A program made the translations under genes and the position numbers. This document shows positions 1-64,000 of a stretch of DNA of 64,000 bases, piece after piece. This DNA comes from Formosa sediminum (lineage in GTDB: Bacteria > Bacteroidota > Bacteroidia > Flavobacteriales > Flavobacteriaceae), in contig NZ_CP041637.1 of assembly GCF_007197735.1 (NCBI RefSeq), positions 3,815,001-3,879,000 of the forward strand. The letters are read 5' to 3'. The notes beneath the pieces are model-generated. The model was not told the origin of the DNA and did no database searches. It saw only the letters and a list, made by a program, of their open reading frames with translations. Numbering within the stretch: the stretch's first letter is position 1; the number at the start of each line of letters is the position of its first letter.

Positions 1-342
1 GGCTTCTTCTATAACAACTTCTTTTAAATAAAAAGATTCTTTATTTAGACTATCTATTTCTATAACCGACATATGTTCTGTAGATTTAAAGCGACTGCTT
101 TTTAAAAAATCTAAGGACTTATTTTTTACAGAAGTGTATAAATATGATTTTATAGCAACCTCATTATTAAATTCGATTTTATCTTCCCAAATCTTAATAA
201 ATACATCTTGAACCAAATCCTTAGCGACGTCGAGGTTATTAACATAACTCTGTGAAAAAACACATAACGAAGCATATAAAGAATCGAAGATTTTCTTATA
301 TTCTGCTAAAGATAATGTATGTATTTCTTTGGCGTACGACAA
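1..342 (-). CDS. ECF-type RNA polymerase sigma-70 factor (partial, 3' end outside window)
   Basis: The minus-strand frame reads without a stop from 342 to the window edge, 114 codons. It begins LSYAKEIHTLSLAEYKKIF and then shows sigma region 2: a helix with YASLCVFSQSYV, followed by DLVQDVFIKIWE, the core-binding and -10 recognition helix typical of Bacteroidota ECF factors. The linker and the start of region 4 follow. A TAA lies directly before codon 1 and no ATG is in frame upstream, so a TTG at 340-342 is the likely start. Region 4, which reads the -35 element, lies outside the window. Bacteroidota ECF factors often pair with FecR-like anti-sigma factors and TonB receptors, but no partner is visible here. 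Confidence 0.8.
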   Translation of the reverse strand, partial: MSYAKEIHTLSLAEYKKIFDSLYASLCVFSQSYVNNLDVAKDLVQDVFIKIWEDKIEFNNEVAIKSYLYTSVKNKSLDFLKSSRFKSTEHMSVIEIDSLNKESFYLKEVVIEEA

Positions 343-698
343 TTATCTATTGAATTAATTTGGTGTCCAAATCTAATTAAAATTAATCGAGTTTAAGTTA
401 CTCTAGATTTTTTTATGATTTAATCAAATTTGTAATATCAAAAAATTATTAATTTATTTTAAACAGTTACTTTTTACTAATCTTATAAAGATACCAAGAA
501 GAACACAACATATATGTGCCTTTACTCTTTTATATGCCCTTCTAAACTTTCTAAAAAGTTTAATATCAATTTTAAAGTGACAACAAAAAAGCTCACAACA
601 ATTGTAAGCTTTATGCATAAAAATTAATACGCTTATATAATTTAAATTTCTTTACAAATTTTCCTTTTACAGACAACGTTATATTAAGCTTAGGTCTT
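343..698. other. Intergenic region between sigma factor and ABC operon
   Basis: No coding potential was seen. The stretch holds the terminator of the ABC operon at 584-612 and the AT-rich leader of the sigma factor gene. No TAnnTTTG element or ECF-like AAC/CGTC pair could be placed convincingly before the sigma factor. Confidence 0.5.
584..612 (-). terminator. Intrinsic terminator of ABC operon
   Basis: On the minus strand an 11-bp stem (588-598 pairing with 602-612, with one G-U pair) and a three-base loop are followed by six U residues. It lies about 90 bp after the stop of the ATPase gene, so it fits as the end of the ABC operon transcript. Confidence 0.7.
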
Positions 699-1400
699 TT
701 AAGAATCTATAGTTGCTAAATACAAGTCTTCTAGTTCTTTTAAAGTAATTTCATCACTTCCAAAAGATTCTACTAACTGACCTTCTTTCATGATTCCAAT
801 ATGAGTACCAATCTGTTTTGCACGAAAAATATCATGTGTTGCCATTAGCGTTGCTACACCTTGTTCTTTAAGCTTTAATAGTAAATTTGAAAACTCATTA
901 CTCGCTCTAGGATCTAATCCAGATGTAGGCTCATCTAAAAGTAATACTTTTGCATGCTTTGCCAATGCTATAGCTATACCTACTTTTTGGCGCATCCCTT
1001 TAGAGTATGCAGAGACCCGTTTTAAATGTGCATTAGATTGGAGTCCTGCTTCCGTTAGAAAATTGATAAACTCTGCCTTAGTATATTTTTTGTTTGCTAA
1101 ACCCACAAAATATTCTAAATTTTCTAATCCTGTTAATGTAGGATAAAGCATTAAGTTTTCTGGAATGTAAGACAGATACATTTTAGTTTCCATATTCTTT
1201 TTACTTACATCCAAACCATTAATACTAACGCTACCCGATGTGGGTTCTATAAAACCTAAAAACAAATTAATAGTAGTAGATTTTCCTGCACCATTAGCTC
1301 CTAACAAACAATAAATATCACCTGCTTCTACTTTAATATTTAAACTATTAAGAGCACAAAAATTATTATATTCTTTTCTTAAGTTAATTGCTTCTAACAT
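699..1400 (-). CDS. ABC transporter ATP-binding protein (ABC-2 export type)
   Basis: A 233-residue ATPase subunit, normal length for an ABC-2 exporter. Walker A is GANGAGKST at residues 34-42. The signature region is YSKGMRQK near 130, Walker B is LLLDEPTSGLDP near 155, and the H-loop is ATHD near 190. It is the last gene of a three-gene operon, three bases after the permease at 1404-2711. With two permeases of the NosY/DUF3526 kind it should form a complex that powers export or membrane extrusion of an unknown substrate. Nothing in the locus identifies the cargo. Confidence 0.92.
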   Translation of the reverse strand: MLEAINLRKEYNNFCALNSLNIKVEAGDIYCLLGANGAGKSTTINLFLGFIEPTSGSVSINGLDVSKKNMETKMYLSYIPENLMLYPTLTGLENLEYFVGLANKKYTKAEFINFLTEAGLQSNAHLKRVSAYSKGMRQKVGIAIALAKHAKVLLLDEPTSGLDPRASNEFSNLLLKLKEQGVATLMATHDIFRAKQIGTHIGIMKEGQLVESFGSDEITLKELEDLYLATIDS

Positions 1401-1403
1401 ATC

Positions 1404-2711
1404 TTAATTACGTTTTGGTTTTGGGAAATTATTAAAATCTTCTACGGTTAATTTTTGATGATTTTTGTACTTATTATAAAAATAATTGGTCCATTCTTTC
1501 TGAAAAATTTTGGCCTCATATTGAAAATTTAAATAGTGTTGCGTATCTGTTTTAGCTATTTTATTCATGGTATTCTGCAATAAAATAGCAGGAGAAAACC
1601 AACTTAAATTTTTGGCTAACGCACGTTGTTTAGTAGATTGATTTTCATACTTACTTTCAAATGCATCCATAAATTTTCTTTTTTCATCTAAAAGAATAAA
1701 ATTTTTATTCCAATACGCTCTAAATCTGTCGTTTGTTTTGTTGTTTTTTTCTAGTTCTGAAGGATTTTCTTCATAATACTTTTGTAAAATAACCTCTTCT
1801 TTCTTTTCAAAGTTTTTTTCAATATCCCGTTTGGCAGTTACAAATTCTACTCTAGAAGGCGCAGGATGTATACTACTTGCCATAATATTTACAAAGCTTG
1901 GTATAATTAAAACAAAAAGTAGCCATGTACCTAATAGTAAAATAATGTTTTGAGAAGACGATTTGTTAAGTAAATTTATTACAAATGCCAAAGCAAACCA
2001 GAACAGTGTATATAAAGCTATACTAAATAATAAAGTAAAGTACGTTGCATTAAAAATATTAACACTTACAACACTTAACGATAACGAGAGTAGTACACTT
2101 ATTATTAACACGATAAATACATAACGAAATACTATTTTTTTTAACAACCATAACTTAATGTTAATAGGCATAGATAATAACAATCTTAATGTACCTTGTT
2201 CTTTTTCTGAAGACAGAATGTTATAGCTAAATGCAATAATTAGTAATGGTAAAATAAACACAAATACAAAGGCTAAATCAAATCCGCCTGTAGCTATATT
2301 CATCGGATTTTCAAAATTATCATTATCCTTCCCGGCATTAGTAGACGAAATATTAATTTTAGTATAGTATGGAAAAATATCGCTTTGCCCATTACTAATT
2401 GCCGCCAGTGCTGCTGGCTCTGAAGTTAAATAAACGCCGCCATAATAATTGCCCATACCAACAGGATTAGATGGGTCTTCAAAAAATCTAGCAGGGGCTT
2501 TTTGTGCTCCATTTTCTATAGATTTTAAGGTGTTTTTATGATTAGTATAAAATGTTTGTTCTTTTTCTTTTACTAACGCAATACCTTCTAATTGTTTATT
2601 AACTCTATTTTCACCGTTATAAGAGGCAAATAAAATAAATACAAAAAGAAAAAATACTAAAATTAATACTAAAGGGTTTCTAACTATATTTTTTAGTTCC
2701 AGTTTAATCAT
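1404..2711 (-). CDS. ABC-2 type permease, DUF3526-like (second gene)
   Basis: A 435-residue membrane protein. One hydrophobic segment lies at about residues 13-30, then a large extracytoplasmic loop, then a run of hydrophobic segments from about 145 to 285, with another soluble region at the C-terminus. The FNILSSEKEQGTLRLLLS-like stretch near 165-180 is the cytoplasmic coupling motif common to ABC-2 permeases of the NosY/Gld type. Its start overlaps the stop of the upstream permease by four bases (ATGA), so the two are translationally coupled. It resembles its neighbour in topology and probably pairs with it as a heterodimer. Confidence 0.85.
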   Translation of the reverse strand: MIKLELKNIVRNPLVLILVFFLFVFILFASYNGENRVNKQLEGIALVKEKEQTFYTNHKNTLKSIENGAQKAPARFFEDPSNPVGMGNYYGGVYLTSEPAALAAISNGQSDIFPYYTKINISSTNAGKDNDNFENPMNIATGGFDLAFVFVFILPLLIIAFSYNILSSEKEQGTLRLLLSMPINIKLWLLKKIVFRYVFIVLIISVLLSLSLSVVSVNIFNATYFTLLFSIALYTLFWFALAFVINLLNKSSSQNIILLLGTWLLFVLIIPSFVNIMASSIHPAPSRVEFVTAKRDIEKNFEKKEEVILQKYYEENPSELEKNNKTNDRFRAYWNKNFILLDEKRKFMDAFESKYENQSTKQRALAKNLSWFSPAILLQNTMNKIAKTDTQHYLNFQYEAKIFQKEWTNYFYNKYKNHQKLTVEDFNNFPKPKRN

Positions 2712-4093
2712 TTCAATTTATTTTTTTGAACAGAGAGAATTACCAAAAGACCACTAAATAACCACCATACTACTAAAAGCAATAAATTACTAGTACTTTT
2801 TTCCATGGTTTGTGCTAATGTAACAGGTTGATACTCAAACTTTACGTTTTTCTTAAAAAAATCAGAATCTACAGCACCTCTTGGGCCACTATTTAAACTA
2901 CTAATTAATGCATTTCTATATTCTTCTGCCTGGTATGTAAAATTATAATGAGATTGCAAATCACTTTTTGCAAACTGCATAGATAACATGCGCATTAAAA
3001 TTGTTGGAGATATAAACGCATTAAATTGATGTACTTTAAGTTGATCTAGATATACATTATTTAATTGTGTCATAGCATTTTTATATACAGAAGTCTCATA
3101 TCTCTCTCCTTCTTGCATAAGTAATTGACTATAACTTACAGGAAGTTCTTCTATACTTTTAACTTGATACGTTTTTAAAAGACTATCCTTAAAGGCAATG
3201 GCTTTTTCTGATGTAGGGTCGTGACCATTAATACCGTTATCCAATGCTGTTTTTATATTTTCTTGATAGGTAATTGCTGAAGGTGTTTTATGTGTTTTTT
3301 TAGAAATATCTGCAGTTAATTTTGGCATTAACAATGCTGAAATCATCCAAAAACTTAGTAAAATAATTAAAGATAAATTGCTGCTTTTTGCCCATACGGA
3401 TATCGCTATAGACAGATGAATAAAAACACCATAATATACAAACAAACTAATTACAATAAGTATGTATCGTAATAGGTCTCCATTTTCGTAATTTGAAAAT
3501 AGAACAAAACAAAATCCAAGTATAAAAATGGGTATTAATAATAAAAGTAGTGCCAGCCATATTCCTATTACTTTCCCCAATACTAGTTTTTTCTTAGATG
3601 CACCTTGACTAATTATAAGTTGTAAAGTTCCGCTTTCTTTTTCGATAGTAAAACTGTTAAAACCTAATAAAATTATAAGCAAAGGCATTAAATATATAAA
3701 AACATATGCTGGACTTAAATCAGCAAATCTGGCCAAATCATTTTGATCTGTTATTTGTTTATAGGAAGCTGAATTTTGTCGATGTGCTTCTAAAAAAACA
3801 GAAACTCCAAGATATTTATTTAATCCATTATCTATTAAGGATAGTACTGGCATAGGTTTAAAAGCAAATGTACCGTAATGGCCTGCCGAATGAGCACTTT
3901 TTTCACCTTGATTTTCCCATTGTTGTCTGGCCAATTCTTCAGCGGCTCTATGCTCTTGTTGAATTTTTATATTGGTATTCCAACTAATACACATTGAGAG
4001 CACAAGTAATATTAAAAGTAAGATACCTGTTAATCGAAATCTATTATTTCGTAAAAGTTCTTTTACTTCCTTTTTTGCAATTAATAAAATCAT
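2708..4093 (-). CDS. ABC-2 type permease, DUF3526-like (first gene)
   Basis: A 461-residue membrane protein and the first gene of the operon. A short cytoplasmic N-terminus (MILLIAKKEVKELLRNNRF) leads into the first membrane segment, then a large outer loop and several membrane segments from about 135 to 260. The coupling motif FTIEKESGTLQLIISQG lies near 150, and a final hydrophobic segment is at the C-terminus. Layout and motif match the neighbouring permease, so the pair probably arose by duplication. The family is known for copper/NosY-like and gliding-type exporters. The substrate here is unknown. Confidence 0.85.
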   Translation of the reverse strand: MILLIAKKEVKELLRNNRFRLTGILLLILLVLSMCISWNTNIKIQQEHRAAEELARQQWENQGEKSAHSAGHYGTFAFKPMPVLSLIDNGLNKYLGVSVFLEAHRQNSASYKQITDQNDLARFADLSPAYVFIYLMPLLIILLGFNSFTIEKESGTLQLIISQGASKKKLVLGKVIGIWLALLLLLIPIFILGFCFVLFSNYENGDLLRYILIVISLFVYYGVFIHLSIAISVWAKSSNLSLIILLSFWMISALLMPKLTADISKKTHKTPSAITYQENIKTALDNGINGHDPTSEKAIAFKDSLLKTYQVKSIEELPVSYSQLLMQEGERYETSVYKNAMTQLNNVYLDQLKVHQFNAFISPTILMRMLSMQFAKSDLQSHYNFTYQAEEYRNALISSLNSGPRGAVDSDFFKKNVKFEYQPVTLAQTMEKSTSNLLLLVVWWLFSGLLVILSVQKNKLK

Positions 4094-4264
4094 AGAAATT
4101 TATAGTATGTATTAGGTATTGAAAGATCAAATAAAAAACAACTTCTTAATATTTAAAAAGATTAAATAAAAGTAACTCTATTATTGAAAGTATTCTTAAT
4201 TATTTATGTAATTTTTTGATTTACTATTTTAGGATTAAGATATCTTATAAAACAAATATAAACG

Positions 4265-4316
4265 CAAAAAAAGCAGTTAATTAGGCATCTATAGCTTAAT
4301 CTTAACTGCTTTTTTA
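4265..4316 (-). terminator. Bidirectional-looking intrinsic terminator
   Basis: A perfect stem AAAGCAGTTAA / TTAACTGCTTT (about 4269-4280 with 4302-4313) has A/T tracts on both sides. It lies 30-80 bp after the stop of the T9SS protein gene at 4346-5110 and before the divergent-facing start of the ABC operon, so its likely use is to end the minus-strand T9SS transcript. Confidence 0.75.
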
Positions 4317-4345
4317 TTATAAAATTAGCAAACGCGAATAGGTGT

Positions 4346-5110
4346 TTATTTTTTTATAAATTTAATAGTATTACCACTTTCAAGTTTCAAAAAGTATAAT
4401 CCACTTAATAAATTACTTACTCCAATTTTTTGATTATCAGAAATAGTTCCAGACTTAACAACAGCTCCTAAAACATTAAAAATATTATAATTTTCTGTTG
4501 TTTTTAAACCTGAAATTTGAACAAAATCTGATGATGGACTAGGGAATAATTTAAGAGTATTGTTTGCATATACCTCATCATTTATTCCTAGTGTAGGTCC
4601 GTCAACAAGTGTAAATAAAAAATGACCGCTATTATCACCGTTAGTTCTTGTAAAAGTTAGTGTGGTAACAGGGGTAGTAAATTCTATAATTCCTTTAGCT
4701 ACACTAGCCACTAATGTTTTGGAATTTGCTGCTGCTAAGCCATAATTAGATAAAAGTGTAAAATCGTGATTAAATTCTGTTGTTGAACTCACCCAATCTT
4801 TTACGTAAAATTTTAAATTTGGTATAGCTTGTTCAAAAGTAATAGTACAAGAATAATTTCCAACAGGGTTATATCTTATTGCTGGTGTATTCCACGCTCC
4901 TGGATACGATTCATAAGAGTCTCCTGTAAAACCTCCGTAATTATAAGATTCTACATCATGATCTCCTTCAGAAAAAGCAATAGTGAAATTTACATCTCCT
5001 AAAACACCTTCAGTAGCAGAAGTATATGTTGCGAAACTTTGCGCATAAGACAAACCTGTTGTAGCTAATCCAACAATAGCCATTAAAATGTTTTTGTAAT
5101 TTTTTTTCAT
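4346..5110 (-). CDS. Secreted protein with T9SS type A sorting domain (paralog 1)
   Basis: A 254-residue exported protein. The N-terminus MKKNYKNILMAIVGLATTG followed by LSYAQ is a signal peptide with probable cleavage near residue 23. The middle is an unassigned beta-rich domain with no catalytic motif I recognise. The last ~70 residues, from LKLFPSPSSDFVQISG to KFIKK, are a type A C-terminal sorting domain of the type IX secretion system, so the protein should be sent to the cell surface or released. It is a tandem paralog of the gene at 5622-6380, and both share an ECF-like promoter about 150 bases or more upstream. Confidence 0.85.
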   Translation of the reverse strand: MKKNYKNILMAIVGLATTGLSYAQSFATYTSATEGVLGDVNFTIAFSEGDHDVESYNYGGFTGDSYESYPGAWNTPAIRYNPVGNYSCTITFEQAIPNLKFYVKDWVSSTTEFNHDFTLLSNYGLAAANSKTLVASVAKGIIEFTTPVTTLTFTRTNGDNSGHFLFTLVDGPTLGINDEVYANNTLKLFPSPSSDFVQISGLKTTENYNIFNVLGAVVKSGTISDNQKIGVSNLLSGLYFLKLESGNTIKFIKK

Positions 5111-5621
5111 GTGTGTAATGATTTGATTAATTAAAAGATTTAATATTAATATTTGATAAAATAGAGTTTAGTCTGATTGTAATATTACAAGTAACCAAAC
5201 AGTTATTTTTTATAGTACTTTATTTATTTAACTAAAATCTTAACTATTATTTACTCTAAGACGACAAAACTCTTTAGAAGGGTTAAAAAAAAGTTAATTT
5301 TATTTTAGATAAATAATTTTTTAACGAATAAATATTGAATGTACTTCATTGTAATTTTTGGCTTGCTTAATAGCGATATAATTTTATGATCTATATATGA
5401 TAATTAATCATTAGAGACCTAATATTATTGCTGCTTGAAATAATGGCTATAAATTCAATATACCTCTTGAGATTCTAATATTTCATTCTAATAGAAAAGT
5501 TTAATATGTCTATTACGCTTTTACTGATCTAAATAAAAAGAGATGTAATTACAAGAACTAAAACTAATTTTAGTTTATTCTATGCTTTTTTTATTACAAG
5601 ATTATGAAACGATATTATCGT
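5111..5621. other. Intergenic region between T9SS paralogs
   Basis: No gene was seen. It contains the ECF-like promoter of the downstream paralog (5255-5300), a leader of roughly 145 bases, and a weak hairpin AAACTAA/TTAGTTT at 5561-5576 just after the stop of the upstream paralog. That hairpin lacks a clear U-tract on the minus strand. Confidence 0.5.
5256..5290 (-). promoter_or_regulatory. ECF-sigma-like promoter of T9SS paralog 1
   Basis: Read on the minus strand this is TTAACCC, then a 16-base spacer, then CGTCTTAG. AAC at -35 and CGTC at -10 with 16-17 bases between is the classical ECF sigma layout. The same block, with the same 16-base spacer, precedes the second paralog at 6567-6600, and sequence between and around the boxes is also largely shared. 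The start codon lies about 145 bases further on. Confidence 0.6.
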
Positions 5622-6380
5622 TTATTTTTTTACGAATTTAATTGTGTTTCCTTTTTCAAGTTTTAGAATGTAAATACCTTTCATTAAATTACTTATTCGA
5701 ATTTTTTGATTATCAGAGATAACTCCAGATTTAACAACAGATCCTAAAACATTGAATATTTCATACTTTTCTGTAGCTTTTAATCCTGAAATTTGAATAA
5801 AATCTGAAGATGGATTTGGGAATAGTTTAAGGCTAACATTTTCTGCATATACATCATTAATACCTAATGTAGATCCACCAGCAAAAGTAAAATAATGACT
5901 TCTAGAACTAGATCCACTAGTTCTTTTAAAAGTTAAGGTAGTAACTGGGTTATCAAACTGAATAATTCCATCAGCTACACCTACAGTTAAGGTCTTCGAG
6001 TCTGTTGCTGTCAAGTCATAATTTGATAAAATAGTAAAATTCTCATTAAACTCGAAAGTTGCAAATAGCCAATCTGCTATGTAAAACTTCAAATTAGGAA
6101 TCGCTTCATTAAATGTAATTGTACATTCAAAATCTGCTCCAGGCTTAATTTTTATAACTGGTTGCCCCCAACTACCTTCATAAGAAGAATAAGAATCTCC
6201 TTGCAAGTTAGTTGTTGCTATTTCAGGAGAATGAACCGCATCCATTGAAATAGTAAAAGGTACAGTTCCTAGCACACCTGAATTAGCAGAAGTAAACGTT
6301 GCGAAAGTCTGTGCATACGATAATCCAGATGTTACCAAAGCAATAATTACTAATAATAGGTTTTTGTAGTTTTTTTCCAT
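5622..6380 (-). CDS. Secreted protein with T9SS type A sorting domain (paralog 2)
   Basis: A 252-residue exported protein, clearly paralogous to the one at 4346-5110 along its whole length. It shares the signal peptide ending in GLSYAQ, the pattern FATFTSANSGVLGTVPFTI, a repeated EAIPNLKFYIADW segment and the ending LKLFPNPSSDFIQISG to KFVKK. The C-terminal part is a type A T9SS sorting domain. The conserved central domain has no motif I can assign. The tandem arrangement and the shared upstream promoter block show a gene-plus-promoter duplication, with the central domains now clearly diverged. Confidence 0.85.
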   Translation of the reverse strand: MEKNYKNLLLVIIALVTSGLSYAQTFATFTSANSGVLGTVPFTISMDAVHSPEIATTNLQGDSYSSYEGSWGQPVIKIKPGADFECTITFNEAIPNLKFYIADWLFATFEFNENFTILSNYDLTATDSKTLTVGVADGIIQFDNPVTTLTFKRTSGSSSRSHYFTFAGGSTLGINDVYAENVSLKLFPNPSSDFIQISGLKATEKYEIFNVLGSVVKSGVISDNQKIRISNLMKGIYILKLEKGNTIKFVKK

Positions 6381-6566
6381 TTTAAATAATTTAATTGTTA
6401 AAAGTCTTTTTTTTAAATGTTTGCTAATTATACAATAATATACACGCTATGTTATTTGAACAGTAAGTAATGTTGTTTAGGTTTGTAATGCCTATACACT
6501 ATTAACCTACATGGTATACAATATAATTAATTCGAATTCTTAATAAAATTTGACCACTATTTTAAT

Positions 6567-6600
6567 CTAAGACGATATAACACTATAATAGGGTTAAAAA
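6567..6600 (-). promoter_or_regulatory. ECF-sigma-like promoter of T9SS paralog 2
   Basis: On the minus strand: TTAACCC, a 16-base spacer, then CGTCTTAG. Both boxes and the spacer length match the copy at 5256-5290. The start codon is about 185 bases downstream, giving a long leader. Assignment to an ECF factor rests on the AAC/CGTC box pattern known for that sigma class. Confidence 0.6.
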
Positions 6601-7012
6601 AAAGTTAACTTTTTTTAATCAAAGTGTATTTTTTTAACATAAAAGATTTAACTAATTAAATTTTATTGTTGGCTCAACTAATATTTATTGAAAACACCTT
6701 AAAGTAATAAGGCCTTTCTTAAATTGATAGTGTCTTCGAAATTTTCACCAAATAGAGCAAAAACAATTTACAATTAAGTTTACATGTAAAAATCTTCATT
6801 TATTTTTTTGGAGCACATAGGTTGATTTAATATCGAACTTAAAATATTTCTTTTATAGTGTTTACAAAATAATTACAAAGAGTAAACAGACCTATATTAA
6901 AATTTTAATTGTCATACATTCACTTAAACAGCGATAAAATTCTACTGATTATTAGCACTCGCTTTTATAAAATCATAGGCAAAACTTACAAATCACCTAC
7001 TTTGTAAAACAC

Positions 7013-7050
7013 AAAAAACCTGAACAATAAACATATTGTTCAGGTTTAAT
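7013..7050 (-). terminator. Intrinsic terminator of SusCD operon
   Basis: A perfect 11-bp stem ACCTGAACAAT / ATTGTTCAGGT (7018-7028 with 7035-7045) has a six-base loop and is followed on the minus strand by a run of U. It lies about 65 bases after the stop of the SusD gene. Confidence 0.85.
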
Positions 7051-7110
7051 TTATTTTTATAATCCTTTAATAAGGTAACGTTTATTTAGGACTAAAAAAT
7101 AACAGTTTTA

Positions 7111-8874
7111 TTAATATCCGAAATTTTGTGTAATACCCTCCGTAACATCTATGGTTGATTGCGGAATAGCAAATACTCTTAAATACGGCTCTGTTATAGC
7201 TTTGGCTGTATAAGCTCTATCGTAAGTATTAAAACGAATCATTTGTTTTCTACGATACATTTCCCAATACATTTCAAAACCAATTTCATTATATAAAATT
7301 TCTTCGTCTATAGAAGCTATTGCTGTTCCTGGAGCATTGTCAAATAAAGCCTCTCGAGTTCTGCTTGTTCTAAGCGTGTTAATATCTGCTAAAGCAAGAG
7401 CAGTTGATCCTTTGCGATAGTAAGCTTCTGCTCGCATTGCATACATTCCTCCTAAACGAAATAACGGAACATCAACGGCGCTATTACCATTTCCATTTTC
7501 TGGATCAAATTCCCATTTAAAATTACGCACACCTCGATTAATTTGATCTTGAGATAGCACTGCTTCTAAAGGATTATTAAAATCCATTTCAGGTGTAAAA
7601 TCCATAGGTATAGTCGTATTCTTTTCCATATAAAGTTTACTAATTGCTATTCTCCCATCAGCTGTCATGTCAAACCCACCATCACCACTAAGTGTTGGTC
7701 CATATTGTTGACCTACTTGAAGTCCTCTATTAAAATGAACTAAATATTTACCGGTATCGGGTCTTGTGTCTTCTGCTGGCAAACTTACTGTAGTACCATC
7801 ATTCATAAACCATGTCCCATCAGAATACTGATAGTATCTGTGAAATCTAGGATCGTCATGATTCCCTTCCCATGTATAATAAAATTCGGGTTCTACACAA
7901 GAGCCATTTGTCCCTCTGTTGTCTGGAGTTTGTTTTTGAGCTCTAGCAGTAGACATGTAAGCAAAATCATTATCGCTACGTCTAATATTATCGTTTTCTT
8001 GTATAACTGCAAAAATTATTTCAGATCCGTGTGTATTATTAATCGCGAAATTATCAAAATAGTTACTTTCTAAACTAAAGTTTCCATTAATTAATAAAGA
8101 CGTATAATAAATCACTTTATCCATATCAGAGCCATCATTATCTACAGCAGTTTCTATAAAGTCAAAATTAGAGGACTCATTATAACGGTCTTTAAAAACG
8201 GCTCTATTTAAATACATATCTGCAAGTAATGCATATGCAGCCTGCTTGGTAAAGCGTCCATTATTGGTTTGTTGTTCACCTAAATTTACGAGATCAGGAA
8301 TAATAGTTTCAACTTCTATAATTAAATCATCTATAGCAGATTCAGCTTGAAGAAAAACTAAAGATTTTTCTTCTGAGAACACATCTCTATAAGGGGCTTG
8401 ATTAAACAAATCTAAAGTAGTATACACATATAATACTAATAAGCCTCTAGCTTCAGCCATAAATAAATCGTAATTTTCGTAATCAGGATTTTCCTGTAGA
8501 GATTCAATAGCTGTTAACGTTTTGGTTATACCACTTGTAAGATTATCCCAAGCTGTAGAAACTGCTGCATTATTAGTACCCCAAGTAAATTCCGTCAAGG
8601 CTCTCCACTTACCTCCATCTCCCCAGTCGCTACCACGTGTAGGCAACATACACTCATCTGTAGGGTACTCTTGCAACCCAAATACACTACCATGATCTGT
8701 AAATGTTCCTTCTGCTAGCTGCCCATAGGCAGCAGCCATTGCACTTTCTGGATTAGAGGTTTCCCCTCCAATAACTTCATCTATCACATCTTCTTCCAAA
8801 TCCGTACAACTAAAGACGAATGCACTTAGAAAAAAAATAAGAGTTGTTTTTGATATTATATTTGACATTTTCAT
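7111..8874 (-). CDS. SusD/RagB-like nutrient-binding outer membrane lipoprotein
   Basis: A 587-residue surface lipoprotein. The signal peptide ends in a lipobox (FVFSCTDLEED, Cys at about 23). The body has the SusD pattern: an N-terminal TPR-like part (YGQLAEGTFTDHG; WDNLTSGI; YDLFMAEARGLLVLYVYTTLDLFNQAP) and a C-terminal RagB/SusD part ending IDEEILYNEIGFEMYWEM and RAIPQSTID-like sequence. SusD proteins form the lid over a SusC TonB-dependent channel and bind the ligand. The gene starts three bases after the SusC gene stops, so they are co-transcribed. The ligand is not given by the sequence. The neighbouring phosphodiesterases suggest a phospholipid-derived compound rather than a glycan. 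Confidence 0.92.
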   Translation of the reverse strand: MKMSNIISKTTLIFFLSAFVFSCTDLEEDVIDEVIGGETSNPESAMAAAYGQLAEGTFTDHGSVFGLQEYPTDECMLPTRGSDWGDGGKWRALTEFTWGTNNAAVSTAWDNLTSGITKTLTAIESLQENPDYENYDLFMAEARGLLVLYVYTTLDLFNQAPYRDVFSEEKSLVFLQAESAIDDLIIEVETIIPDLVNLGEQQTNNGRFTKQAAYALLADMYLNRAVFKDRYNESSNFDFIETAVDNDGSDMDKVIYYTSLLINGNFSLESNYFDNFAINNTHGSEIIFAVIQENDNIRRSDNDFAYMSTARAQKQTPDNRGTNGSCVEPEFYYTWEGNHDDPRFHRYYQYSDGTWFMNDGTTVSLPAEDTRPDTGKYLVHFNRGLQVGQQYGPTLSGDGGFDMTADGRIAISKLYMEKNTTIPMDFTPEMDFNNPLEAVLSQDQINRGVRNFKWEFDPENGNGNSAVDVPLFRLGGMYAMRAEAYYRKGSTALALADINTLRTSRTREALFDNAPGTAIASIDEEILYNEIGFEMYWEMYRRKQMIRFNTYDRAYTAKAITEPYLRVFAIPQSTIDVTEGITQNFGY

Positions 8875-8877
8875 AAA

Positions 8878-11800
8878 TTATAATTTTAATGTTGCTCCTA
8901 ACATATAAGTCTTAGAAGATGGATAAGTTGTATAGTCTATACCTATAGATTGATTTCCATTTGTAGCACGTGGACTGTTAACCAATGGGTCGTAACCTGA
9001 ATAATTAGTAATGGTGAACAAGTTTTGACCACTTACATAAAAATTAAGTCCTTTTAACCAATTTAAATTTAGTTTTTCAACATCTAAAGAATAACCAATA
9101 CGTGCATTATTTAATCTGAAAAAATTAGATTTTTCGAGATATAAAGTAGACAGTTGAGGTGTATTTGTATAACTAGCACCATCATAATAAAATTCAGATA
9201 ACACGTTTCTATCTGAAACTATGTTATTAATATTTAATGCTAAGTTAGTATTGTTCACTAATAACCCTCCAGTTTGTCCTATAAATGCTAAACTTAAATC
9301 CCAACGCTTATAAGAAAGGTTTGTATTAATTCCGTAAGTGAAATTAGGTAAAGCACCTTCAAAAATCTGACGATCGTCACTATTAATGATATCATCATCA
9401 TTAATATCTTCAAAAATATCAACGCCATTTTCATCAAAGCCTAAATGCTTCAACATAAAAAACGATCCTGCCTCATAACCACTTTTGTAAATATTTGCTG
9501 CTACACCTGATAAACCTGGACCTGCTACACTTCCTGAATATAATTCAGAAACTGGTAAATTTGTTACTTCATTATCTAATGTTGCCCCATTAACATCTAA
9601 AGACCAAGAAAAATTTTCTGTACTAATAATCTGTGAACCCAAACTAAATTCGAATCCTTTATTTACAATTTCTCCATCAATATTTTTCCACACAGTAGTT
9701 GTTGGGCTTAACGGTTCTGCAGGAATATTTAATATCGCATCGGTAGTGGTTTTATTATAATAATCTAAAGAACCATAAAGTCTATTATTCCATAAACTAA
9801 AGTCTACACCTATATTTAACTGTGTTACAACTTCCCATTTTAAGTCTGGATTGGCGGTTCTATTAACAACAATACCATTAATTAAGTTATAATCGTCGTA
9901 TAAATAATAACCACCTGAAGCAGATTGTGAGTAACTGGCTTGTGTAATTTTATTTTGCACTTCTTGGTTACCTGTTTCTCCCCAACTAAGTCTTAGTTTT
10001 AAAGCATTTAAATTGTCTACATTACTAAAAAATTGTTCTTGATCTAAGTTCCAACCTAAAGCAAAAGATGGGAAATAACCATATTTATTATTCTCTCCAA
10101 AACGTGTAGAACCGTCTGCACGTAACGATGCCGTAACTAAATATTTATCATTGTAATTATAATTTAATCTTCCAAAGTAAGACTGTAACTCATTTTCTTG
10201 AGCATAACCACTAACGCCATTTTGTGTACCAGAATAACCCGGATCATATTCTGGAGCAACACCTGTATCTTTTTCATCTATTCCTGTTAAAGAGAAATTA
10301 GTTCCAGAGAAATTAAATTTTTGATAAGAGAACCCACCTAATACTTCAAAATTATTTTTATTAAAATCGAAATTATACGTTAAGTAATGTTCCATTAAGG
10401 TGTTCTCTGAGTCTAAATTATTTTGCACATAAGCTCCTTCTGGAGTTCTATCTGTTACGTTTGGATAAATTGTTGAGTTTCGTTCTGAAACAGAACGATC
10501 TACTCCATAATTAAATTTATAATTTAACCCATCAACAATTCTAAATGATGCTTCAACATTACCTAAAACTCTTAACGTACTTGTATGATCATCGTAGATA
10601 TCTAATAAGTACATTGGGTTATAATTTTGATTGAGGTTAAAGTTTGTATATTCTCCATTCTCATCAAAAACAGGTTGTGTAGGGTTAGCCATTAAAGCAT
10701 GAATAATTAATTGCCCGTCTGATCCTGCATCTGCACCATTTGGAACTCCTGTTTCATTAATTTGACTTGCCGTTAAGTTTACTTTTATCTTCAAGCGCTT
10801 CTTATCGAAGAAAGACTCTTCTGCATTTAAACGTGCTGTAGCTCTTTTAAACGTACTACTTTTAACAATACCATCTTGATCCATTAAAGACAATGATGTA
10901 TAGTAATTTCCGCTTTCTGTCTTTTTAGAAAAAGAAAAGTTATTGTTTTGTGTGACACCATTCCTAAATAATTCATCTTGCCAATCTGTATTACCACCAT
11001 GATCATAAGCATCATCATTGATTGCATTACGATATTCATTTGCAGATAAGACATCAATTTTTTTAATTACAGAGGATACACTTAAATATGAATCTACAGT
11101 AATAGTTGCATCTCCTGTTTTTCCTTGTTTAGTTGTTATTATTACAACTCCATTAGAACCTCTAGCACCATAAATTGCTGCAGCAGAAGCATCTTTTAAT
11201 ACTGTTATCGAGGCAATATCACTAGTATTTAAGAAGTTTAAGGGGTTCTTTGCACTAGAGTTCCCCAAGCCAAAGTCTGGACTTTCAGAACTTACACTAG
11301 AGTTACTTAATGGCACGCCATCTACCACAAATAAAGGCGTACTACCACTTCTTATAGATCCGACACCACGAATAGATACATCTACACCTGCTCCTGGCTC
11401 TCCACTAGATTGAATTACACGCACACCAGAAACTTTACCTTGAATTAAGTTATCTGGCGAAATATTTACACCTTCTTTAAAATCTTTTGAAGAAAGTTGT
11501 GCTACAGCACCTGTTAAATCTGATTTTTTTTGCTGACCATATCCCACAATTAAAACTTCATTTAAAACAGCACTTGAAGGATTTAATGTAATGTTTAAAA
11601 ATTCCGAATCGATAATCACTTCTTTAGTTTCATACCCTACAAAGGATATTTGAAGTGTTTGTCCAATTTCTGCTTCAATTGAAAACTCTCCATCAAAGTT
11701 TGCCGAAGCACCTCGTGTTGTGTCTTTTAATAAAATTGTAGCTCCTAATAAAGGAAGGCCTTCTTCATCTACAATTTTACCTTGAATTGTTTTTTGAAGA

Positions 11801-11925
11801 TTAGAATTGGATTGAATTAGTTTTTTTGATTCAATGTTCCCAGAATATCCTATCTGGTTTGTTAGTAATGTTAATATTAAAAAAGTTATATTTTTTAATA
11901 AAAAAAATTTATTTTTAGAGTACAT
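8878..11925 (-). CDS. SusC/RagA-family TonB-linked outer membrane transporter
   Basis: A 1015-residue outer membrane receptor of normal SusC length. After a signal peptide there is a carboxypeptidase-regulatory-like domain (IQGKIVDEEGLPLLGATILLKD, about residues 45-120). The SusC signature with its TonB box region (LNEVLIVGYGQQKKSDLTGAV), a plug domain (DNLIQGKVSGVRVIQSSGEPG to IYGARGSNGVVIITTKQGK) and a long beta-barrel ending in a typical strand follow. It imports a large ligand captured by the SusD partner with energy from TonB. A plus-strand terminator in its leader (11963-11994) hints at an antisense RNA. Confidence 0.93.
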   Translation of the reverse strand: MYSKNKFFLLKNITFLILTLLTNQIGYSGNIESKKLIQSNSNLQKTIQGKIVDEEGLPLLGATILLKDTTRGASANFDGEFSIEAEIGQTLQISFVGYETKEVIIDSEFLNITLNPSSAVLNEVLIVGYGQQKKSDLTGAVAQLSSKDFKEGVNISPDNLIQGKVSGVRVIQSSGEPGAGVDVSIRGVGSIRSGSTPLFVVDGVPLSNSSVSSESPDFGLGNSSAKNPLNFLNTSDIASITVLKDASAAAIYGARGSNGVVIITTKQGKTGDATITVDSYLSVSSVIKKIDVLSANEYRNAINDDAYDHGGNTDWQDELFRNGVTQNNNFSFSKKTESGNYYTSLSLMDQDGIVKSSTFKRATARLNAEESFFDKKRLKIKVNLTASQINETGVPNGADAGSDGQLIIHALMANPTQPVFDENGEYTNFNLNQNYNPMYLLDIYDDHTSTLRVLGNVEASFRIVDGLNYKFNYGVDRSVSERNSTIYPNVTDRTPEGAYVQNNLDSENTLMEHYLTYNFDFNKNNFEVLGGFSYQKFNFSGTNFSLTGIDEKDTGVAPEYDPGYSGTQNGVSGYAQENELQSYFGRLNYNYNDKYLVTASLRADGSTRFGENNKYGYFPSFALGWNLDQEQFFSNVDNLNALKLRLSWGETGNQEVQNKITQASYSQSASGGYYLYDDYNLINGIVVNRTANPDLKWEVVTQLNIGVDFSLWNNRLYGSLDYYNKTTTDAILNIPAEPLSPTTTVWKNIDGEIVNKGFEFSLGSQIISTENFSWSLDVNGATLDNEVTNLPVSELYSGSVAGPGLSGVAANIYKSGYEAGSFFMLKHLGFDENGVDIFEDINDDDIINSDDRQIFEGALPNFTYGINTNLSYKRWDLSLAFIGQTGGLLVNNTNLALNINNIVSDRNVLSEFYYDGASYTNTPQLSTLYLEKSNFFRLNNARIGYSLDVEKLNLNWLKGLNFYVSGQNLFTITNYSGYDPLVNSPRATNGNQSIGIDYTTYPSSKTYMLGATLKL

Positions 11926-12324
11926 TTTAAGTTATTGGTGTTACAATGCTTAATTATTTAAGCCGTAGTTGTTACAGCAACTGCGGTTTTTTTTATGTTT
12001 TTAAGTTTAATTAAATTGTTTATTTAAATCATAGGCTACAAAATTTAAGAGTTAATTAGAGAATGTTTAACAAAAATTTAATACGCAAAATTAAAAAGCA
12101 AATTAATCGATTTTTAAACACATAGAATTTAGCTTATAGTTATGCAACTGTTAAATTAACCCGAACACAACAGCCCTAAACAATCAACTCAATTAACTGA
12201 AAAAGAAAACATTACATCTTTTTACTTAATTTCAATATTGTAAATAGATAAAGTTTTGTTTTTAATTTGCTAACATTAACTTAATTATACTCATCTATTT
12301 TAGTAGTTAAAAACTTATCTTGTT
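11926..12324. other. Divergent intergenic region between susC and PI-PLC genes
   Basis: No gene was seen. It must hold the two divergent promoters, but no exact TAnnTTTG was found for either. TTAATTTG near 12266 before the plus-strand gene is the closest. The one strong element is the plus-strand hairpin and T-tract at 11963-11994. Confidence 0.5.
11963..11994 (+). terminator. Plus-strand intrinsic terminator in the susC leader
   Basis: A nine-pair stem CCGTAGTTG / CAACTGCGG (11963-11971 with 11978-11986, one G-U pair) and a six-base loop are followed by eight T. Stem quality and the T-tract favour the plus strand. On the minus strand the G-U pair becomes a mismatch and no U-tract follows. 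There is no plus-strand gene upstream. A short RNA antisense to the start of susC would explain it. Confidence 0.6.
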
Positions 12325-13386
12325 ATGAAACGTTATATTATAGTATGTTTATTCTGCATATTGTGCTACAAAGGCAACTGTCAATTCGATACTTTGAGAA
12401 TTAATCAAATTCAAGTAATCGGTTCTCATAACAGTTATAAAAAAGAGATAGAACCCAAACTGTATGAGGTTTTAGAAAAAAAAGATACTACACATTGTAT
12501 ACAAGCTTTACAATACGAACATATACCTATAGTAGATCAATTAAATATGGGATTAAGAAATCTTGAAATTGATGTATTTGCAGATTCTAAAGGTGGTTCG
12601 TATGCAAATCCGAAAGGTTTAGAACTAACAGACATAGATGAAAGTTACGACCCTAGAAACGAAATGTTACAGCCTGGTTTTAAAATCTTACACATTCTAG
12701 ATATAGATTTTAGAACACATTATTACACATTACAAAGCTGCTTAAACGATTTAAAAACGTGGTCTGATTTAAATCCAAACCACGACCCCATATTTATAAC
12801 TTTAGAAGCTAAAGATGGAAAAGAAAATGTATTTGGCACCATGCCAGAAACATTTTCTAAACAGCTCTTTAATGAACTAGATATCGCTTTAATAAAAGGT
12901 TTAGGTATAAACAAATTAATTACTCCCGATGTTGTAAGAGGTAATTATGCAACATTAGAGGCAGCTGTGTTACATAATAATTGGCCAAAATTAAAAGCCG
13001 CTAGAGGTAAATTTCTTTTTATTCTAGACGACTCTGGCCGTAAAAGAGATTTATATATTGAGGATCATGCAGCTCTAAAAAACCGCGTGATGTTTGTTAA
13101 TGCAGCTCCAGGAACACCTGAAGCCGCTACTTTATTTAGAAACAACCCTGAAGATAATTCCATTAAAACGTTAGTCTCTAAAGGCTATATTATTAGAACT
13201 CGCGCAGATGCAGGTACAAAAGAAGCCCGAGCAAATGATTATTCGCATTTTAACATGGCCAAGCTTTCTGGCGCACAAATTATTACTACAGATTATTATT
13301 TACCGAGTAAGCTATTTAAAAGTGACTACCACATCTCGTTTAAAAATAACACCTACATTAGAGAGAATCCTGTAACAGGAAATTAG
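12325..13386 (+). CDS. Phosphatidylinositol-specific phospholipase C1-like protein (Ca2+-dependent type)
   Basis: A 353-residue secreted or periplasmic phosphodiesterase with signal peptide MKRYIIVCLFCILCYKGNCQ. The TIM-barrel phospholipase pattern is visible: IQVIGSHNSYKKEIEP near residue 30 carries the first catalytic His, LNMGLRNLEIDVFAD near 75 carries the Glu and Asp metal ligands, and DIDFRTHYYTLQSCLNDL near 120 and FITLEAKDG near 155 follow. The family (PI-PLC1-like, calcium-dependent) cleaves glycerophosphodiester or phosphoinositide bonds. It sits divergent from susC and convergent, seven bases apart, with a second phosphodiesterase gene, which supports a shared role in degrading phospholipid head groups. 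Confidence 0.85.
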   Translation: MKRYIIVCLFCILCYKGNCQFDTLRINQIQVIGSHNSYKKEIEPKLYEVLEKKDTTHCIQALQYEHIPIVDQLNMGLRNLEIDVFADSKGGSYANPKGLELTDIDESYDPRNEMLQPGFKILHILDIDFRTHYYTLQSCLNDLKTWSDLNPNHDPIFITLEAKDGKENVFGTMPETFSKQLFNELDIALIKGLGINKLITPDVVRGNYATLEAAVLHNNWPKLKAARGKFLFILDDSGRKRDLYIEDHAALKNRVMFVNAAPGTPEAATLFRNNPEDNSIKTLVSKGYIIRTRADAGTKEARANDYSHFNMAKLSGAQIITTDYYLPSKLFKSDYHISFKNNTYIRENPVTGN

Positions 13387-13393
13387 AGATTAA

Positions 13394-15985
13394 TCAATCA
13401 AGAGGTTGTATTTTACCCGTTTTATAATCAATACTAAAATGATCTGCTGGAGCACCATTTAAAAACTTAGAAAATATATTATAAAACTCTAATAGTTTAG
13501 TTCGATTTAAATCACTATTGGTTTTCATATAAAAATCTGTAACATAAAATAACCATTTATAAATAGCAATTTGCTTCTCTCCTATATCTGAAATAGCTAA
13601 TACATCGGCATTTCTAATTCTGTAAAAATCAAAGATTATATCTAGTCCACTCCAACCTTTAAAATCATTTAAATTAAAGGCGGTGTCTTGTAAAGCTAAT
13701 TCTGCTTTAACCTTAGCAGCCTCCCAATCTGTTTTATATAACTCTTTCTGCTGAATAAGCATGTTTAAATCTTTATTAGTATTTAAAAAAGGTATTATAA
13801 GTAAATCTTCTCCAGAAAGATTTAACATTACATCCTTAAAATTAGGTTCCCAATCGTCTTCAAGAAAACGTAAACGAACCAGCTCTTTTAAATGAAACAT
13901 GGTAAAGTCATGATAAGATTTACTATTTAAAATATCATGATTCCATAACGGAAGTTCATTTTGTTTTAAATAATTATATTCCTTTTCATAGAGCGAAAAG
14001 AGTTCATTAAACCTTGGCACACTATCAATAGTAATTGTTGTGACCTCTACAGTTTTATCACTTTTTATATTTAAAATTTTATAACCTGGAATATAAGCTG
14101 CAATAGATGGTGTTTGAATATTAACGACTGATTTTCCATCTTCAAACGTTCTAACACCAGTATCATTTATATGCATGTGTCCCGCTACATGTATGGTGAT
14201 TCCTGCATCTGAAAACGACTGCGCCACTTTTTCTACCGGGATGCGTTCTAATTGCCATTTTTTACCGCCAAAAAACGACTCTATATTTTTTGAAGCATCG
14301 TCATTAAAATCTATAATTGGATAATGACTAAATGTAATTAGAGTTTTATTTAAACGTTTAGCTTCTTCTGAAACTGATTTTATCCATTTTAATAGATGCG
14401 TTTTATGTGTTAAAACATTATTATACCCAATACTAGCTCCCTTATAATTTTTTGGATCTATAGCTCTTCCTGATATATAATCCTTTGGCAAATATACATT
14501 TGCATCTATAGCAAGAAGCCATAAATTTGGTACAGGCTCTACAACATAACTTGCATCTGGTATTGTATAACCAGGCATCATATCATACAATCTATGGTCT
14601 AGTAAAGCTGCATCTAAAGCGTTTTGGTAGGTATAAGTCTCTGGCGTGTATTTAGAAAAAGGTGTCGCCCAATATAAATAGTGTTCTTGAGGATAAAATC
14701 CAAACGATTTTAAATGGTTTAATACCCCTTCATACCCCATTTTTTTTAAATCTTTTGATAGTATATCTGGTACTTTTTTAGAACTCTTCTCCGATGTCTT
14801 TATATAACTATAAATGCCTTGAGTCTGACCGTTTTCTCCCATGAAGTCTGATTTTCCAGAGTCTTGAGCAAAAGGCCCCACAGGATCATGATTTCCTGTG
14901 GTTATAAAAAATTGCAATCCATGTTTCGTTTCATATGCATTTAAAATACGTTGCAATCCTCTTAAATGAATTGTTTGTCCATCATCAGTATAATCGCCTG
15001 GTAAAGCAACATACTTTATTCCTCTTTCAACAATATCATCTAAGGCAGCAAATAGAGCAAAATAATTTTCATTAAAAATTCTGGTAGAATGCAATTGTGC
15101 ATCCATAGTTCTTAACAGTGTGTACGTGTTAGTTTCTTTATTAAAAACACCTTTAAAAGAGTGATCTGAAAGCTGCCCATATATATCTTGAAAATGGATA
15201 TCAGAGATAAAAGCGACTTTAATATCCTTAACTGTATTATTAACTTTGTTTAGGTAATTAGCACATAATAACGGATGATCTGTATTTATAAAGCTAACCC
15301 CCATTTTATTAAAAGTACGCCAAGCTATTTCTGTATCTGGTGCTCCCCAAAACCGAAATGGTTTTCCCTGAGCACGTGCTGCATCTACAATTTTTTTTAT
15401 TTGATTATACTCCTTGTCGTCTAAAGCATATGCTCCTTTCCATTTTGAAAACGTTTTAAAACTTAAACTTATTAAAGCAATTTTATTTAAACTTTTATCT
15501 GGAATAGGTTCTAGACTTTGATAGTCAAATAAAATATAATCAGGATAGTTGTTGTAATCTTTTACAGAAGGTCTATTGCCAGATATTACAAAATGTAATT
15601 TTTTATTATTTATTAGCTCAGGATATTTTTTTAAAACCGTTTCAATAGCTTCTAGCGTAGCATATGCTTCAGATTTTATATCAATAAGAAGCTGAACCTC
15701 CTGAGCTTCTCCTAAAGGTGTAGTCGAGATTTTTTTTAGAGGTTCAAGATATAATGATTCTAATGTGTTTTGGAGGCTTATTTCAGATTCTTCATGTGCC
15801 ACACATAGCATATCATTTTTCAAAAACACGTCTACTTCAATAGATTCTAAACCACTTGTATATGCTCTCCAAAATGGTGATTTTTGATTATAATCGTTAT
15901 GGGAATGTATTTTATAAGCGTTCTGAGAATAAAGAGAAAGTGAAACAGAAAAAAAGATGCAAAAAAGCCATCGAAATGAAAACAT
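13394..15985 (-). CDS. GDPD/PI-PLC-like domain fused to calcineurin-like metallophosphoesterase
   Basis: An 863-residue exported protein with signal peptide MFSFRWLFCIFFSVSLSLYSQ. Residues about 22-245 form a glycerophosphodiesterase or PI-PLC-like barrel: HSHNDYNQKSPFWRAY, SIEVDVFLKNDMLCVAHE and FWGAPDTEIAWRTF with INTDHP at the end. Residues about 255-640 form a metallophosphoesterase with all five motifs: DIHFQD, GDYTDD, GNHDPVGP, SHYPIIDF and GHMH. The C-terminal 200 residues are a helical region I cannot assign. The first domain could release phosphomonoesters and the second remove phosphate. It converges with the PI-PLC gene. Confidence 0.85.
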   Translation of the reverse strand: MFSFRWLFCIFFSVSLSLYSQNAYKIHSHNDYNQKSPFWRAYTSGLESIEVDVFLKNDMLCVAHEESEISLQNTLESLYLEPLKKISTTPLGEAQEVQLLIDIKSEAYATLEAIETVLKKYPELINNKKLHFVISGNRPSVKDYNNYPDYILFDYQSLEPIPDKSLNKIALISLSFKTFSKWKGAYALDDKEYNQIKKIVDAARAQGKPFRFWGAPDTEIAWRTFNKMGVSFINTDHPLLCANYLNKVNNTVKDIKVAFISDIHFQDIYGQLSDHSFKGVFNKETNTYTLLRTMDAQLHSTRIFNENYFALFAALDDIVERGIKYVALPGDYTDDGQTIHLRGLQRILNAYETKHGLQFFITTGNHDPVGPFAQDSGKSDFMGENGQTQGIYSYIKTSEKSSKKVPDILSKDLKKMGYEGVLNHLKSFGFYPQEHYLYWATPFSKYTPETYTYQNALDAALLDHRLYDMMPGYTIPDASYVVEPVPNLWLLAIDANVYLPKDYISGRAIDPKNYKGASIGYNNVLTHKTHLLKWIKSVSEEAKRLNKTLITFSHYPIIDFNDDASKNIESFFGGKKWQLERIPVEKVAQSFSDAGITIHVAGHMHINDTGVRTFEDGKSVVNIQTPSIAAYIPGYKILNIKSDKTVEVTTITIDSVPRFNELFSLYEKEYNYLKQNELPLWNHDILNSKSYHDFTMFHLKELVRLRFLEDDWEPNFKDVMLNLSGEDLLIIPFLNTNKDLNMLIQQKELYKTDWEAAKVKAELALQDTAFNLNDFKGWSGLDIIFDFYRIRNADVLAISDIGEKQIAIYKWLFYVTDFYMKTNSDLNRTKLLEFYNIFSKFLNGAPADHFSIDYKTGKIQPLD

Positions 15986-16164
15986 GTCTATTTATTTTTA
16001 AACAAAATTAATTGACGAAATTATAACAAGTAATTAAATTAGTAATCTGCGTTATATTATCAATTAGTTATAAAAACGTTTAAAAATTGGGATAATAATT
16101 ACTGATTGGCATTATAAAGAACTACCTTTTATCCATCTCATCCGATAATAAAATGCTAATTTCT

Positions 16165-16212
16165 AGTAGCATTTACCTAGAACAATACATTCAAGGTAGA
16201 TTGTGCTTGCAT
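16165..16212 (-). pseudogene. Tyrosine recombinase N-terminal remnant 1
   Basis: The minus-strand frame from ATG at 16212 reads MQAQSTLNVLF, then a stop, then VNATRN and another stop. The second copy reads MQTQSNFNVLFWVHATN. This matches the start of the arm-type DNA-binding domain of Bacteroidota site-specific integrases (pattern F-N-V-L-F-W-V). The stop falls where the Trp should be, and no catalytic domain follows. Confidence 0.6.
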
Positions 16213-16343
16213 AGTCGTCTTCAAATTAAACCTGAGTTAAAAAGAAGGTCAAATCAACTATTACTATACACGTATTTTAGTCAATCGGTTCACATTTTTA
16301 CGATTTAAAAAGTGTAAATCGGTTAGATTGATATGGCATCAAT
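16165..16343 (-). repeat. Direct repeat copy 1: decayed integrase 5' region
   Basis: About 179 bases align with 21671-21853 in the same orientation with scattered substitutions and small indels. Shared blocks include AAATCAACTATTACTATAC and CGTATTTTAGTCAATCG. On the minus strand the block is an upstream region followed by a start codon at 16212. Confidence 0.85.
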
Positions 16344-16798
16344 AAATCTATTGTAGCCTTCACTAAAAACAAAAGAATTTTAAACTAAAAGCTATCTACA
16401 AAAACACTTTTAGACCTTCTGTTATAAAAAAATGATTTTTAATTTAAGGTAAGCGATATAAGGTAATTAGAAATTATATGTGAGACCACCATAAAAAACA
16501 CCAAATAACAAAATCTTATAATTAAGGTATTTAAAAATTTATAATAATTTAAAACTGATTAAATATCACTCCTAGTACAGTAAGTTCTCCTTTTAATTTT
16601 TTTGATTAATATGTTGAAAAATTATAACTACTCATCCATAAATTTTTCTCCTAATCAGCTATTGTGTCGAAAACTAGAATAAGCGATTTTCCGAAATCGG
16701 TTTATGAAAGAGGGTAACTGTAGTAATGAGGCTAGTAGTAACGTAAAAAACCTACTGAGAATAATTGCTTTAACAGAGGAAATAGCCAAAATAAATTA

Positions 16799-17077
16799 TC
16801 AATTTATGATTTCAATTTCGATATTTTTATACTTACCATAGTTAATAATTCCCAATATGTCAATTGCATTATGACTCTCAATTCTTAATATTTTGTCACA
16901 ATCTTCTAAATCGAAATTGATACGGTAATCGGAGTATAGTTGATTGAGGTCTGTAATTATTCTATGGGCTAACTGTTGATTGTCAACATTGGTTTTAAAA
17001 ACCTCAACACTGGTAGAGATAGCATTTATCTGCCTAATAACGTTCAATTTTATCAAGCAATTTATATTTTTAAGCAA
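16799..17077 (-). CDS. Small conserved hypothetical protein, HMA-like fold possible
   Basis: A 92-residue protein with no signal peptide. The central part VEVFKTNVDNQQLAHRIITDLNQLYSDYRINFDLEDCDKILRI has the beta-alpha-beta-beta-alpha-beta feel of small ferredoxin-like or heavy-metal-associated domains found in Bacteroidota, but it lacks the CxxC metal motif. Its start overlaps the stop of the NTF2-like gene by 16 bases, so it is co-translated with it. The first ~20 residues may not belong to the conserved part, and a start at an internal codon cannot be excluded. Function unknown. Confidence 0.6.
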   Translation of the reverse strand: MLKNINCLIKLNVIRQINAISTSVEVFKTNVDNQQLAHRIITDLNQLYSDYRINFDLEDCDKILRIESHNAIDILGIINYGKYKNIEIEIIN

Positions 17078-17439
17078 TAGGATGTAATGGCTCTCACCTT
17101 TACACCCTTTGCACTTTGAAATATATAAAAATCTGAAAACGCATATTGATTTCCGTTTTCCATTGTAATTTCCCCATTTGCAGCTCCTTCTTTACCGTGG
17201 GATAGAATTTGGTTTAAAATTAATTCAGAGACTTTTACAGATTTCATTTTTTCCAATTCTTCTGCAAAGGCTTCAATTCCTTCGATGTTCTTATCACCAA
17301 TGATGTTCCAAACGATATTGTCTGTTACATTTTTAACCAAAAATGCTACATTCCCTTCAGCAAATGCTATGTTAAACTGTTTTAAAAACGCCATCTTAGG
17401 CGAATTCCCGCAATTAGGACTTGAAATTATTTTGGTCAT
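17062..17439 (-). CDS. NTF2-like / SnoaL-like protein
   Basis: A 125-residue protein with the NTF2-like pattern: MAFLKQFNIAFAEGNVAFLVKNVTDNIVWNIIGDKNIEGIEAFAEEL followed by strands ending in DFYIFQSAKGVKVRAITSYCLK. The family forms a cone-shaped fold used by diverse isomerases, hydrolases and binding proteins, so no reaction can be assigned. It lies between a VOC protein gene and a small hypothetical gene on the same strand, in a cluster headed by a Crp/Fnr regulator, and probably belongs to a small stress or detoxification group acquired with the island. Confidence 0.75.
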   Translation of the reverse strand: MTKIISSPNCGNSPKMAFLKQFNIAFAEGNVAFLVKNVTDNIVWNIIGDKNIEGIEAFAEELEKMKSVKVSELILNQILSHGKEGAANGEITMENGNQYAFSDFYIFQSAKGVKVRAITSYCLKI

Positions 17440-17459
17440 TTAGAGTTATTTTATTTTTG

Positions 17460-17843
17460 CTAGTTCATCGAATGAAATCCTATAGAATTACCTTCAGTAT
17501 CTTTAACAATTGAGACGAAGCCATGTTCTCCGATACCCATTTTGGCTTGAATAATTTCAGCGCCATGTTCTACAGCTCTATTTTCTAAAATCTGACAATC
17601 TTCACAGCCAAAATAAATAAGACTACCATTAGTAGAAGGTTTAACTGCTTCCATTTTTACCAAAGCCCCTGCTGCACCATAATTTTCCATGTCACTAGGA
17701 AAGCATTTCATCTGGACATTTCCGTTGGTTGGATCACTCATGTCTTCCAACATCACTTGAAGTACTTGTTCATAAAAAATTGCAGCTCTATCTATATCGT
17801 TTACATAAATCTCGAACCAAACCACAGGATTAAATTTTTTCAT
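17460..17843 (-). CDS. VOC family (glyoxalase/bleomycin-resistance fold) protein
   Basis: A 127-residue protein with two VOC half-repeats: NPVVWFEIYVNDIDRAAIFYEQVL at residues 5-28 and GSLIYFGCEDCQILENRAVEHGAEI at about 73-97, ending in DTEGNSIGFHS, where a Glu-type metal ligand position would lie. VOC proteins use a metal centre for glyoxalase, dioxygenase or drug-binding functions. The precise role cannot be told. It is followed 20 bases later by the NTF2-like gene. A second, broken VOC gene of the PhnB type lies at 18651-18809, on the other side of the regulator. Confidence 0.82.
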   Translation of the reverse strand: MKKFNPVVWFEIYVNDIDRAAIFYEQVLQVMLEDMSDPTNGNVQMKCFPSDMENYGAAGALVKMEAVKPSTNGSLIYFGCEDCQILENRAVEHGAEIIQAKMGIGEHGFVSIVKDTEGNSIGFHSMN

Positions 17844-17924
17844 CTTTCTTATTATTAAATTGTTAGCATTACAAAAATGAAAAAAGAAAGTCGTTTAAAT
17901 CTTGTCTTATGGCAAGTTATCAGG

Positions 17925-18500
17925 TTAAGACATTACTTCTTTTCTTATTCTACTTAAAGAAGTATCAGTAACTCCTAAATAAGTCGCAATGTGTTTTAAT
18001 GGTACTTCTTTAATAATTTGTGGCTTATCTTTCAACAAATGTAAGTAACGTTCTGAGGCACTTTGTGTGTGCATATTAACAGCACGATGTTTTGCCATAA
18101 AAAGTTGCTGGGACATCCAGCTACGCCCCCATTCTGTAAACCCCTCAATAGTATTAAATAAGTTTTGGAAATCATTGAAGTCTATCTTATATACTTCACA
18201 GTCCGTTAAGGCATGAATGGTTTCTTTAGAAGGTGTACGAAGAAATAAAGACGCGACTTCAATTAGAATATCATCAGAACCAAAAAAATCGGTAGTAATT
18301 TCGTTGCCTTTATAATCAATTACATACGAACGACACAATCCTTTTTTTATTAAAAAATAGGAATTGCTTATTTTGCCTTCTTGTAATATGATTTCATGTT
18401 TTGAAAACTCAACTTTTGTATGGGCATCAATTATGTTTTTGTAATCTTCTTTTTTAATCTTTGGGTGATTATAGATGTTTTCGAAAAAGGAAGCTTTCAT
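17925..18500 (-). CDS. Crp/Fnr family transcriptional regulator
   Basis: A 191-residue regulator with an N-terminal cyclic-nucleotide-binding-like beta-roll (EIILQEGKISNSYFLIKKGLCRSYVIDYKGNEITTDFFGSDDILIE, about residues 37-85) and a C-terminal winged helix (HIATYLGVTDTSLSRIRKE, residues about 165-185). No Cys cluster for an Fe-S centre is present and the nucleotide-binding pocket looks degenerate, as in many Bacteroidota members of the family. It lies upstream of the VOC/NTF2 genes on the same strand and may control them. No clear palindromic operator was found in the 81-base gap to the VOC gene. Confidence 0.85.
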   Translation of the reverse strand: MKASFFENIYNHPKIKKEDYKNIIDAHTKVEFSKHEIILQEGKISNSYFLIKKGLCRSYVIDYKGNEITTDFFGSDDILIEVASLFLRTPSKETIHALTDCEVYKIDFNDFQNLFNTIEGFTEWGRSWMSQQLFMAKHRAVNMHTQSASERYLHLLKDKPQIIKEVPLKHIATYLGVTDTSLSRIRKEVMS

Positions 18501-18974
18501 ACCATTATACTTTTAGTTAAAAATATAATTTATTTATCGTCTAATTTAATTACTTGTAAAATATAATACTCAAATATGTAATCTTTACAATCTTTGAGGT
18601 TACTCAACCTTAAGTTTAATGCTCTTTCCCTTTCCCAATTGTTAATTGTTTTAACAACTGATCATAGGCCAATTAATTCTAAACTTATCTGTACAATACT
18701 CGTAATATGTATCTAAGAGCGTATCTTAAATAGGCATTTCCAATTTGCCCACCTTCTGAAGGTGCATAAAAAAGACTTCTCCTCCTGATTCAGAGGTTCT
18801 AGGTTGATATATGTTTTTAATTATATTTTACAACGAAGTTTTTCAGTATCAATTTTTAATTATGAGCATATTTTTAAACAAAAAATTGTTCCATCACCAC
18901 TATCACGTACTAATCGATTATCCAAAATTTCTGCATCACTAATAAGAATGACAAATAGCTTTTAATATTTACTA
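18501..18974. other. Gap with a broken VOC gene and other coding remnants
   Basis: Besides the VOC remnant (18651-18809), a minus-strand stretch near 18868-18960 reads KLFVILISDAEILDNRLVR and continues to DGTIFCLKICS with a stop. It looks like a real protein C-terminus without a start. The whole gap appears to be eroded coding DNA. Confidence 0.45.
18651..18809 (-). pseudogene. Decayed PhnB-type VOC family gene (C-terminal fragment)
   Basis: The minus-strand frame reads PRTSESGGEVFFMHLQKVG, then KLEMPI, an in-frame TAA, DTLLDTYYEYCTDKFRINW and PMISC with a final stop. This matches the C-terminal signature of PhnB-like VOC proteins, where GGKVxMPLQDTFWG and DKFGINWMIS are usual. The internal TAA replaces the conserved Gln codon by a single base change. 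No N-terminal part was found upstream. Confidence 0.65.
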
Positions 18975-20819
18975 TTACTTACTTAAAGCTTTTACGATAC
19001 GATCTTCATTAATTACTATATCTCTAAATAGCACATGAGGAAATTCTTTATATTTAGACATTTTAAAAGCATCAGAAATATTTAAGAGTGTCGAAGCTGT
19101 AATTAGGGATAAATTCATTTCAGTGTCCATTTCACAATCTGTTACAAAGTCATCACTAAATTCTGGAGCTACAAGTAGTATTTTAACTATTCGAAGATTA
19201 TTCTTAAGTGCTACATTTTGGTATGATTTTAACTGTCTTGAGACAGTACTAAATTTATTATACCCCCGTTCTTTACTTGTCTTACATTCAACTATAATCA
19301 CTTCATCGTTGCCTAAATTTAAGAGAATATCAATCATGTCCTTTTTAGTATTTAATTCATTTTTATATACCTCATCAACATTAAACCCTAAGTTTTGAAA
19401 TATAACTGAAGTTAATTCTTCGAATTTTAAGCCTAACTCACTTTCTTTAATTATTATCCCATTCTCCTTTAATAAATTCAGATTACGATATGCCACATTT
19501 CCATAATTTTCTAAATAGAGATTTTCTACATCTTTATAATGTTCAAGGATATTTAAAATATCATCACCTCTTTGTTTTACTTCATTTTCTTTTATAAATT
19601 TAGTTAAGTCCTCTTTTTCAATTAGATCTAAAATATCTCTAGGTTTTATATTGTAATCCAAAAGAAAGTCTGCTTTTAATACATATTCATCTTGCAACTC
19701 AAATTGATCTTTAATTTGCTTATTTAATTTTGGTAATGATAAATTTAGCTCAGTTAATAATTTGTCGAAACCATCAATAGAAATACCAACTTTTTCATCT
19801 TTTTCAATATTTTCAAAGTGCTCAATTAAACTAACTATCTTATCTTCTAGAACGCTCCCTTTCAAATTAGCTATACCTAACCCTTTCTCACAAAGCTCGT
19901 TTAGCGTTTTTTTCTTTTCCGTAAGATTACTTCCTGATTTATAAATATCATCTAAAAGTAAATTAGTAAATGAAACTCCTTCTTTTATTATTTCTTCAAT
20001 TTTAACAGAATACGGTAACTTTCTATCTATATTGTGGTCTTTACAAATTTTGTTTATTATTGGCTCTCTTAAAAGTTTAAGTGTTCTTCGATAAAATTTA
20101 TCAGCAACTTCCTGCTGTCTTACTTTTCTTAATAATCTTACTATTTCGTCAGCTACATATATAGTATTTTCCTTGTTTGAGTAGAAAATCACACCTATGT
20201 TTTTCAAACTCTTAATAACTTCCTGTATATCTAGTTTTTTTACCGGTAAAATTGAGTAATTAATTAACTTTTCTTCTTCTTGTGAAAGATCAAGCTGATT
20301 AGCTAATGTAAGTAAAATGGATAACTCATCTGAAGTTATTCTAGCTTCTCTATTATTATCAACATCATTATGATAAGCAGTTTTAAGACAAGATTTATAA
20401 ATTTTATAATCCCTGATTCTTGATGGACTTAATTCTGATTTGTCTTTATCAAAATCTGCATTTAAATTTTTAATTTTAGTTTTTAAATTTTTAATTTCTT
20501 TTTCATATAAACGTGAAAACCAATCTTGTTTCATTATACAATTTCCATCTCTAATAATAATATCAATTAATAAATCTAATTGAGATGTAATTTCTTGAAA
20601 TTCACAATTTATATGTTCTTGAAATTCTTTCTCAGTTAATTCAAAGATTCTAGATATATTTTGATTGTCAACTGATTTTAATCCTTTATCTGTAGAACTT
20701 AATATTTTATTTATCTCCTTAATATTTCTGGGATTTTTAGATATGATATTATCTATTATTTTGATAAAAGAATTTTTTTCAATTGATCCTAATTTATCTA
20801 ATATCTTTTCTAATTTCAT
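18975..20819 (-). CDS. Large helical protein with C-terminal PD-(D/E)XK nuclease-like domain
   Basis: A 614-residue soluble protein with no close match known to me. Residues 1-460 are charged and mostly helical, with several coiled-coil-like runs. Residues about 465-560 have a restriction-endonuclease-like core: KFEELTSVIFQNLGF with the helix Glu at 467-468, MIDILL with Asp at 497, VIIVECKTS with Glu 511 and Lys 513, then a QxxxY motif (RQLKSY, Gln 529, Tyr 533). These are the metal-binding and catalytic residues of Mrr/RecB-like nucleases. It is alone on the minus strand in a tRNA-linked island, with low GC. A defence role is inference. Confidence 0.7.
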   Translation of the reverse strand: MKLEKILDKLGSIEKNSFIKIIDNIISKNPRNIKEINKILSSTDKGLKSVDNQNISRIFELTEKEFQEHINCEFQEITSQLDLLIDIIIRDGNCIMKQDWFSRLYEKEIKNLKTKIKNLNADFDKDKSELSPSRIRDYKIYKSCLKTAYHNDVDNNREARITSDELSILLTLANQLDLSQEEEKLINYSILPVKKLDIQEVIKSLKNIGVIFYSNKENTIYVADEIVRLLRKVRQQEVADKFYRRTLKLLREPIINKICKDHNIDRKLPYSVKIEEIIKEGVSFTNLLLDDIYKSGSNLTEKKKTLNELCEKGLGIANLKGSVLEDKIVSLIEHFENIEKDEKVGISIDGFDKLLTELNLSLPKLNKQIKDQFELQDEYVLKADFLLDYNIKPRDILDLIEKEDLTKFIKENEVKQRGDDILNILEHYKDVENLYLENYGNVAYRNLNLLKENGIIIKESELGLKFEELTSVIFQNLGFNVDEVYKNELNTKKDMIDILLNLGNDEVIIVECKTSKERGYNKFSTVSRQLKSYQNVALKNNLRIVKILLVAPEFSDDFVTDCEMDTEMNLSLITASTLLNISDAFKMSKYKEFPHVLFRDIVINEDRIVKALSK

Positions 20820-21153
20820 GATGCTTAAAGTTTAAGTGACAGGTTATTATTAATAAGTTAATGATTATTTTAATACAAAAAAGTAACTATTTTACAAATA
20901 ACATATAAGATATTCCTTTCATTTTAACTTAAAAGTAAAGGAGACCTATAATTAAGGTTTAATTTCGTTTAAATATATTTTACATACAACTTAAATTCAC
21001 CTAAATTATATATTTGATATATGAGGATTTATAGTTGGTAAGAAATGTTTTTTTTAACATTATATAGGAAGTATCAAGATAACTATCGAAATTAAAACAA
21101 GAAGTTTTCAATTATAACATTTACTTTTTTACGATTTATAATAATTTAAGAAC
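20820..21153. other. Gap between nuclease-like gene and umuC remnant
   Basis: I see no gene, hairpin or repeat I can support here. It is very AT-rich and should contain the promoter of the 614-residue protein gene. Confidence 0.4.
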
Positions 21154-21696
21154 CTAAACCTTTACCCGAATAAGATCATTGATATGTGTAGAATATCTGG
21201 GAGATAAGCGTTCTTCTTTCATTTTCCATTGGAGGCCGAGGAGACTGAGCACCAAACTTTACTTTATTGTTTCCGTAAGACGTATTTAGCCTGTCGACTA
21301 TAGCCATTAGGGTTGGTGCTTTGGATTATCGTTGGAGAATAGACTAAATTGTTTTTGATTTTCTGGCATTAAATTCATGACAATTACTCCTACCTTTTTG
21401 TGATGAAAATCTTTTATATAAATACAATCAAGCGCTTTGTAAGCTGCTTTTATTAGGTCGAAGTTTGAATTAGTAGGCGTTTCTGTTTTGATAATTATAT
21501 TGCGGTAATATTGTGGCAGGTCCTTACGAAATCCGTTGGTATGAAAAAAGATCATGACCGCATTAGTTGGAGAATTCTGATGACGTAATGTTTCGGCACA
21601 AGACACAGCAAATGTTACCACAAATTCGCATGAGTCGTAAAAATTATTACAATCGACCAAGGCAAACATTAGTAGCATGTACCCAGAACAATACAT
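21154..21696 (-). pseudogene. umuC: umuC remnant (Y-family DNA polymerase V subunit), internally deleted and frameshifted
   Basis: The N-terminus from 21669 reads MFALVDCNNFYDSCE, the start of the UmuC catalytic palm. It then jumps directly to VVTFAVSCAETLRHQ and the C-terminal DNA-binding part ending SNDNPKHQP. About 270 residues of the usual ~420 are missing. A frameshift near 21310 puts LMAIVDRLNTSYGNNKVKFG in a second frame, and another near 21235 puts WKMKEERLSPRYSTHINDL in a third, ending at a TAG at 21154-21156. No umuD is adjacent. A longer in-frame start exists at 21696 but adds only junk from the fused integrase leader. Confidence 0.88.
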
Positions 21697-21718
21697 TGAA
21701 GTTGGATTGTGTTTGCAT
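21668..21718 (-). pseudogene. Tyrosine recombinase N-terminal remnant 2
   Basis: From ATG at 21718 the minus strand reads MQTQSNFNVLFWVHATN and then runs into the umuC start in another frame. The 16 recognisable residues match the start of Bacteroidota integrases. The upstream block is repeated at 16165-16343. The rest of the integrase is gone. Confidence 0.6.
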
Positions 21719-21853
21719 AGCTGTTGTCTTAAAAATTAAACCTGAGTTAAAACGAAAGTCAAATCAACTATTACTATACCCGTATTTTAGTCAATCGATT
21801 CACATTTTTATGATTTAAAAAGTGTGAACCAATTAGATTGATATGACATCAAT
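21671..21853 (-). repeat. Direct repeat copy 2: integrase 5' region next to tRNA-Pro
   Basis: About 183 bases align with 16165-16343 in the same orientation. The repeat ends 80 bases from the 3' end of the tRNA gene, as expected for the integrase end of a tRNA-targeted element. Confidence 0.85.
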
Positions 21854-21864
21854 TTAAATGAATG

Positions 21865-21910
21865 TCTAAAAACAATAAAACCTCGTAAATCATAAGACTT
21901 ACAAGGTTTT
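21865..21910 (-). terminator. Terminator of tRNA-Pro
   Basis: On the minus strand a 12-bp stem (21899-21910 with 21877-21888, one G-U pair) is followed by a U-rich tract. It starts 25 bases after the tRNA 3' end. Confidence 0.75.
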
Positions 21911-21934
21911 GAATCAATTTAATATTGACTATTG

Positions 21935-22009
21935 TCGGGGTGGCAGGATTCGAACCTGCGACCTCCGCGTCCCAAACGCGGCGCGATAACCGGGCTACGC
22001 TACACCCCG
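21935..22009 (-). tRNA. tRNA-Pro (anticodon UGG)
   Basis: The 75-base cloverleaf reads CGGGGTG at the 5' end pairing with CACCCCG at the 3' end, with A as discriminator. The D-arm is AGCCCGGTTATCGC. The anticodon stem CCGCG/CGCGG carries the loop TTTGGGA, giving UGG. The T-arm GCAGGTTCGAATCCTGC is perfect. CCA is not encoded. Its 3' end faces the eroded island at 16-22 kb, which is the usual polarity for integration into a tRNA gene. Confidence 0.97.
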
Positions 22010-22026
22010 AAAAATTATCGAGGGTG

Positions 22027-22055
22027 CAAATATACATCTTTTTATTAAAAACAAA
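22027..22055 (-). promoter_or_regulatory. Promoter of tRNA-Pro (Bacteroidota -33/-7 type)
   Basis: On the minus strand TTTG (22052-22055), 17 bases, then TATATTTG (22027-22034), an exact match to the TAnnTTTG -7 element. The tRNA 5' end lies 17 bases further on. Confidence 0.7.
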
Positions 22056-22100
22056 CTATTTTTTTATTAAATTGTAAATAATTATTTAAAAAACAATTTA

Positions 22101-23207
22101 ATGAAACACGTAAAACATTTATTACTAACACTTTTACTACTTCATTTTTTTGCTTGTGCTCAAGAAAAAAAATCTAGCTCCTCAACTTACGATTATGAAG
22201 TTATTGTTTCGGGCATAGATATTCCTTGGGGATTTGTTTTTCTTCCAGACAATGCAATGCTAATAACAGAAAAGTCTGGTGCATTAGTGCATTTTAAAAA
22301 TGGCAAAAAAACCAATATTTCAGGTTTACCCAAAATAACTAGATTAGGACAAGGTGGCTTATTAGATATTGCATTACACCCAAATTATAAAGACAACGGC
22401 TGGATTTATTTTACATACGCATCTTCTGAAGGGGAAGGCTCTGGTGCAAACACAGCACTAATGCGTGCAAAAATTAAAAATAATAGCCTCATTGATAAAG
22501 AACTCTTATACAAAGCAACCCCAAATTATACAAGCGGAGATCACTTTGGATCCCGAATTCTTTTCGACCAAAACAATTACCTTTACTTTAGTATTGGAGA
22601 ACGCGGACAGCGCGATAAAAACCCTCAGGATATAACACGAGATGGTGGTAAAATTTATCGTTTACATGACGATGGCAGTATCCCTTCAGATAATCCGTTT
22701 GTAAATACTCCAAAAGCTAAAAAAGCCATTTATACTTACGGTCATAGAAATCCGCAAGGCATGATTTTAAATCCTGAAACCAATACCATTTGGGCACACG
22801 AACATGGCCCCAAAGGTGGTGACGAAATTAATATCATCTCTAAAGGAAAAAATTACGGTTGGCCTGTGGTTACGTTTGGCATTAATTATTGGGGTACATC
22901 AATATCAGATTTTACCGAAAAAAAAGGCATGGCATCCCCTATTCATCATTGGACACCTTCTATAGCACCATCAGGGATGTGTTACGTAACATCTAACAAA
23001 TACTCGGGTTGGAAAGGCAATATACTAGTTGGATCGTTAAAATTTCAATATTTAAACCGTTGTATCATTAAAAATAATAGCGTTATAAAAGAAGAGCGCA
23101 TACTAGAAGATATTGGCCGTGTACGCGCTGTAGTACAAGGTCCTGATGAATTTATTTATGTTGGAATTGAAAATGTTGGAATAGTTAAAATTATTCCCAA
23201 GAATTAG
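22101..23207 (+). CDS. PQQ-dependent sugar dehydrogenase (glucose/sorbosone dehydrogenase family) lipoprotein
   Basis: A 368-residue protein with a lipoprotein signal peptide (LLLHFFACAQEKK, Cys at about 19). The beta-propeller of the soluble-glucose-dehydrogenase/aldose sugar dehydrogenase family follows: IPWGFVFLPD, GQGGLLDIALHP, YFTYASSEGEGSG, GDHFGSRILF, SIGERG, GHRNPQGM, HEHGPKGGDEIN and WTPSIAPSGM. These motifs carry the His, Arg and acidic residues used for PQQ and calcium. It probably oxidises sugars on the outer side of the cytoplasmic membrane or at the outer membrane. It is followed by a separate promoter for the udk operon, so it is likely monocistronic. Confidence 0.9.
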   Translation: MKHVKHLLLTLLLLHFFACAQEKKSSSSTYDYEVIVSGIDIPWGFVFLPDNAMLITEKSGALVHFKNGKKTNISGLPKITRLGQGGLLDIALHPNYKDNGWIYFTYASSEGEGSGANTALMRAKIKNNSLIDKELLYKATPNYTSGDHFGSRILFDQNNYLYFSIGERGQRDKNPQDITRDGGKIYRLHDDGSIPSDNPFVNTPKAKKAIYTYGHRNPQGMILNPETNTIWAHEHGPKGGDEINIISKGKNYGWPVVTFGINYWGTSISDFTEKKGMASPIHHWTPSIAPSGMCYVTSNKYSGWKGNILVGSLKFQYLNRCIIKNNSVIKEERILEDIGRVRAVVQGPDEFIYVGIENVGIVKIIPKN

Positions 23208-23210
23208 TCT

Positions 23211-23218
23211 TAAATTTG
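23211..23218 (+). promoter_or_regulatory. -7 promoter element before udk
   Basis: TAAATTTG matches TAnnTTTG exactly and lies 24 bases before the start of the uridine kinase gene. No clear TTTG is seen at -33, so it is only a moderate call. Confidence 0.4.
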
Positions 23219-23242
23219 CCCATTCATTAAACACAAAAATCA

Positions 23243-23851
23243 ATGCTAATTATAGGTCTTACAGGTGGAACAGGTTGTGGAAAAACAACCGTAGTAAATC
23301 AAATTTTAAACGAACTTCCAGAAGCTGAAGTTGGTATTATATCTCAGGACTCTTACTATAACGACACCTCTCACCTTTCTTACGACGAACGTAAACGCAT
23401 AAATTTTGATCATCCAAAATCTATCGATTTCGATTTGTTAGTAACACATTTAAAACTATTAAAAGCTGGACAACCTATAGAGCAACCAGTATATTCTTTT
23501 GTGAAACATAACAGAACTGGAGATACCGTTTTAACGCATCCAAGAAAAGTTATGATTGTTGAAGGAATATTAATATTCACTCACCCAGATATTCGCGAGT
23601 TATTCGATATAAAAATATTTGTACATGCAGATAGTGATGAACGTTTAATTAGACGTTTAAAACGAGATATCGCAGAACGTGGTCGCGATTTAGATGAAGT
23701 TTTAAACCGTTACCAAACCACATTAAAACCAATGCATCAGCAATTTATTGAACCCATGAAAGAATATGCTGACATTATTATCCCTAATAATAAATTTAAT
23801 ACTGTTGCTATAGATATCGTGAGAACGATAATAAATGAAAAGCTAATATGA
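23243..23851 (+). CDS. udk: Uridine kinase
   Basis: A 202-residue P-loop kinase of the usual length. Walker A is GGTGCGKTT at residues 8-16. SQDSYYNDTSHLSYDERKRINFDHP near 35-60 is the uridine-kinase substrate region, VIVEGILIF near 100 is the Walker B strand, and RRLKRDIAERGR near 135 is the lid. It phosphorylates uridine and cytidine for pyrimidine salvage. Its stop overlaps the start of the DivIC-like gene by four bases. The order udk, divIC, methylmalonyl-CoA mutase is common in Flavobacteriaceae. Confidence 0.95.
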   Translation: MLIIGLTGGTGCGKTTVVNQILNELPEAEVGIISQDSYYNDTSHLSYDERKRINFDHPKSIDFDLLVTHLKLLKAGQPIEQPVYSFVKHNRTGDTVLTHPRKVMIVEGILIFTHPDIRELFDIKIFVHADSDERLIRRLKRDIAERGRDLDEVLNRYQTTLKPMHQQFIEPMKEYADIIIPNNKFNTVAIDIVRTIINEKLI

Positions 23852-24177
23852 AGTTGAAATTTTTCAATAACAAATATGTAAAACCCTTTAAAAATCCTTT
23901 TGTAATTCCTGGGATTGGCTTTATTGTTTGGATGCTTTTTTTTGATAGTAATTCTTTTCTAATTCATAATGAATTAAATAACGATATCGATAAATTAAAC
24001 GATAAAAAAGAATATTACATTAATGAAATCAATAAAGATCGGAAAGCCTATAAAAAGTTGAACACAGAATATGGATTAGAGAAATTTGCTAGAGAAACGT
24101 ATTATTTAAAGCGTGAAAACGAAGATATTTATATTATTGAGTACGAAGACAGTTTAAATGTAAATTCGCATGAATAA
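23848..24177 (+). CDS. FtsB/DivIC septum formation initiator
   Basis: A 109-residue single-pass membrane protein. A short cytoplasmic N-terminus with FKNPFVIPGIGFIVWMLFF (membrane segment, about residues 20-35) is followed by a coiled coil (ELNNDIDKLNDKKEYYINEI, about 43-70) and the DivIC-type end YGLEKFARETYYLKRENEDIYII. It should join the FtsL/FtsQ complex at the division site. It overlaps udk by four bases at its start and the mutase gene by eight at its end, so it is translationally coupled on both sides. Confidence 0.9.
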   Translation: MKLKFFNNKYVKPFKNPFVIPGIGFIVWMLFFDSNSFLIHNELNNDIDKLNDKKEYYINEINKDRKAYKKLNTEYGLEKFARETYYLKRENEDIYIIEYEDSLNVNSHE

Positions 24178-25546
24178 CACCAATTTGTTTGAAGATTTTA
24201 CTACAGTATCTGCTAAAGCGTGGAAACAAAAAATTCAATACGATTTAAATGGTGCCGATTATAATAAGACTTTAATTTGGCAAACCCCAGAAGATATAAA
24301 TGTTAAGCCATTTTACAATGAAGACGATTTTAAAGAAGATAGCTTCAACTTTAAATCGTCTTTATCTCCATTTAAAATTACCCAAACCATATATGTTAAT
24401 TCTGAAGAAAAGTCTAACACAATAGCTAGTCATGCATTAGACAACCATGCAGATGCTATACTTTTTATTGTACCTACAACTCAATGCGATTTAAATGTTT
24501 TACTTAAAAATATAAACCTTTCTAAAACACCTATATATTTTAATGTACAATTTTGTGATTCTAGTTTTGTCTCAAAATTAAATACCATAGCTCAAGAAAA
24601 AGAGGCCAATTTTTATTTAAATTTTGATATTATTGGACATTTAATAACAGATGGAAATTGGTACAAATCCATGTCTACAGATTTTAAAGTTTTAGAATCT
24701 ATTTTAAAATCTTCTAACCATTTAAAGAGCAACCTAAGTATAAATTTAATTGATTACCAAAATGCAGGCGCTACAATCAAACAACAATTAGCTTACGGTT
24801 TAGCACATGCAAATGAGTATTTAAATCGGTTCTCTAAAGACATAAAAACAGAACTAACATTTAAAGTTGCCATAGGTTCAAACTATTTTTTTGAAATTGC
24901 AAAAATCCGTGCTTTACGTATGTTATGGCACACTTTGGCTTCGGCCTATAATATAAACACCCAATGCCATATTCTAGCAACTCCAACAAAACGTAACAAA
25001 ACAATATACAGTAGTAAAACTAATATATCTAGACTCACTACAGAATACATGAGCGCTATACTTGGCGGGGCAGATAGCATTTGCAATGTCGCACACCATT
25101 CTATTTATAGAAAACAACACAATACTAGCGAACAAAATTCTAGAAATCAATTACATCTTTTAAAACAAAAAAACGTATTAGGTGCTGTTTGCAATCCTTC
25201 AGACGGCTCGTATTACATTGAGAATTTAACGCAACAATTAGCGGAAAAAGCACTCGAATTGTTTAAAGATATTGAAGCTAATGGCGGAATTTTAAAATTA
25301 CTAAAAGAAGGATTAATTCAGAAAAAAATAAAAGAAAGTGCAGATAAAGAACAAGCATTATTTGATTCTGAAACCCAGTTAATAATTGGTGCTAATACCC
25401 ATTCTAACTCTAAAGAAAAAATAAAGGAAAAGCTTGAATTATATCCATTTATAAAACACAATCCTAGAAAAACTCTTATTGAACCTATTATCCCTAAACG
25501 TTTAGCGGAACACATAGAACAAAACAAATTACAATCTGAGAAATAG
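24170..25546 (+). CDS. Methylmalonyl-CoA mutase small (beta) subunit
   Basis: A 458-residue protein of the MutA type, the non-catalytic partner of methylmalonyl-CoA mutase. Visible family segments are SAKAWKQKIQYDLNGADYNKTLIWQTPEDINVKPFY at the N-terminus and YFFEIAKIRALRMLWHTLASAYN near 240-262. CNPSDGSYYIENLTQQLAEKALELF lies near 340. Flavobacterial small subunits of about this length lack the B12 domain, so the absence here is normal. It precedes the split large subunit by 17 bases. Because that partner is degenerate, this subunit may also have lost its original role. Confidence 0.85.
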   Translation: MNNTNLFEDFTTVSAKAWKQKIQYDLNGADYNKTLIWQTPEDINVKPFYNEDDFKEDSFNFKSSLSPFKITQTIYVNSEEKSNTIASHALDNHADAILFIVPTTQCDLNVLLKNINLSKTPIYFNVQFCDSSFVSKLNTIAQEKEANFYLNFDIIGHLITDGNWYKSMSTDFKVLESILKSSNHLKSNLSINLIDYQNAGATIKQQLAYGLAHANEYLNRFSKDIKTELTFKVAIGSNYFFEIAKIRALRMLWHTLASAYNINTQCHILATPTKRNKTIYSSKTNISRLTTEYMSAILGGADSICNVAHHSIYRKQHNTSEQNSRNQLHLLKQKNVLGAVCNPSDGSYYIENLTQQLAEKALELFKDIEANGGILKLLKEGLIQKKIKESADKEQALFDSETQLIIGANTHSNSKEKIKEKLELYPFIKHNPRKTLIEPIIPKRLAEHIEQNKLQSEK

Positions 25547-25563
25547 TACATCAAAATCTTAAC

Positions 25564-26916
25564 ATGAGTAGAAAAAATCTGCAACATATCACATTAATAA
25601 ACACAAAAGAAAAAGTTACACAGACTTTAGATGACGATTTAGTATATACTAGCGACGTTCTAGAAGATGTACAACATTTAGATTTTGCTGCAGGTATACC
25701 TCCGTTTTTACGAGGTATTTCATCAACCATGTATTTAACATCGCCTTGGAAAAATTTAAAATTAGATACTCCAAAAAATTGCGAAGAATATAATCTATTT
25801 CTTAAAACGCAATTTAAAGCTGGGCAGCGTCAATTTCTTTTAGATTTTAAATCATTAATTAACTTAGAGACTTTATCAGACTTTAAAACCATTTTCAAAG
25901 ATATTTCTCTAAACGAATGTGTGTTTTTTATAAAAAATAACAACCAAGCTATACCAACACTTGCTTTTTTAGTAGTATTAGCAGAATCTCAAAGTATAAA
26001 ACCAGACACTTTAAAAGGTGGTTTTTACATTAATGTCACAAAGCACGAGTTGCATACACACACTTTAAACGTAGATGCGTTAATATTTTCTAATTCACTT
26101 TTACCAAATTTCAACAAAATAGAAATTTCAGGACACCATAATAACACAACTGCTCCCGAAATTGAATTGACTTGCATGTTAATTTCTGGATATAATTTTT
26201 TAAAAAAGGGCTTAGATTCCGGAATATTAATAGATAATATTGCTAAACGCATCTCCTTTAACCTTTCTATTGGGTTACATCATTTTACTGAAATAGCTAA
26301 ACTTCGCGCTGCTAGACTGGTATGGAGTAAGCTTGTAAAAACTTTTAATCCCAAACAAGACCATGCATTAGCTTTGCATATAAATACTGTAATACAACCT
26401 AGTAGCTCGCTTAATACTTGCGATACCTTAACGCAAATAACACTTCAAACAACAACTGCAATTTTTGGAGGTGTACAGTCTATATCTCAACCTAAATTAA
26501 CACACGATTCACATAAAAACGTACCATTATATTTGCAAAAAGAAACCCAAATTATAAGAACAATAGATCCTTGGGGAGGCAGTTTTTATGTAGAAAAACA
26601 AACGCATGACATTGCAATTAAAACCTGGAATTTATTTGAAACCTATTTAAAAACGGGGCAATACCCAGATCTTATTCAAGACAGGCAGCCTTTAAGAGAT
26701 ACCAGTAAATCTATATACAAATCTGAAGTCAATGCTCTAAACAATACTTTTACTGCACATGATCAAAAAGCTGTAAAACTTGCGCTTTTAAATTTAAAAA
26801 AACATATTAACGATACTCCCGAAAACATATTAAAACTATGTATTAGTGCTGTTAAAAAACAAGCTACACTAAGTGAGATTCTAAATAACTTAAGTCAACT
26901 TAGTAATGAAAACTAA
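25564..26916 (+). CDS. Degenerate methylmalonyl-CoA mutase large subunit, catalytic-domain part
   Basis: A 450-residue protein that keeps the frame of the large (alpha) subunit: DVQHLDFAAGIPPFLRGISSTMYL at the N-terminus, ISLGLHHFTEIAKLRAARLVW-like sequence near 235-255 and TIDPWGGSFYVEKQT near 340. The active site is gone. The usual PWTIRQYAGF is PWKNLKLDTP, so the catalytic Tyr is missing, and the SGTIQND loop is replaced by KGGFYINV. Only the His of SGYHM persists, as SGHHN. The normal ~700-residue subunit is also cut before the B12 domain, which is the next gene with an overlapping start. Confidence 0.8.
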   Translation: MSRKNLQHITLINTKEKVTQTLDDDLVYTSDVLEDVQHLDFAAGIPPFLRGISSTMYLTSPWKNLKLDTPKNCEEYNLFLKTQFKAGQRQFLLDFKSLINLETLSDFKTIFKDISLNECVFFIKNNNQAIPTLAFLVVLAESQSIKPDTLKGGFYINVTKHELHTHTLNVDALIFSNSLLPNFNKIEISGHHNNTTAPEIELTCMLISGYNFLKKGLDSGILIDNIAKRISFNLSIGLHHFTEIAKLRAARLVWSKLVKTFNPKQDHALALHINTVIQPSSSLNTCDTLTQITLQTTTAIFGGVQSISQPKLTHDSHKNVPLYLQKETQIIRTIDPWGGSFYVEKQTHDIAIKTWNLFETYLKTGQYPDLIQDRQPLRDTSKSIYKSEVNALNNTFTAHDQKAVKLALLNLKKHINDTPENILKLCISAVKKQATLSEILNNLSQLSNEN

Positions 26917-27370
26917 TATAGACGCCATGTTAACAGCAAAAAAACGTTGTAACACATTTGCTCAAATAGAAGGGCGTCGTCCGCGTATTTTACTTACTAA
27001 TATACATCAAGATGCTAGCGATAGGGATGTAAATTTTAAAGCATCAGCGTTAGCTAATACTGGCTTTGACGTCGACCTTTCCCCCACGTCCACATCTGCT
27101 AAAGTCATTTCAAAACAAGCTATTGAAAATGATAACCATGCCATTTACATCATATCTCATACCAACCTAACATTAGACTTACTGATCCAAATTATGGATT
27201 GTCTTGCTATTTATAATCGAAAAGACATTTTGTTAGTAGTAGATAATGATCATAAAACGCATTATAATTTACTTTCTACGTATAAATCATTTTATGCTTT
27301 AGATAGTAAGACAGGATTTTATGATACTATTGTTCAAATCCTCAACATTTTATTACAGAGAACATCCTAA
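26906..27370 (+). CDS. Degenerate B12-binding domain of methylmalonyl-CoA mutase, as a separate gene
   Basis: A 154-residue protein matching the C-terminal cobalamin domain: AQIEGRRPRILLTNIHQD and LANTGFDVDLSP with KQAIENDNHAIYIISH. The cobalt-ligating motif DGHDRG is DASDRD at residues 36-41, so Ser38 stands where the histidine ligand should be. The GVSSLAAGHKT loop and the VGGVIP loop are also replaced. It overlaps the previous gene by 11 bases. The frame is open and the fold pattern is kept, so it may be expressed, but it should not bind cobalamin in the base-off His-on mode. Confidence 0.8.
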   Translation: MKTNIDAMLTAKKRCNTFAQIEGRRPRILLTNIHQDASDRDVNFKASALANTGFDVDLSPTSTSAKVISKQAIENDNHAIYIISHTNLTLDLLIQIMDCLAIYNRKDILLVVDNDHKTHYNLLSTYKSFYALDSKTGFYDTIVQILNILLQRTS

Positions 27371-27698
27371 AACTACGTTTTTATATTTAATTGAGATTAT
27401 TTTCTCTTTTATTAAAAAAATTACACAAAATAAAAACCGTCTATAAACGCCTTATTTTTGGGAGTTATAAGCTATTCTGCACTTATTTAAACTCTCTGAG
27501 TCTTCAATAAAAAACTAAAAACTGATGTTAGTCATTTACACATAATACTTTATTTTATACCTTTAAAAAACAGTTACACATACTATTATAACAAATTAAC
27601 AACCAGAATAATTTAATTTTTTAAAATATCAACTCATTTAATTCGGATAAATTTATCCTTACTTTATGTTGATGTTTTAAAACCAACACCCAAAAACT
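27371..27698. other. Intergenic region before Rrf2 regulator
   Basis: No gene was seen. It contains a 14-base palindrome with an adjoining -7-like box (27645-27668). The first 250 bases show nothing I can support beyond AT-rich sequence. No convincing terminator follows the mutase genes. Confidence 0.5.
27645..27668 (+). promoter_or_regulatory. Palindromic operator and promoter of the Rrf2 gene
   Basis: GGATAAATTTATCC (27645-27658) is a perfect palindrome, followed two bases later by TACTTTAT (27660-27667), one base from the TAnnTTTG element. The start codon is about 30 bases downstream. Bound protein here would block the -33/-7 region, which fits autorepression by the Rrf2 protein. Confidence 0.5.
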
Positions 27699-28133
27699 AT
27701 GTTTTCAAAAGCATGTGAATACGGCATTAGAGCATCTATCTTTATCGCAGTAAACTCTTTAAAAAATCAACGTGTTAGTCCAAAAGAAATTGCTAAAGAA
27801 ATTGATTCACCAGAAGCTTTTACAGCTAAAATTTTACAAAAACTAGTAAAAAACAATGTTGTAAGCTCTAAAAAAGGTGCGCATGGAGGTTTTGAAATTG
27901 AAAAAGTAAAAATGAAAAATATTACTTTGGCAGATATTGTTACTGCTATAGATGGAAACCATGTTTATGAAGATTGTGGCACAGGATTAAGCACCTGTAG
28001 TGAAAGTAATCCATGCCCTATGCATGCAAAGTTTAAATCGGTTCGCGGTGAATTAAAATTATTTTTAGAAAACACCAACCTGGAAGACATGGCTTTAGAC
28101 ATTAATTTAGGCGAAAGCATCTTAAAACGTTAA
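27699..28133 (+). CDS. Rrf2 family transcriptional regulator
   Basis: A 144-residue regulator of normal Rrf2 length. The winged helix is at residues about 1-70 (MFSKACEYGIRASIFIAV, SPKEIAKEIDSPEAFTAKILQKLVKN and KKGAHGGFEIEK). The C-terminal part DCGTGLSTCSESNPCPMHAKFK holds three Cys near residues 93-107, the pattern that binds an Fe-S cluster in IscR/NsrR-like members. It probably senses iron-sulfur status, oxygen or nitric oxide. A palindrome overlaps its own promoter. The neighbouring genes do not show the target pathway. Confidence 0.9.
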   Translation: MFSKACEYGIRASIFIAVNSLKNQRVSPKEIAKEIDSPEAFTAKILQKLVKNNVVSSKKGAHGGFEIEKVKMKNITLADIVTAIDGNHVYEDCGTGLSTCSESNPCPMHAKFKSVRGELKLFLENTNLEDMALDINLGESILKR

Positions 28134-28380
28134 AAAGACATAAATTAATTTTCTTTACAATTAAAATAAATAAATTGCTTTTGCGAACACCAATATTTGC
28201 TTAACTACAACATTAAAACACCTTTAAATTCCATATTCTCAACTCAAACAGCTAACTTTAGGTTATATCCAAAACAACTCGCATTATAAAAAAGAAATTT
28301 CACTTAACATTTGTTAACAAGTTACATTTTTAAAACTCATAAATAGTTGTATTTTTACACCTACTAAAACCAAACTATTA

Positions 28381-29145
28381 ATGGGTAAGATCATTGCAAT
28401 TGCAAATCAAAAAGGAGGTGTAGGAAAAACTACCACTTCTGTTAATTTAGCAGCCTCATTAGGGGTGCTTGAAAAGAAAGTATTGCTAATTGATGCCGAT
28501 CCTCAAGCCAATGCCACTTCTGGATTAGGCATAGATGTAGAAACTATTGAAATTGGAACCTACCAGTTATTAGAACATACTAATACAGCTAAAGAAGCCA
28601 TTTTAAAAACAGATACACCTAATCTAGATATCATTGCATCGCATATAGACTTAGTGGCTATTGAAATTGAATTGGTAGACAAAGATGATAGAGAATATAT
28701 GATGAGACGCTCTTTAATTGAAATTAAAGACGATTATGATTTTATTATTATAGACTGTGCTCCATCTTTAGGTTTACTTACCCTTAATGCATTAACAGCT
28801 TCAGACGCTGTTATTATACCTATTCAATGTGAATATTTTGCATTAGAAGGATTAGGAAAATTACTTAACACTGTTAAAAGTGTTCAAAAAATACACAATC
28901 CTGAATTAGATATTGAAGGATTATTATTAACCATGTACGATTCGCGTTTAAGACTTTCAAACCAAGTAGTAGAGGAAGTTCAGAAGCATTTTAACGATAT
29001 GGTTTTTAAAACAATTATACAACGAAATGTACGTTTAAGTGAAGCTCCAAGTTTTGGAGAAAGCATTATTAACTTTGATGCTAGTAGTAAAGGTGCCATT
29101 AACTATTTAAGTTTGGCAAAAGAAGTAATAAATAAAAACTCCTAA
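28381..29145 (+). CDS. parA: Chromosome partitioning ATPase ParA/Soj
   Basis: A 254-residue deviant-Walker ATPase: KGGVGKTT at residues 11-18, LLIDADPQANAT near 40, and DFIIIDCAPSLGLLTLNAL near 120. The length and residues match chromosomal Soj. With ParB it moves and separates the origin regions. The ParB gene follows after eight bases. It is a chromosomal housekeeping pair, not a plasmid one, given the dapB and lepB context usual in Flavobacteriaceae. The parS site was not found in the window. Confidence 0.95.
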   Translation: MGKIIAIANQKGGVGKTTTSVNLAASLGVLEKKVLLIDADPQANATSGLGIDVETIEIGTYQLLEHTNTAKEAILKTDTPNLDIIASHIDLVAIEIELVDKDDREYMMRRSLIEIKDDYDFIIIDCAPSLGLLTLNALTASDAVIIPIQCEYFALEGLGKLLNTVKSVQKIHNPELDIEGLLLTMYDSRLRLSNQVVEEVQKHFNDMVFKTIIQRNVRLSEAPSFGESIINFDASSKGAINYLSLAKEVINKNS

Positions 29146-29153
29146 ATAAGAAT

Positions 29154-30065
29154 ATGGCGAAGGCAGTAAAGAAACAAGCATTAGGAAGAGGATTATCTGC
29201 ATTGTTAAAAGACCCTAGTAATGATATAAACTCGGTTCAAGACAAAAATGCAGATAAAGTTATAGGAAATATTGTAGAATTAGAATTAGATACTATTGAA
29301 ATGAACCCATTTCAGCCACGTACTAATTTTAATGAAGAATCACTGCGCGAACTCGCTTCATCTATCAAAGAATTAGGTGTTATTCAGCCTATAACCGTTA
29401 GAAAATTAGATTTTAACACTTACCAATTAGTATCTGGTGAACGCCGTTTTAGAGCCTCCGAGCATTTAGGATTAAAAACAATTCCTGCATATATACGTAT
29501 TGCAAACGATCAGGAATCTCTAGAAATGGCTTTGGTAGAAAATATCCAACGTCAAGATTTAGACCCTATTGAAATCGCATTATCTTACCAACGTTTAATT
29601 GATGAGATTAATTTAACACAAGAACAAATGAGCGAGCGTGTTGGTAAAAAAAGATCGACTATCGCTAACTATTTACGCCTTTTAAAATTAGACCCAATCA
29701 TTCAAACAGGAATGCGAGATGGTTTTATATCTATGGGACACGGTCGTGCTATTATTAATATTGAAGACCAAAGTACTCAAATAGATATCTATACCCGTAT
29801 TTTAAAACAAAAACTTTCTGTTAGAGATACGGAGACTTTAGTAAGAAATTATAACGAAACTAAATCTTTAGATCCTCAAAAACCAGAGAAAAAAGAAGAC
29901 GATACGCCACAATTTGTGACTAAAAGTATCGAAGATTTTTCAGATTATTTCGGTCATAAAATCGATATTAAAGTGGCTAAAAATGGAAAAGGAAAAATCA
30001 CCATTCCATTTCACTCTGAAGAAGATTTTAATCGTATAAAAAAACTTGTACAGAGTGCAAAGTAA
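29154..30065 (+). CDS. parB: Chromosome partitioning protein ParB/Spo0J
   Basis: A 303-residue protein with the ParB N-terminal motif KKQALGRGLSALL, the ParB/Srx CTPase domain (IEMNPFQPRTNFNEESLRELASSIKE, VSGERRFRASE, ALVENIQRQDLDPIE, about residues 45-135), the HTH domain (ERVGKKRSTIANYLRLLKLD, about 160-180) and a C-terminal dimerisation part. It binds parS and clamps DNA in a CTP-dependent way, working with the ParA encoded just upstream. Its last 20 bases overlap the start region of the DUF5683 gene. Confidence 0.95.
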   Translation: MAKAVKKQALGRGLSALLKDPSNDINSVQDKNADKVIGNIVELELDTIEMNPFQPRTNFNEESLRELASSIKELGVIQPITVRKLDFNTYQLVSGERRFRASEHLGLKTIPAYIRIANDQESLEMALVENIQRQDLDPIEIALSYQRLIDEINLTQEQMSERVGKKRSTIANYLRLLKLDPIIQTGMRDGFISMGHGRAIINIEDQSTQIDIYTRILKQKLSVRDTETLVRNYNETKSLDPQKPEKKEDDTPQFVTKSIEDFSDYFGHKIDIKVAKNGKGKITIPFHSEEDFNRIKKLVQSAK

Positions 30066-30717
30066 ATTTTTTATAACTACTCTACTTTCATTTTTATTCT
30101 GCTTAAATAGCCTAGCGCAAGATGATGGTAAATCAAAATCTGTAACACCTAACAAATCTACAGACACACTTGTTGTGGACAATGCTAAGATTATCGTTAC
30201 CGAAGAAGCAAATGCAGTCACAACTAACGATACACTTGCTAATAATATTTCTAAAAAAGAATCCAGATTAACAGATCCATTAGCTCCCGCACGTGCAGCT
30301 TTTTATTCAGCAATATTACCGGGTTTAGGACAAGCATATAACAGAAAATATTGGAAAATTCCTATTGTATACGCTGCCATTGGTACAGGTGTTTACTTTT
30401 ATATAGATAATAATAATGCTTATAATCGCTATCGCGATGCTTATAAACGTAGATTAGCAGGCTTTACAGACGATGAATTTTACGGAAGAATCTCTGATGA
30501 TGGTTTAATAAATGCACAAGAACAATTACGAGAAAATAAAGAATTATCTTTATTAGTCACCATTGGGTTATATGTATTAAACATTGTAGATGCAAATGTA
30601 GATGCCCATTTACTACAGTTTAATATAGACGATAATTTATCATTAGCACCACATTTTAATTACAATGAGGTAGAACGCTCTACTAATCTAGGTTTTTCCT
30701 TTAACTTTAAATTTTAA
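30046..30717 (+). CDS. DUF5683 domain exported protein
   Basis: A 223-residue protein with a signal peptide (KFFITTLLSFLFCLNSLAQ). The conserved DUF5683 part is RAAFYSAILPGLGQAYNRKYWKIPIVYAAIGTGVYFYIDNNN, near residues 85-125, with two or three hydrophobic segments, ending in ANVDAHLLQFNIDDNLSL. Function is unknown. It is found after parAB in many Flavobacteriaceae. The start is a TTG at 30046 or a GTG at 30055. Both lie inside parB and both leave the signal peptide intact. It ends four bases before dapB. Confidence 0.8.
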   Translation: MYRVQSKFFITTLLSFLFCLNSLAQDDGKSKSVTPNKSTDTLVVDNAKIIVTEEANAVTTNDTLANNISKKESRLTDPLAPARAAFYSAILPGLGQAYNRKYWKIPIVYAAIGTGVYFYIDNNNAYNRYRDAYKRRLAGFTDDEFYGRISDDGLINAQEQLRENKELSLLVTIGLYVLNIVDANVDAHLLQFNIDDNLSLAPHFNYNEVERSTNLGFSFNFKF

Positions 30718-30721
30718 AAAT

Positions 30722-31426
30722 ATGAAAATAGCATTACTAGGATATGGAAAAATGGGTAAAACCATAGAACAAATAGCTCTTAAACGTGGCCATGACATAG
30801 TAATTAAAGCAAGTATAGAAAATCCTGAATACAATATAAAAGATGCAGATATTGCAATCGATTTTAGCATGCCAAGCGCTGCCGTTGGGAATATTTCTAA
30901 TTGTTTTAACAACGGTGTTCCTGTTGTCTCTGGAACAACGGGTTGGCTAGAAGATTACGATAAAATGACGGCGTTATGCAATGCACAAAAAGGGGGATTT
31001 ATTTATGCTTCAAATTTTAGTCTGGGTGTAAACATCTTTTTCGAATTAAATAAAAATCTAGCTAAAATGATGAGTAACCTAGATCAATACAACATATCTA
31101 TGGAAGAAATTCATCATACTCAAAAATTAGACGAACCTAGCGGAACTGCCATTTCCCTAGCTAACGATATTATTTCTGAACATAAAACCTATAAAGATTG
31201 GGCGTTAAACACTTCAGAACCTACAACTATCCCTATAGTTGCAAAACGTATTCCTGAAGTTCCTGGTACACATGTGGTCGCTTACGAAAGTAATGTAGAT
31301 ACCATTACAATAGAACATAAAGCACATAATAGAGAAGGTTTTGCATTAGGAGCTGTAATTGCAGCAGAATGGCTAGTTGGAAAAACTGGTGTTTTTAGTA
31401 TGAAAGACGTGTTAAACATTGGTTAA
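30722..31426 (+). CDS. dapB: 4-hydroxy-tetrahydrodipicolinate reductase
   Basis: A 234-residue enzyme of lysine and meso-diaminopimelate synthesis. The nucleotide-binding motif is ALLGYGKMGKTIEQIA at residues 4-19. DIAIDFSMPSA near 47, VSGTTGW near 72, and the catalytic loop MEEIHHTQKLDEPSGTA near 135-150 contain the HH and K..SGTA residues that bind substrate. It reduces the product of DapA with NAD(P)H in the cytoplasm. It is the fourth gene of a compact parA-parB-DUF5683-dapB run with gaps of eight bases or less. Confidence 0.95.
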   Translation: MKIALLGYGKMGKTIEQIALKRGHDIVIKASIENPEYNIKDADIAIDFSMPSAAVGNISNCFNNGVPVVSGTTGWLEDYDKMTALCNAQKGGFIYASNFSLGVNIFFELNKNLAKMMSNLDQYNISMEEIHHTQKLDEPSGTAISLANDIISEHKTYKDWALNTSEPTTIPIVAKRIPEVPGTHVVAYESNVDTITIEHKAHNREGFALGAVIAAEWLVGKTGVFSMKDVLNIG

Positions 31427-31524
31427 TATTAAAAAAATCTGTTACATTATACGCAGTAGCTATACTAATTCAAATAATTCAGTATAATTGTTGTCTTTTA
31501 GACAATTAATAACCCAATTAAATT

Positions 31525-33108
31525 ATGACTTTAACTCAGTGGTTTATTTTTATTTTAATCATCCAAGTTGTTCACGGATTAGGAACTTGGAAACTTTATG
31601 TAAAAGCAGGTAAACAAGCATGGGAAGCTTTTATTCCTGTTTATAATGCTATTGTATTAATGAAGATCATCAATAGACCTTGGTGGTGGACAATCTTACT
31701 CTTTTTACCTATTGTAAACTTAATTATGTTTCCTGTAATTTGGGTCGAAACTGCTAGAAGTTTTGGTAAAAACACTACTTTAGATACCATTCTAGCAATT
31801 GTAACATTAGGTTTTTACAACTATTATCTAAATTATGTTGCTACTGATTTAAACTATATTGAAAACAGGAGTTTAGAACCTAGAACAAGTGCTGGAGATT
31901 GGGTTAGCTCTATACTCTTTGCCATTGTTGCTGCTACTATAGTACATACTTACATTATTCAACCCTTTACTATTCCTACATCATCTTTAGAAAAAACATT
32001 ACTTATTGGAGATTTTTTATTTGTAAGTAAATTAAATTATGGGCCTCGAATTCCGCAAACTACTTTGGCCTTACCTATGGTGCACGATTCAATTCCAAAA
32101 ACCAAACTAAAATCATATATAGCAGACGATAATTTAGAGACAAAAGATCAATCTTTAAAAAACAAAACCCTTTTACCTTATCTTAGACTACCTGGCTTTC
32201 AAGACATAGAACGCAACGATATTGTTGTATTTAACTGGCCAGTAGATACTGTTACAGACTTTTTTAATACCCCAGACCGTAACCATTGGAAACCTGTCGA
32301 TAAAAAATCTAACTATGTAAAACGTTGTGTTGGTTTACCTGGTGACTCTTTAGAAGTAAGAGATGGTTATGTTTTTATAAATGGTAAACAAAATGAATTA
32401 CCAGATCGCGCTAAGCTGCAGTTTAGTTATTTAGTACAGCCTAAAACGCATCAATTTAATCCTAAAGAACTAGCAGACCGTTACGGAATAACAGATCGAT
32501 TTGGGATAATTAACGATCAGAACACTTATATGTTTATGTCTATTACAGACGAAGCTGTAGAACAATTTAAAAATCATCCAAACGTAGCGAGTATAACTCC
32601 AATTAAAGAAGAACAAGGAGTTAGAGATCCTAGAATTTTTCCTCAAGATCCAAATTATAACTGGAATAACGATTTTTTCGGACCATTATACATTCCTGAA
32701 GCCGGTAAAACTATAGATTTAAATGTAGATGTATTACCACTTTATAAACGCGTTATTACGGAATATGAAGGCAATACTTTACAAGTGAAAGGGAGTAAAA
32801 TTTATGTAAACGGTGAGGCAACCACTAGCTATACGTTTAAACAAGATTATTATTGGATGATGGGAGACAACAGACATAACTCTCAAGATGCTAGAGCTTG
32901 GGGCTTTGTACCTTTTGATCATGTTGTGGGAAAACCTGTATTTATTTGGATGAGCTGGGATCAATACGGTAAACCGCGTTGGGATCGATTCTTTACTACT
33001 GTTGGCGGTAGCGGAAAACCAGTATCTTATTTAATTCCAGCACTTATAGTTATCGCAGGTTTATTTGGTTTTAACACCTATAGAAAGCGTAAAAAAGCAA
33101 AGGCCTAA
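31525..33108 (+). CDS. lepB: Signal peptidase I, with N-terminal DUF5684-like membrane domain
   Basis: A 527-residue protein, much longer than enterobacterial LepB. Residues 1-110 form a separate membrane domain (WKLYVKAGKQAWEAFIPVYN and RPWWWTILLFLPIVNLIMFP) of the DUF5684 type. A further membrane segment and the catalytic Ser motif (IPTSSLEKTLLIGD, about residues 150-165) follow. NYVKRCVGLPGDSLEVRDG near 268 holds the Lys, and GDNRHNSQDAR near 448 is the last family box. A C-terminal membrane segment lies near 500-520. An insertion of about 100 residues separates the Lys region from the final box, as in other flavobacterial forms. Confidence 0.93.
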   Translation: MTLTQWFIFILIIQVVHGLGTWKLYVKAGKQAWEAFIPVYNAIVLMKIINRPWWWTILLFLPIVNLIMFPVIWVETARSFGKNTTLDTILAIVTLGFYNYYLNYVATDLNYIENRSLEPRTSAGDWVSSILFAIVAATIVHTYIIQPFTIPTSSLEKTLLIGDFLFVSKLNYGPRIPQTTLALPMVHDSIPKTKLKSYIADDNLETKDQSLKNKTLLPYLRLPGFQDIERNDIVVFNWPVDTVTDFFNTPDRNHWKPVDKKSNYVKRCVGLPGDSLEVRDGYVFINGKQNELPDRAKLQFSYLVQPKTHQFNPKELADRYGITDRFGIINDQNTYMFMSITDEAVEQFKNHPNVASITPIKEEQGVRDPRIFPQDPNYNWNNDFFGPLYIPEAGKTIDLNVDVLPLYKRVITEYEGNTLQVKGSKIYVNGEATTSYTFKQDYYWMMGDNRHNSQDARAWGFVPFDHVVGKPVFIWMSWDQYGKPRWDRFFTTVGGSGKPVSYLIPALIVIAGLFGFNTYRKRKKAKA

Positions 33109-33115
33109 TGTGTTT

Positions 33116-33742
33116 ATGAGTTTGACAAGTATTTTACATCCTACATATTTCCCTAATATTGCCCACATGGCCGTCATGGCACAGTCTGATGTGGTAACTT
33201 TTGAAATGGATGATAATTTTGCAAAGCAAACCTATAGAACACGCACCTATATTTACGGTGCTAATGGGAAATTATTATTAAATATTCCAGTAGTTTACAC
33301 ACAGAAAAACAGACAGAAATATCGTGATGTAAAAATTTCTTATGCAGAAGATTGGCAAAGTGTACATTGGAAATCTTTACTATCTGCTTATAAAACGTCT
33401 CCGTTCTTTGAATATTATGAAGATGATTTACGCCCGCTTTTTGAAACTAAAGCTGAATATATTTTAGATTTTAACATGAACTGTTTCGAAGTTATTTCTG
33501 AATGTCTTCAGTTAGAAAAATCAATCCAAGAAACTCAAGAATTTAAACACGATATAGTAGGCGCCTCAGATCTAAGACACTTGGTAAATCCAAAATCGGA
33601 TCTAAACTTTCAAAACGAGAAATATACCCAAGTCTTCGACGATAAACATGGGTTTATAAACAATTTAAGTGTTTTAGATTTACTCTTTAATGAAGGTCCA
33701 AATGCCTTAGATTATTTAGAAAATCAAGACCTGTCTTTATAA
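33116..33742 (+). CDS. WbqC-like family protein
   Basis: A 208-residue protein from ATG 33116. An earlier in-frame start at 33065 would overlap lepB and add 17 unrelated residues. Family segments are SILHPTYFPNIAHMAVMAQ, RTRTYIYGANGKLLLNIPVV, WQSVHWKSLLSAYKTSPFFEYYEDDL and KSDLNF. WbqC proteins occur in polysaccharide gene clusters and beside lepB in Flavobacteriaceae; their reaction is unknown. No signal peptide or membrane segment is seen, so it is cytoplasmic. The next gene starts on its last base. Confidence 0.88.
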   Translation: MSLTSILHPTYFPNIAHMAVMAQSDVVTFEMDDNFAKQTYRTRTYIYGANGKLLLNIPVVYTQKNRQKYRDVKISYAEDWQSVHWKSLLSAYKTSPFFEYYEDDLRPLFETKAEYILDFNMNCFEVISECLQLEKSIQETQEFKHDIVGASDLRHLVNPKSDLNFQNEKYTQVFDDKHGFINNLSVLDLLFNEGPNALDYLENQDLSL

Positions 33743-34050
33743 TGTTACAAACGCTTATACATTACGGAATTCATTTTTTGGGTCCCTTAGCTGTGGCATT
33801 ATTATTTTATAAACCACGCTGGAAATACGCTTATGTTATTATGATTTGCGGCATGCTAATCGATTTAGACCATTTATTAGCCTCACCTATTTTTAGTCCC
33901 GGACGTTGTAGTATTAATTTTCATCCGCTCCACTCCTATTGGGCCATTGCATTATATGTTTTATTAGTAATTCCTAAGAAAACGCGTCTGATAGGTTTAG
34001 GATTAGTTATTCATATAATTGCCGATGCAGTAGATTGTAGTTTAATGTAA
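33742..34050 (+). CDS. DUF6122 family small membrane protein
   Basis: A 102-residue protein with four hydrophobic segments. Conserved-looking polar residues sit at the segment ends: HYGIHFLGPLA, IDLDHLLASPIF, INFHPLHSYW and HIIADAVDC. The His/Asp pattern resembles the membrane-bound metal-dependent hydrolase (YdjM-like) group, but no activity is known for DUF6122. Its start overlaps the stop of the WbqC gene by one base, so it is coupled to it. Its 3' end overlaps the convergent EEP gene by nine bases. Confidence 0.75.
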   Translation: MLQTLIHYGIHFLGPLAVALLFYKPRWKYAYVIMICGMLIDLDHLLASPIFSPGRCSINFHPLHSYWAIALYVLLVIPKKTRLIGLGLVIHIIADAVDCSLM

Positions 34051-35073
34051 GGATAATGTTGTCATTATAGGATAATGATCTGAATGTACCTCATCATTAA
34101 AGGTTTTAAAGCTGTTAATCGTAAAATTAGCTCCATCAGCAAAAATAAAATCTATCCGTACAGGAAAAAATTTAAAATTAAATGTCTTTCCAAATCCAGT
34201 ACCAGCTTCCTTAAAAGTATCATCTAAATTCCCGCGAATCATTCTATACACATAAGAATAAGCTGTATTATTTAAATCGCCAGTAATAATCATTTTATAT
34301 TTACAGGTCTTTTTATGTTCCAAAAACAACTCTGTTTGATCTTGTTGCATGGCAAAAGATTGACCTATACTCTTTAATAATCGCGCCGAATCTTCTTTTT
34401 TCAATGCTTCTACTTGAGTGTTTATACGCAAAGATTGTAAGTGAATGTTGTATACACGAATTGTATCATTATTTTTAACAACGTCAGCAAAAATAGCATT
34501 GTTAGGTGTGTTTGGAAATTTTATAGATCCTTTATTTACAATTGGATATTGAGAAAAAATAGCCTGACCAAATTGTTTTTTTTCACCCGCTAATTGAATA
34601 TAGCTATACTTATAAAATGAAAAATCTATACTCTTATTATTAGGATGATATTCTTGCAAACTTAAAATATCTGGTTGTTCTGATTTTACAAAATTAGAAA
34701 TATCTTTACCTACATCTGTATTTGGAATCCAATCATAAATATTAAATAATCTCACATTATAACTCATAATAGAGATAGTATTTGCATTTTCCGCTACTGT
34801 AGATCCTCCTATCTTAAACAACGTACCCATATAAAAATAACCAAACACTAAGACTAAAAAAGACAGTAACATTTGCAGTTTTAATTTTAGCAACCAGTAT
34901 AAAACAAATAATACATTTATTATTATTAAAACAGGGACTGTTAGACTTAAAACAGATAAGAGTGTAAAATGCTTAGGTTGAAAAAATGGCAAAATATAAG
35001 ATAATAGCAGTAAAGTAGCCAAAACCGAATTGATGAAAAAAATAAATTTATCAATAACGTTTAATTTACTCAT
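34042..35073 (-). CDS. Endonuclease/exonuclease/phosphatase (EEP) family membrane protein
   Basis: A 343-residue protein. Three hydrophobic segments at about residues 12-90 are followed by an EEP domain: MSYNVRLFN near 100, ILSLQEYH near 133 (metal-binding Glu), VYNIHLQS near 205, ITGDLNNTAYS near 262 and SDHYPIM near the end (catalytic His). The DNase I-like fold cleaves phosphodiester or phosphate bonds. In membrane-anchored bacterial forms the substrate is unknown. It follows the rhomboid gene by two bases and is the last gene of the mutL operon. Confidence 0.88.
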   Translation of the reverse strand: MSKLNVIDKFIFFINSVLATLLLLSYILPFFQPKHFTLLSVLSLTVPVLIIINVLFVLYWLLKLKLQMLLSFLVLVFGYFYMGTLFKIGGSTVAENANTISIMSYNVRLFNIYDWIPNTDVGKDISNFVKSEQPDILSLQEYHPNNKSIDFSFYKYSYIQLAGEKKQFGQAIFSQYPIVNKGSIKFPNTPNNAIFADVVKNNDTIRVYNIHLQSLRINTQVEALKKEDSARLLKSIGQSFAMQQDQTELFLEHKKTCKYKMIITGDLNNTAYSYVYRMIRGNLDDTFKEAGTGFGKTFNFKFFPVRIDFIFADGANFTINSFKTFNDEVHSDHYPIMTTLSLH

Positions 35074-35075
35074 AC

Positions 35076-35954
35076 TTACTTTCCAGCTTTAAATAAAAAT
35101 TCTTTTTCCTCTTTAGTTAAGCTGTCATAACCACTTTTACTAATTTTATCTAAAATAATATCTATACGCTTTTGTTTTGTAAAGGCATCAAACTCTTCTT
35201 TTTTAAAACCTCCCATTTTTTTATTGGTTTGTTTATAAACCGTTTTTAGAGGTGATTTCCCCGACTTAGAGAACCATCCTGTAATGGTGTCTACAAGCAT
35301 TTCAAATCCTTTTCCTATATCTGTACCTTGTTTATATTGCATGGCATATATAAAACCAAGAGCTGCACCTCCAATATGTGCCAAATTTCCACCTGCATTA
35401 ATACTTCCAAGTCCTAAAACATCTAAAGTAACTATAGCTGCACCAACAATCCAGAGTTTAATATTAAACATAAAAAACCTTAAATCCATTTGCGGCATGT
35501 AAGCACACATAAAAATGAGTAACGCTCGTACTGCTGCAGATGCACCAACCAAACGTCCACCAGAATTAAATACATTAGGTAATAAATTATAGCCTAAAAG
35601 AAATACAAGTGCGCCTGCAATTGCGCCTAAAAAATAAATATTTATGGCTAATTTTTTACTGAACATGTTTAAAAACCATTGTCCGATAAAATACAACCAC
35701 AACATATTAAATAACAAATGTATAAAATCGTAGTGTACAAATGCATACGTAATAAAAGACCATGGAGTGACTATGAGCTCTGATAAATGACTTGATAATT
35801 CAAACCATTTTAAACTAATAAAGTAAGGTAAAACCGCCTTTAATGCTTTTAAAATAACTCCAATAACAAAAACAACAACATTTATTGCTATTATTTTTTC
35901 TAATACATTTAAATGTGATAGTTTTTGTTTAATATCTTGATTAAGTGTATTCAT
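35076..35954 (-). CDS. Rhomboid family intramembrane serine protease (second)
   Basis: A 292-residue membrane protein. Rhomboid landmarks are FVHYDFIHLLFNMLWLYFIGQWF near 75-97 (HxxxN), RLVGASAAVRALLIF near 135-149 with the catalytic Ser in GASA instead of the usual GASG, and AHIGGAALGF near 190 with the catalytic His. A soluble C-terminal tail of about 80 residues ends in a short helical region. It probably cleaves membrane proteins. It starts three bases after the first rhomboid gene ends. The GASA variant keeps the serine, so activity remains plausible. Confidence 0.9.
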   Translation of the reverse strand: MNTLNQDIKQKLSHLNVLEKIIAINVVVFVIGVILKALKAVLPYFISLKWFELSSHLSELIVTPWSFITYAFVHYDFIHLLFNMLWLYFIGQWFLNMFSKKLAINIYFLGAIAGALVFLLGYNLLPNVFNSGGRLVGASAAVRALLIFMCAYMPQMDLRFFMFNIKLWIVGAAIVTLDVLGLGSINAGGNLAHIGGAALGFIYAMQYKQGTDIGKGFEMLVDTITGWFSKSGKSPLKTVYKQTNKKMGGFKKEEFDAFTKQKRIDIILDKISKSGYDSLTKEEKEFLFKAGK

Positions 35955-35957
35955 AAA

Positions 35958-36716
35958 TTAATCCCAACGGTTTTTATCGAATTGTGTTTTTTTCCAATAC
36001 CACATAATTAAGAATCCTGTTAATGCACCTCCAACATGAGCTACATAGGCTGTATTACTTGGACTAAAAAACGACTGTCCTGTTATGGCAGAAATTAAAT
36101 CTAAAGCAATAATTCCCGGAATAAAATACTTTGCTTTAATAGGTATTGGTAAAAATATCATCATTAATTTAGATTCTGGATATAACATACCAAAGGCAAC
36201 CAATACGCCCATAATTGCGCCCGAAGCACCAACCATAGTGCCATTAAATACACTTACAAATTTCCCTAACTGATCGCCATCTAGAACTTGAGACCAACGC
36301 GTATCGTACATAGCATAACCTGAACGTAACGTTTCTAACGTTTCTGCAGGATCAAATCCTGCGGCTTCTAAAGCAGACATCCCAGAACTATATTGAAAAA
36401 AGTAATATCCTAACATTAATAATGCGGCACCAAGCCCAGAAGACAAATAGAAAAACAAGAATTTTTTACTACCAAATCGTTGTTCTACAGGCGTTCCAAA
36501 CATCCAAAGAGCTAACATATTAAAAGCAATATGCATAAAACCACCATGCATAAACATATGTGTAAATATTTGCCAAGGTTGGAAAGCTTCATTTTTAGGA
36601 AAATGTAATGCAAACCAATCGTAAAATAATGTACCTCCACCTACTATCATGGTTCCGATAAACATGATCACATTTATTATAATAAGGTGTTTTACTGTTT
36701 CGGAAATTCTATTCAT
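35958..36716 (-). CDS. Rhomboid family intramembrane serine protease (first)
   Basis: A 252-residue membrane protein with six or so hydrophobic segments. Landmarks are FTHMFMHGGFMHIAFNMLALWMFG near 47-70 (the HxxxN loop), MVGASGAIMGVLVAFG near 162-177 with the catalytic serine in GASG, and AYVAHVGGALTGF near 225 with the catalytic His. An inserted segment (EAAGFDPAETLETLRSGYAM, about residues 117-136) extends a loop. It lies 20 bases after mutL, in an operon order shared by many Flavobacteriaceae. Substrates are unknown. Confidence 0.92.
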   Translation of the reverse strand: MNRISETVKHLIIINVIMFIGTMIVGGGTLFYDWFALHFPKNEAFQPWQIFTHMFMHGGFMHIAFNMLALWMFGTPVEQRFGSKKFLFFYLSSGLGAALLMLGYYFFQYSSGMSALEAAGFDPAETLETLRSGYAMYDTRWSQVLDGDQLGKFVSVFNGTMVGASGAIMGVLVAFGMLYPESKLMMIFLPIPIKAKYFIPGIIALDLISAITGQSFFSPSNTAYVAHVGGALTGFLIMWYWKKTQFDKNRWD

Positions 36717-36736
36717 AGCACTTTTTTTTCGTTAAT

Positions 36737-38605
36737 TTACATAAATTTTTTATCCAACTCATCTACCGTCATGGTAATAAATGTTGGCCTATTAACAGGA
36801 GACACACTGGGGTCTTTACAAGCGAATAAGCTATTTACCAAATGCTCTTGCTCTGTTTGTGATAAAGATTGTCCAGATTTTATTGCTAGACTTTTTGCTA
36901 AGGATTTAGCTAATAAATCTGCAGCACTAAAATTTGCATCGGGAACCTCTTGTTCTACATCACTAATTAATTGTTCTAATATAATACTTACTTCGCTTTC
37001 TGGAACATTAATTGGCAACCCAATAATTTCTACAGACTGATTTTCAATACTTTGAAACACAAATCCAACATGTTCTAAATCACTCTTTAAATTTAAAATA
37101 ATATCTTGTTCTTGCTTTGAAAGTTGAATATTTAATGGAAATAATAACTGTTGGCTTACCGTATTTTTTCCAGTAATATATTCTAAAAACTCTTCGTAAA
37201 GCACACGTTGATGAGCCCGATGTTGATCGATAACCAACATTCCGGATTTAATTGCACTTAAAACATATTTATTTTGAAGTTGATACGAATCTTGTTTTGT
37301 TGAAATTTGCGAATCATCAAATAAAGAAGCTGTGCTTTCTACACTTTCAAATTGAATTTCACTAAAGTCTGTTGTAGTTTTAGTGCCCTTTGATTCCATA
37401 CCTACATATAAACTTTCCCAACTTGCAGTTGGTGTCTCTTTTCGTGTGGTAAAAGCAGGTGAAGATGAAGCTCTAGATGGTGTTTGGGGTTTTTCAATAT
37501 CAAACGGATTAAACGACCTATCCACCTCAATAGTTGGTGTTTGTGCAGTTTTATTAGAATAATCGTATGGCGTATCTAAATTAGCATCCCGATCAAAATC
37601 TAAAACTGGAGCTATATTAAACTGACCTAAGCTATGTTTAACAGAAGCTCTTAAAATGGCATACAAGGTATGTTCATCGTCAAATTTTATTTCTGTTTTT
37701 GTAGGATGAATATTAATATCTATTGTTTGCGGATTAACTTCTAAATTTAAGAAATAACTCGCATGTGTTCCCTCTTTTATTAAGCCTTCAAAAGCTGCTG
37801 TAATGGCATGGTTTAAATAAGCACTTTTTATAAATCTGTGGTTAACAAAGAAAAATTGTTCGCCCCTAGACTTCTTTGCATATTCAGGTTTACCAACAAA
37901 TCCTGAAATTTTAAGCACATCTGTATCTTCATTTACAGGCACCAATTTTTCATTGGTTTTGGGACCAAAAATATTAACAATGCGTTGTCTGTAATTACTT
38001 TCAGGTAAATTAAAAACTTCAGATCCATTATGATACATTACAAAACTAATGCTGGGATGAGCTAAAGCTACACGCTGAAATTCGTCGATAATATGCCTAG
38101 TCTCGACAGTATTAGATTTTAAAAAATTACGACGTGCTGGAATATTAAAAAACAAGTGTTTTACAGCTATAGATGTTCCTGTGGGAGTAACAACTACATC
38201 CTGATTAACAACTTCGCTCCCTTCTATAGTAAGCGTTGTTCCTACCTCATCTTGGGCTTGTTTAGTTTTTAATTCTACATGTGCAATTGCAGCAATACTA
38301 GCCAATGCTTCTCCTCGAAACCCTTTGGTATTGAGCTGAAATAAATCTTCGGCAGACCTAATTTTAGATGTGGCATGGCGTTCAAAACTTAAACGTGCAT
38401 CTGTAACACTCATTCCTACACCATCATCTATAACTTGAACTAAGGTTTTTCCTGCGTCTTTAACTAATAACTTTATATGTTGAGCATTAGCATCTATAGC
38501 ATTTTCTAAAAGTTCTTTAACTACAGAAGCTGGGCGTTGAACTACCTCTCCTGCTGCTATTTGATTTGCAACATGGTCTGGTAAAAGTTGAATAATATCT
38601 GCCAT
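36737..38605 (-). CDS. mutL: DNA mismatch repair protein MutL
   Basis: A 622-residue protein. The GHKL ATPase part is at the N-terminus: VANQIAAGEVVQRPASVVKELLENAIDA at about 10-37, VIDDGVGM near 58, RHATSKI near 76 and TKGFRGEALASI near 93. A transducer domain and an unstructured linker (about 345-440, rich in Thr/Ser/Pro) follow, then a C-terminal dimerisation domain with DQHRAHQRVLYEEFL near 470, the region where endonuclease MutL proteins place their metal motif. It couples MutS recognition to repair. The start shares one base with the stop of the small upstream gene (TAATG). Confidence 0.95.
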   Translation of the reverse strand: MADIIQLLPDHVANQIAAGEVVQRPASVVKELLENAIDANAQHIKLLVKDAGKTLVQVIDDGVGMSVTDARLSFERHATSKIRSAEDLFQLNTKGFRGEALASIAAIAHVELKTKQAQDEVGTTLTIEGSEVVNQDVVVTPTGTSIAVKHLFFNIPARRNFLKSNTVETRHIIDEFQRVALAHPSISFVMYHNGSEVFNLPESNYRQRIVNIFGPKTNEKLVPVNEDTDVLKISGFVGKPEYAKKSRGEQFFFVNHRFIKSAYLNHAITAAFEGLIKEGTHASYFLNLEVNPQTIDINIHPTKTEIKFDDEHTLYAILRASVKHSLGQFNIAPVLDFDRDANLDTPYDYSNKTAQTPTIEVDRSFNPFDIEKPQTPSRASSSPAFTTRKETPTASWESLYVGMESKGTKTTTDFSEIQFESVESTASLFDDSQISTKQDSYQLQNKYVLSAIKSGMLVIDQHRAHQRVLYEEFLEYITGKNTVSQQLLFPLNIQLSKQEQDIILNLKSDLEHVGFVFQSIENQSVEIIGLPINVPESEVSIILEQLISDVEQEVPDANFSAADLLAKSLAKSLAIKSGQSLSQTEQEHLVNSLFACKDPSVSPVNRPTFITMTVDELDKKFM

Positions 38606-38895
38606 TATGAATTTGGAAGGAATATGGATAAATCAAAATCTATAATAAATAGAAAAATTAGAATTAGTATGGCAACAATAATTTTAATCCGACGATTTGC
38701 TGCTCGATCTGGAGATTCTTTTAATTCGCCAAAAGCATTTTTAAATTTCGTTTTTATTCCACCTGTTGGTCCAACAGTTTTTCTATAATCGTCAAACTTA
38801 TGTTTTATCTCAAACGGACTCCCATCTCCTTCACTTTTAAAATGACGAGGTGTATACGTAAATTTTTTATTTTGTCTGGTTTTAAATATCCCCAT
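38605..38895 (-). CDS. Small single-pass membrane protein upstream of mutL
   Basis: A 96-residue protein with a basic cytoplasmic N-terminus (MGIFKTRQNKKFTYTPRHFK), a polar middle and one membrane segment near residues 70-90 (IKIIVAILILIFLFIIDF). Homologues in Flavobacteriaceae are often labelled riboflavin synthase beta subunit, but nothing in this sequence resembles RibH, and that label is very likely carried over from a neighbouring gene. The N-terminus is shared with the next protein upstream. Function unknown. It is tightly coupled to mutL. Confidence 0.75.
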   Translation of the reverse strand: MGIFKTRQNKKFTYTPRHFKSEGDGSPFEIKHKFDDYRKTVGPTGGIKTKFKNAFGELKESPDRAANRRIKIIVAILILIFLFIIDFDLSIFLPNS

Positions 38896-38903
38896 AATAC
38901 TTA

Positions 38904-39122
38904 CTACAATTCATAATTACTTAATACATACCATAAAATAATCACCAAAATAAAGATCACTAACCATCCCGTTAAACGCATGCCGTGTTTTCCTTGATGC
39001 TTTCTCGTTTGTTTAAGGGCTTCCCATTGAGACGAAATTTCGTCTGAAGCTGTTTTGTTTTCTTGCTGAAACTTAGGCCTATAATTAAACGATTTATTTT
39101 TACGTTGATTAAATAAATTCAC
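38904..39122 (-). CDS. Small single-pass membrane protein, paralog-like
   Basis: A 72-residue protein beginning MNLFNQRKNKSFNYRPKFQQ, which matches the pattern FxxRxNKxFxYxP of the neighbour at 38605-38895. One membrane segment lies near residues 50-67 (LVIFILVIILWYVLSNYEL). It is the first gene of the mutL operon and ends eight bases before its partner. A shared N-terminal motif with a different middle suggests two related membrane anchors. Function unknown. Confidence 0.7.
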   Translation of the reverse strand: MNLFNQRKNKSFNYRPKFQQENKTASDEISSQWEALKQTRKHQGKHGMRLTGWLVIFILVIILWYVLSNYEL

Positions 39123-39319
39123 TATTTAAACTAGTCTTTGTTAAACACCAAAGGTACTCAAAATTGAGAACAATGTCGAATCAGGTTTCTAAAAAAATGT
39201 TAACAAAAGCAATCAAAACACATAGAATTCATCATTTTACAACGAAGGTTTATAGCTTTAAATATCAATTCTCTAAAATATTTAATAAAAATCTATTGTA
39301 TTTCGTAAATATAAAAGTC

Positions 39320-39349
39320 AAAAAAGCGTCCTCGTTAGGACGCTTTTTT
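39320..39349 (-). terminator. Intrinsic terminator after thioredoxin gene
   Basis: A perfect 12-bp stem AAAAAGCGTCCT / AGGACGCTTTTT (39321-39332 with 39337-39348) with a four-base loop. It has T-tracts on both strands but lies 35 bases after the stop of the minus-strand thioredoxin gene. Confidence 0.88.
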
Positions 39350-39383
39350 GCTAAAAATCTTTTCTAAATAATTGAACCGCGGA

Positions 39384-39677
39384 CTAACTATTTTTTATAA
39401 TGTTAATTAAATCTGACTGTTGCACCACACCAGATTGCCTCCAAACTTGAGTACCTGATTTATATAAAATTAATGTGGGTACCCCTCTTACATTTAGCTT
39501 AGATGCTAATTCTTGGTTTTTATCTACATCTATTTTTAATATAGAAACCGTTTCACCTAAACTATCTTTTACAGCTTTTAAAATAGGAGCCATAGTTTTA
39601 CATGGGCCACACCATTCTGCAAAAAAATCGACTAAAACAGGCTTATCTTGTTTAATTAATTCTGAAAACCGACTCAT
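39384..39677 (-). CDS. Thioredoxin family protein
   Basis: A 97-residue cytoplasmic thioredoxin with no signal peptide. The active site is EWCGPCKTMAP near residues 21-31, and the cis-Pro loop is VRGVPTLILYKSG near 68-80. The length is slightly short of the standard ~105. It lies after a metallo-beta-lactamase/rhodanese gene and a TauE exporter on the same strand, so it may reduce persulfide intermediates of that module. A 9-bp inverted repeat at 39701-39730 lies just upstream and may separate its transcription from the upstream gene. Confidence 0.9.
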   Translation of the reverse strand: MSRFSELIKQDKPVLVDFFAEWCGPCKTMAPILKAVKDSLGETVSILKIDVDKNQELASKLNVRGVPTLILYKSGTQVWRQSGVVQQSDLINIIKNS

Positions 39678-39700
39678 ATTTATTTAATTTAAAAATTAAG

Positions 39701-39730
39701 TACTGTATAAATACTATAACCTATACAGTA
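39701..39730 (-). promoter_or_regulatory. Inverted repeat upstream of thioredoxin gene
   Basis: TACTGTATA (39701-39709) and TATACAGTA (39722-39730) form a perfect 9-bp inverted repeat with a 12-base spacer, 24 bases before the thioredoxin start and 30 bases after the MBL-rhodanese stop. It could be an operator or an RNA hairpin between the two genes; the U-tract on the minus strand is weak. Confidence 0.4.
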
Positions 39731-39759
39731 ATATTGTTAATATTGAGGCGTATTTTAAT

Positions 39760-41175
39760 TTACTTATTTTTTAAAGTAGAAGGACAAACAAAATTTGTTA
39801 AAGGAATGCCTGCTTCGCGAATAGCTTTCATGCCCCCTGCAACATCTATTAAATTATGATAACCACGACTTTTTAAAATAGATGCTGCGATTACAGATCT
39901 ATAACCTCCTGCGCAATGCACATAAAAAGGAGTGTCTTTTGGTATTTCTGACAAATAATCATTTATAAATTCTAAAGATGCATTTTTTGCATTTTCAATG
40001 TGTTCAGAAGTATATTCAGCATCCTTTCTCACATCAAACACCTCTACATTTTCTGTTTCTAACCGTGTTTTAAACACCTCTGCACTTATAGACGAAATTG
40101 TATCGAATTCCTTACCTGCAGATTTCCAAGCTTCAAATCCACCTGCTAAATATCCTAACGTGTTATCAAAACCAACACGCGACAGACGTATTACAGCCTC
40201 CTCTTCCATTCCTGGATCTGTAATTAATAAGATCGGTTGTTTTACATCTTTGATTAAAGCACCAACCCATGGCGCAAATCCACCTTGTAATCCAATAAAA
40301 ATAGAGCGAGGTATGTGGCCTTTTATAAAATCATTTTGATGACGCACATCTAAAACCAAAGCTTCAACAGCATTTGCAATGGTTTCAAATTCTTCTGGAT
40401 TTAAAGCTTTAGTGCCTTTTTCTATGATTGTATCAATATTATCATAGCCTTCTTTATTCATCTTTACATTTAAAGGGAAATATTGTGGTGGTGGTGTTAA
40501 ACCATCTGTAACTTCTTTAACAAATTCAGCTTTAGTCATGTCTTGACGCAAAGCATAGTTCATTTTTTTCTGATTCCCGAGTGTATCTACGGTTTCTTTC
40601 ATCATATTTTTACCACAAGCTGAACCAGCACCATGCCCAGGATAGACTATAACATCATCTGCTAAAGGCATGATTTTAGTTCGTAAACTATCGTATAAGA
40701 ATCCAGCTAAATCATCTTGTGTAATATCACTTTTCTGAGCCAAATCTGGTCGGCCTACATCACCTAAAAATAAAGTATCTCCGCTAAATATTGCATAATC
40801 TTTACCAGATTCATTTTTCAATAAAAAGGTGGTACTTTCCATAGTATGACCTGGTGTGTGCAATACTTTTATAATGACATCACCTAATTTAAATTCCTGT
40901 CCATCGGTAGCTATAATAGCTTTAAAAGAAGGATTTGCTGTGGGTCCATATATTATTGGAGCACCAGTTCGTTCGGATAAAGTTACGTGACCGCTAACAA
41001 AATCGGCATGAAAATGTGTTTCAAAAATATATTTAATTTTTGCTCCCTCCTTTTCTGCTCTATTAACATAGGGTTCTATTTCTCGTAACGGATCTATAAT
41101 TGCTACTTCACCATTACTTTCTATATAATAAGCGCCTTGCGCTAAACAACCTGTATATATCTGATCTACTTTCAT
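39760..41175 (-). CDS. MBL-fold persulfide dioxygenase-like protein with two rhodanese domains
   Basis: A 471-residue cytoplasmic protein. Residues 1-250 are an ETHE1-like metallo-beta-lactamase domain: FETHFHADFVSGH near 50-62, HTPGHTMES near 110, FSGDTLFLGDVGRPDLAQ near 130 and VYPGHGAGSACG near 178. Two rhodanese domains follow. In the first the loop at about 315 reads LLITDPGMEEE and has no active-site Cys. The second, YVHCAGGYRS near 435, has it. ETHE1-type enzymes oxidise glutathione or other low-molecular-weight persulfide to sulfite; the rhodanese part handles the sulfane sulfur. It has its own Crp/Fnr-type operator and promoter. Confidence 0.9.
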   Translation of the reverse strand: MKVDQIYTGCLAQGAYYIESNGEVAIIDPLREIEPYVNRAEKEGAKIKYIFETHFHADFVSGHVTLSERTGAPIIYGPTANPSFKAIIATDGQEFKLGDVIIKVLHTPGHTMESTTFLLKNESGKDYAIFSGDTLFLGDVGRPDLAQKSDITQDDLAGFLYDSLRTKIMPLADDVIVYPGHGAGSACGKNMMKETVDTLGNQKKMNYALRQDMTKAEFVKEVTDGLTPPPQYFPLNVKMNKEGYDNIDTIIEKGTKALNPEEFETIANAVEALVLDVRHQNDFIKGHIPRSIFIGLQGGFAPWVGALIKDVKQPILLITDPGMEEEAVIRLSRVGFDNTLGYLAGGFEAWKSAGKEFDTISSISAEVFKTRLETENVEVFDVRKDAEYTSEHIENAKNASLEFINDYLSEIPKDTPFYVHCAGGYRSVIAASILKSRGYHNLIDVAGGMKAIREAGIPLTNFVCPSTLKNK

Positions 41176-41191
41176 AATCTATTTCTTTATG

Positions 41192-41199
41192 TAAAATTA
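41192..41199 (-). promoter_or_regulatory. -7 element of the MBL-rhodanese gene
   Basis: On the minus strand TAATTTTA, one base from TAnnTTTG, 21 bases from the operator at 41221-41236 and about 16 bases before the start codon. Confidence 0.5.
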
Positions 41200-41220
41200 C
41201 AACTGATTTTAATTTCACTG

Positions 41221-41236
41221 CGTAACACCTGTTACA
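41221..41236 (-). promoter_or_regulatory. Crp/Fnr-type operator of the MBL-rhodanese gene
   Basis: CGTAAC-ACCT-GTTACA matches the operator upstream of the TauE gene (GTAAC-N4-GTTAC). Its centre lies about 42 bases before the inferred transcription start, a class II activator position. It overlaps the stop codon of the TauE gene at 41232-41234. Confidence 0.6.
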
Positions 41237-42032
41237 TTACGACTTCTTTAATTATTATATAAATTCCCATTACTAAGACAAACCAACCAAACCCTTTTTT
41301 TAACTTTTTACCTGGTATGTAATTAGATATATAACTTCCTAAAAAAATACCAACCACTGCTATTGCTGTAAAAGTTAATAAAAATATCCAATCGATTTCA
41401 ATATTTCCGATATCACCAATAAAACCAATTAATGAATTAATTGCAATAATAAACAAGGATGTACCTACAGCCTTTTTCATAGATAAGTTTCCTAGAATTA
41501 TTAATGCCGGTATAATTATAAATCCGCCTCCAGCACCAACAATTCCTGTAAAAAAACCTATAACAATAGCTTGATTAAAAATTAAAAGATTACTTAATTT
41601 TCTATATCCTTTTACCTTTTCATGATTTGCTTTAGGTTTTAGCATGGTTACAGAGGCTGTCACCATCATAATTGCAAACATTACCATTATGAAGATATCT
41701 TTAGTAACTAGAAAACCACCAATATTAAACATGGCTTTTGGAATTGCTGGAATAATAAATTTACGCGTAAGGTATACCATAGTAAACGCTGGAATTGCAA
41801 ATACAGCAGCAATTTTCAAATCCACTAATCCCTTTTGAAAATTTTTAAAAGCCCCAAAACTAGATGACACCCCTACAATAAACAAAGAGTATGCAGTAGC
41901 AGTTACGGGATTAAACATAAGCAGATAAACAAGAATAGGCACAGTTAAAATAGAGCCTCCACCTCCTGTAAGTCCTAAAACTAACCCAACAATAAGCGCG
42001 CCTACATAACCAAAAACATGTAAAATATCCAT
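41232..42032 (-). CDS. TauE/SafE-family sulfite exporter-like membrane protein
   Basis: A 266-residue membrane protein with about eight hydrophobic segments and the two half-repeats of the family: GLVLGLTGGGGSILTVPILVYLL near residues 17-39 and GFFTGIVGAGGGFIIIPALIIL near 160-181. The family exports sulfite, sulfoacetate or similar anions. Here it is flanked by a persulfide dioxygenase-like gene whose product would be sulfite, so sulfite export is a reasonable inference. It has a TACATTTG promoter element and a palindromic operator upstream. Confidence 0.9.
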   Translation of the reverse strand: MDILHVFGYVGALIVGLVLGLTGGGGSILTVPILVYLLMFNPVTATAYSLFIVGVSSSFGAFKNFQKGLVDLKIAAVFAIPAFTMVYLTRKFIIPAIPKAMFNIGGFLVTKDIFIMVMFAIMMVTASVTMLKPKANHEKVKGYRKLSNLLIFNQAIVIGFFTGIVGAGGGFIIIPALIILGNLSMKKAVGTSLFIIAINSLIGFIGDIGNIEIDWIFLLTFTAIAVVGIFLGSYISNYIPGKKLKKGFGWFVLVMGIYIIIKEVVM

Positions 42033-42046
42033 ATGTGAAATTTATA

Positions 42047-42054
42047 CAAATGTA
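42047..42054 (-). promoter_or_regulatory. -7 element of the TauE gene
   Basis: On the minus strand TACATTTG, an exact TAnnTTTG match, 21 bases from the operator at 42076-42091 and 15 bases before the start codon. Confidence 0.6.
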
Positions 42055-42075
42055 CTGTTAAGCTAAAATTCACTA

Positions 42076-42091
42076 TGTAACCTTTGTTACA
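42076..42091 (-). promoter_or_regulatory. Crp/Fnr-type operator of the TauE gene
   Basis: TGTAAC-CTTT-GTTACA is a perfect inverted repeat with a four-base spacer, the layout of FNR/FixK-like sites. The gap to the -7 element is 21 bases, the same as at 41221-41236. Confidence 0.65.
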
Positions 42092-42140
42092 CAGCAAACT
42101 TAAAGCGTTTGCTAACTATTAAAAGCTAAGTAAACTAAAT

Positions 42141-42782
42141 TTAAAGGTCTATTAAATGAATTTGATTCCGGTAAAGTTTTAATTTGCCATCGTTTTCTAG
42201 CTTTTTTAGTAATCTAGAAATAACAACTCGCGAAGTATGTAAATCTTGAGCAATATCTTGATGTGTTACGGTAATCATTTCATTATGATTTACCATAGCT
42301 TTATCTTTCAGATATTTTAGTAAACGCTCGTCCATTTTTAAGAACGCAATACTATCTATAGATTCTAATAATTCTACAGTACGCTCATGATAACTTTGAA
42401 GGATAAAATTTTGCCAACTTTTATATTTACCCATCCATGCTCCCATTTTTTCTACAGGAATCATAATTAAAGTTGCCGGAGTTTCGGCTATTGCTCGAAT
42501 TTCACTTTTAGAATTCCCCATACAACAGGAGATACTCATGGTACATGTATCGCCTTGTTCTATAAAATACAATAGTAACTCATTTCCACACTCGTCTTCT
42601 CTTAAAATTTTAAGTGCTCCACTAATTAATAATGGCATATGCGAAATAGTCTGACCAATATCCATAAGAGTAAATCCCTCTGGTACGGATTTAAAAAGTC
42701 CGCATTGATTTATGTCTTGAAGTAACTCATCTTCAAACAAATACCCGTAATGTCTTTTTAAAGCTTCAATCATAAATAACAA
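42141..42782 (-). CDS. Crp/Fnr family transcriptional regulator of the sulfur module
   Basis: A 213-residue regulator. The N-terminal sensor (FTLMDIGQTISHMPLLISGALKILREDECGNELLLYFIEQGDTC, about residues 37-80) contains Cys at about 55, 80, 86 and 87 (CTMSISCC), a possible thiol sensor though not an FNR-type cluster. The C-terminal winged helix is DIAQDLHTSRVVISRLLKKLENDGKL near 174-200. It is the first gene of the strand run TauE, MBL-rhodanese, thioredoxin. Two matched palindromes before the first two of those are its likely targets. A TAAGAATT-N7-AATTCTTA repeat lies before its own start. Confidence 0.88.
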   Translation of the reverse strand: MLFMIEALKRHYGYLFEDELLQDINQCGLFKSVPEGFTLMDIGQTISHMPLLISGALKILREDECGNELLLYFIEQGDTCTMSISCCMGNSKSEIRAIAETPATLIMIPVEKMGAWMGKYKSWQNFILQSYHERTVELLESIDSIAFLKMDERLLKYLKDKAMVNHNEMITVTHQDIAQDLHTSRVVISRLLKKLENDGKLKLYRNQIHLIDL

Positions 42783-42797
42783 ATAAGTTTTTAAAGA

Positions 42798-42820
42798 TAA
42801 GAATTAGCAAACAATTCTTA
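42798..42820 (-). promoter_or_regulatory. Inverted repeat upstream of the Crp/Fnr gene
   Basis: TAAGAATT (42798-42805) and AATTCTTA (42813-42820) form a perfect 8-bp inverted repeat with a seven-base spacer, 16 bases before the start codon. It differs from the GTAAC-N4-GTTAC operators, so control by another factor is possible. Confidence 0.4.
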
Positions 42821-42879
42821 TTTGATTATTCTATAGAAAATATTTTTAAAGCCATAAAAAACACAAGTATGTAATTTTA

Positions 42880-43923
42880 TTATTTTATAGAAAATTTAAA
42901 GGCTGTGTGCGATGTATAAGTCTCTTCTGGATTTAAAACTGTAGAAGGAAAAGCATCTTGATTAGGCGAATCTGGATAATGTTGCGTTTCTAAACATAAA
43001 GCAACACGAGGCTTATAAGGAGTATCTAAAAAATTTGCAGTATAAAACTGCACTCCCGGCTCGTCTGTAAACACTTCCATATATCGGCCACTAGTCTCAT
43101 CATGTACACTTGCTGCTAAACGGATGTGTTTATTTTGATGATTTAAAACCCAACAATGATCAAAACCTCCTCCTTTTTCAATTTGGTCATGGTTAGCATT
43201 TATATCTTTCCCTACTTTTTTTGGTGTTCTAAAATCGAATGGTGTATTACGTACTGTATCTATATTTCCTTGCGGAATAGCATCTGAATTAATAGGTATA
43301 TAAGCATCTGCATCTATCATGACTAACTGATCTAAAATAGTTTTAGAAAAATCCCCAGATAAATTAAAATAAGAGTGTTGTGTTAAATTAACAACAGTAG
43401 TTTTATCTGTAGTGGCTTTATAGCTTACTTCCAAAGTATTATTGACTGTTAAAGTATACACTACTGTCACCTTTAAATTACCAGGAAATCCTGCCTCCAG
43501 ATCTGGACTAAAGTAAGACAATTCTAACCCAACACGGTCTATATCTTCAATAGTTTTAGCATTCCAAAGTACTTTATCAAAACCTTTATTTCCGCCATGT
43601 AAACAATTAGTACCATTGTTAATTGGCAATTTATATACAGTCTTATTTAGCGAAAATTCACCTTTAGCAATACGATTGCAATATCTACCAATTATAGCTC
43701 CTAAAAATGTGGGATTGGTTAAATAAGGCTCTAATGTATCGTAACCTAAAACCACATTTTTAACCACACCATGTTTATTAGGTACTTTTAAAGCAGTAAT
43801 AATACCACCAAAAGTAATGATATTAACCTCCATACCTCCATTATTTTTAAGCGTATAAAGTTGCACTTGTTTTCCCTCTGGAGTTAGGCCGTATAGAGAC
43901 TGGCTAATTGATGTTTTTTTCAT
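42880..43923 (-). CDS. galM: Aldose 1-epimerase
   Basis: A 347-residue cytoplasmic enzyme of the galactose mutarotase family, with no signal peptide. Family residues are FLGAIIGRYCNRIAKGEF near 73-90, NGTNCLHGGNKGFDKVLW near 100-118 (substrate His), LTQHSYFNLSG near 180 (catalytic His), FDHCWVL near 252 and a catalytic Glu in CLETQHYPDSPNQ near 312. It interconverts alpha and beta anomers of glucose or galactose. It stands alone on the minus strand between the sulfur module and the efflux operon, and no other sugar gene is nearby. Confidence 0.94.
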   Translation of the reverse strand: MKKTSISQSLYGLTPEGKQVQLYTLKNNGGMEVNIITFGGIITALKVPNKHGVVKNVVLGYDTLEPYLTNPTFLGAIIGRYCNRIAKGEFSLNKTVYKLPINNGTNCLHGGNKGFDKVLWNAKTIEDIDRVGLELSYFSPDLEAGFPGNLKVTVVYTLTVNNTLEVSYKATTDKTTVVNLTQHSYFNLSGDFSKTILDQLVMIDADAYIPINSDAIPQGNIDTVRNTPFDFRTPKKVGKDINANHDQIEKGGGFDHCWVLNHQNKHIRLAASVHDETSGRYMEVFTDEPGVQFYTANFLDTPYKPRVALCLETQHYPDSPNQDAFPSTVLNPEETYTSHTAFKFSIK

Positions 43924-44161
43924 GTTAAATTTAGGTAATGCGTAATTTATAATAATACTGCTAGTTAACTTAATATTTAAAGTATAAAATTAATTAAAAA
44001 GAATTAAACATTACTAAAAGGTAAACTTCAATATTCTCTCAATTTATGTATGTATATCTATTTTATTCCTATAAAAATCTCAAATCTTAAAGTACTTAAA
44101 AATCATTTTATTAACATAAAAACAGTATATATTCATTTAACTTTTTTTTAACTCTTTTTTA

Positions 44162-44179
44162 GTTCGGTAGATTCCGAAC
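44162..44179. promoter_or_regulatory. Palindromic operator of the RND efflux operon
   Basis: GTTCGG-N6-CCGAAC is a perfect inverted repeat six bases before the -7 element of the regulator gene, so it covers the -33 to -10 interval. That position favours autorepression by the GbsR/MarR protein encoded directly downstream. Confidence 0.6.
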
Positions 44180-44185
44180 CAACAC

Positions 44186-44193
44186 TATATTTG
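44186..44193 (+). promoter_or_regulatory. -7 element of the efflux operon
   Basis: TATATTTG matches TAnnTTTG exactly and lies 17 bases before the regulator start codon. The expected -33 region falls within the palindrome at 44162-44179. Confidence 0.6.
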
Positions 44194-44210
44194 CTCAAAT
44201 TTACACAATT

Positions 44211-44699
44211 ATGAAGAACGCACTTCTTGAAAAAAAACATAGCCTCGTTGAAAAACTAGGAGTGGTAATAGAAAACAGAGACCAGCTACCACCTGTAGCC
44301 AGTCGTATTATTTCTTATGTAGTTTTAAATGGAAAAGTTGGAACCACTTTCGACGATTTAGTCGTTAACCTATGTGCAAGTAAAAGTACAATTTCTACAC
44401 ATTTAAATCATTTAGTTGATTTAAAACAACTAGAGTACTTTACAAAACAAGGGGATAGAAAAAAGTATTACATCATTAGTAAGTGTCACATTATAAATCA
44501 TATAAATAAAATGATTGATAATTGGAATACCGAAAAAGAATTACACCTAGAAATGAAATCTTATAAAAAAGAAGCCAATGAATTAATTCCAGACCACGCT
44601 GATAAATTCAGCTTAGAATTTCATAATAGTTACATTACTTATTTAGATGAAGTTACTAAATCGGTACTAAAATTAATAGAAAAAATTGAACACAATTAA
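44211..44699 (+). CDS. GbsR/MarR family transcriptional regulator
   Basis: A 162-residue regulator with a winged helix: RIISYVVLNGKVGTTFDDLVVNLCASKSTISTHLNHLVDLKQLEYFTKQGDRKKYY at about residues 27-83, and a long C-terminal helical dimerisation arm. The GbsR type typically represses the operon it leads. Its stop lies 20 bases before the adaptor start, and the RND pump genes follow on the same strand. The palindrome overlapping its promoter suggests that it controls the whole operon, with an unknown efflux substrate as inducer. Confidence 0.88.
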   Translation: MKNALLEKKHSLVEKLGVVIENRDQLPPVASRIISYVVLNGKVGTTFDDLVVNLCASKSTISTHLNHLVDLKQLEYFTKQGDRKKYYIISKCHIINHINKMIDNWNTEKELHLEMKSYKKEANELIPDHADKFSLEFHNSYITYLDEVTKSVLKLIEKIEHN

Positions 44700-44718
44700 C
44701 AGTCTAATCAAAAAAAGC

Positions 44719-45849
44719 ATGAAAAACAAACATTACATTCTTATATCACTAGCACTAATAGCAATAACCTTTATAAGTTGCGGCGATAGTAAATCTGAAC
44801 AAGTACAACAACCCCAACAAGCACCTAGCTTCCCAGTTACAACACTACAAAATAAAACAGTAACGGCATACCAAAACTACCCTACAAGTATTAAAGGAAT
44901 AGTAAGTAGTGATGTTAGTGCTAAAGTTAGTGGATACATACAAAAAGTATTGGTAGATGAAGGTCAACCCGTTAAAAAAGGTCAACCTTTATTTCAACTG
45001 GAGACCCAATCTTTAAGTCAAGATGCAGGAGCAGCAAAAGCCAATGTAAATGTAGCACAAGTAGAAGTAGATAAATTAATTCCCTTAGTAGAAAAAGGAA
45101 TTATTAGTAATGTACAATTAGAAACTGCAAAAGCTAATTTAGCTCAAGCAAAAGCCAACTACAGCAGTATAACCGCAAATATTGGATACGCTACTATAAA
45201 GAGCCCCGTAAACGGTTATGTTGGCGCTATTAATTTTAGAGAAGGTGCTTTAATTAGTCCGAGTGACCCTACACCTTTAACCACAGTAAGCGATATTAGC
45301 AAAGTGTATGCTTTTTTTAGTTTAAATGAAAGCCAATATTTAGACTTTTTACAAAATGCAGAAGGTGAAAATTTAGAAGAAAAATTATCTAACTATCCAG
45401 ATGTAAATCTAATTTTAGCTAACGGTACTTTGTATTCTGAAAAAGGAAAAATACAAACCAGTTCTGGACAAATTAACCAAAACACTGGAACAGTAAGTTT
45501 AAGAGCGATATTTGATAATCCAAATTTATTAATTACAAATGGAAGTAGTGGTAAAATACAAATACCTACAATTTATGAAAACGCTATTGTAATCCCACAA
45601 GAAGCAACCTACGAGCAACAAGGAAATATAATGGTATTTAAATTAGCCGAAAATAACACCATTAAAACTTCTATGGTAAAAGTAAAAGCTACAGTAGATA
45701 ATTTATACGTTATAGAATCTGGACTAAATACAAACGATGTTATAGTAGTTACAGGTGTAGGAAAATTAAAAAGCGGAATGGTAATCACTCCTCAAAACAC
45801 ACCTTTTGAAGATGCTATAAAACAAATTCCAACTCTTTTCAGAAATTAA
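44719..45849 (+). CDS. RND efflux periplasmic adaptor lipoprotein (AcrA/MexA type)
   Basis: A 376-residue adaptor from ATG 44719. An earlier in-frame ATG at 44686 would add 11 residues and overlap the regulator gene, while the signal peptide begins at MKNKHYILISLALIAITFIS with the lipobox Cys next. The order is typical: lipoyl half GIVSSDVSAKVSGYIQKVLV, a helical hairpin of about 70 residues (AAKANVNVAQVEVDKLIPLVE), lipoyl half GYATIKSPVNGYVGAINF, beta-barrel and membrane-proximal parts. It bridges the inner-membrane pump and the outer-membrane channel. The pump gene follows after 20 bases. Confidence 0.93.
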   Translation: MKNKHYILISLALIAITFISCGDSKSEQVQQPQQAPSFPVTTLQNKTVTAYQNYPTSIKGIVSSDVSAKVSGYIQKVLVDEGQPVKKGQPLFQLETQSLSQDAGAAKANVNVAQVEVDKLIPLVEKGIISNVQLETAKANLAQAKANYSSITANIGYATIKSPVNGYVGAINFREGALISPSDPTPLTTVSDISKVYAFFSLNESQYLDFLQNAEGENLEEKLSNYPDVNLILANGTLYSEKGKIQTSSGQINQNTGTVSLRAIFDNPNLLITNGSSGKIQIPTIYENAIVIPQEATYEQQGNIMVFKLAENNTIKTSMVKVKATVDNLYVIESGLNTNDVIVVTGVGKLKSGMVITPQNTPFEDAIKQIPTLFRN

Positions 45850-45869
45850 AACCCTAGAAACTTCAAATT

Positions 45870-48800
45870 ATGTTAAAAACATTTATTGAAAGACCTGTAC
45901 TTTCAACAGTAATTTCTATTATTATAGTTCTACTAGGAGTAATTAGTATAACGAGCTTACCAATAGAAGAATATCCAGATATTGCTCCACCTACAATAAA
46001 AGTATCTGCATCCTATACAGGTGCAAACGCAGAAACCGTTTTAGAGAGTGTTATTATTCCTATAGAAGAACAAATCAACGGTGTAGAAGGTATGACATAC
46101 ATTACATCTACAGCATCTAACACAGGTTCTGCAGAAATCACTGTTTATTTTGACCAAGAAATGGACGCAGACATTGCCGCAGTAAACGTACAAAACCGTG
46201 TAAGTAGAGCATCGCCATTATTACCAGAAGAAGTTACTAAAACCGGAGTCACAACACAAAAGCAAGAAACGAGTGCTTTAATGTTTATTTCGATGTACTC
46301 GGAAAATGAGGATTACGATGCTACTTTTATTCAAAATTATTTAAAAATTAACGTCATTCCAGCCATGCAACGTATTAGCGGTGTTGGTGATGTTAGTGTA
46401 TTCTCGCAACAAGATTACGCCATGCGTATTTGGTTAAAACCAGAAAAACTTGCTGCTTATAATTTAATCCCTTCAGATATTTCTGCCGTTTTAGCAGAAC
46501 AAAATTTAGAAGCTGCTGCTGGATCTTTAGGAGAAAATAACGGAGAATCTTTCTCGTATACATTAACTTATAGTGGTAGATTTAGAGATGAAGGTCAATA
46601 CAGTGATATTGTAATCAAAGCCTTAGGAAATGGAGAGTTTTTAAGATTAAAAGATGTCGCTACTATTGAATTAGATGCACAGTCTTACGCATCAAATGCG
46701 ATGAGTTTAGGAAATCCTGCAGTGTTTATGGGAATTTTCCAAACAAAAGGCTCTAATGCCCAAGAAATTATTGAAAATATAAAAACAACATTAACCACAG
46801 TAGAAAAAGATTTACCTGATGGTCTAGGCATCTTTATACCATACGATACTAGTTTATTCTTAAATGCATCAATAGAAAAAGTAATACACACTTTACTTGA
46901 AGCCTTTTTACTGGTATTCTTAGTAGTTTTTATATTCTTACAAGATTTTAGATCCACTTTAATTCCTGCTATTGCAGTTCCAGTATCTATTATTGGTACA
47001 TTCTTTTTCTTAAATGTTTTCGGGTACTCGATAAACTTATTAACACTATTCGCACTCGTGCTCGCGATTGGTATAGTGGTAGATGATGCTATTGTTGTTG
47101 TAGAAGCCGTTCATGCCAAAATGGATGAAGGTGAAAAAAATCCAAAAACAGCCACTTTAGTTGCTATGAATGAAATTTCTGGGGCTATTATTTCGATAAC
47201 TTTAGTAATGGCTGCAGTATTCTTCCCAGTAACTTTTGTAACTGGTCCAACAGGAGTATTTTATGAACAATTTGGGGTTACTCTAATTATTGCCATCTTA
47301 ATTTCGGCAGTTAATGCCTTAACATTAAGTCCAGCATTATGTGCCTTATTATTAAAAACGCATGAAAATGATGAAGACATTAAAGGCAAAAGTCCTTTAA
47401 AACGTTTCTATACTCTATTTAACAGAGGATTTAATGCTACTATACATAAGTACGGAAAATCACTTCACTTTTTATACAGATGGAAATGGATCTCACCACT
47501 ACTTATTTTAATAGCCGTAATAGGTATTTATTGGGCTGCCAATAACACTCCTACAGGTTTTGTACCTAATGAAGACAGAGGAATTATTTTTGCAAATATC
47601 GAGCTTCCTGCAGGTGCTTCTTTAGATAGAACAGACGCTGTAGCTAAAAAACTTTACGCCAAAATTGAAAATATGGAAGGTATTATTGGTGTAAACGTAA
47701 TTAAAGGACGTAGTTTAATTAACGGTACAGGTTCTAACTATGGTATGGGAATTATTAAATTAGAGGATTGGAGCAAACGTGAAGATCCAAGTCTTTCTGC
47801 AAATGCTATTACTGCAAAATTATTTGGTCTGGCGGCAGAAGTTCCTGAAGCTCAAATTATATTCTTCTCTCCTCCTAGTATTCGTGGATTCGGTAATTCT
47901 GCTGGATTCGAGGTCAATTTACTTGACAAATTTGGAGGTGAATTTAAAGATCTAGATAAAGCAAATCAAGATTTTGCAGCAGCATTAATGAGTCACCCAG
48001 AAATTAAATATGCGCAATCTGCCTTTAACACAAACTATCCACAATACGAGATGGAAGTAAATGTGCCACTAGCTAAAGAAAAAGGTGTTTCGGTAACAAG
48101 TATTTTTTCAACTTTACAAGGATACATTGGAGGGATTTACGCTTCAGATTTTTCTAAATTCGGAAAACAATTTAGAGTATATATTCAAGCTTTACCAGAA
48201 GACAGAGCAGATGCAAATGCTTTAAATAGCATGTACGTAAGAACTGACACAGGTGAGATGACGCCAATTACCCAGTTTGTAAATTTAAAACGCGTATATG
48301 GACCACAATCTGTAACTCGTTTTAACCTATTAAACTCTACAACTATTTCAGGAGCAACAAATGATGGGTTTAGTACAGGAGATGCGATTAGAGTTATTGA
48401 AGAAGAAGTTGCAAAACTGCCTAGTAATTACACCATTGCATACTCTGGACTTACTCGTGAAGAAGTTAATGCAGGAAATCAAACCACTTTTATATTTTTC
48501 TTAAGTATTCTATTTGTGTACTTCTTTTTAAGTGCACAATACGAAAGTTATTTGTTACCCTTTGCAGTAATCCTCTCATTACCTTTTGGTGTATTTGGAG
48601 CTTATATAAGTACTAAATTTTTAGGTTTAGAAAACAATATATATTTCCAAATTTCCCTCATTATGCTTATTGGGTTACTAGCAAAAAATGCTATCCTAAT
48701 TGTTGAAATTGCATTACAAAGAAGAAAAAGTGGCCAAAGTATTATTGAAGCTGCAATAGATGGTGCAAAGTCTCGTTTACGTCCGATTTTAATGACCTCT

Positions 48801-49013
48801 TTTGCCTTTATTTTAGGGTTAATACCACTTGTTATAGCTAAAGGAGTTGGTTCTGAAGGAAATAAATCTATTGGGACAGGTGCCGTTGGAGGATTATTAA
48901 TAGGTACTGTTTTAGGGGTATTTGTAATTCCTATATTATTTATTTTATTTCAATGGTTACAAGAAAAAATTTCGAGTAAGCCAGTAGTTATCGAACAAAA
49001 CTTAGAACAATAA
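45870..49013 (+). CDS. RND multidrug efflux pump (HAE1/AcrB family)
   Basis: A 1047-residue inner membrane pump of the AcrB size. The N-terminus MLKTFIERPVLSTVISIIIVLLG is typical. The proton-relay motif AIGIVVDDAIVVVE near residues 400-413 has the paired Asp of TM4, and GLLAKNAILIVEIALQRR near 925-942 has the TM10 Lys. Large periplasmic porter loops lie at about 35-335 and 560-860. It exports hydrophobic compounds in exchange for protons, together with the adaptor and the OprM-like channel encoded on either side. Four bases separate it from the channel gene. Confidence 0.95.
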   Translation: MLKTFIERPVLSTVISIIIVLLGVISITSLPIEEYPDIAPPTIKVSASYTGANAETVLESVIIPIEEQINGVEGMTYITSTASNTGSAEITVYFDQEMDADIAAVNVQNRVSRASPLLPEEVTKTGVTTQKQETSALMFISMYSENEDYDATFIQNYLKINVIPAMQRISGVGDVSVFSQQDYAMRIWLKPEKLAAYNLIPSDISAVLAEQNLEAAAGSLGENNGESFSYTLTYSGRFRDEGQYSDIVIKALGNGEFLRLKDVATIELDAQSYASNAMSLGNPAVFMGIFQTKGSNAQEIIENIKTTLTTVEKDLPDGLGIFIPYDTSLFLNASIEKVIHTLLEAFLLVFLVVFIFLQDFRSTLIPAIAVPVSIIGTFFFLNVFGYSINLLTLFALVLAIGIVVDDAIVVVEAVHAKMDEGEKNPKTATLVAMNEISGAIISITLVMAAVFFPVTFVTGPTGVFYEQFGVTLIIAILISAVNALTLSPALCALLLKTHENDEDIKGKSPLKRFYTLFNRGFNATIHKYGKSLHFLYRWKWISPLLILIAVIGIYWAANNTPTGFVPNEDRGIIFANIELPAGASLDRTDAVAKKLYAKIENMEGIIGVNVIKGRSLINGTGSNYGMGIIKLEDWSKREDPSLSANAITAKLFGLAAEVPEAQIIFFSPPSIRGFGNSAGFEVNLLDKFGGEFKDLDKANQDFAAALMSHPEIKYAQSAFNTNYPQYEMEVNVPLAKEKGVSVTSIFSTLQGYIGGIYASDFSKFGKQFRVYIQALPEDRADANALNSMYVRTDTGEMTPITQFVNLKRVYGPQSVTRFNLLNSTTISGATNDGFSTGDAIRVIEEEVAKLPSNYTIAYSGLTREEVNAGNQTTFIFFLSILFVYFFLSAQYESYLLPFAVILSLPFGVFGAYISTKFLGLENNIYFQISLIMLIGLLAKNAILIVEIALQRRKSGQSIIEAAIDGAKSRLRPILMTSFAFILGLIPLVIAKGVGSEGNKSIGTGAVGGLLIGTVLGVFVIPILFILFQWLQEKISSKPVVIEQNLEQ

Positions 49014-49017
49014 TTGT

Positions 49018-50433
49018 ATGATATCAAGTATAAAACATAACGTATTTAGTAAAGTTGCAGTCTTACTTTTTGCGATGCTAACATTACAAAGCTGTTTTGT
49101 AGCTAAAGACTATAAACGACCTGAATTTAAAGAAACGCCTAATTTATTTAGAACAGATAATTTGCCATCAGATAGTATATCTATGGCAGATGTATCTTGG
49201 AAAGATTTATTTACAGATCCGTTTCTAAATCAATATATACAAGAAGGTCTAGAAAACAATATAGATATAAGAATTGCCATACAACAAATGGCTGCGGCAG
49301 AATCTTATGCTAAGCAAGGAAAAGCTGGATATTTACCTTCATTAGACTTAAGCGGAACAGCGTCTCGAGATAAATATTCAGAAAACAGCCAGTTTGGATC
49401 TATTTTTAGCGGTTCTATAGATTCTTACGACTTAACAGCTAGCCTATCGTGGGAAGCAGACATTTGGGGTAAAATAAGAAGCTCTAAACGTGCATCAGAC
49501 GCTAATTTTTTACAATCTGTAGCTGCGCATAAAGCAGTAAAAACAATGCTTGTTTCTCAGATTGCAACAACCTATTACCAACTATTAGCTTTAGATGAGC
49601 AATTAAAAATTACCAATGAATCTATTTTAACACGTGAAAAAAGTGTTGAAACAATTCAAGCATTAAAAGATGCTGGACAAGTTAATCAAGTTGCAGTAGA
49701 CCAAAGTATAGCGCAATTTAACAGTGCTAGCGCTTTAAAAATAGATATAGAAAAATCTATCTTTCAAACAGAAAACACATTGAGTTTACTTTTAGGAAAA
49801 AGCCCTGAAACTATTGAAAGATCGAGCTTAGATACACAAAAACTTGATACCGATATTAATGTGGGAGTTCCAGCTGTATTACTTAGAAACAGACCAGATG
49901 TTATGGCGGCAGAATATGGCTTAATTAATGCGTTTGAGTTAACTAACGTTGCAAAAAGCCAGTTTTATCCATCGTTAACATTAACCGCTTCTAGCGGATT
50001 TCAAAGTTTAGAAATTAAAGATTGGCTAAGTGCTAACTCTATATTTTCTAGCCTTGTTGGTGGGTTAGCACAACCTTTATTTAATAAGCGAAGTATAAGA
50101 ACTCAACATGAAGTTGCTATCGCCCAACAAGAACAAGCACTTTTAAATTTTGAAAAAACATTGCTTACAGCAGGTAATGAAATTTCAAATACATTATATA
50201 ACTATGAAGCTGAAAACAAGAAAATCGTATTCAGAGAAAATGAAGTTGTGGCTTTAAGAAAAGCAGAAACTAATTCTGAAGAGCTTTTAAATTATGGCTT
50301 AAGTACTTTTCTTGATTTACTAACCGCTCGTGCTGCTGCTTTGAGCGCAGAACTTAATGTCGTTGAAAGTAAATTACAACAACTCCTTAATGTCGTTGAT
50401 TTATATGAAGCCCTTGGTGGTGGTTGGAAATAA
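49018..50433 (+). CDS. RND efflux outer membrane channel (OprM/NodT family)
   Basis: A 471-residue outer membrane lipoprotein; the signal peptide ends in LTLQSCFVAKDYKRP. Two TolC-type repeats are visible: WKDLFTDPFLNQYIQEGLENNIDIRIAIQQMAAAE near residues 60-95 and RPDVMAAEYGLINAFELTNVAKSQFYPSLTLTASSGF near 290-325. Each is followed by a long helical segment of the periplasmic tunnel. It completes the tripartite efflux system with the adaptor and pump upstream. An intrinsic terminator follows. Confidence 0.94.
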   Translation: MISSIKHNVFSKVAVLLFAMLTLQSCFVAKDYKRPEFKETPNLFRTDNLPSDSISMADVSWKDLFTDPFLNQYIQEGLENNIDIRIAIQQMAAAESYAKQGKAGYLPSLDLSGTASRDKYSENSQFGSIFSGSIDSYDLTASLSWEADIWGKIRSSKRASDANFLQSVAAHKAVKTMLVSQIATTYYQLLALDEQLKITNESILTREKSVETIQALKDAGQVNQVAVDQSIAQFNSASALKIDIEKSIFQTENTLSLLLGKSPETIERSSLDTQKLDTDINVGVPAVLLRNRPDVMAAEYGLINAFELTNVAKSQFYPSLTLTASSGFQSLEIKDWLSANSIFSSLVGGLAQPLFNKRSIRTQHEVAIAQQEQALLNFEKTLLTAGNEISNTLYNYEAENKKIVFRENEVVALRKAETNSEELLNYGLSTFLDLLTARAAALSAELNVVESKLQQLLNVVDLYEALGGGWK

Positions 50434-50456
50434 TTATATCCTACTTTTATAATATT

Positions 50457-50492
50457 TAAAAGAGCCCTTTTCTAAAAAATTAGGGCTTTTTT
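50457..50492 (+). terminator. Intrinsic terminator of the RND operon
   Basis: AGCCCT / AGGGCT (50463-50468 with 50482-50487), extended by weaker A-T pairs and followed by a T-tract, about 30 bases after the channel gene stop. Confidence 0.75.
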
Positions 50493-50585
50493 AGTTTTAA
50501 ACTTTAATATATATTTAGCTAATACCTGAAAAACGTTGTATTTTCGATTTCAAAATCAATTTTATTTCAGAATAAACTCTAAACA

Positions 50586-50975
50586 ATGAGAAAAGTAAGT
50601 GTAATTTCTGCATTAATTTTATCTATTGTTGCTACAATATGGGCAACATTACCTGCGTCTCTTTACGCAAATATTCTAGCATTAACTGCTTTAATTATAG
50701 CCTTAATTGGATTACGTCTTTCTAAACAAAAATTACAACCAAAATCTACGTCACAGCTTGCACTATTACTTAGCTGTATCGCTTTAATTCTTTCTGTTTA
50801 TAAATCTATATTTATACCTGTTCAAGAAAATGAAATCATACCAAATGAACATCAAGAAGCAGACGACCATTTTGATGATAATGAAGATTACGACGAAGAG
50901 GCTGATTTAGATTTCGAAGAAGCTAAAGAAAAATCACCTCAAGATATTATAAATTCTAACCCACCTTTAAACTAA
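50586..50975 (+). CDS. Small membrane protein with acidic C-terminal tail
   Basis: A 129-residue protein with three hydrophobic segments at about residues 5-22, 25-43 and 57-77, and a strongly acidic tail from residue 90 on (DDHFDDNEDYDEEADLDFEE). It ends four bases before the first M28 peptidase gene, on the same strand, so they may be one transcript. I do not recognise a named family. Hydrophobic helices with an acidic tail could be a membrane anchor or chaperone-like element; no function can be given. Confidence 0.7.
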   Translation: MRKVSVISALILSIVATIWATLPASLYANILALTALIIALIGLRLSKQKLQPKSTSQLALLLSCIALILSVYKSIFIPVQENEIIPNEHQEADDHFDDNEDYDEEADLDFEEAKEKSPQDIINSNPPLN

Positions 50976-50979
50976 ATAC

Positions 50980-52035
50980 ATGCATCTAAAATTCCTCTTT
51001 CTTTTACCCTCCTTACTTGCACTCTATTCTTGTGCAGATTTAAAAGATAATAATCAATCAGAACATATTTCAGATATAACATCTACACAAGATAGTACGC
51101 TTATAATGACGTATGCCAATACAATTACTACTGAAGATTTAAAAAATCATTTAGAAATATATGCTTCAGATGCATTTGAAGGGCGTGCTACTGGAACTAT
51201 CGGACAAAAAAAAGCTAGCGAATATTTAAAACAATATTATATAAGTCAAGACATTCCATCACCTATAAACGATTCGGTATACTTTCAACACATTCCAGAA
51301 TCTTATCTGCCTAAAAACACAAATGCCTCAGAAAATGTATTGGCTTTTATTGAAGGCTCAGAGAAACCTGAAGAAGTTTTAATTATCTCTGCTCATTTAG
51401 ATCATGTAGGAATTAATGATGGCGAAATATATAATGGTGCAGACGATGATGGCTCCGGAACAGTTGCCATACTAGAAATTGCTCAAGCTTTTAAACAAGC
51501 AGCTTTAGATGGACATAAACCCAAACGAAGTATTTTATTCTTACATGTTACCGCCGAAGAAATTGGACTATATGGCTCTAAATATTACTCTGAACACCCA
51601 ATTTTTCCTTTAAAAAACACCATTACCAATTTAAATATAGATATGATTGGACGTGTAGATGATAAACATCTTAACCAACCAAATTATGTATACCTAATTG
51701 GTTCCGATCGTTTAAGTGACGATCTTCATAATATATCTGAAAAAGTAAATACTACATATTTTAATTTAGAATTAGACTACACGTTTAATGATCCTGACGA
51801 CGAAAACAGATTTTACTACAGATCAGACCACTACAACTTTGCCAAACATAATATTCCTGTAATTTTCTATTTTAACGGTACTCATGCAGATTATCATAAA
51901 GCGACAGATACCGTAGATAAAATTAATTTCTCGATGCTCCAAAAACGTGCACAACTAGTTTTTACTACGGCTTGGGAATTAGCTAATAGAGAAAATCGTC
52001 CCGCTTTAAATGATGATATAAAACCTGTAGATTAA
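50980..52035 (+). CDS. M28 family zinc aminopeptidase-like lipoprotein (short form)
   Basis: A 351-residue exported protein with a lipoprotein signal peptide (LLALYSCADLKD). The M28 core is intact: SAHLDHVG near residue 138 (zinc His, Asp), NGADDDGSGT near 152 (bridging Asp), TAEEIGLYGS near 190 (catalytic Glu-Glu), LNIDMIGRV near 220 (zinc Asp) and GTHADYHKATDT near 307 (zinc His). It lacks the protease-associated domain that its neighbour has. It likely trims peptides in the periplasm or at the cell surface. The next gene, 38 bases on, encodes a longer paralog. Confidence 0.92.
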   Translation: MHLKFLFLLPSLLALYSCADLKDNNQSEHISDITSTQDSTLIMTYANTITTEDLKNHLEIYASDAFEGRATGTIGQKKASEYLKQYYISQDIPSPINDSVYFQHIPESYLPKNTNASENVLAFIEGSEKPEEVLIISAHLDHVGINDGEIYNGADDDGSGTVAILEIAQAFKQAALDGHKPKRSILFLHVTAEEIGLYGSKYYSEHPIFPLKNTITNLNIDMIGRVDDKHLNQPNYVYLIGSDRLSDDLHNISEKVNTTYFNLELDYTFNDPDDENRFYYRSDHYNFAKHNIPVIFYFNGTHADYHKATDTVDKINFSMLQKRAQLVFTTAWELANRENRPALNDDIKPVD

Positions 52036-52073
52036 TTTAAATTTTAATAATACACTCTAAATAAACACATTCT

Positions 52074-53633
52074 ATGAAAAAACCTTTTATGCTTGCAAGT
52101 ATTGCCGCAATTGCACTTAGCTGCGGTAGCTCTCAAGACACAACTTCTACGCAACAAAATATTGCAATACCTAAAGATGTTAATTTTTATGCTGAAGGCA
52201 TTACTGCTGCCGAACTAAAATCAGATTTAATGCAATACGCATCTGATGAATTTGAAGGCCGTGAAACGGGGCAACCTGGTCAGAAAAAAGCTGTAGAATT
52301 TTTAAAACAACGTTATATAGATCTAGGTATTCCTGCTGCAAAAACAGATGGCAATTATTTTCAAGAAGTACCTCTAGAGGTTATTAAAACACCAGAAGTA
52401 ACATTAAAAGTAAATAATACAAACTTTGAATTAATTTCAGATTTTGTATCTATTTTACCAAGTCAATCTGGAACTATCAACACCACAGATATGACCTATG
52501 TAGGCTACGGCATCGAAACCGAAACTTATTCTGATTATACCGGATTAGATCTTAAAGGAAAAGTAGTTTTGTTTAAAGCCGGTGAGCCCCAAAAGGAAGA
52601 TGGAACTTATCTATTAAGCGGTACAAAAGAGGCTAGCAAATGGTCTAATTTTAGACAAGAGTTTGCATTAAAAAGAGATATTGCCAGAGCAAAAGGTGCA
52701 AAAGCAGTATTATTTTATGCACCAGAAATTTACAATATAGCTGCTAACAGATATGGAAAATCTAGAGGCAGAATGAGTTTACAAACTAATGAAGAAACTT
52801 TATTTTATTTTATTATAAACACCAAATTAGCCGAAACTATTTTACCTAGTATTGCTAAAGATACCCACCAGCAAAACATACAAACAAAGTTTAATTTAGA
52901 ATACAAAAAAATTAGTGAAAATTTTAATTCTGAAAACGTAGCTGCATTTATTAAAGGTACAGAAAAGCCTAATGAAGTTATTGTAGTTTCTGCACACTTA
53001 GACCATGAAGGCATTAAGAATGGAGAAGTTTATAACGGAGCAGACGATGACGGCTCAGGAACGGTGGCCTTATTAGAACTTGCAGAAGCGTTTAAAGCTG
53101 CTAAAACCGAAGGTCAAGGTCCAAAACGATCAATTTTGTTTTTACATGTTACCGGAGAAGAAAAAGGATTGTTAGGTTCAAGCTATTATGCAGATTACGA
53201 TCCTATTATTCCTTTAGACGAAACAATGGTTGATTTAAATATTGATATGATTGGTAGAACAGATCCCAATCGTAAAAGTGACAACAGAAATTACATATAT
53301 TTAATTGGAAGTGACAAACTAAGCACAGAATTACACACTATATCTGAAGATGTAAACAAGTCTTGTTGTAATATTGAACTAGACTATACATTTAACGATG
53401 ATAACGACCCTAATCGTTTCTATTACCGTTCAGACCATTACAATTTTGCAAAGAATAATATTCCGGTGATTTTTTACTTTAACGGAACCCACGCTGATTA
53501 CCACAAACCAACAGACACTCCTGATAAAATTCAGTATGATTTGTTAGAAAACAGAACCCGATTGGTATTTTATACCGCTTGGGAATTAGCTAATCGTGAA
53601 CATAAAATTATTGCAGATAAAGCTTCTAATTAA
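52074..53633 (+). CDS. M28 family zinc aminopeptidase-like lipoprotein with inserted PA domain
   Basis: A 519-residue lipoprotein with lipobox IALSCGSS. N-terminal segment DLMQYASDEFEGRETGQPGQ matches its neighbour (DAFEGRATGTIGQ). About 150-160 extra residues near 115-275 form a protease-associated domain (YVGYGIETETYSDYTGLDLKGKVVLF and AKGAKAVLFYAP). The M28 core is intact: SAHLDHEG, NGADDDGSGT, TGEEKGLLGS, NIDMIGRTDP and GTHADYHKPTDT. The shared motifs and tandem order show duplication, with the PA domain lost in one or gained in the other. A terminator follows. Confidence 0.93.
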   Translation: MKKPFMLASIAAIALSCGSSQDTTSTQQNIAIPKDVNFYAEGITAAELKSDLMQYASDEFEGRETGQPGQKKAVEFLKQRYIDLGIPAAKTDGNYFQEVPLEVIKTPEVTLKVNNTNFELISDFVSILPSQSGTINTTDMTYVGYGIETETYSDYTGLDLKGKVVLFKAGEPQKEDGTYLLSGTKEASKWSNFRQEFALKRDIARAKGAKAVLFYAPEIYNIAANRYGKSRGRMSLQTNEETLFYFIINTKLAETILPSIAKDTHQQNIQTKFNLEYKKISENFNSENVAAFIKGTEKPNEVIVVSAHLDHEGIKNGEVYNGADDDGSGTVALLELAEAFKAAKTEGQGPKRSILFLHVTGEEKGLLGSSYYADYDPIIPLDETMVDLNIDMIGRTDPNRKSDNRNYIYLIGSDKLSTELHTISEDVNKSCCNIELDYTFNDDNDPNRFYYRSDHYNFAKNNIPVIFYFNGTHADYHKPTDTPDKIQYDLLENRTRLVFYTAWELANREHKIIADKASN

Positions 53634-53659
53634 TTTAAAAAAAGTAAAATCCTAAACAA

Positions 53660-53700
53660 AAAAAATCCTTCAACTCTAATTAAGTTGAAGGATTTTTTTG
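53660..53700. terminator. Bidirectional terminator between convergent genes
   Basis: A perfect 13-bp stem AAATCCTTCAACT / AGTTGAAGGATTT (53663-53675 with 53683-53695) has a seven-base loop and A/T tracts on both sides. It serves the M28 gene on the plus strand and the DsbD-like gene on the minus strand. Confidence 0.92.
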
Positions 53701-53725
53701 TTTATAAGAAAACCCTACTATCACT

Positions 53726-54172
53726 TTATTTTATATCAAACTCAAGTTCTATTTCTGTTGGAGGTAAACATCTTGAATCGTCGCAAACCATAAACTCTAC
53801 AACTCCATTTACTTTAAATGGAACATCGCCTCTAACTTTAATTCGTTGTTTAAAGTTCGCTTTATCTTCAAAAAATTTAATTTTCATTTCAAAAACAGGA
53901 TCATCAATAATATGTCCTTCCTCTTCTTGAGTATTCCCTTTTTTTAAATAATTTTTATCCCCTTTAAAGGTAAATGTTGTAGGTATAGGGCCATTTTCTG
54001 GCACATTTTGTGAATATAAATGCCACCCTTTATCTATACTAGCTGTAGCAATTAATTCATATTCTGTTTCAGAAATTTTATTTACAGATGTGTTCCATTT
54101 TACAGGTTCTAAGATTTGAGAGTTTACAGTTCCTGATACAATTAAAACAAAAAGTAAAAGTATTTTTTTCAT
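53726..54172 (-). CDS. DsbD alpha-domain-like periplasmic protein
   Basis: A 148-residue exported protein with signal peptide MKKILLLFVLIVSGTVNSQ. The rest matches the N-terminal (alpha) domain of the disulfide reductase DsbD: ASIDKGWHLYSQNVPENGPIPTTFTF near 45-70 and VEFMVCDDSRCLPPTEIELEF near 125-145, where the two Cys of the CDDSRC motif are the redox pair. The membrane and thioredoxin domains of full DsbD are absent. It should pass electrons to periplasmic substrates from a partner encoded elsewhere. It is monocistronic here. Confidence 0.85.
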   Translation of the reverse strand: MKKILLLFVLIVSGTVNSQILEPVKWNTSVNKISETEYELIATASIDKGWHLYSQNVPENGPIPTTFTFKGDKNYLKKGNTQEEEGHIIDDPVFEMKIKFFEDKANFKQRIKVRGDVPFKVNGVVEFMVCDDSRCLPPTEIELEFDIK

Positions 54173-54342
54173 AATTAGGTTATTTTAGCTTTTATAATTT
54201 ATAATTCCTTACCGCCCAAATATATCTGTTTATTTTGTATTAATTAGAGTTAATAATTAAAGTTATAAAACTTTTAACATATTATTTATATCACATTATT
54301 TTGAAAATAAAAAGAGCTAAATTTTATAAATTAAGAAGAATA

Positions 54343-54873
54343 TTAAAATATCTTTATACCTAACCCAATTTGTATATTGCTATTTTTAGCTTCTAAAACC
54401 TGTTCATCATCATACACATTTGTTACCCCATAAACATATCTTACATCCACATAAAAATCATCAAAAAAGACGTATTCTACACCTGCAACCCCCGAAAACA
54501 TTAAATTGTTAAAACCATCTTCATATTCGTGTACCTTAAGCCCTAATTGTGGTCCTAAACCTACAGATAATTGTTCCGTAATTGCATATTTAGCAAAAAC
54601 AGGAAGGTTTAAATAATCTAACCTAAGCGATTCTTTTTTAGCACCTTCTGCTGAAAACTGGATTTCTGGAGCTAAAGAAAATTTATCTGTAATACCGTAT
54701 TGTGCTGTAAATCCAACTACAAAGCCATTTCTATGAGCGTTACCTGAAGGAACTTCAGAATCGTAATCTAAATTAGAGATATTCATTCCGGCTCTTACCC
54801 CGAATAAATCAAATTGAGCAAAACTAGTAGTTGTTGCTAATATAGTTAAAACTAAAAAGGTAATTTTTTTCAT
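54343..54873 (-). CDS. Outer membrane beta-barrel protein (PorT/OmpA-barrel type)
   Basis: A 176-residue protein with signal peptide MKKITFLVLTILATTTSFAQ and a small beta-barrel pattern: FGVRAGMNISNLDYD, GFVVGFTAQYGITDKFSLAPEIQFSAEG, LNLPVFAKYAITEQLSVGLGPQLGL and YVDVRYVYGVTNV, ending with a strand terminated by F. This is the common PorT-like barrel of Bacteroidota. No specific role can be given. It lies alone between the DsbD-like gene and the polyphosphate genes. Confidence 0.85.
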   Translation of the reverse strand: MKKITFLVLTILATTTSFAQFDLFGVRAGMNISNLDYDSEVPSGNAHRNGFVVGFTAQYGITDKFSLAPEIQFSAEGAKKESLRLDYLNLPVFAKYAITEQLSVGLGPQLGLKVHEYEDGFNNLMFSGVAGVEYVFFDDFYVDVRYVYGVTNVYDDEQVLEAKNSNIQIGLGIKIF

Positions 54874-54971
54874 ATTGATAGATTTTGATGCTAAGTTAAA
54901 ATTAATACAATCACTTTAATATAATTTTAGATAATTGTAATAAAAAAAAGGATAAAATACATATTTTATCG

Positions 54972-55880
54972 CTATACTAATTTTTTACTTGAAACGGTTT
55001 CATAATATAAACTTTTTATAATACCGTCACTTAATCCTATTTTTGGAACATATAAATCCTTTGCTCCACTCCACTTCATAGCAGATAAATAAATTCGAGC
55101 AGCAGGAATAATAACATCTGCTCTATCTTGATTTAAATCTAACTCAGTAATACGTTCTTCGTAAGAATAGGATTGTAAAATATTATAATACGACGTTAAA
55201 TAAAAAAATGTTAACGGCTTTCCTACTGCTTTTCCTGAAATCTTAAATATTTTATTAATATTTCCTCCAGAACCTATTAAATCGATTTTATCATACTTTG
55301 TAGTATGCGTCTTAATCCAATTTTCAAGTTCATTCCAAGTCTCTCGTTTTACCATATCGTTTAGCAATCTAACTGTACCTATTTTAAAAGACCTAGATAT
55401 TTCTGTTTTTCCGTGATCTATTACAGTAAATTCTGTACTTCCACCACCAACATCTACATATAGATAGGTTTTATTTGGATTTATATAGGCATTTAAATCT
55501 GTGGCTGCAATAATTGCAGCTTCTTCATCACCTTCAATAATATCTATATTAATATCCGATTTATCTTGTATGCTTTTAACAACCTCTGGTCCATTTTTAG
55601 CTTCACGCATTGCAGAAGTTGCACAGGCTTTATATTTTTCTACATTATGAGATTTCATTAATAATTTAAACGCATGCATAGTATCTATCATACGTTTAAT
55701 ATTATTTTCAGAAATTCGTTGTTCTAAAAAAACATCTGCTCCTAATCGAATAGGCACACGTACTAGAGAACTTTTTTTAAACTTTGTTGGTTTTCCTTCT
55801 TCTTCAATAATATTAGCAATTAATAATCTTACGGCATTAGATCCTATATCGATTGCTGCATATTTTTTTATTGTAAGCAT
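54972..55880 (-). CDS. Exopolyphosphatase / guanosine pentaphosphatase (Ppx/GppA family)
   Basis: A 302-residue protein of the short Ppx/GppA form, an ASKHA-fold phosphatase. DIGSNAVRLLIANI at residues 10-23 and YVDVGGGSTEFTVID near 140 are the two phosphate-binding loops. CATSAMREAKNG near 85 and GSGGNINKIFK near 200 are also conserved. It removes terminal phosphates from polyphosphate, and some members from pppGpp. It starts one base after polyphosphate kinase ends, which supports the polyphosphate substrate. Confidence 0.92.
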   Translation of the reverse strand: MLTIKKYAAIDIGSNAVRLLIANIIEEEGKPTKFKKSSLVRVPIRLGADVFLEQRISENNIKRMIDTMHAFKLLMKSHNVEKYKACATSAMREAKNGPEVVKSIQDKSDINIDIIEGDEEAAIIAATDLNAYINPNKTYLYVDVGGGSTEFTVIDHGKTEISRSFKIGTVRLLNDMVKRETWNELENWIKTHTTKYDKIDLIGSGGNINKIFKISGKAVGKPLTFFYLTSYYNILQSYSYEERITELDLNQDRADVIIPAARIYLSAMKWSGAKDLYVPKIGLSDGIIKSLYYETVSSKKLV

Positions 55881-55881
55881 A

Positions 55882-57945
55882 TTAATTTTTTAACTTATTT
55901 AGATAGTATTCGTAGGTTGCAAATTGCGATCTAACTTTTGTTTTTTTGTTTTTTTTATGTTCGTTATTTTGAGCTAAGTTTAAAATTCTTGCTTTAACAT
56001 TATCACTCCAACAAATATTAAAAGTATCTAACAGTTCTTGTTTAATTTCTTCATCATAAATTGGGCAAGTTACTTCTACTCTATTTTCAATATTTCTTGT
56101 CATCCAATCTGCCGAAGAAATAAAAATTTTAGGATTTCCGCCATTACCAAAGACGTAAAGTCTAGTATGTTCTAAAAACTTATCGACTATACTTATTACT
56201 TCAATATTTTCACTCATACCTTCAATCCCAGGTACCAAACAACACAGTCCTCTAACTATCATCTGTATTTTTACTCCAGCTCTACTTGCTTCATATAATT
56301 TATCTACCATTTTATAGCTAGATATACTATTCATCTTTAGTTTTATACTTGCAGGTTTACCTAGTTTAACATTAACAATTTCTGCATCTATTAATTTAAA
56401 TAATGCTTTTTGTGTATAATGTGGGGAGGTAATGATATGTTTATATCTGAATATTAAATAATTTGTTTCAAAAAAACTAAAAACTTTGTTAATATCTTTA
56501 AGAATTTTTTGATTGGCTGTAAATAATGTATAGTCTGTATATATTTTAGCTGTAGATTCGTTAAAATTCCCCGTACTTATAATACCGTAACGTTTTATTT
56601 TTTTATTTTCTTCGCGTTCAATCACACACATTTTACTGTGAACTTTTAGTCCTTGAACGCCAAAAATTAAATTTATTCCTTCAATTTCCATTTGTTCTGC
56701 GTAAGCAATATTTGCTTGCTCATCAAAACGTGCTTGCAACTCTATTGAAACGGTTACGCGTTTACCATTTTTAGCAGCATTAATTAATGAACTTGCAATA
56801 TCCGAAATTTGAGCCAGTCTATAAATAGTTATTTTAATGGTTTTAACCTGCGGATCTAATGCCGCTTCCCTTAAAAATTTAACAACATAAGAGAATGTAT
56901 GATAAGGAGCATAAAGCAAATAATCCTTTTTAGCAATTAGCGGAAATATACTTTGTTCTAAACTTAATCCTTTTACAGGTAAAGGTTCAATTTTATCGTA
57001 AAGTAAATCGGTACGACCTAAACTTGGAAACCCCATATAATCACGTCGGTTATGATAACGTCCACCAGGAATTATACTATCTGATGGTTCTATATTCATT
57101 TTTTTCAACAAATAATCTAGGGTCTCTTTTTCTATCTGTTTATCGTATACAAATCTTACTGGTTCACCTATTTGTCTGTGTTTGACACTATCTGATAGTT
57201 TATCTATAAAACTTTTACTTAAATCGCTTTCAAAATCCAATTCACCATCCCGTGTAATTTTAATCATATGAGCCGAAATGGATTTATAATCGAAAATATT
57301 AAAAATATCATCCAAACAATAACGCAACAAGTCGTCTAACATAATAATGTAGTCTTTATTGTCTTCTCTTGGAAGCACAACAAAACGATCCATGTTTTTA
57401 GAAATTTCAATTAATGCATATTGGTGTTCACCCGTATTCATATGCATATTAACGGCAAGATAAGCAGCACTATCTTTTAATAGCGGGAGTTTTACTAAAT
57501 CATTCAAAATAATAGTCACTAAAGCAGGACTAATTTTCTGTATAAAATACTGTTTTATAAATTGGTGTTGAGAAGGAGATATTTGATTTTCATTAATAAT
57601 AAAAATATTTTCTTTTTTTAAATTATTATGAATATTATTAAGTATTTCTAAACTTTCTGCTTGTTGCTCTATTACAATTTTTGTAATAATTTCTAGAAGT
57701 TCACCTGCTTTAATACCTCCCAATTCACTTTTACCTGCTTTACCTGCTTGATCAATACGCTTTACTGTGGCATAACGTACTTTAAAGAATTCGTCTAAAT
57801 TATTTGAAAATATACCTAAAAAACGTAAACGCTCGATTAGGGGTACGTTTTTATCTTCAGCTTCTTGAAGCACTCTTGCGTTAAACTGAAGCCAACTAAT
57901 TTCTCTATTAATATATATGTTATTAGCTCTTTCGATTTTAATCAT
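55882..57945 (-). CDS. ppk1: Polyphosphate kinase 1
   Basis: A 687-residue enzyme of normal PPK1 length. The N-terminal domain has INREISWLQFNARVLQEAED, the head domain RFLGIFSNNLDEFFKVRYA, and DPQVKTIKITIYRLAQISDI marks the start of the C-terminal kinase part. The catalytic region GLKVHSKMCVIE near residue 432 has the histidine that is phosphorylated, GNFNESTAKIYTDYTLFTA near 465 follows, and FLEHTRLYVFGNGG near 590 has the second His. It makes polyphosphate from ATP. It is followed by Ppx and preceded, 91 bases upstream, by SixA. Confidence 0.95.
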   Translation of the reverse strand: MIKIERANNIYINREISWLQFNARVLQEAEDKNVPLIERLRFLGIFSNNLDEFFKVRYATVKRIDQAGKAGKSELGGIKAGELLEIITKIVIEQQAESLEILNNIHNNLKKENIFIINENQISPSQHQFIKQYFIQKISPALVTIILNDLVKLPLLKDSAAYLAVNMHMNTGEHQYALIEISKNMDRFVVLPREDNKDYIIMLDDLLRYCLDDIFNIFDYKSISAHMIKITRDGELDFESDLSKSFIDKLSDSVKHRQIGEPVRFVYDKQIEKETLDYLLKKMNIEPSDSIIPGGRYHNRRDYMGFPSLGRTDLLYDKIEPLPVKGLSLEQSIFPLIAKKDYLLYAPYHTFSYVVKFLREAALDPQVKTIKITIYRLAQISDIASSLINAAKNGKRVTVSIELQARFDEQANIAYAEQMEIEGINLIFGVQGLKVHSKMCVIEREENKKIKRYGIISTGNFNESTAKIYTDYTLFTANQKILKDINKVFSFFETNYLIFRYKHIITSPHYTQKALFKLIDAEIVNVKLGKPASIKLKMNSISSYKMVDKLYEASRAGVKIQMIVRGLCCLVPGIEGMSENIEVISIVDKFLEHTRLYVFGNGGNPKIFISSADWMTRNIENRVEVTCPIYDEEIKQELLDTFNICWSDNVKARILNLAQNNEHKKNKKTKVRSQFATYEYYLNKLKN

Positions 57946-58036
57946 TAAAGTACATTTTTATTTAGTTCATTCTTACAAAGATATTGTATTTACATTTTAA
58001 ACTTGTTTACAATATGTTATTATGTTATAAATTAAA

Positions 58037-58540
58037 TTATTTTAACGCCTTAGGAAATAACTTTAATTTTAAGTGTCCCGGAGCTAAATCACACCACCTA
58101 TCAATATTAAATTCTAAAACTACCAAACCGCTAGTTGGAACATTATCTACGAATTTATCTCCATAACTATTTACAAAATTGGTAAAGGCATTATTATGTC
58201 CAAATAAAAAAACTGTATCCATATTATCAGACAAATTTTTAATAAATAACACAAGTTTTTCTCCATTAAAATCATAAAGATCTTTAACAACCTCTATATT
58301 AACACTTGACTTATCAACAAAGTTATCAACAAAGTTATTAACAAAAATAACACACGTATCTAATGCCCGTTTTGCAGGACTTGTAAACACATTTTTTAGA
58401 GTAATTTTTGTTTTACTCTTAAAATGATCGCTAACTTTGATTGTATTAGAAGAACCTACTGGTTTTAAGGGCCTAAACATATCATCTACATCCTGTTTCC
58501 AAGATGATTTTCCATGCCTAACTAATATTATTGTTTTCAT
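58037..58540 (-). CDS. SixA-like phosphohistidine phosphatase
   Basis: A 167-residue protein of the histidine phosphatase superfamily. The catalytic motif ILVRHGKSSW at residues 5-14 holds the nucleophilic His, FTSPAKRALDTCVIF near 52-66 the second Arg, and VFLFGHNNAFTNFVN near 110-124 the general-acid His region. SixA removes phosphate from phosphohistidine proteins. Placement before ppk1 in the same direction, common in Bacteroidota, suggests a role in phosphate metabolism, but a direct link to polyphosphate is inference. A short in-frame repeat, FVDNFVDK, lies near residue 72. Confidence 0.88.
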   Translation of the reverse strand: MKTIILVRHGKSSWKQDVDDMFRPLKPVGSSNTIKVSDHFKSKTKITLKNVFTSPAKRALDTCVIFVNNFVDNFVDKSSVNIEVVKDLYDFNGEKLVLFIKNLSDNMDTVFLFGHNNAFTNFVNSYGDKFVDNVPTSGLVVLEFNIDRWCDLAPGHLKLKLFPKALK

Positions 58541-59254
58541 ATATTATTTTTTTAATTGGGGTTAAATAATTAGAATTGACACCTTTTAAATTAAACTAAT
58601 TAACAATTTATAACTAATTTTGAGATTAAAATAAATTTACTTTGTTAACAATTATTATAAAACTTAATCGTTAAAACGCATTTAAATCTGTTTAAAAACA
58701 TTCAACAAACACTTAATCGAAAAAAAGATCTATTTTAACATTATTTTTTGTTTTTCTAACTCTATGTGTCGTTTTTTGTAAGTAATAAGTATATAAAGAA
58801 TATGATCCCAAATCTAATTTCAACACCTAAAGCCATTTGTTTTGCTAGTCAAAATATTTCTAAAAACTTTACGTGCATTAAGTAGATTTTACTTCTAAAC
58901 CAAAAGTAAGGTCTAAATTGCTGTTGAAAAATATTTAGAATCAGTTCTTAAAAAATATATTAAAGCAAATCAATAAATTGTATATGATAAAAATTTACGC
59001 CTCAATATCACTTTTGTATTTTTCTTTTTATTATTTAAAACACAAATTTTTGCCTGACAAAAACTCTCATACTATACATTTTAGAAGTATGAAGTTAACA
59101 AAAAATTTAGTGCCCAACATACAAACATCACCTATTTAACTCACTTACAATACGTAAGCACACTAGTCATTATATAGAACCAGAAATAACTAAATATTTA
59201 CAAAGTTGTTAACCCATCACAGGCAGTATTAGGATAACTTAATCGATTCATGAA
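58541..59254. other. Intergenic region before the giant adhesin gene
   Basis: No gene was seen; stops are dense in all frames. It should contain the divergent promoters of sixA and the adhesin gene. No exact TAnnTTTG or ECF-type box pair was found. A start ATG at 59250 leads to an immediate stop (ATGAAATGA) and overlaps the real start at 59255. Confidence 0.5.
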
Positions 59255-62200
59255 ATGAAAAAATTTTACGCTACGAAATTTAAAAGTTATAAAAACATTA
59301 AACAGTATTCGCTGTTAGCATTAATGCTAATGGCTTTCAGTTTTTATAGCTATGGCCAAGTCATTAAACCATTTACACCAAGAGAAAACTCAACTGGTCA
59401 GTCTTTATATACCGTAAAAGGTGATTTTACAATTATAGGGAATAAAAATCTTACAACATTAGATCCTAATTTATCTAATGGCGAAATGATTTATGTAGAT
59501 GTCGATGGAGACAATACAACTCTTAACTCCTCTTCAGCTACTTTACAATTAAAAGATGATAACGGTGCAATTACAGATTGCTCTGATATTGTTTATGCAG
59601 GCTTATATTGGATTGGTCGTCCTGGTCCAGACGATGAGTTTACCGCTACCAATGGTACAATTACTAAAACTTTAAACAAAAGGCAGGTTTCTATAAGCGG
59701 TCCATCTAGTTCGTCTTATACAACAATTACAGCTGCTAGTGATGACATATACTATCCATCAGATATTTATTCTGATATGTTTATTGCATATTCTGATGTG
59801 ACAGATTATGTTAAACAAAACGGACCTGGAAATTATGATGTAGCAGACATTGCTCTATTAGAAGGTGTTGGTGGTAGTATTGGATACTTTGGAGGTTGGA
59901 GTATGGTTGTTATCTACGAAAACTCTACTATGAAGTCTCGTAATATTAGTACATATGACGGATATGCGTTTAGACGTTCTATAAACGATGCAGGGTTTTA
60001 TGGATCAGACTTTTTAAATTTAGATGTATCTAATCTAACTCCCGACAACTCTAATGAAGTAGCTGCACAAATAGGTGTTATGGCTGCAGAAGAAGATCTT
60101 ACATTGGCGTTTGATAGTTTTATACTGAATGGTACTTATTTAAGTCATTCTGGAAATTCGGAAACTAATTTTTTTAATTCGTCTATTACTGTAGGAGGCT
60201 CTCCTAGAAATCCAAATTTTGCAGATAACAATGGATTGGGATTAAGTAAATTTGATATCCCAACAGGAGTTATTGCACCTAATCAATCTACTTTAAATTT
60301 TGAATATACTTCCATTCAAGACAAGTACATAATATATAATTTAACATTCTCTGTAGAAGCACCTGCACCAGACATTGAGGCAGAAGTATCTATTACCGAC
60401 ATTAATGGGGTCACAAACACTTCTGAAACAACAACTGTAGAACCTGGTCAAGAAATTACTTATAAAGTAGATATAAAAAACTTTGGAACCGAGGCAGCAA
60501 CAAATAGCATCCTTTCTATCCCGGTACCATTCAATACAACTTATAAAGATTTAAGCATTTCGTCAACTGCGTATGCGCCTTTTACATCTTCAAATGCACC
60601 TATCTATAATGCAACCACGAACACTATAGATTGGGATTTAGGGGATTTACCTGAAGCAACTAGAACAGATGATTTATTAGCATCTTTTACATTTAAAGTT
60701 ACAGCAACAGACGACTGTAATGTGTTAGTTGTTGCCTGCGCACAATCTATTGCTTTAAATGGTACCATAACAGGATCTGGAGTTACATCTTCATATTTCT
60801 CAAAAAATTTAATTACGGGATACGATACTACTGTTGGTTGTATAGGCACACCTATAGATGCACCATTATTAACTTCAATCGTAAACACCAATTGTGCAAA
60901 TACTCCAATTGTACAAACTTTTGAATATTGTGAATCTACAATACCTTTTACAGATATTAGTTCAGCTTATCCTATTGGAACTAAATTCTATGATCAATAC
61001 CCTGTAAGTTCAAGTACTACAGAGTTTACAAGCACAAACACATTCCCTGGTACTTCAGGAGTAAGTACTTATTATGCTATACCAGCAAATACAGAAGATT
61101 GTTATTTTGAATTTACGATTAATGTAGACGCAATAACATCAATACCTACAGTAGATTCAGAACCAATAGAATATTGTTTAAATGAAACTGCTACGGCTTT
61201 AACGGCTACTCCAACAAACTCTGATTACATTCTTTATTATTATGAGAATAACGATCCAAATACAATAGGACAAACAAACTTAACACCAGACACAAGTGTA
61301 GCTGGTACATTTACATACTACGTAGCAGAAGGTACTACTGATGGTTGTTTAAGTGAAAATAAAGCTGAAATAACAATTATTGTTCATGATGTTTTAGACA
61401 TTACATCTGATATAGTTGATGCCACTTGTACACCTGGGGGTGATGGTTCTATAGATATAACTGTAACTGGTGGCTCTGGAAACTACTCTTATGCATGGAG
61501 TACTGGAGCAACTACTGAAGATATTACAGGACTTACAAACGGATCTTATACTGTAACTATCACCGATGAAACTACAGGATGTGATACAGCAACTAGTTTT
61601 AATGTCGAAGAAGACCTAACTATAGTTCCTATTATAACTGCACCTGAAAACTATGAATTAGAAGGTTGTAGTGAATCAAGCATTACAGATCTGGCGTTTA
61701 GCGCAACACCGGTATCAATTTCATTAGATCAATTACAAAATGCAATGGGAGGAAATGGTACTGCATCAGGGTTTAGCTCATTAACATACTCAGATGTTGT
61801 AGAGGCTAGTACATGCCCAGTTGTTGTAACCAGAACTTTCACTGCAACTAACGATTGTAACAACAGTGTTACTGCAACTCAAACTATTACTATAATAGAT
61901 ACAACAGCACCAGTAGTGCCAACTGCAAATATACCTGCAGATGTAACTATTGAATGTTCAGATCCATTACCTGCAATGATAGATTTAATAGCAATAGATG
62001 AATGTGATGGAAACATAGTTGCTTCAGGAGTTGATACAACAGACGATACTGATCCTTGTAATGTTATTGTAACCCGTACTTGGACATTTTCAGACAACTG
62101 TGGTAACGAAGATTCTGTCTCGCAAACTATAACCATTGTAGATACAACCGGACCAGAAATAAACGCTTCTAATTTATTACCTATTACAGTTTATTGTAAT

Positions 62201-64000
62201 GGTGAAGAAAAAAATGACACATTCCAAGCTTGGTTAGATATTAATGGTGGTGCAACAGCAACAGATAACTGTACTACATCTGACGATATTGTTTGGACAA
62301 ATGATTATGTTGAAACAGACATTTCTCCTTGTGGAACAGATTCGCAAACAATCACATTTACAGCAACTGATGCTTGTGGAAATACATCAACTGTTACTAG
62401 TGAATATACATTCGCAGACGAAACTGGACCAGTTATTATTAATGAAGCGATAGATCTTACTTTAGAATGTGGTGACCAAACTGGTTTAGAAAATTGGTTA
62501 TCAACAAACGGGGGAGCTACTGCTATAGATGAGTGTTCTGAAATCACCAGCTGGTCTAACGATTTTACTGCCATCTCAGACGAATGTGGTAATACAGGAT
62601 CTGCAACTGTAACATTTACAGTTACCGATACTTGTGGTAACCCAACAACAACAACAGCAACAGTAACTATAGTAGATACAACAGCTCCAGAAGCACCAAG
62701 TGCACCAGCTGATATTACAGTAGAGTGTATTGAGGATGTTCCTACAGCCACTACATTAAGTACTATCGATGAATGTTCTGGAGAAATTATTGCTACAGCA
62801 GTTGATACTACAAATAGTAATGATAATTGTGATATTGTGATTACTAGAACTTGGACTTTTACAGACGATTGTGGAAATTCTAATGCTGTATCTCAGATCA
62901 TAACAGTAAAAGATGAAACTGCTCCTGTAGTGCCTAACGCACCCGAAGATATTACCATAGAATGTTTAACAGACCTACCTGCTCTAATAGATTTAACTGC
63001 GACAGATAATTGTACTGGAGATATAATTGCTAGCGGAGTAGATACTATTAATGATACAGATCCTTGTAATATTATTGTAACTCGTACTTGGACGTTTACA
63101 GATAATTGTGGCAATACGGATGCCGTAACACAAATCATAACAGTAAAAGATGAAACTGCTCCTGTACTACCTAATACTCCTGCAGATATTTCAGTTTCAT
63201 GTATTTCAGATATCCCTGCACCTACAGAATTAAGTGCTATCGATAATTGTGGTGGTACAATAACTGCTATGAGTGTAGATTCTGAATTACCTTTAGATAG
63301 TTGTAATACAATTATAACTCGTACTTGGACATTTGCTGATGCATGTGGAAATACTAGTACCACATCTCAAACAATAACTGTAAACGATGATATTGCACCA
63401 ACAATTACAGTTGAACCTATAGATATAGTAGATCCTTGTACAGGAAACGAAAGAAGTGCAACTATCGATGCTTGGTTAGCTATAAACGGTGGAGCTAGAG
63501 CTACAGATAATTGCTCTACAGTAACTTGGACAAACGATTATCAAGAAGATTCAGTAACATGTAACGGTCCTACTAAAGTTATCTTTACAGCTACAGATGA
63601 ATGTGGTAACTCAACATCTGTAAGTGCAACATATACTATAGAAGATTTCAGTGGACCTAACATTACAACTGAAGCTCAAGACATCTCTATAGAGTGTGGA
63701 GATATTAATAGTCCTGAATTACTAAATTGGTTAAGCAATAACGGTGGTGCAATAGCACAAGATATCTGTTCTGAAACTAGCTGGAGTAACGATTTCGATG
63801 CAAACACATTTATTGGAGGAAATACAGTTGTTACCTTTACTGCTTCAGATCAATGTGGAAATATAAACACAACAACTGCTAATATTATATTTACTGATAG
63901 TGTCGCTCCTATAGCTCCTGAAGCTCCTGCTGACATTACTGTTGAATGTACTGATATCCCTGAAATGATAGACTTAACGGCAACAGATAATTGTGAAGGA
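59255..64000 (+). CDS. Giant secreted adhesin with SprB-like and HYR-like repeats (partial, 3' end outside window)
   Basis: An open frame of exactly 1582 codons to the window edge. Signal peptide: MKKFYATKFKSYKNIKQYSL followed by a hydrophobic run ending SYGQ near 40. Residues about 40-365 are an unassigned surface domain (DIVYAGLYWIGRPG, GGSIGYFGGWSMVVIYENS). A DUF11-like domain (EPGQEITYKVDIKNFGTEAATNS) follows near 390-500, then Ig-like segments. An SprB-type repeat (GSIDITVTGGSGNYSYAWST, GLTNGSYTVTITDE) lies near 730-790. From residue 882 nine HYR-like repeats follow. Such proteins reach the surface by type IX secretion and serve gliding or adhesion. The C-terminal sorting signal is outside the window. 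Confidence 0.9.
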   Translation, partial: MKKFYATKFKSYKNIKQYSLLALMLMAFSFYSYGQVIKPFTPRENSTGQSLYTVKGDFTIIGNKNLTTLDPNLSNGEMIYVDVDGDNTTLNSSSATLQLKDDNGAITDCSDIVYAGLYWIGRPGPDDEFTATNGTITKTLNKRQVSISGPSSSSYTTITAASDDIYYPSDIYSDMFIAYSDVTDYVKQNGPGNYDVADIALLEGVGGSIGYFGGWSMVVIYENSTMKSRNISTYDGYAFRRSINDAGFYGSDFLNLDVSNLTPDNSNEVAAQIGVMAAEEDLTLAFDSFILNGTYLSHSGNSETNFFNSSITVGGSPRNPNFADNNGLGLSKFDIPTGVIAPNQSTLNFEYTSIQDKYIIYNLTFSVEAPAPDIEAEVSITDINGVTNTSETTTVEPGQEITYKVDIKNFGTEAATNSILSIPVPFNTTYKDLSISSTAYAPFTSSNAPIYNATTNTIDWDLGDLPEATRTDDLLASFTFKVTATDDCNVLVVACAQSIALNGTITGSGVTSSYFSKNLITGYDTTVGCIGTPIDAPLLTSIVNTNCANTPIVQTFEYCESTIPFTDISSAYPIGTKFYDQYPVSSSTTEFTSTNTFPGTSGVSTYYAIPANTEDCYFEFTINVDAITSIPTVDSEPIEYCLNETATALTATPTNSDYILYYYENNDPNTIGQTNLTPDTSVAGTFTYYVAEGTTDGCLSENKAEITIIVHDVLDITSDIVDATCTPGGDGSIDITVTGGSGNYSYAWSTGATTEDITGLTNGSYTVTITDETTGCDTATSFNVEEDLTIVPIITAPENYELEGCSESSITDLAFSATPVSISLDQLQNAMGGNGTASGFSSLTYSDVVEASTCPVVVTRTFTATNDCNNSVTATQTITIIDTTAPVVPTANIPADVTIECSDPLPAMIDLIAIDECDGNIVASGVDTTDDTDPCNVIVTRTWTFSDNCGNEDSVSQTITIVDTTGPEINASNLLPITVYCNGEEKNDTFQAWLDINGGATATDNCTTSDDIVWTNDYVETDISPCGTDSQTITFTATDACGNTSTVTSEYTFADETGPVIINEAIDLTLECGDQTGLENWLSTNGGATAIDECSEITSWSNDFTAISDECGNTGSATVTFTVTDTCGNPTTTTATVTIVDTTAPEAPSAPADITVECIEDVPTATTLSTIDECSGEIIATAVDTTNSNDNCDIVITRTWTFTDDCGNSNAVSQIITVKDETAPVVPNAPEDITIECLTDLPALIDLTATDNCTGDIIASGVDTINDTDPCNIIVTRTWTFTDNCGNTDAVTQIITVKDETAPVLPNTPADISVSCISDIPAPTELSAIDNCGGTITAMSVDSELPLDSCNTIITRTWTFADACGNTSTTSQTITVNDDIAPTITVEPIDIVDPCTGNERSATIDAWLAINGGARATDNCSTVTWTNDYQEDSVTCNGPTKVIFTATDECGNSTSVSATYTIEDFSGPNITTEAQDISIECGDINSPELLNWLSNNGGAIAQDICSETSWSNDFDANTFIGGNTVVTFTASDQCGNINTTTANIIFTDSVAPIAPEAPADITVECTDIPEMIDLTATDNCEG
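61898..64000 (+). repeat. Tandem HYR-like repeats of two classes, order A-BB-AAA-BB-A
   Basis: Repeat starts at D-x-x-x-P are 61898 (A1), 62141 (B1), 62417 (B2), 62675 (A2), 62912 (A3), 63149 (A4), 63386 (B3), 63644 (B4) and 63896 (A5, cut). Three A units in a row are exactly 237 bases (79 residues); B units are 252-276 bases. Class A carries ADITVEC, DNCxGxI, PCNxIVTRTWTFTDNCGN; class B carries WLxxNGGAxAxDxC, WSNDF, VTFTATDxCGN. Each class keeps paired Cys positions, suggesting disulfides. Confidence 0.88.

Follow-up and report, generated by a model that had tools for sequence, protein, structure and literature searches.

The window, a 64,000-nucleotide stretch of the Formosa sediminum genome (contig NZ_CP041637.1), carries at positions 23243-27370 five genes, udk, divIC and three that we call A', N' and C', which lie head to tail with only overlaps or short gaps between them (Table 1). 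Relatives whose enzyme is intact have, in the same neighbourhood, the small subunit MutA (mostly 450-468 aa) and the large subunit MutB (about 690-722 aa) of the native methylmalonyl-CoA mutase, which identifies A', N' and C' as that mutase. A preliminary description of this DNA had read the large subunit as two overlapping genes of 450 and 154 residues beside a small subunit of full length, and both readings hold: the window's open reading frames reproduce the two sizes, both frames are open and overlap by 11 nt, and the 458 aa of A' fall within the native-type range, as against 602-608 aa for the small subunit of a second copy of the enzyme. Many native operons also have one or two unrelated small genes between mutA and mutB, which are missing in Formosa. 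No B12 riboswitch or other known RNA reached the gathering threshold between window positions 22000 and 29000.

Table 1. Genes and motifs of the native mutase locus, in window coordinates.
Feature	Position	Strand	Basis
udk, uridine kinase, at the start of the conserved neighbourhood	23243..23851	+	ORF; Pfam PRK 150 bits
divIC, FtsB/DivIC-type septum protein, overlaps udk and A'	23848..24177	+	Pfam DivIC 27.0 bits, cut-off 28.9
A', well-conserved small subunit (MutA) of the native mutase, 458 aa	24170..25546	+	Pfam MM_CoA_mutase 227.8 bits
N', degenerate TIM barrel for substrate binding, from the large subunit, 450 aa	25564..26916	+	Pfam MM_CoA_mutase 212 bits
C', stand-alone pseudo-B12 domain, 154 aa	26906..27370	+	NCBIfam C-terminal match; AlphaFold2 model
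GRRPR of C' (human R614 and R616, MMAA contacts according to PMC10356863)	26972..26986	+	
DASDRD of C', standing where the DGHDRG B12-ligand motif would be	27011..27028	+	
FDVD edge strand of C', whose counterpart pairs with MeaB switch I (PMC9974510)	27065..27076	+	
END of C', corresponding to D632 and D634, acidic salt-bridge residues of M. extorquens MCM (PMC9974510)	27125..27133	+	

A comparison with sister species had been proposed in the preliminary description, and the split proved to be conserved among them. Four of six Formosa genomes (G000-G003) carry A'-N'-C', one (G004) carries A'-C', and one (G005) has an intact 709-aa MutB and no second MutB. A sequencing error was rejected as the source of the split, which is common to four genomes. 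Within Formosa, A' shares 58-69% identity with the window's copy, N' 42-47% and C' 38-43%. The open frames and the operon order, both described as kept, are indeed kept; the 11-base overlap itself is not, being replaced by gaps of 7-8 nt in G001-G003. A search for related loci returned a single match, Formosa sp. L2A11, at the same place as in G003. In G004, 185 bp separate A' from C' (L064:4226-4410), with no readable remnant of N'.

The same small gene recurs in other genera. Of 298 genomes of the family surveyed, 256 gave a match and 241 showed the frame length (15 were left out), and C' was present in six of the 241 (G000, G148, G161, G029, G279 and G126). A C' profile search, each locus being read individually, added 13 C' in four other genera; the survey of congeners left out the genus of G126, and G270 (partly masked) and G319 (contig end) were excluded. 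The collection comprises 18 stand-alone C' from five genera: five from Formosa, nine from g25, two from g153 and one each from g140 and g118. Short C-type frames in G249, G093, G116 and G342 were rejected as C' because they lie at contig ends and have DGHDRG intact, as was G177, whose frame is split with both motifs intact. A 51-aa fragment with a stop, resembling the end of a B12 domain, lies 3' of an intact MutB in G198 (C1:256263-256415) and is perhaps a partial duplicate.

The loci differ in how much of the enzyme remains. G345 has A (455 aa), N' (about 570 aa) and a 156-aa C' reading ASHDHG at the motif, G148 has A (460 aa), N' (533 aa) and C' (157 aa), and G161 has A (463 aa) and C' (156 aa) without N'. 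Nine g25 species have udk-divIC-C', the stretches read there containing neither A' nor N'. In G126, a 136-aa C' lies near an intact MutAB of native type. A' is kept alongside C' in 8 of the 18 genomes. We read G345, G148, Formosa, G004/G161 and g25 as a series of growing loss and not as one line of descent. On the small-subunit tree, split and intact loci require at least three changes, and a single clade of split loci is rejected (AU p 2.4e-59); we count g25 as a further independent case, as its congeners G329 and G340 have an intact native operon or MutB at the same locus. Long branches dominate both the tree of C' with B12 domains and that of N' with barrels, in which all six N' as one group were not rejected, so it is the small-subunit tree, together with the congeners with intact genes, that supports independence.

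Both pieces of the large subunit fall far below the NCBIfam equivalog cut-off of 876 bits (N' 221.5, C' 70.0), and together they make 602-628 aa, compared with 709 aa for the intact G005 protein. C' matches only the C-terminal end of the NCBIfam mutase models and has no Pfam match at 0.001, B12-binding appearing only at E 0.0027, below its cut-off. In the large subunit of an active mutase the B12 motif has the form DxHxxG...SxL...GG. None of these three parts is complete in any of the 18 C'; the His of DxHxxG remains in three (G001, G003 and G345), with the rest of the motif gone. Alignment confirmed what the preliminary description had seen by eye: DGHDRG reads DASDRD in the window's C', and RQYAGF and the SGTIQND loop are lost in all four Formosa N', along with MVRNT and LRTHCQTSGW (the loop being scored as GTIQND). 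The catalytic Tyr of RQYAGF is still present in the N' of G148 and G345. In the numbering of the Propionibacterium enzyme, Tyr89, Arg82, Arg87, Arg207 and Arg283 are all lost in the window's N', and the arginines at positions 82, 207 and 283 are gone in all four Formosa N'. The barrel contact of MeaB (human R228) is lost in N' as well.

These losses bear on a role that the preliminary description had floated, CoA-ester binding. A' and N' could be the main product of the locus, a pseudo-mutase heterodimer that binds CoA esters or acts as a sensor, with C' as an accessory; the barrel family does bind CoA esters, and both genes are under purifying selection in Formosa (see below). The disappearance of the three arginines disfavors CoA-ester binding, and C' outlasts both genes: G004 and G161 have lost N', and the nine g25 genomes have lost A' as well as N'. 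We therefore consider an A'-N' product as the main function improbable.

We also determined dN/dS, as the preliminary description had suggested, and every readable comparison of A', N' or C' gave a value below 1. A ratio of 1 was rejected in every one of 31 Formosa pairs (10 C', 6 N' and 15 A'; likelihood ratio at least 36). In the Formosa pairs of lowest dS, dN/dS was 0.13 for C' (dS 2.1), about 0.10 for N' (dS 3.8-3.9) and 0.12 for A' (dS 2.0), and for A' it spanned 0.04-0.12 in the less saturated pairs; most other Formosa pairs were saturated, and their values are bounds, and most distant g25 pairs were saturated as well. Five near pairs of g25 C' gave 0.13-0.33, while three of the 28 g25 C' pairs were unusable (dN/dS 1.75, 0.74 and 20, with a likelihood ratio of zero or below). 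As yardsticks, the second MutB gave 0.02-0.03, the second MutA 0.07-0.09, and udk and divIC 0.001-0.04, so C' evolves much faster than udk, divIC and MutB. The segments of C' at the putative MeaB interface had a dN/dS of 0.017 against 0.326 for the rest, a comparison that is descriptive only, as the segments were picked with the alignment in view; the intact controls (0.02-0.03 outside the segments) likewise had lower values within them.

Open frames are the rule among these genes: N' is open in all four Formosa genomes and C' in all 18 (one C' being cut by a contig end). In neutral simulations of 500 runs, 0.1 changes per site were enough to close every copy of a 464-codon N' (fraction open 0.000). 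For a 156-codon C', the fraction still open fell from 0.232 at 0.1 changes per site to 0.022 at 0.25 and 0.000 at 0.5. The recent decay that the preliminary description had offered as one explanation is opposed by the open frames and by the dN/dS values. Decay would mean that the native mutase became redundant once a second MutAB had arrived and that its frames are open by chance or recency. It fits the lost catalytic and B12 residues, a barrel that is shortened or deleted, the presence of a second MutB in nearly all C' genomes and a dN/dS of about 0.33 in C' outside the conserved strip, far above the intact controls. However, the constraint seen in all Formosa pairs, a split that predates the Formosa species, the closure expected of neutral frames and the survival of the same residues in separate lineages all argue against it, and we assign decay little probability. 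Selection on C' is well supported.

The preliminary description had also imagined a lineage without B12, and a search of the genome for an intact mutase pointed the other way. At C1:1415000-1430000 lie a glyoxalase-family gene (probably the epimerase), a carboxyltransferase, OAD gamma, a biotin carrier, OAD beta, a CoA transferase, MutA (604 aa), an intact MutB (712 aa) and MeaB, and IcmF is encoded at C1:30256-33171. MeaB is the GTPase that loads adenosylcobalamin into mutases. Judging by its gene content, the second MutAB operon appears to be a Na+-pumping methylmalonyl-CoA decarboxylase module. This module spans C1:1415269-1426622, with MeaB downstream on the other strand.

The second MutB forms a separate clade and was found in 17 of the 18 genomes with C', the exception being G126. 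In a quick tree against 26 native sequences, the 17 grouped as one clade with full support (one of the 17 sequences is truncated at a contig end, and others at the limit of the retrieved stretch), and all 17 carry DGHDRG. Seven genomes (G019, G067, G074, G144, G223, G288 and G347) have both mutases intact, so the change does not follow inevitably from having a second mutase. Judged by profile extent only, some genomes appear to have the second MutB alone and no C'.

MeaB accompanies C' throughout the genomes searched. One strong stand-alone MeaB was present in 44 of 48 genomes; G340 had only fragments, and none was found in G007, G027 and G170, which also lack a C-type match. All 12 C' genomes in this search had one strong stand-alone MeaB, and a MeaB-like ORF of 334-349 aa lies at the second-MutB locus in five of the six further C' genomes, and in G327 too. 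Among the 12, the distance from MeaB to the second MutB is at most 2 kb in nine, about 3-4 kb in G002 and about 8 kb in G001. G126 has its MeaB beside C', with 3 bp between C' and the end of meaB. The stretch concerned (L148:2095-3921) holds a glyoxalase-family gene (a probable epimerase), meaB and the adjoining C', which is convergent with meaB.

The placement of C' in G126 also bears on the idea that C' serves its neighbours udk and divIC, in nucleotide salvage or septum formation. C' does lie directly 3' of divIC in the nine g25 genomes, and the neighbourhood is the same in Formosa, g140 and g153. The native mutase was already there in relatives with an intact enzyme, though, the C' of G126 is elsewhere, and no sequence feature suggests such a role, which leaves it highly improbable.

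An AlphaFold2 model of the window's C', built from two sequences, showed a full alternating alpha/beta fold (pLDDT 81.3, pTM 0.81), predicted to be the five-stranded Rossmann-type cobalamin-binding fold. Its best PDB matches were 8dpb_C (E 5.4e-11) and 8dpb_D, the MeaB-bound domain, with human and bacterial mutases close behind; because all top matches belong to one family, they speak to the fold of C' and not to its partner. The model of N' (pLDDT 39.5) was left unused.

The contacts of this domain with its GTPase have been described in two systems. Human MMUT touches MMAA through R614, R616, D640, D644, Q652, D663 and R694, and R616C lowers activation 7-fold (PMC10356863). The isolated M. 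extorquens domain touches MeaB through D609, strand 612-616, D632 and D634 (a further salt-bridge residue, E577, had no assignable position); in its apo form it raises MeaB GTPase activity 25-fold and binds MeaB with GMPPCP (PMC9974510). Retention in C' was compared over 87 columns, chosen for a conservation of at least 90% among 35 intact MutB and for occupancy in 14 or more of the C'. Averaged over the five genera, retention was 0.83 in the 11 interface columns and 0.42 in the other 76 (p 8e-5, 50,000 shuffles). This test was picked after the conservation of GRRPR had been noticed, but its residue list comes from the papers. Within the 76, the 21 B12-loop columns were kept at 0.17 and the remaining 55 at 0.52. 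The excess persisted when any one genus was left out and when the contacts were restricted to side chains (p 0.002). Taken singly, four of the five genera showed it; the fifth, g140, is represented by one sequence (p 0.21).

The motifs follow the same pattern. GRRPR is complete in 15 of 18 C' (its last R in all 18), FDVD in 15 and END in 17, the remaining one reading DND. Residues kept in all 18 are F54, G59, P62, R63 (R616), G89, V92, D93, N111 and D112 (D634). Of these, F54, G59, P62, G89 and N111 are absent from the contact lists and may instead reflect the needs of folding. The contacts Q652 (5/18), R694 (6/18) and D640 (13/18) are poorly kept.

Since C' keeps the docking strip and has lost the B12 motifs, the simplest mechanism would be that of a B12-free MeaB ligand, and the part of the enzyme that persists longest is the small B12-type domain and not the CoA-binding barrel, which likewise points to MeaB. 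We propose, with about even confidence, that C' is a B12-free partner of MeaB, either an activator of its GTPase or a decoy; MeaB as the partner is inferred from sequence. In the alternative case, C' would be selected and B12-free but would bind the second MutAB, A' or some other protein, and the conserved strip would be that partner's surface or the minimum needed for folding. The selection and fold evidence fit such a partner equally well, some of the best-kept columns are not listed contacts, and A' stays with C' in a number of genomes. Against it, the interface columns exceed the other conserved columns, the C' of G126 adjoins meaB, and A' and N' are both absent at the locus in the nine g25 genomes that keep C', so that neither can be the general partner. 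We judge a partner other than MeaB to be unlikely, if a serious contender.

A sequence of events consistent with MeaB as the partner can be outlined. With a second MutAB of another clade in 17 of the 18 C' genomes, the native catalytic subunit was dispensable. The native large subunit split, its barrel decaying and often being deleted, and the B12 motif was lost while C' stayed open and under selection, retaining above all, as the column statistics show, the strip that touches MeaB or MMAA in the solved complexes. C' might dock on GTP-bound MeaB and extend its beta sheet with switch I, in the way that the M. extorquens domain, isolated and apo, behaves in vitro (PMC9974510). Docking would trigger GTP hydrolysis or occupy MeaB, and C' might thereby adjust or reset how the second MutAB is loaded with B12. 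Selection also maintains A' and, in four Formosa species, N', perhaps as a pseudo-heterodimer. Of the preliminary description's two explanations, a pseudoenzyme with a new role is thus favored, given the shared frames and split, the dN/dS below 1 and the presence of C' in other genera.

Taken together, these data show that a redundant B12 enzyme broke up in several marine-type bacteria and that a small B12-domain gene survives. More tentatively, this may be a recurrent route to natural B12-free regulators, in which the mutase of a Na+-pump operon takes over and the old B12 domain, freed and no longer binding B12, is kept as a constitutive activator or decoy of MeaB. If so, these loci would be a repeated, stepwise record of how a replaced enzyme is dismantled, ending in a tiny one-surface protein, and a dead client domain would control the cofactor loading of its successor enzyme. 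If C' binds MeaB, it would also be a natural B12-free tool with which to tell apart two roles of the mutase B12 domain, GTPase activation and cofactor carriage; human MMAA/MMUT disease variants pose the same question. Family-model annotation calls C'-type genes broken mutases or nothing at all, and in the open-licence literature we found no report of a B12 domain that occurs naturally and repeatedly as a separate gene and lacks the B12 motifs.

The direct ancestor of the locus, by place, order and sequence, is MutB/MMUT (NF006944, TIGR00641, TIGR00640; 1REQ, 2XIJ, 8GJU), with the small subunit kept. Compared with it, the large subunit is split into N' and C', is 81-107 aa shorter, and has lost the catalytic, CoA-arginine and B12 motifs. 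A separate B12-domain gene of similar size to C' is known from 2-hydroxyisobutyryl-CoA mutase (4R3U) and Aeropyrum (2YXB), which appear in the structure comparison as B12-type mutase subunits. These two presumably carry the B12 motif, whereas C' has lost it. MutA of the heterodimeric mutases, which have one inactive subunit (PMC9974510), is a natural inactive paralogue kept as a partner and so a precedent for mutase-derived pseudoenzymes, but it goes back to the barrel side, with MutB as its partner, whereas C' comes from the B12-domain side. IcmF shows a contact between B12 domain and G domain of the same style as MeaB docking (PMC9974510), although it is an active fusion of a mutase with its own G domain and has no GRRPR-type split as in C'. 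The closest likeness is the isolated B12 domain of M. extorquens in complex with MeaB (8DPB; PMC9974510), which has the same fold (TM 0.82-0.88) and size and is, like C', stand-alone and apo with the same docking strip; that domain, however, is a piece engineered out of an active B12 enzyme, whereas C' is a natural gene without B12 motifs whose binding to MeaB is predicted. The parts are thus of known kinds, and C' would be a mutase-derived pseudoenzyme with a proposed role as a chaperone partner.
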